Part shown: positions 1 to 8,093 of the stretch, one piece after another
Layout of the letters: each line of letters starts with the position of its first letter
How positions within the stretch are numbered: the stretch's first letter is position 1
DNA from: a bacterium
GTDB taxonomy: Bacteria; SZUA-182; DTGQ01
NCBI GenBank assembly: GCA_023512255.1
Contig: JAILZY010000131.1
Coordinates: 1-8,093, forward strand
Direction: 5' to 3'
Length of the DNA stretch: 8,093 nt
Notes under the pieces: generated by a model
What the model was told of the DNA's origin: nothing
The model's input: only the letters and a program-made list of their open reading frames with translations
Databases searched by the model: none
Translations under genes and position numbers: made by a program

Positions 1-357
1 TATCTTTTAAGAGTTCGTAACCATTTGAAATAATTATTAATTTTTCATCTATTTCATCCGATTTTTAACGAGTTTCTGTTTACTTATATACATGTGTCTG
101 TTACCTATATATTTGATTTTGCTCATTATAGGTGTAATCCCAAAAGACATTTTTTCGGACAGACACTAATTAAAACTCAATTTAAGCCCATATTTTCGAG
201 AAACTATTCTTAACTCTCATTTATTAGATGCCATGCTTACAGAATAACGAGAGGAAGAGATTCTCAATAAGCAGGAGAATACACCAAAAATCTTTCCCTG
301 TGGTTCTCCGTTTGTGTTATCCCTTCATACTTGCTTCATGCCTGCTCTCGATATCCT
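1..357. other. AT-rich intergenic stretch with no supportable gene
   Basis: I see no credible coding region here. The left two thirds are very AT-rich with stops in all frames. A plus-strand open frame starting at 228 runs into the antisense of the leuA-like gene and has no family resemblance. A weak hairpin (ATTCTC at 260-265 pairing with GAGAAT at 275-280) lies about 80 bases beyond the leuA-like stop codon. It lacks a GC-rich stem or a clear T-run, so I do not call it a terminator. The stretch may carry the promoter of a gene to the left of the window, but no convincing -35/-10 pair stood out. Confidence 0.6.
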
Positions 358-385
358 CTACTTCTGCTCTCGATATACTACTTCT
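342..385. repeat. imperfect 22-bp tandem duplication across the leuA-like stop codon
   Basis: Two 22-bp units lie head to tail at 342-363 and 364-385. They share an exact 13-base core, CTGCTCTCGATAT, at 342-354 and 364-376, followed by similar CTACTT-type sequence. The right unit encodes the last residues of the leuA-like protein (around VVYREQK). The left unit spans the stop codon and the first bases after it. This looks like a replication-slippage duplication that has since drifted; no function is implied. Confidence 0.6.
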
Positions 386-1974
386 TCTTTGTTTACCAAC
401 TCTTGTCTGTTTTCCCCCGGCTGTCTCTTTTCTTGGGCCAGCTTTTCCACTAGCTTATTGATCCCATTTAGATAAGCGCGGACACTGGCTTCGACAATAT
501 CTGTAGATGATCCGTGTCCCAGAACCTTTTTCCCTTCCTTAGATACACTGACCAGCACCTCGGCCATAGCCGCGGCCCCGGAGGTAACTGCCTGAACAGT
601 ATAGTCATCGAGTTTGACCTGAAAATTGATAGCCTTATCAATAGCCTTGTATGCAGCATCAACGGGTCCGTCACCGAGGGCGGATTCCGTAACGGTCTCT
701 TCGGTTCCGTTTTCCTGCTTTTTGATTTTTACGGTCGCCATAGGAATAGCATGGGTTCCATTCATGACCTGCAGAAAAGTGAGGGTGTATTTTTCCGACA
801 AGTTGGGGACCTCATTTTCCATAATCGAAACAAGATCCTCATCGTAAATCATTTGTTTTCTATCGGCAATCTCCATAAATCTCCCATAAACCTTTTCCAG
901 TCTATCCTGGGAGAATGGTGGATACCCTAATTCTTTGAGCCGGTGCTTCAGTCCATGCCTTCCTGCCCTGGCAGTCAGAATGACCCGGCTTTGCGGAAAG
1001 CCGATATCTTCAGGGTTAATGGTTTCATAGGGAAGGCGATCTTTCATCATTCCATTAATATGGAGCCCGATATTATTGGTCAGGGCATTATTGCCTACAA
1101 TCGGTTTATTGCGAGGAATTGTAATACCAAAAAGATGAGCAACGGTGCGACTGGTCCTGTACAGCTCCTTGGGTTGAATCTGAAGCAGAAAACGAAAATA
1201 ATCCTTGTGAGCCGAAATTCCCATAACCACCTCTTCCAAAGATGCATTTCCAGCCCGAGGACCAATGCCATTGATTGAACATTCCACCTGCCGAGCACCG
1301 TTGACAAGACCAGCCAGGCTGTTAGCCACTGCCAGTCCAAGGTCATTATGGCAATGAACACTGAGAGTCGCCTGCCTGATATTAGGAACCCTTTCTCTGA
1401 TCCTGCTTATTAGACTGCCGTAGACCTCAGGTATGGCGTAGCCGATAGTATCAGGGATATTGACTGTGGTGGCGCCGGCCTCAATTACAGCCTGAAGAAT
1501 TGTAAACAGAAATTCCTGGTCGGCACGGGTGGCATCTTCAGCATAAAACTCCACATCTTCTGTGTATTGTTTGGCATGTTTTACCACCTCAACAGCTATC
1601 TTAAGTACTTCATCTTTGCTTTTGTACTGCTTGCGTTCAATATAGATATCGGAAACTCCAATGCCAGTATGAATTCGCTTTCTTTTGGCACCGGCAAGGG
1701 CCTGAGCACAGCGATCAATATCCTCCTGGCGAGCGCGGCTGAGAGCACAGATAACCGGGCCATCAATTTCCTGAGCGATCAGTCGAGCTGATTCAAAATC
1801 TCCTGGAGATGAGGCTGGTGAGCCTACTTCTAGGATATCTACCTTTAGGCGAGAAAGTTGCCTGGCTACCTCCAGTTTTTCTGAGGGAACCAAGGAGTTT
1901 CCAGTTGCCTGCTCTCCATCTCTTAACGTCGTGTCCAAGACAAATATCTTTTCCCTTTGATCTTTCGCGTCCAT
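358..1974 (-). CDS. leuA: 2-isopropylmalate synthase-like protein (LeuA family, divergent active site)
   Basis: This 538-residue protein belongs to the DRE-TIM metallolyases. The family condenses acetyl-CoA with a 2-keto acid; LeuA uses 2-ketoisovalerate in the first committed step of leucine synthesis in the cytosol. Residues about 11-280 form the TIM barrel, with DTTLRDGEQ at 14-22, HCH at 207-209 and the GN of RAGNASLEE at 242-243. Predicted metal ligands D14, H207, H209 and N243 are present. Residues about 395-508 form the LeuA allosteric/dimer domain (GDGPVDAAYKAID, then STDIVEAS). Length is normal for bacterial LeuA. I chose ATG at 1974 because AGGGAG lies 10 bases upstream; a TTG three codons earlier would sit almost on that site. 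Several conserved pocket residues differ from typical LeuA (S52, Y111, Y144, P239, N300, I302, I306, N307), so another keto-acid substrate is possible. The gene follows the lipid operon after 238 bases and has its own candidate promoter. The family call is firm; the exact reaction is less so. Confidence 0.85.
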   Translation of the reverse strand: MDAKDQREKIFVLDTTLRDGEQATGNSLVPSEKLEVARQLSRLKVDILEVGSPASSPGDFESARLIAQEIDGPVICALSRARQEDIDRCAQALAGAKRKRIHTGIGVSDIYIERKQYKSKDEVLKIAVEVVKHAKQYTEDVEFYAEDATRADQEFLFTILQAVIEAGATTVNIPDTIGYAIPEVYGSLISRIRERVPNIRQATLSVHCHNDLGLAVANSLAGLVNGARQVECSINGIGPRAGNASLEEVVMGISAHKDYFRFLLQIQPKELYRTSRTVAHLFGITIPRNKPIVGNNALTNNIGLHINGMMKDRLPYETINPEDIGFPQSRVILTARAGRHGLKHRLKELGYPPFSQDRLEKVYGRFMEIADRKQMIYDEDLVSIMENEVPNLSEKYTLTFLQVMNGTHAIPMATVKIKKQENGTEETVTESALGDGPVDAAYKAIDKAINFQVKLDDYTVQAVTSGAAAMAEVLVSVSKEGKKVLGHGSSTDIVEASVRAYLNGINKLVEKLAQEKRQPGENRQELVNKEEVVYREQK

Positions 1975-2068
1975 AGCTTGCAATCTCCCTGATTTTTATT
2001 TTACCCGGCTTTTTGTAAAAAAGAAGAATTTTTTATATCTTTTATAATAATAAGAGAGTGTCTTGTTT

Positions 2069-2080
2069 CTATGTATACAT
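2069..2080 (-). CDS. possible three-codon leader ORF (Met-Tyr-Thr-stop) in the leuA-like 5' leader
   Basis: On the minus strand a consensus AAGGAG (2089-2094) is followed after 8 bases by ATG TAT ACA TAG. This is a textbook ribosome-binding geometry in front of a minimal ORF. It lies about 95 bases upstream of the real start and just downstream of the candidate promoter. The ORF has no leucine codons, so it is not a classical leucine attenuator peptide. The first ten bases of the ORF and stop are also a perfect palindrome (ATGTATACAT, 2071-2080), so the site could instead be an operator. It may be coincidence. Confidence 0.3.
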   Translation of the reverse strand: MYT

Positions 2081-2099
2081 GATACTAACTCCTTATAAA

Positions 2100-2128
2100 A
2101 AAATAATACAATGTGTTAATTTTGTCAA
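2100..2128 (-). promoter_or_regulatory. candidate sigma-70 promoter of the leuA-like gene
   Basis: Reading the minus strand, a perfect TTGACA (2123-2128) is followed after 17 bases by TATTTT (2100-2105), which matches four of six -10 positions. Surrounding DNA is very AT-rich. Transcription would start near 2093, at or next to the AAGGAG of the leader mini-ORF, giving a 5' leader of about 120 bases. No T-box consensus or leucine-codon attenuator is visible in that leader. Confidence 0.5.
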
Positions 2129-2212
2129 ACTAAAACTAAGAAAAAATGTTACACTTTCTACATTATTAAGGGAGAGAATATAATACGGTTAAAATTTTAT
2201 AATAAATATTGG

Positions 2213-2791
2213 TTAGGCTATGGTCCAAACAACAGATCTCTGATTAGCAACAATAGAAATGATGTGATTTTGATACCAATAATGCTCGATATTCCAGATT
2301 TTATGGTCATAATTCAATACAAGATGTTTTTCATCAGGGATATCAATCACCTTACAGACCATAAAATCTCGAAGCCCTGCTCCCGTAGCTTTCGTCGCCG
2401 CCTCTTTGGCTGTCCAATAGCGGAAAAAAAGTATCCAGTCTGGCTCTGAAACGAGTTTCCATTCTTCATCAGTGGCTAGATATCTAAAGAGATATTTTTG
2501 CCCCCGCGGCAAAAACTCCTCTACATCAATGCCAACTCTCTCTTCGCTGACTACTGCGGCCACACATCGGGGTTTGTGGGATAAAGACCAGTAGATGCCA
2601 TTGGCAGGCAGGGGAGCTCCTCGCTCATCCTTGGCTAGGGGCTCAAGTAAGGTTACACCGCTTCTTTGGGCACTAAGAGCCAGCGCCTGCCGGGCGGTTT
2701 TCCTGAGCAGATCAACCATCTCGCGACCCGATCGTTGATTAGCTGCAGTATATGGAACTGATAGTATGACTGGATAAAGAGGTGTATTCAT
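2213..2791 (-). CDS. 4'-phosphopantetheinyl transferase, Sfp type
   Basis: This enzyme moves the 4'-phosphopantetheine arm of coenzyme A onto a serine of an acyl or peptidyl carrier protein, turning apo-ACP into holo-ACP in the cytosol. From ATG at 2791 the protein has 192 residues. The family signature appears in order: WSLSHKP at 68-74, VGIDVEE at 86-92, and FRYWTAKEAATKATGAGL from about 123. D89, E91 and E130 are the expected magnesium ligands, with K129 and K134 in the CoA-binding helix. The start is uncertain. The frame stays open upstream to a TTG at 2926, inside the preceding FabI-like gene, and would add 45 residues that look unlike the family. The ATG has only a weak AAGGG 14 bases upstream. 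It is the last gene of the Fab-like operon, which implies it serves the carrier protein of that pathway. It is too diverged to say whether it is AcpS-replacing or pathway-specific. Confidence 0.88.
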   Translation of the reverse strand: MNTPLYPVILSVPYTAANQRSGREMVDLLRKTARQALALSAQRSGVTLLEPLAKDERGAPLPANGIYWSLSHKPRCVAAVVSEERVGIDVEEFLPRGQKYLFRYLATDEEWKLVSEPDWILFFRYWTAKEAATKATGAGLRDFMVCKVIDIPDEKHLVLNYDHKIWNIEHYWYQNHIISIVANQRSVVWTIA

Positions 2792-2882
2792 GCCGCAACA
2801 AATTACCCTTATTCTTTTATCTTCAATTACTCTTTGTGGTAGCCAAGCTTTTTGAACAAGCTGGTAGTCAAGCTTGTGGACA

Positions 2883-3692
2883 TCACGGAAAATTCCGAAG
2901 AGCACGTTTAATGATACCTTTATCAAAGTAGTTTACTGACATTCCAGCATCGACGATTAGTGTCTGGGCATTGATGCCGCTTGATCGGCTACTTAATAGA
3001 AAAGCCACGACATTGGCTACCTCACGGGTAGCCAGGGCTTTTTTGCGTAAGGTTAGTTGTTCGGCAAAGAGGTAGGAGTCGATATATTCGGGAATGCCGG
3101 CTGAGGCTGAAGTTTTAAGAAGCCCAGCGCCTACGGCATTGAATCTGATACGGGAGAAGGTGCTGAATGATTTGGCCAGGAAGCAAACAGTAGAATCGAG
3201 AGCTGCCTTAACTGGTCCCATATAACCGTAGCTTTCCGCGGCCATGCGGGTGGTTGAAATGGACATGGTTACCACTGAGGCCTCCCGCTCAAGGAGAGAA
3301 CTGAAGGCTCTGGCAATATGAATCAGAGAATAGCAGGAAATATCAACTGCCTGTAAAAAGTCGCCTTTTGCCGTCTCATGAAAGGGTTTTACTCCCTGAC
3401 TGTAGTTGGCAAAGGCGATTGAGTGGACCAGACCGGCTAGCGGAGAGTGCTCCCGGCGGATTTCAGCAGCCAGACGTTCAATATCTCCCTCCCGTGCCAC
3501 GTCGCAGACATAGATTTGACTGCCTGCCGGAAGGAACTTGCAGGCAACTTCTTTAATCTCACGGGATTTGACCGCATATAGGACCTCAGCCTCGGCCTCT
3601 TTTAGTACCTGGCCTACATGGTAGGCTATACTCTTTCGATTGGCAACGCCAAAGACCAGGAATTTTTTCCCTTCCAGCTCTAAAAAACTCAT
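2883..3692 (-). CDS. FabI-like enoyl-ACP reductase (SDR superfamily) with altered catalytic motif
   Basis: This 269-residue protein most resembles FabI, which reduces trans-2-enoyl-ACP with NAD(P)H in the last step of each fatty-acid elongation round. FabI hallmarks are the N-terminal [13 protein letters not shown] (15-27), HSIAFA (90-95), Y155 and K162 spaced Y-x6-K, and a C-terminal segment like FabI substrate-loop and dimer regions ([21 protein letters not shown], about 230-250). The position of E. coli Tyr146 is isoleucine (I145) in [13 protein letters not shown], and the usual GPI after the substrate loop reads GLL. It could therefore act on unusual enoyl chains or as another SDR-type reductase. 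Its ATG follows directly on the fabZ stop (TGAATG), with GGAG about 7 bases upstream, so translation is probably coupled. It sits between fabZ and the phosphopantetheinyl transferase gene. Superfamily and FabI affinity are clear; the reaction is inferred. Confidence 0.82.
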
Positions 3693-4136
3693 TCACCCTC
3701 TCCCTTGTCCCTGAACCAATGTGCAGGAAAACTTAGCGGTAACAACTGTTTTCCCCGAAACAGCCACTTTCCCCTTGAGGAAATATACTCCTCCGAGCGT
3801 TTCGATCATCTCCACTTCGGTTTCCATGACATCGTCAGGCTTGATCATACTCCGGAATTTGGCATCCTGGATTCTGGTCAGCACCGGCACCCCGCCCTGA
3901 CCAGCGACAGAGCCGGTTTTTTTAGCGATCAGAATAGCTCCGCTCTGAAAGATGGATTCACAGATCAAAACTCCTGGCATAATTGGGTTGCCAGGGTAGT
4001 GCCCCTGAAAAAATGGGTCCTCTGCCCGTACCTTTTTGGTGGTCTTAATCCGATCTTCTGAAAGCTCACAAATGGCATCTACAAACAAGAAGGGATGGCG
4101 GTGAGGAATAGCCTGGTAAATCTCCTCAGAAATCAT
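3693..4136 (-). CDS. fabZ: 3-hydroxyacyl-ACP dehydratase, FabZ type
   Basis: This 147-residue hotdog-fold protein removes water from 3-hydroxyacyl-ACP to give trans-2-enoyl-ACP. The diagnostic segments are intact: IPHRHPFLFVD at 10-20, then FFQGHYPGNPIMPGVLICE at 42-60. H46 and E60 are the expected catalytic pair, and length is typical. An excellent GGAGG lies 9 bases before the ATG, within the 3' end of fabG. The gene starts 2 bases after the fabG stop and abuts the next gene, which argues for one transcript and coupled translation. In this setting it is likely a second, pathway-dedicated FabZ rather than the housekeeping copy, although the window alone cannot prove that another copy exists. 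Confidence 0.92.
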   Translation of the reverse strand: MISEEIYQAIPHRHPFLFVDAICELSEDRIKTTKKVRAEDPFFQGHYPGNPIMPGVLICESIFQSGAILIAKKTGSVAGQGGVPVLTRIQDAKFRSMIKPDDVMETEVEMIETLGGVYFLKGKVAVSGKTVVTAKFSCTLVQGQGRG

Positions 4137-4138
4137 GG

Positions 4139-4885
4139 TTACAATCCTCCAGTCACTTCAAGAGTTGCTCCGGTAATGTAGGAAGCCTCTTTTGAGGCCA
4201 AGAATAATACCGCCTGGGCCACCTCTCGGGCAGTCCCAAAACGCTTCAGGGGAATCTCTTCCCGATAGGCCCGCCGCCTTTCCTCTGAAAGGTCTTGAAT
4301 GAATTCTGTATCAATAAAGCCCGGAGAGACACAATTGGCAGTAATTCCCCGAGTGGCTACCTCTTTGGATAGAGACCTGGTCATGGCCACAAGACCTGCT
4401 TTAGAGGCTGCATAGTTGGCCTGTCCGGCGAATCCGAACTTTCCACTTGGAGAGGTAATGTTGATGATTCTTCCATACTGCTGGTTCATGAAATTGCGCA
4501 CGGCAAATTTGCACATATGATAAGCACCAGAAAGATTCACTTCGATCACAGCCTTCCAGTCCGATTCCTTCATCATGCCCAAAACCGCATCGCGGCGGAT
4601 TCCAGCATTGTTGACCAGAATATGAAAGTTCTGATACTTATCTTCGAGGTAGCGGTAGAATTTCTCCACCTGGCTATAGTCAGCCACATCCACTGGCTGA
4701 ATATCTATCTGGGGGGAGAATTGCTTGTTTTCAGCTAGGAACTGCTCAGCCGCGGCTTTATTGGTATGGTAGATGCCCACAATCCTGGCCCCGGAATACA
4801 AGAAAGCTTCGGCTATGCTCTTGCCAATTCCCCTAGTGGCACCGGAAATTACGGCAATCTGCCCTGAAAAATCAAACATATTCAC
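4139..4885 (-). CDS. fabG: 3-oxoacyl-ACP reductase, FabG type (SDR family)
   Basis: This classical short-chain dehydrogenase of 248 residues reduces 3-ketoacyl-ACP to 3-hydroxyacyl-ACP, probably with NADPH. Visible motifs are the Rossmann glycine motif SGATRGIG (14-21), NNAG (92-95), catalytic N118, S145, Y158 and K162 (NYAASK), and SPGFIDTEF after the active site. The C-terminus ends ITGATLEVTGGL, as in FabG. The chosen start is a GTG with GGAG 7 bases upstream. An ATG two codons later is possible but sits 13 bases from the same site. It lies 69 bases downstream of the FAD oxidoreductase gene and 2 bases upstream of fabZ, so it is the second gene of the operon. Family assignment is firm. Being dedicated to a special acyl chain is an inference from its neighbours. 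Confidence 0.92.
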   Translation of the reverse strand: MNMFDFSGQIAVISGATRGIGKSIAEAFLYSGARIVGIYHTNKAAAEQFLAENKQFSPQIDIQPVDVADYSQVEKFYRYLEDKYQNFHILVNNAGIRRDAVLGMMKESDWKAVIEVNLSGAYHMCKFAVRNFMNQQYGRIINITSPSGKFGFAGQANYAASKAGLVAMTRSLSKEVATRGITANCVSPGFIDTEFIQDLSEERRRAYREEIPLKRFGTAREVAQAVLFLASKEASYITGATLEVTGGL

Positions 4886-4928
4886 TTATTCGCTCCATTG
4901 ACCTAATTTTTCGATCAGCTCGTCTATT

Positions 4929-4962
4929 ATTTTATTGCTATCTTAATTTTATTGCTATCTTA
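4929..4962. repeat. perfect 17-bp tandem duplication at the oxidoreductase gene end
   Basis: Two exact copies of ATTTTATTGCTATCTTA lie head to tail at 4929-4945 and 4946-4962. The right copy contains the oxidoreductase stop codon (TAG, 4955-4957 on the minus strand) and its last codons. The left copy is in the 69-base spacer before fabG. This is a direct, sequence-perfect duplication, so probably recent slippage. It lengthens the intercistronic gap by 17 bases. Confidence 0.9.
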
Positions 4963-6376
4963 CTGCTTGCGCCCCACTCAGATACCTATCTACCTCGTGG
5001 GCGACAATCACCCCATAATTGGCCGCACCTAGCCAGCCAGACATGATAATCCCTACCGAGCCGGTGTGAAACAGCCCCTTGATTTGCTTAGGAAGGTCCA
5101 AACTCACTTTCAGCCCCTCGAATTTCGTTCCGAAAGAGGCGCCCTTGACATGAAGAGCATACCGCTGAAAGGTTCTGGGAGTAGCCGCTTCAGCATGATC
5201 GATCTTGTCCCGAACCCCTGGTAGGTACTTTTCCAGACAATGAATGGTGGCCTCGATCAGCTCCTCCTTGGCAGTGCGGTATTCGGCAGGTGAGAGGGCT
5301 ACCCAGTCATCGTAGCGAGCATTGGTTGAGGCTACGATGGTAAAGCGGTCTGAGCCGGGACGGATGGAGGGATAATAGAAGGAAAAGGTCCGGCTGGTGG
5401 TTCCTCTGCTTCGAAGCTCATTAGGATCGAATTTGGCTGCCTCTGAGGTAAAGAGAAGATCCCCAACGTAGTCGATGGTCTCACCTTTCTTAATTCCAAG
5501 ATACACCTGGCAGCTGCTGTTGTTGACCCGCACCTTGTTAGCCTGGTCGATAAATTCCTGGTCAAAGTGCTCATCTCCTGCCAGCTCATGAATGGTGGAC
5601 AGCAGATTGGCATTGGAGAGCACAGCCTTGCAGCGGATAATCTGGCCATTAGTTATCCGAACCGCAACCGCTTTGCGGTCATTGATTATGATTTTGTCTA
5701 CCAGGCATTTTAACCCAATATCCACACCGCTATTTTCAAGTGCGGCCCGCATCTGTCCGATCAGCTGGTCCGTGCCTCCCTGGAAGGTGAATACCCCCTT
5801 GCTCATAAAATTCGAAAACACTATACCATAGGTAATGGCCGGATCATCAAGATCAGAGCCATTGGCGTAGGTGATCGGCTCCATCAACATGCGCATCACA
5901 TCATCCCGGCCAGGGAAATACCTCTCAAATAATTCCCTGACGGTCATAGTCTGGTCATCAAAGAAATTCATGTTCGAGACGGTTTGAAAAAAGCTACTGA
6001 TTGTCTCATCGCTAATACCGAATCGCTCCTTGAGAATGCGGGTAAAATCCTCGGTATCAAAGGTTGTGGTCAGGGAAAATTGGGGATTATCAAAGCGAAT
6101 TTCCCTAAGCTGGATAATGGATCGGGCAATTTCCTCCGACCAGTACTTGCGACAGGTTTTAATCATGCCGACAGGAAAGCCGTGAAGAGAGACATCGAAG
6201 ATGTGTCCACCTCTGCGGGTAAACCAGGTGGCCAATCCGCCTAGTTTATCATGCTGCTCAAGGAGCAGTACAGAATATCCACACCTGGCCAGGCGATGCG
6301 CGGCGGTAAGCCCGGCCAGGCCGCTGCCAATGACAATGACATCGTATTCTGTCCTGTGACTGCTAACGGGGTTTAT
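4955..6376 (-). CDS. FAD-dependent phytoene-desaturase-like oxidoreductase (NAD(P)/FAD family), apparent ATA start
   Basis: The protein belongs to the FAD-binding amine-oxidase/phytoene desaturase (CrtI-like and RetSat-like) superfamily, whose members desaturate, isomerise or saturate isoprenoid or polyene chains. Read from an ATA at 6374-6376 it has 473 residues, close to the family length. An N-terminal Rossmann motif ([10 protein letters not shown], 13-22) is followed by the ADP-ribose-binding acidic residue E40 and KLGG at 44-47. The C-terminus carries a FAD-contact segment near 434-455 (FHTGSVG, then [10 protein letters not shown]). That segment differs from the PGGG-type motif of true CrtI, so carotenoid chemistry is not implied. 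No ATG, GTG or TTG exists in frame upstream of the GSGLAG motif, because an in-frame TGA lies at 6389-6391. The ATA is preceded by GAGGAG (6385-6390) at a perfect 8-base distance. It is the first gene of an operon with fabG, fabZ, the FabI-like gene and the phosphopantetheinyl transferase gene. Substrate is unknown; a polyunsaturated acyl chain fits the context. Confidence 0.88.
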
Positions 6377-6454
6377 GGCTCTGTCTCCTCATCTCATGAT
6401 GCTCGCCGGTGATGGCGCTTTTAGCGAATAGTCCAGAAGATAAACAGGAGTATA

Positions 6455-6483
6455 ATTATAGTATATCCGACGTGGCAAATCAA
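6455..6483 (-). promoter_or_regulatory. candidate sigma-70 promoter of the oxidoreductase-fab operon
   Basis: On the minus strand TTGATT (6478-6483) and a perfect TATAAT (6455-6460) are separated by exactly 17 bases. Transcription would begin near 6448, giving a leader of about 70 bases before the ATA start at 6376. This supports the oxidoreductase as first gene of the operon and an upstream rather than internal start. Confidence 0.55.
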
Positions 6484-6500
6484 ATAATTTTAAGTTAATA

Positions 6501-6527
6501 TTGACATATTTATCATATTCTTATACA
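6501..6527 (+). promoter_or_regulatory. candidate promoter of the TPR gene
   Basis: A perfect TTGACA (6501-6506) is followed after 15 bases by TATACA (6522-6527). The spacer is shorter than the ideal 17, so strength is uncertain. Transcription would start about 40 bases before the gene. Confidence 0.45.
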
Positions 6528-6571
6528 GTTAAAGATAAAATTTATATCTTAGGGCTTAAAGGCTTGTGCTC

Positions 6572-7552
6572 ATGGGAAAAGATGAATATCTAATCATCAA
6601 ATCAAAGGTCAATCTCATTCGAGAGTTTCAACGCAAACGAAAATATGTAGAGGCTGAGAAGGAAATCCAGGATGCACTGAGGAAACATCCTGATAATGGA
6701 CTGTTGCTGAATTGTTTGGCCGAGGTTTATGTGCGTCAAAAAAATTACCGAGAAGCTAGCCTTATCCTGGAGCGAAGGCTACGGTCCAATCCAAGGGATT
6801 TTCAGGCCCTGGCTTTGACCGGAGAGCTTATGGCTCAGCAGGGGCGTTATCAGGATTCCCTACCGTACTTCGAGCAGGCCCTTAGCCTTAAAGAGAGTAG
6901 CTATCTATACTCTCAGCTCGTGCGAGCACTGACTCAGGCTGGCCAGGTGGAGAAAGCACTGAATGTGGTCAACACTGCCCTGGAAGCCTACCCTATGGAT
7001 GCTTATCTATTGGAGGAAAAAGGGAAAATACTCAGAAAATTGAAGAAATTTTCTGAGGCAGCCGAAGCTTACGAAAAAGTTCTGAAAGCCGATCCTGACG
7101 ACTCCTTTGCCTACAAAGAGTATATTCGCCTCAAGAGCTCAGGCCAAAGTAATGAAGAGCTCATCAGAGAATTGAAGGCCATTTTAAAGGTCCCTAGCCG
7201 AGCCAGCAATCCTTATCTTCATACCCTGCTTGGCGACACCTACAAGGCAGAGCGAAAATATGAGGCGGCCGCGCTGGCCTATCAGCAGGCCTTAAAGCTT
7301 GCTCCCGATAACTACTATGTGCTTGGTCATCTTGGCTTTTGCTACTTGAAACTGCAAAGATATTCCGAAGCCCAGGCTGTCTTGCGGCTCCCTTTTATCC
7401 ATGATCCGATGAATGAATATCTGCGCTCGGCTCTCATCTCAGCCTATCGGCTAAGCGGCAATATTGCCGGTTTGATTGAAACCCTTGAGGAAGCGCTCCG
7501 CAAACACCCAAGGGCCTATCCCCTAATTAGCATCCTGAAATCCTTACGGTAA
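6572..7552 (+). CDS. tetratricopeptide-repeat (TPR) protein
   Basis: This 326-residue protein consists almost entirely of about nine tandem 34-residue TPR units, which form a superhelix that binds other proteins. Typical units are NYREASLILERRLRSNPRD, RYQDSLPYFEQALSLKES, KFSEAAEAYEKVLKADPDD and KYEAAALAYQQALKLAPDN, each with the usual alanine, tyrosine and terminal proline positions. There is no signal peptide, membrane segment or catalytic domain, so a cytoplasmic scaffold role is most likely. I prefer ATG at 6572 because AAGG lies 9 bases upstream; a GTG at 6566 would be only about 3 bases from it. The gene is divergent from the lipid operon, which may mean shared regulation but proves no link. 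The unit near residues 165-200 is degenerate and slightly longer. No specific function can be assigned. Confidence 0.9.
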   Translation: MGKDEYLIIKSKVNLIREFQRKRKYVEAEKEIQDALRKHPDNGLLLNCLAEVYVRQKNYREASLILERRLRSNPRDFQALALTGELMAQQGRYQDSLPYFEQALSLKESSYLYSQLVRALTQAGQVEKALNVVNTALEAYPMDAYLLEEKGKILRKLKKFSEAAEAYEKVLKADPDDSFAYKEYIRLKSSGQSNEELIRELKAILKVPSRASNPYLHTLLGDTYKAERKYEAAALAYQQALKLAPDNYYVLGHLGFCYLKLQRYSEAQAVLRLPFIHDPMNEYLRSALISAYRLSGNIAGLIETLEEALRKHPRAYPLISILKSLR

Positions 7553-7630
7553 GCCTAATCAGCCCCGCTGAGAATGGTTAGGCCGGGCCAGAGGGGGGAT
7601 ACAGGCTTTTGCCTGTGGCCTCTTTTAATT
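7553..7630 (+). terminator. hairpin-rich terminator region after the TPR gene
   Basis: Two inverted repeats follow the TPR stop codon directly. The first pairs GCCTAA (7553-7558) with TTAGGC (7578-7583), with an inner TCAG/CTGA stem. The second pairs ACAGGC (7601-7606) with GCCTGT (7611-7616) around a TTTT loop. It can be extended outward by GGCCA/TGGCC or AGAGG/CCTCT pairing, and is followed by TCTTTTAATTTT. The second hairpin plus T-rich tail looks like an intrinsic terminator for the plus-strand gene. The opposite strand lacks a T-run after the stem, so termination of the facing gene here is less clear. Confidence 0.65.
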
Positions 7631-7640
7631 TTAATAGAGC

Positions 7641-8093
7641 TTATGATCCCTCATCTGACGCAAGGACTGTCACCCCCCCGATTGGTTTAGAAAATTCGCC
7701 CCCCGACTCCTGAGAGGCAAAATAAGCGCTTGAGGTAGCTATAGAAGCATGGGAGCAAAAGACCGTGCCGCTTTTGTCTAGGCTGATAATGCCCTCGTTG
7801 GTATCGGGAAGCTCTATGATAGAGCTTATGGCTGCCTGCTGGCCGTCAGCTGCGGGCGGTGCTACGACCATAAGGAGAGACTTTAAGGGAACAAAGAGCT
7901 TGATGCTTCGCTCGCGCTTTAGCTCATACCCTGCTCCTGTGGTCAGGTAGAGGTAATTTTGGCTGACCGAGACTACGCTGTTGCACTTTACGATCGGCTT
8001 GACCGATCGGGTAGAGATTTCCTCAATCCAGGCCGGGGGAGAGGGAGGGAGCATTTGAGCCACAGGCTCGGTAAAGTCTAGCTTCCAGGCAAC
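7641..8093 (-). CDS. C-terminal part of an unrecognised protein, cut by the window edge
   Basis: The reading frame is open from the right edge of the window to a TAA at 7641-7643, giving 150 residues of a longer protein. A GTG and an ATG near 8052-8063 are not preceded by a convincing ribosome-binding site. The frame continues beyond them to the edge (VAWKLDFTEPV), so they are probably internal. The segment alternates beta-rich stretches (SVVSVSQNYLYLTT, IKLFVPLKSLLMVVAPP, EGIISLDKSGTVFCS) with polar loops, as in beta-propeller or beta-sandwich proteins. I see no transmembrane helix or known motif. It converges on the TPR gene. Function unknown. Confidence 0.65.
   Translation of the reverse strand, partial: VAWKLDFTEPVAQMLPPSPPAWIEEISTRSVKPIVKCNSVVSVSQNYLYLTTGAGYELKRERSIKLFVPLKSLLMVVAPPAADGQQAAISSIIELPDTNEGIISLDKSGTVFCSHASIATSSAYFASQESGGEFSKPIGGVTVLASDEGS

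Follow-up and report, generated by a model that had tools for sequence, protein, structure and literature searches.

A candidate type II polyunsaturated acyl-ACP synthase, split between two contigs and linked to oleABCD genes

In Shewanella, the Pfa synthase feeds OleA (PMC6463001). In Desulfotalea psychrophila, which has no PKS-type polyunsaturated fatty acid (PUFA) synthase, Rattray et al. (2009; PMC2649909) reported the hydrocarbons C31:8 and C31:9 and suspected a novel anaerobic PUFA pathway. Two CrtI-like genes of this bacterium, DP2405 and DP2406, carry consecutive numbers and may correspond to the genes DES1 and DES2 discussed below. Our search for literature joining Ole, CrtI-like genes and PUFA, which covered mostly papers available without subscription, returned only Rattray et al. 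(2009) and Javidpour et al. (2016) as relevant.

The window analysed here, an 8,093-nucleotide stretch that is an entire contig, carries a five-gene operon at positions 2213-6376, all on the minus strand. An earlier note had described five co-directional genes with 69- and 2-base gaps, an abutting pair and a phosphopantetheinyl transferase; we confirmed this arrangement and amended two start codons. The first gene, DES1 (4955-6376), encodes a FAD flavoprotein of the CrtI/CrtD/CRTISO type of ~473 amino acids (Pfam PF01593 Amino_oxidase, 66 bits). After 69 bases follows KR, a FabG-type 3-ketoacyl-ACP reductase (4139-4885; Pfam adh_short_C2; TIGR01830, 283 bits, cut-off 298), and after 2 more DH, a FabZ-type 3-hydroxyacyl-ACP dehydratase (3693-4136; Pfam FabA-like; NF000582, 127 bits, above the cut-off of 113; NCBIfam TIGR01750, 124.5 bits, below the cut-off of 155). 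DH abuts ENR, a FabI-like enoyl-ACP reductase (2883-3692; Pfam adh_short_C2; NF004748, 179 bits, cut-off 362), and the last gene encodes PPTase, a 4′-phosphopantetheinyl transferase (2213-2791, with its stop at 2213; Pfam PF01648 ACPS, 52 bits). NCBIfam assigned FabG, FabZ and the FabI-like protein to their own families, mostly under equivalog cut-offs.

Because no ATG, GTG or TTG lies ahead of the FAD-binding GxGxxG motif of DES1, translation likely begins with AUA, at the ATA at 6376-6374. This codon is preceded by AGGAGA, and an identical ATA is kept in an 83%-identical DES1 gene from a genome of the same genus. The longest PPTase frame begins at TTG 2926; since relatives of this protein are ~190-225 amino acids long, the ATG near 2791 is the more likely start. 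Catalytic residues are retained in KR, DH and ENR: S145, Y158, K162 and N117 of KR each show conservation of 97% or higher across 70 relatives, H46 and E60 of DH are conserved among relatives, as are Y155 and K162 of ENR, which has Ile at the site matching Tyr146 of Escherichia coli FabI. The PPTase motifs GID-E and W-TAKEA are kept in 25 relatives.

Neither a ketosynthase (KS) nor an ACP is encoded in the window. Since the window is one whole contig, we sought both on other contigs of the genome. The earlier note had placed these missing components nearby or elsewhere, and both were found on contig C61, where one strand encodes DES2 (a second CrtI-like flavoprotein), ACP, a FabF-like KS, OleD, OleC, OleB and OleA, in that order. 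Homologues of oleA, oleB, oleC and oleD thus occur together in this host. OleA matched NF006720 at 457 bits (cut-off 285), OleC matched NF006754 at 724 bits (cut-off 478) and NF045786 at 617 bits (cut-off 900), OleD matched NF042422 at 375 bits (cut-off 580), and OleB matched the haloalkane-dehalogenase family at 152 bits (cut-off 241). Cys123, His279, Asn309 and Glu97 of OleA were invariant in 18 homologues; we take the first three to be the catalytic Cys, His and Asn and Glu97 to be the condensation Glu. The KS also retains its catalytic residues, and genomes of the same family show the same two-part split on separate contigs. One of the papers that PMC7064751 cites names Glu117 of OleA in its title as key to condensation.

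The gene order recurs across phyla, as the earlier note had proposed to check. Over 82 loci, DES1-FabG adjacency was counted 60 times, FabG-FabZ 60 times and FabZ-FabI 63 times; the corresponding medians of the gaps were 11, -1 and 2 bases. ENR and PPTase were adjacent 24 times. Distances between cluster proteins correlate, with r mostly 0.73-0.94 (0.63 for KS-KR). KS-ACP-DES2-DES1-KR-DH-ENR is contiguous in Chloroflexota, Nitrospinota, Nitrospirota and Desulfobacterota; oleABCD lies behind the contiguous cluster in L086, L097 and L180-L184 and is interleaved with it in L179. The phyla in which the cluster borders on oleABCD are Desulfobacterota and Bdellovibrionota; in 13 Bdellovibrionota loci, oleDCBA genes are close to DES1. 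The operon arrangement is not due to chance.

We propose that the five genes and those on C61 probably encode the two halves of a type II synthase of polyunsaturated acyl-ACP, which would supply OleA in place of Pfa. Judged from the sequences, discrete enzymes would build a polyunsaturated acyl chain on their own ACP, which the PPTase would activate. The KS would elongate the chain, FabG would reduce it, FabZ would dehydrate it to trans-2-enoyl-ACP, and the FabI-like enzyme would reduce selectively; the double bonds that remain in the chain would be introduced or isomerised by DES1 and DES2. Head-to-head joining of two chains by OleA would follow, after which reduction by OleD, lactonisation by OleC and decarboxylation by OleB would give a long-chain polyunsaturated hydrocarbon like C31:9. 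The polyunsaturation and length of the chain, its transfer to OleA and the reactions of DES1 and DES2 are our inferences. The OleABCD link, which lay outside the view of the earlier reader, points to the more likely product class.

Both flavoproteins resemble carotenoid enzymes at a distance. The best NCBIfam match of DES1 is the carotenoid isomerase family TIGR02730 (124 bits, far under the cut-off of 587), and its scores against carotenoid desaturase (CrtI/CrtD) and related families are 101-124 bits, compared with cut-offs of 238-587. The predicted DES1 model (pLDDT 90) has as its top fold match the gamma-carotenoid desaturase 4rep (Z 33.6, rmsd 3.1, 436 residues aligned), which DES2 matches with Z 30.9; the polyenoic fatty acid isomerase of P. 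acnes (2b9w) is matched with Z 24.6 by DES1 and 23.8 by DES2. Since matches include desaturases of carotenoids as well as an isomerase of fatty acids, sequence and fold fit either activity. DES1 and DES2 probably install or isomerise double bonds. If they act like the FabA-like dehydratases of Pfa, one may plausibly perform trans-2 to cis-3 and the other trans-2 to cis-2 isomerisation; alternatively, they may carry out flavin-dependent dehydrogenation. In a tree, DES1 forms a single clade with 100% SH-aLRT support.

DES1 and OleC frequently occur together. OleC (E<1e-150) was present in 17 of 17 DES1 genomes tested from Nitrospinota, Nitrospirota, deltaproteobacterial lineages, Bdellovibrionota, two Planctomycetota (G083 and G085) and the ADurb.Bin243 lineage; oleC was previously reported in Nitrospinota (PMC10176705). 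Among 297 Desulfobacterota genomes, 16 had DES1, 31 had OleC and 11 had both (p=8e-9), and a PfaA-type synthase occurred in 16 of 20 genomes with OleC and no DES1 compared to 0 of 11 with both (p=1.6e-5), by Fisher tests that treat genomes as independent and ignore shared ancestry. Thus, the cluster and Pfa are nearly complementary in this phylum.

These distributions bear on another reading, which we consider unlikely: that the cluster is a dedicated polyunsaturated or polyene acyl synthase making chiefly a membrane lipid, a ketone or another compound, with Ole an optional outlet that, in this host, may draw on ordinary fatty acids or a Pfa-like PKS. OleC was not found in 5 of the 16 Desulfobacterota DES1 genomes (G088, G096, G133, G169 and G273), in all 8 Dehalococcoidia or in one Auribacterota genome with DES1, so Ole is not the sole outlet. 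Since Dehalococcoidia keep an OleA homologue in the cluster and lack OleC, their product must differ. A Pfa-like PKS is also present in the host family (C18, 848 bits, under the PfaA cut-off of 1010; G002, 1956 bits). That on C18, with domains NMO-KS-AT-KR-PS-DH and KS-AT-PS-DH and no FabA-type domain found, could feed Ole in place of the operon. Against this reading, KS-ACP-DES2 lies directly beside oleABCD in the host and its family, DES1 co-occurs strongly with OleC, and the cluster is complementary to Pfa.

We regard it as very improbable that the locus is housekeeping FAS II with an unrelated carotenoid-type desaturase. The earlier note would have accepted this had its genes been the only copies in the genome. 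For FabG and FabZ we rejected it, as canonical copies lie in a plsX-fabH-fabD-fabG-acp-fabF operon on C8 and beside lpxA on C65; the copies in the window are divergent and keep the same arrangement with DES1 in multiple phyla. These distinct copies support the dedicated pathway that had been suggested. For FabI, in contrast, no homologue besides the gene in the window was found in the host genome, so that this gene may serve housekeeping too. The host's only two FabA/FabZ-family proteins both match FabZ models, and no FabA-type dehydratase was found.

The least probable reading, barely credible in our judgement, is the kinship to ladderane clusters that the earlier note had drawn, in which an all-trans polyene built by the flavoprotein and the Fab enzymes would undergo cyclisation to ladderanes. 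Anammox-type clusters likewise combine ACP, FabZ and FabF with a CrtI-like protein and additional genes (PMC2649909, PMC4790861). However, 24 probable anammox genomes held no DES1 orthologue (best match 108 bits, compared with ~700 or more for true members), and the CrtI-like proteins that they do encode group in a supported clade of their own. These genomes were chosen by PF18582 matches in frames of ~800-850 amino acids; since PF18582 matches many other Planctomycetota, we relied for this choice on the length of the frame and the ACP-FabZ-FabF-FabF′-CrtI-radical-SAM cluster of those retrieved. A radical-SAM/B12 gene stands next in the anammox-type cluster (L215), while no radical-SAM gene, which the earlier note had proposed to look for along with the KS and ACP, was found in a scan of the genes of the window, those of the C61 cluster and ten neighbours that recur. 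D. psychrophila, which has related clusters, made no detectable ladderanes (PMC2649909). With neither an orthologous CrtI-like gene nor a clustered radical-SAM gene, we rejected ladderane membership.

Returning to the proposed OleA-feeding synthase, we tentatively extend it, with somewhat less than even confidence, to a widespread, unnamed O2-independent system in which two CrtI-like flavoproteins would replace FabA-like isomerisations. It would supply OleA in at least five phyla, including abundant marine groups such as Nitrospinota, and may explain why bacteria that lack Pfa, such as Desulfotalea, contain polyunsaturated hydrocarbons. If so, the cluster could account for polyunsaturated molecules in bacteria without a known polyunsaturated-fatty-acid synthase, offering a concrete oleABCD-linked gene set for the C31:8/C31:9 puzzle of Rattray et al. 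(2009). It also suggests an acyl source paired with Ole where Pfa is absent, points to possible flavin-based, oxygen-free formation of polyunsaturated chains, and is set apart from ladderane genes, for which it might be mistaken.

Among known systems, CrtI, CrtD, CRTISO and 2b9w share fold and FAD domain with DES1 and DES2, which, unlike them, lie inside acyl-ACP gene clusters, at ~13-18% identity and far under family cut-offs. The clusters of Rattray et al. (2009) in D. psychrophila and anammox bacteria, as described in passages of PMC2649909, also unite FAS-II genes with CrtI-like flavoproteins, for which an anaerobic PUFA pathway was proposed. Here, in contrast, no radical-SAM gene was found, the flavoproteins fall in their own clades, FabI is inside the cluster rather than elsewhere as in both organisms, and there is linkage to oleABCD, which those passages do not mention. 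The pairing of Pfa with OleABCD in Shewanella, Photobacterium and Geobacter bemidjiensis (PMC6463001, PMC3098273, PMC4882568) relies on multidomain PfaA-D, with a KS-MAT-ACPn-KR PfaA and FabA-like dehydratase/isomerase domains, whereas the window cluster consists of separate, small, single-domain FAS-II-like proteins, with a FabZ-type dehydratase and two CrtI-like flavoproteins in place of FabA-like domains. Both systems have an associated PPTase, the OleABCD outlet with conserved OleA catalytic residues, and a presumed supply of polyunsaturated acyl-ACP to OleA.

The window is an entire contig of 8,093 bases (C151) in a host genome of 3.83 Mb in 172 contigs. The minus-strand operon of five genes at 2213-6376 that an earlier note had described was confirmed, spacings included, with Pfam and NCBIfam supporting the families; it encodes DES1 (a CrtI-like flavoprotein), FabG (KR), FabZ (DH), a FabI-like protein (ENR), and a 4′-phosphopantetheinyl transferase (PPTase). 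The next gene on the same strand is leuA (358-1983), and a TPR gene (6566-7552) is divergent. As no ATG, GTG or TTG was found upstream of the DES1 GxGxxG motif, the likely start codon is ATA (AUA; 6376-6374, minus strand), after AGGAGA; ATA is kept in same-genus G001, and G002 has ATG there. Conservation among relatives indicated that the catalytic residues of FabG, FabZ, and the FabI-like protein (2883-3692) are kept, the last retaining Tyr155 and Lys162. The FabI-like clade has Ile at the position of E. coli FabI Tyr146.

The condensing enzyme and carrier absent from the operon, which the earlier note expected nearby or elsewhere, were located on contig C61. The host has four ketosynthase matches: two large PKS frames on C18, one on C61, and FabF of the housekeeping FAS II operon (plsX-fabH ... 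fabD ... fabG-acp-fabF; L222, C8, 105-10395), which also holds acyl-CoA dehydrogenase and EtfB/EtfA genes. On a single strand of C61, a second CrtI-like flavoprotein (DES2), ACP, and the FabF-like ketosynthase (KS) adjoin OleD, OleC, OleB, and OleA. These were identified with NCBIfam and Pfam, at 375 bits for OleD, 457 for OleA, and 152 for OleB, which is haloalkane dehalogenase-like; OleC scored 724 bits against the fatty acid CoA ligase family and 617 against olefin beta-lactone synthetase. Cys123, His279, Asn309, and Glu97 are retained in host OleA and its homologues, Cys164, His302, and His338 in KS, and Ser40 in ACP. Since no second FabI homologue was found in the host genome, enoyl reduction in its housekeeping FAS II may be unusual.

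A comparison covering 80 loci from GTDB, plus several genomes of the host family, revealed that gene order is conserved, with KS-ACP-DES2-DES1-KR-DH-ENR contiguous in Chloroflexota, Nitrospinota, Nitrospirota, and Desulfobacterota. In Chloroflexota, an OleA homologue precedes this cluster and PPTase comes behind. In five Desulfobacterota loci (L180-L184), ENR is followed by OleA-OleB-OleC-OleD with no more than one or two small frames intervening, while in L179 cluster and ole genes are interleaved; in 13 Bdellovibrionota loci, ole genes including oleC share one stretch with DES1. Median gaps between neighbouring cluster genes are ~0, and pairwise protein distances are correlated (r mostly 0.73-0.94; lowest KS-KR, 0.63), to which organismal relatedness contributes. 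In the host family, DES1-KR-DH-ENR-PPTase and OleABCD-KS-ACP-DES2 are on separate contigs. In G002, the contigs that carry the two pieces measure 44 and 46 kb and extend well beyond them on either side, so the split is more than broken assembly. One Desulfobacterota genome (G169; L174-L176) has three DES1 copies, two standing alone without Fab genes.

Outside Chloroflexota, OleC (E<1e-150) was present in 17 DES1 genomes; it was not found in 8/8 Dehalococcoidia or in an Auribacterota genome with DES1, and the match in Planctomycetota bin1449 was weak (118 bits). Among 297 Desulfobacterota, 16 had DES1, 31 OleC, and 11 both (Fisher p=8e-9, shared ancestry uncorrected). PfaA-type matches (E<1e-160), denoting the multidomain polyunsaturated-fatty-acid synthase Pfa, occurred in 16/20 Desulfobacterota with OleC but no DES1 versus 0/11 with OleC and DES1 (p=1.6e-5, likewise uncorrected). 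The exception is the host family: DES1 and a Pfa-like PKS are both in G000-G003, with Ole genes also in G000-G002. The host PKS (L130; C18, within 2114-17036) comprises proteins of 2983 aa (NMO-KS-AT-KR-PS-DH) and 1992 aa (KS-AT-PS-DH), in which Pfam detected no FabA-type dehydratase domains; a phosphodiesterase gene adjoins it. Dehalococcoidia clusters (L041-L060 and other loci) retain a homologue of OleA that is up to 59% identical to the host protein; among the genes found downstream are those for a condensation-domain protein, a DUF362 protein or FabD. With OleA present and OleC missing from the eight genomes examined, these clusters likely yield a ketone or other product.

The likeness to ladderane clusters drawn in the earlier note did not hold, and we rejected a ladderane pathway: 24 probable anammox genomes, chosen by hydrazine-synthase-like frames of about 800-850 aa, contained no DES1 orthologue (best match 108 bits), and the CrtI-like proteins of these genomes fall into a clade of their own (100% SH-aLRT). 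The corresponding genes lie in ACP-FabZ-FabF-FabF′-CrtI-radical-SAM/B12 clusters of the type reported for kuste3603-3608 (PMC4790861).

We propose instead a route to polyunsaturated chains for OleA. KS, KR, DH, and ENR could together complete every step of chain elongation on the ACP of the cluster, activated by PPTase, with some double bonds having to be spared from reduction. For Pfa, trans-2,2-cis and trans-2,3-cis isomerisations are attributed to FabA-like dehydratase domains (PMC4882568). Since the cluster's dehydratase is FabZ-type and accompanied by two unequal CrtI-like flavoproteins, we infer that DES1 and DES2 could perform such isomerisations, or dehydrogenations; OleA would then join two chains. 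Predicted structures (both pLDDT about 90) best matched gamma-carotenoid desaturase 4rep (Z 33.6 for DES1, 30.9 for DES2) and also 2b9w, a fatty acid isomerase from P. acnes (Z 24.6 and 23.8); the modelled folds are compatible with both chemistries and do not decide between them.

Desulfotalea psychrophila, a producer of C31:8 and C31:9, lacks a PKS-type PUFA synthase; its three CrtI-like genes include DP2405 and DP2406 (PMC2649909). This analogy suggests a C31:8/C31:9 kind of product, with DP2405/DP2406 as candidate DES2/DES1 only. OleABCD and Pfa-fed hydrocarbons are already known, and a CrtI/FAS-II pathway that would yield polyunsaturated chains anaerobically was put forward in 2009 (PMC2649909). 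As far as the literature searched shows, what is new is the definition of a gene set that is linked to oleABCD, complements Pfa in Desulfobacterota, and is spread over many phyla, together with its separation from ladderane genes.
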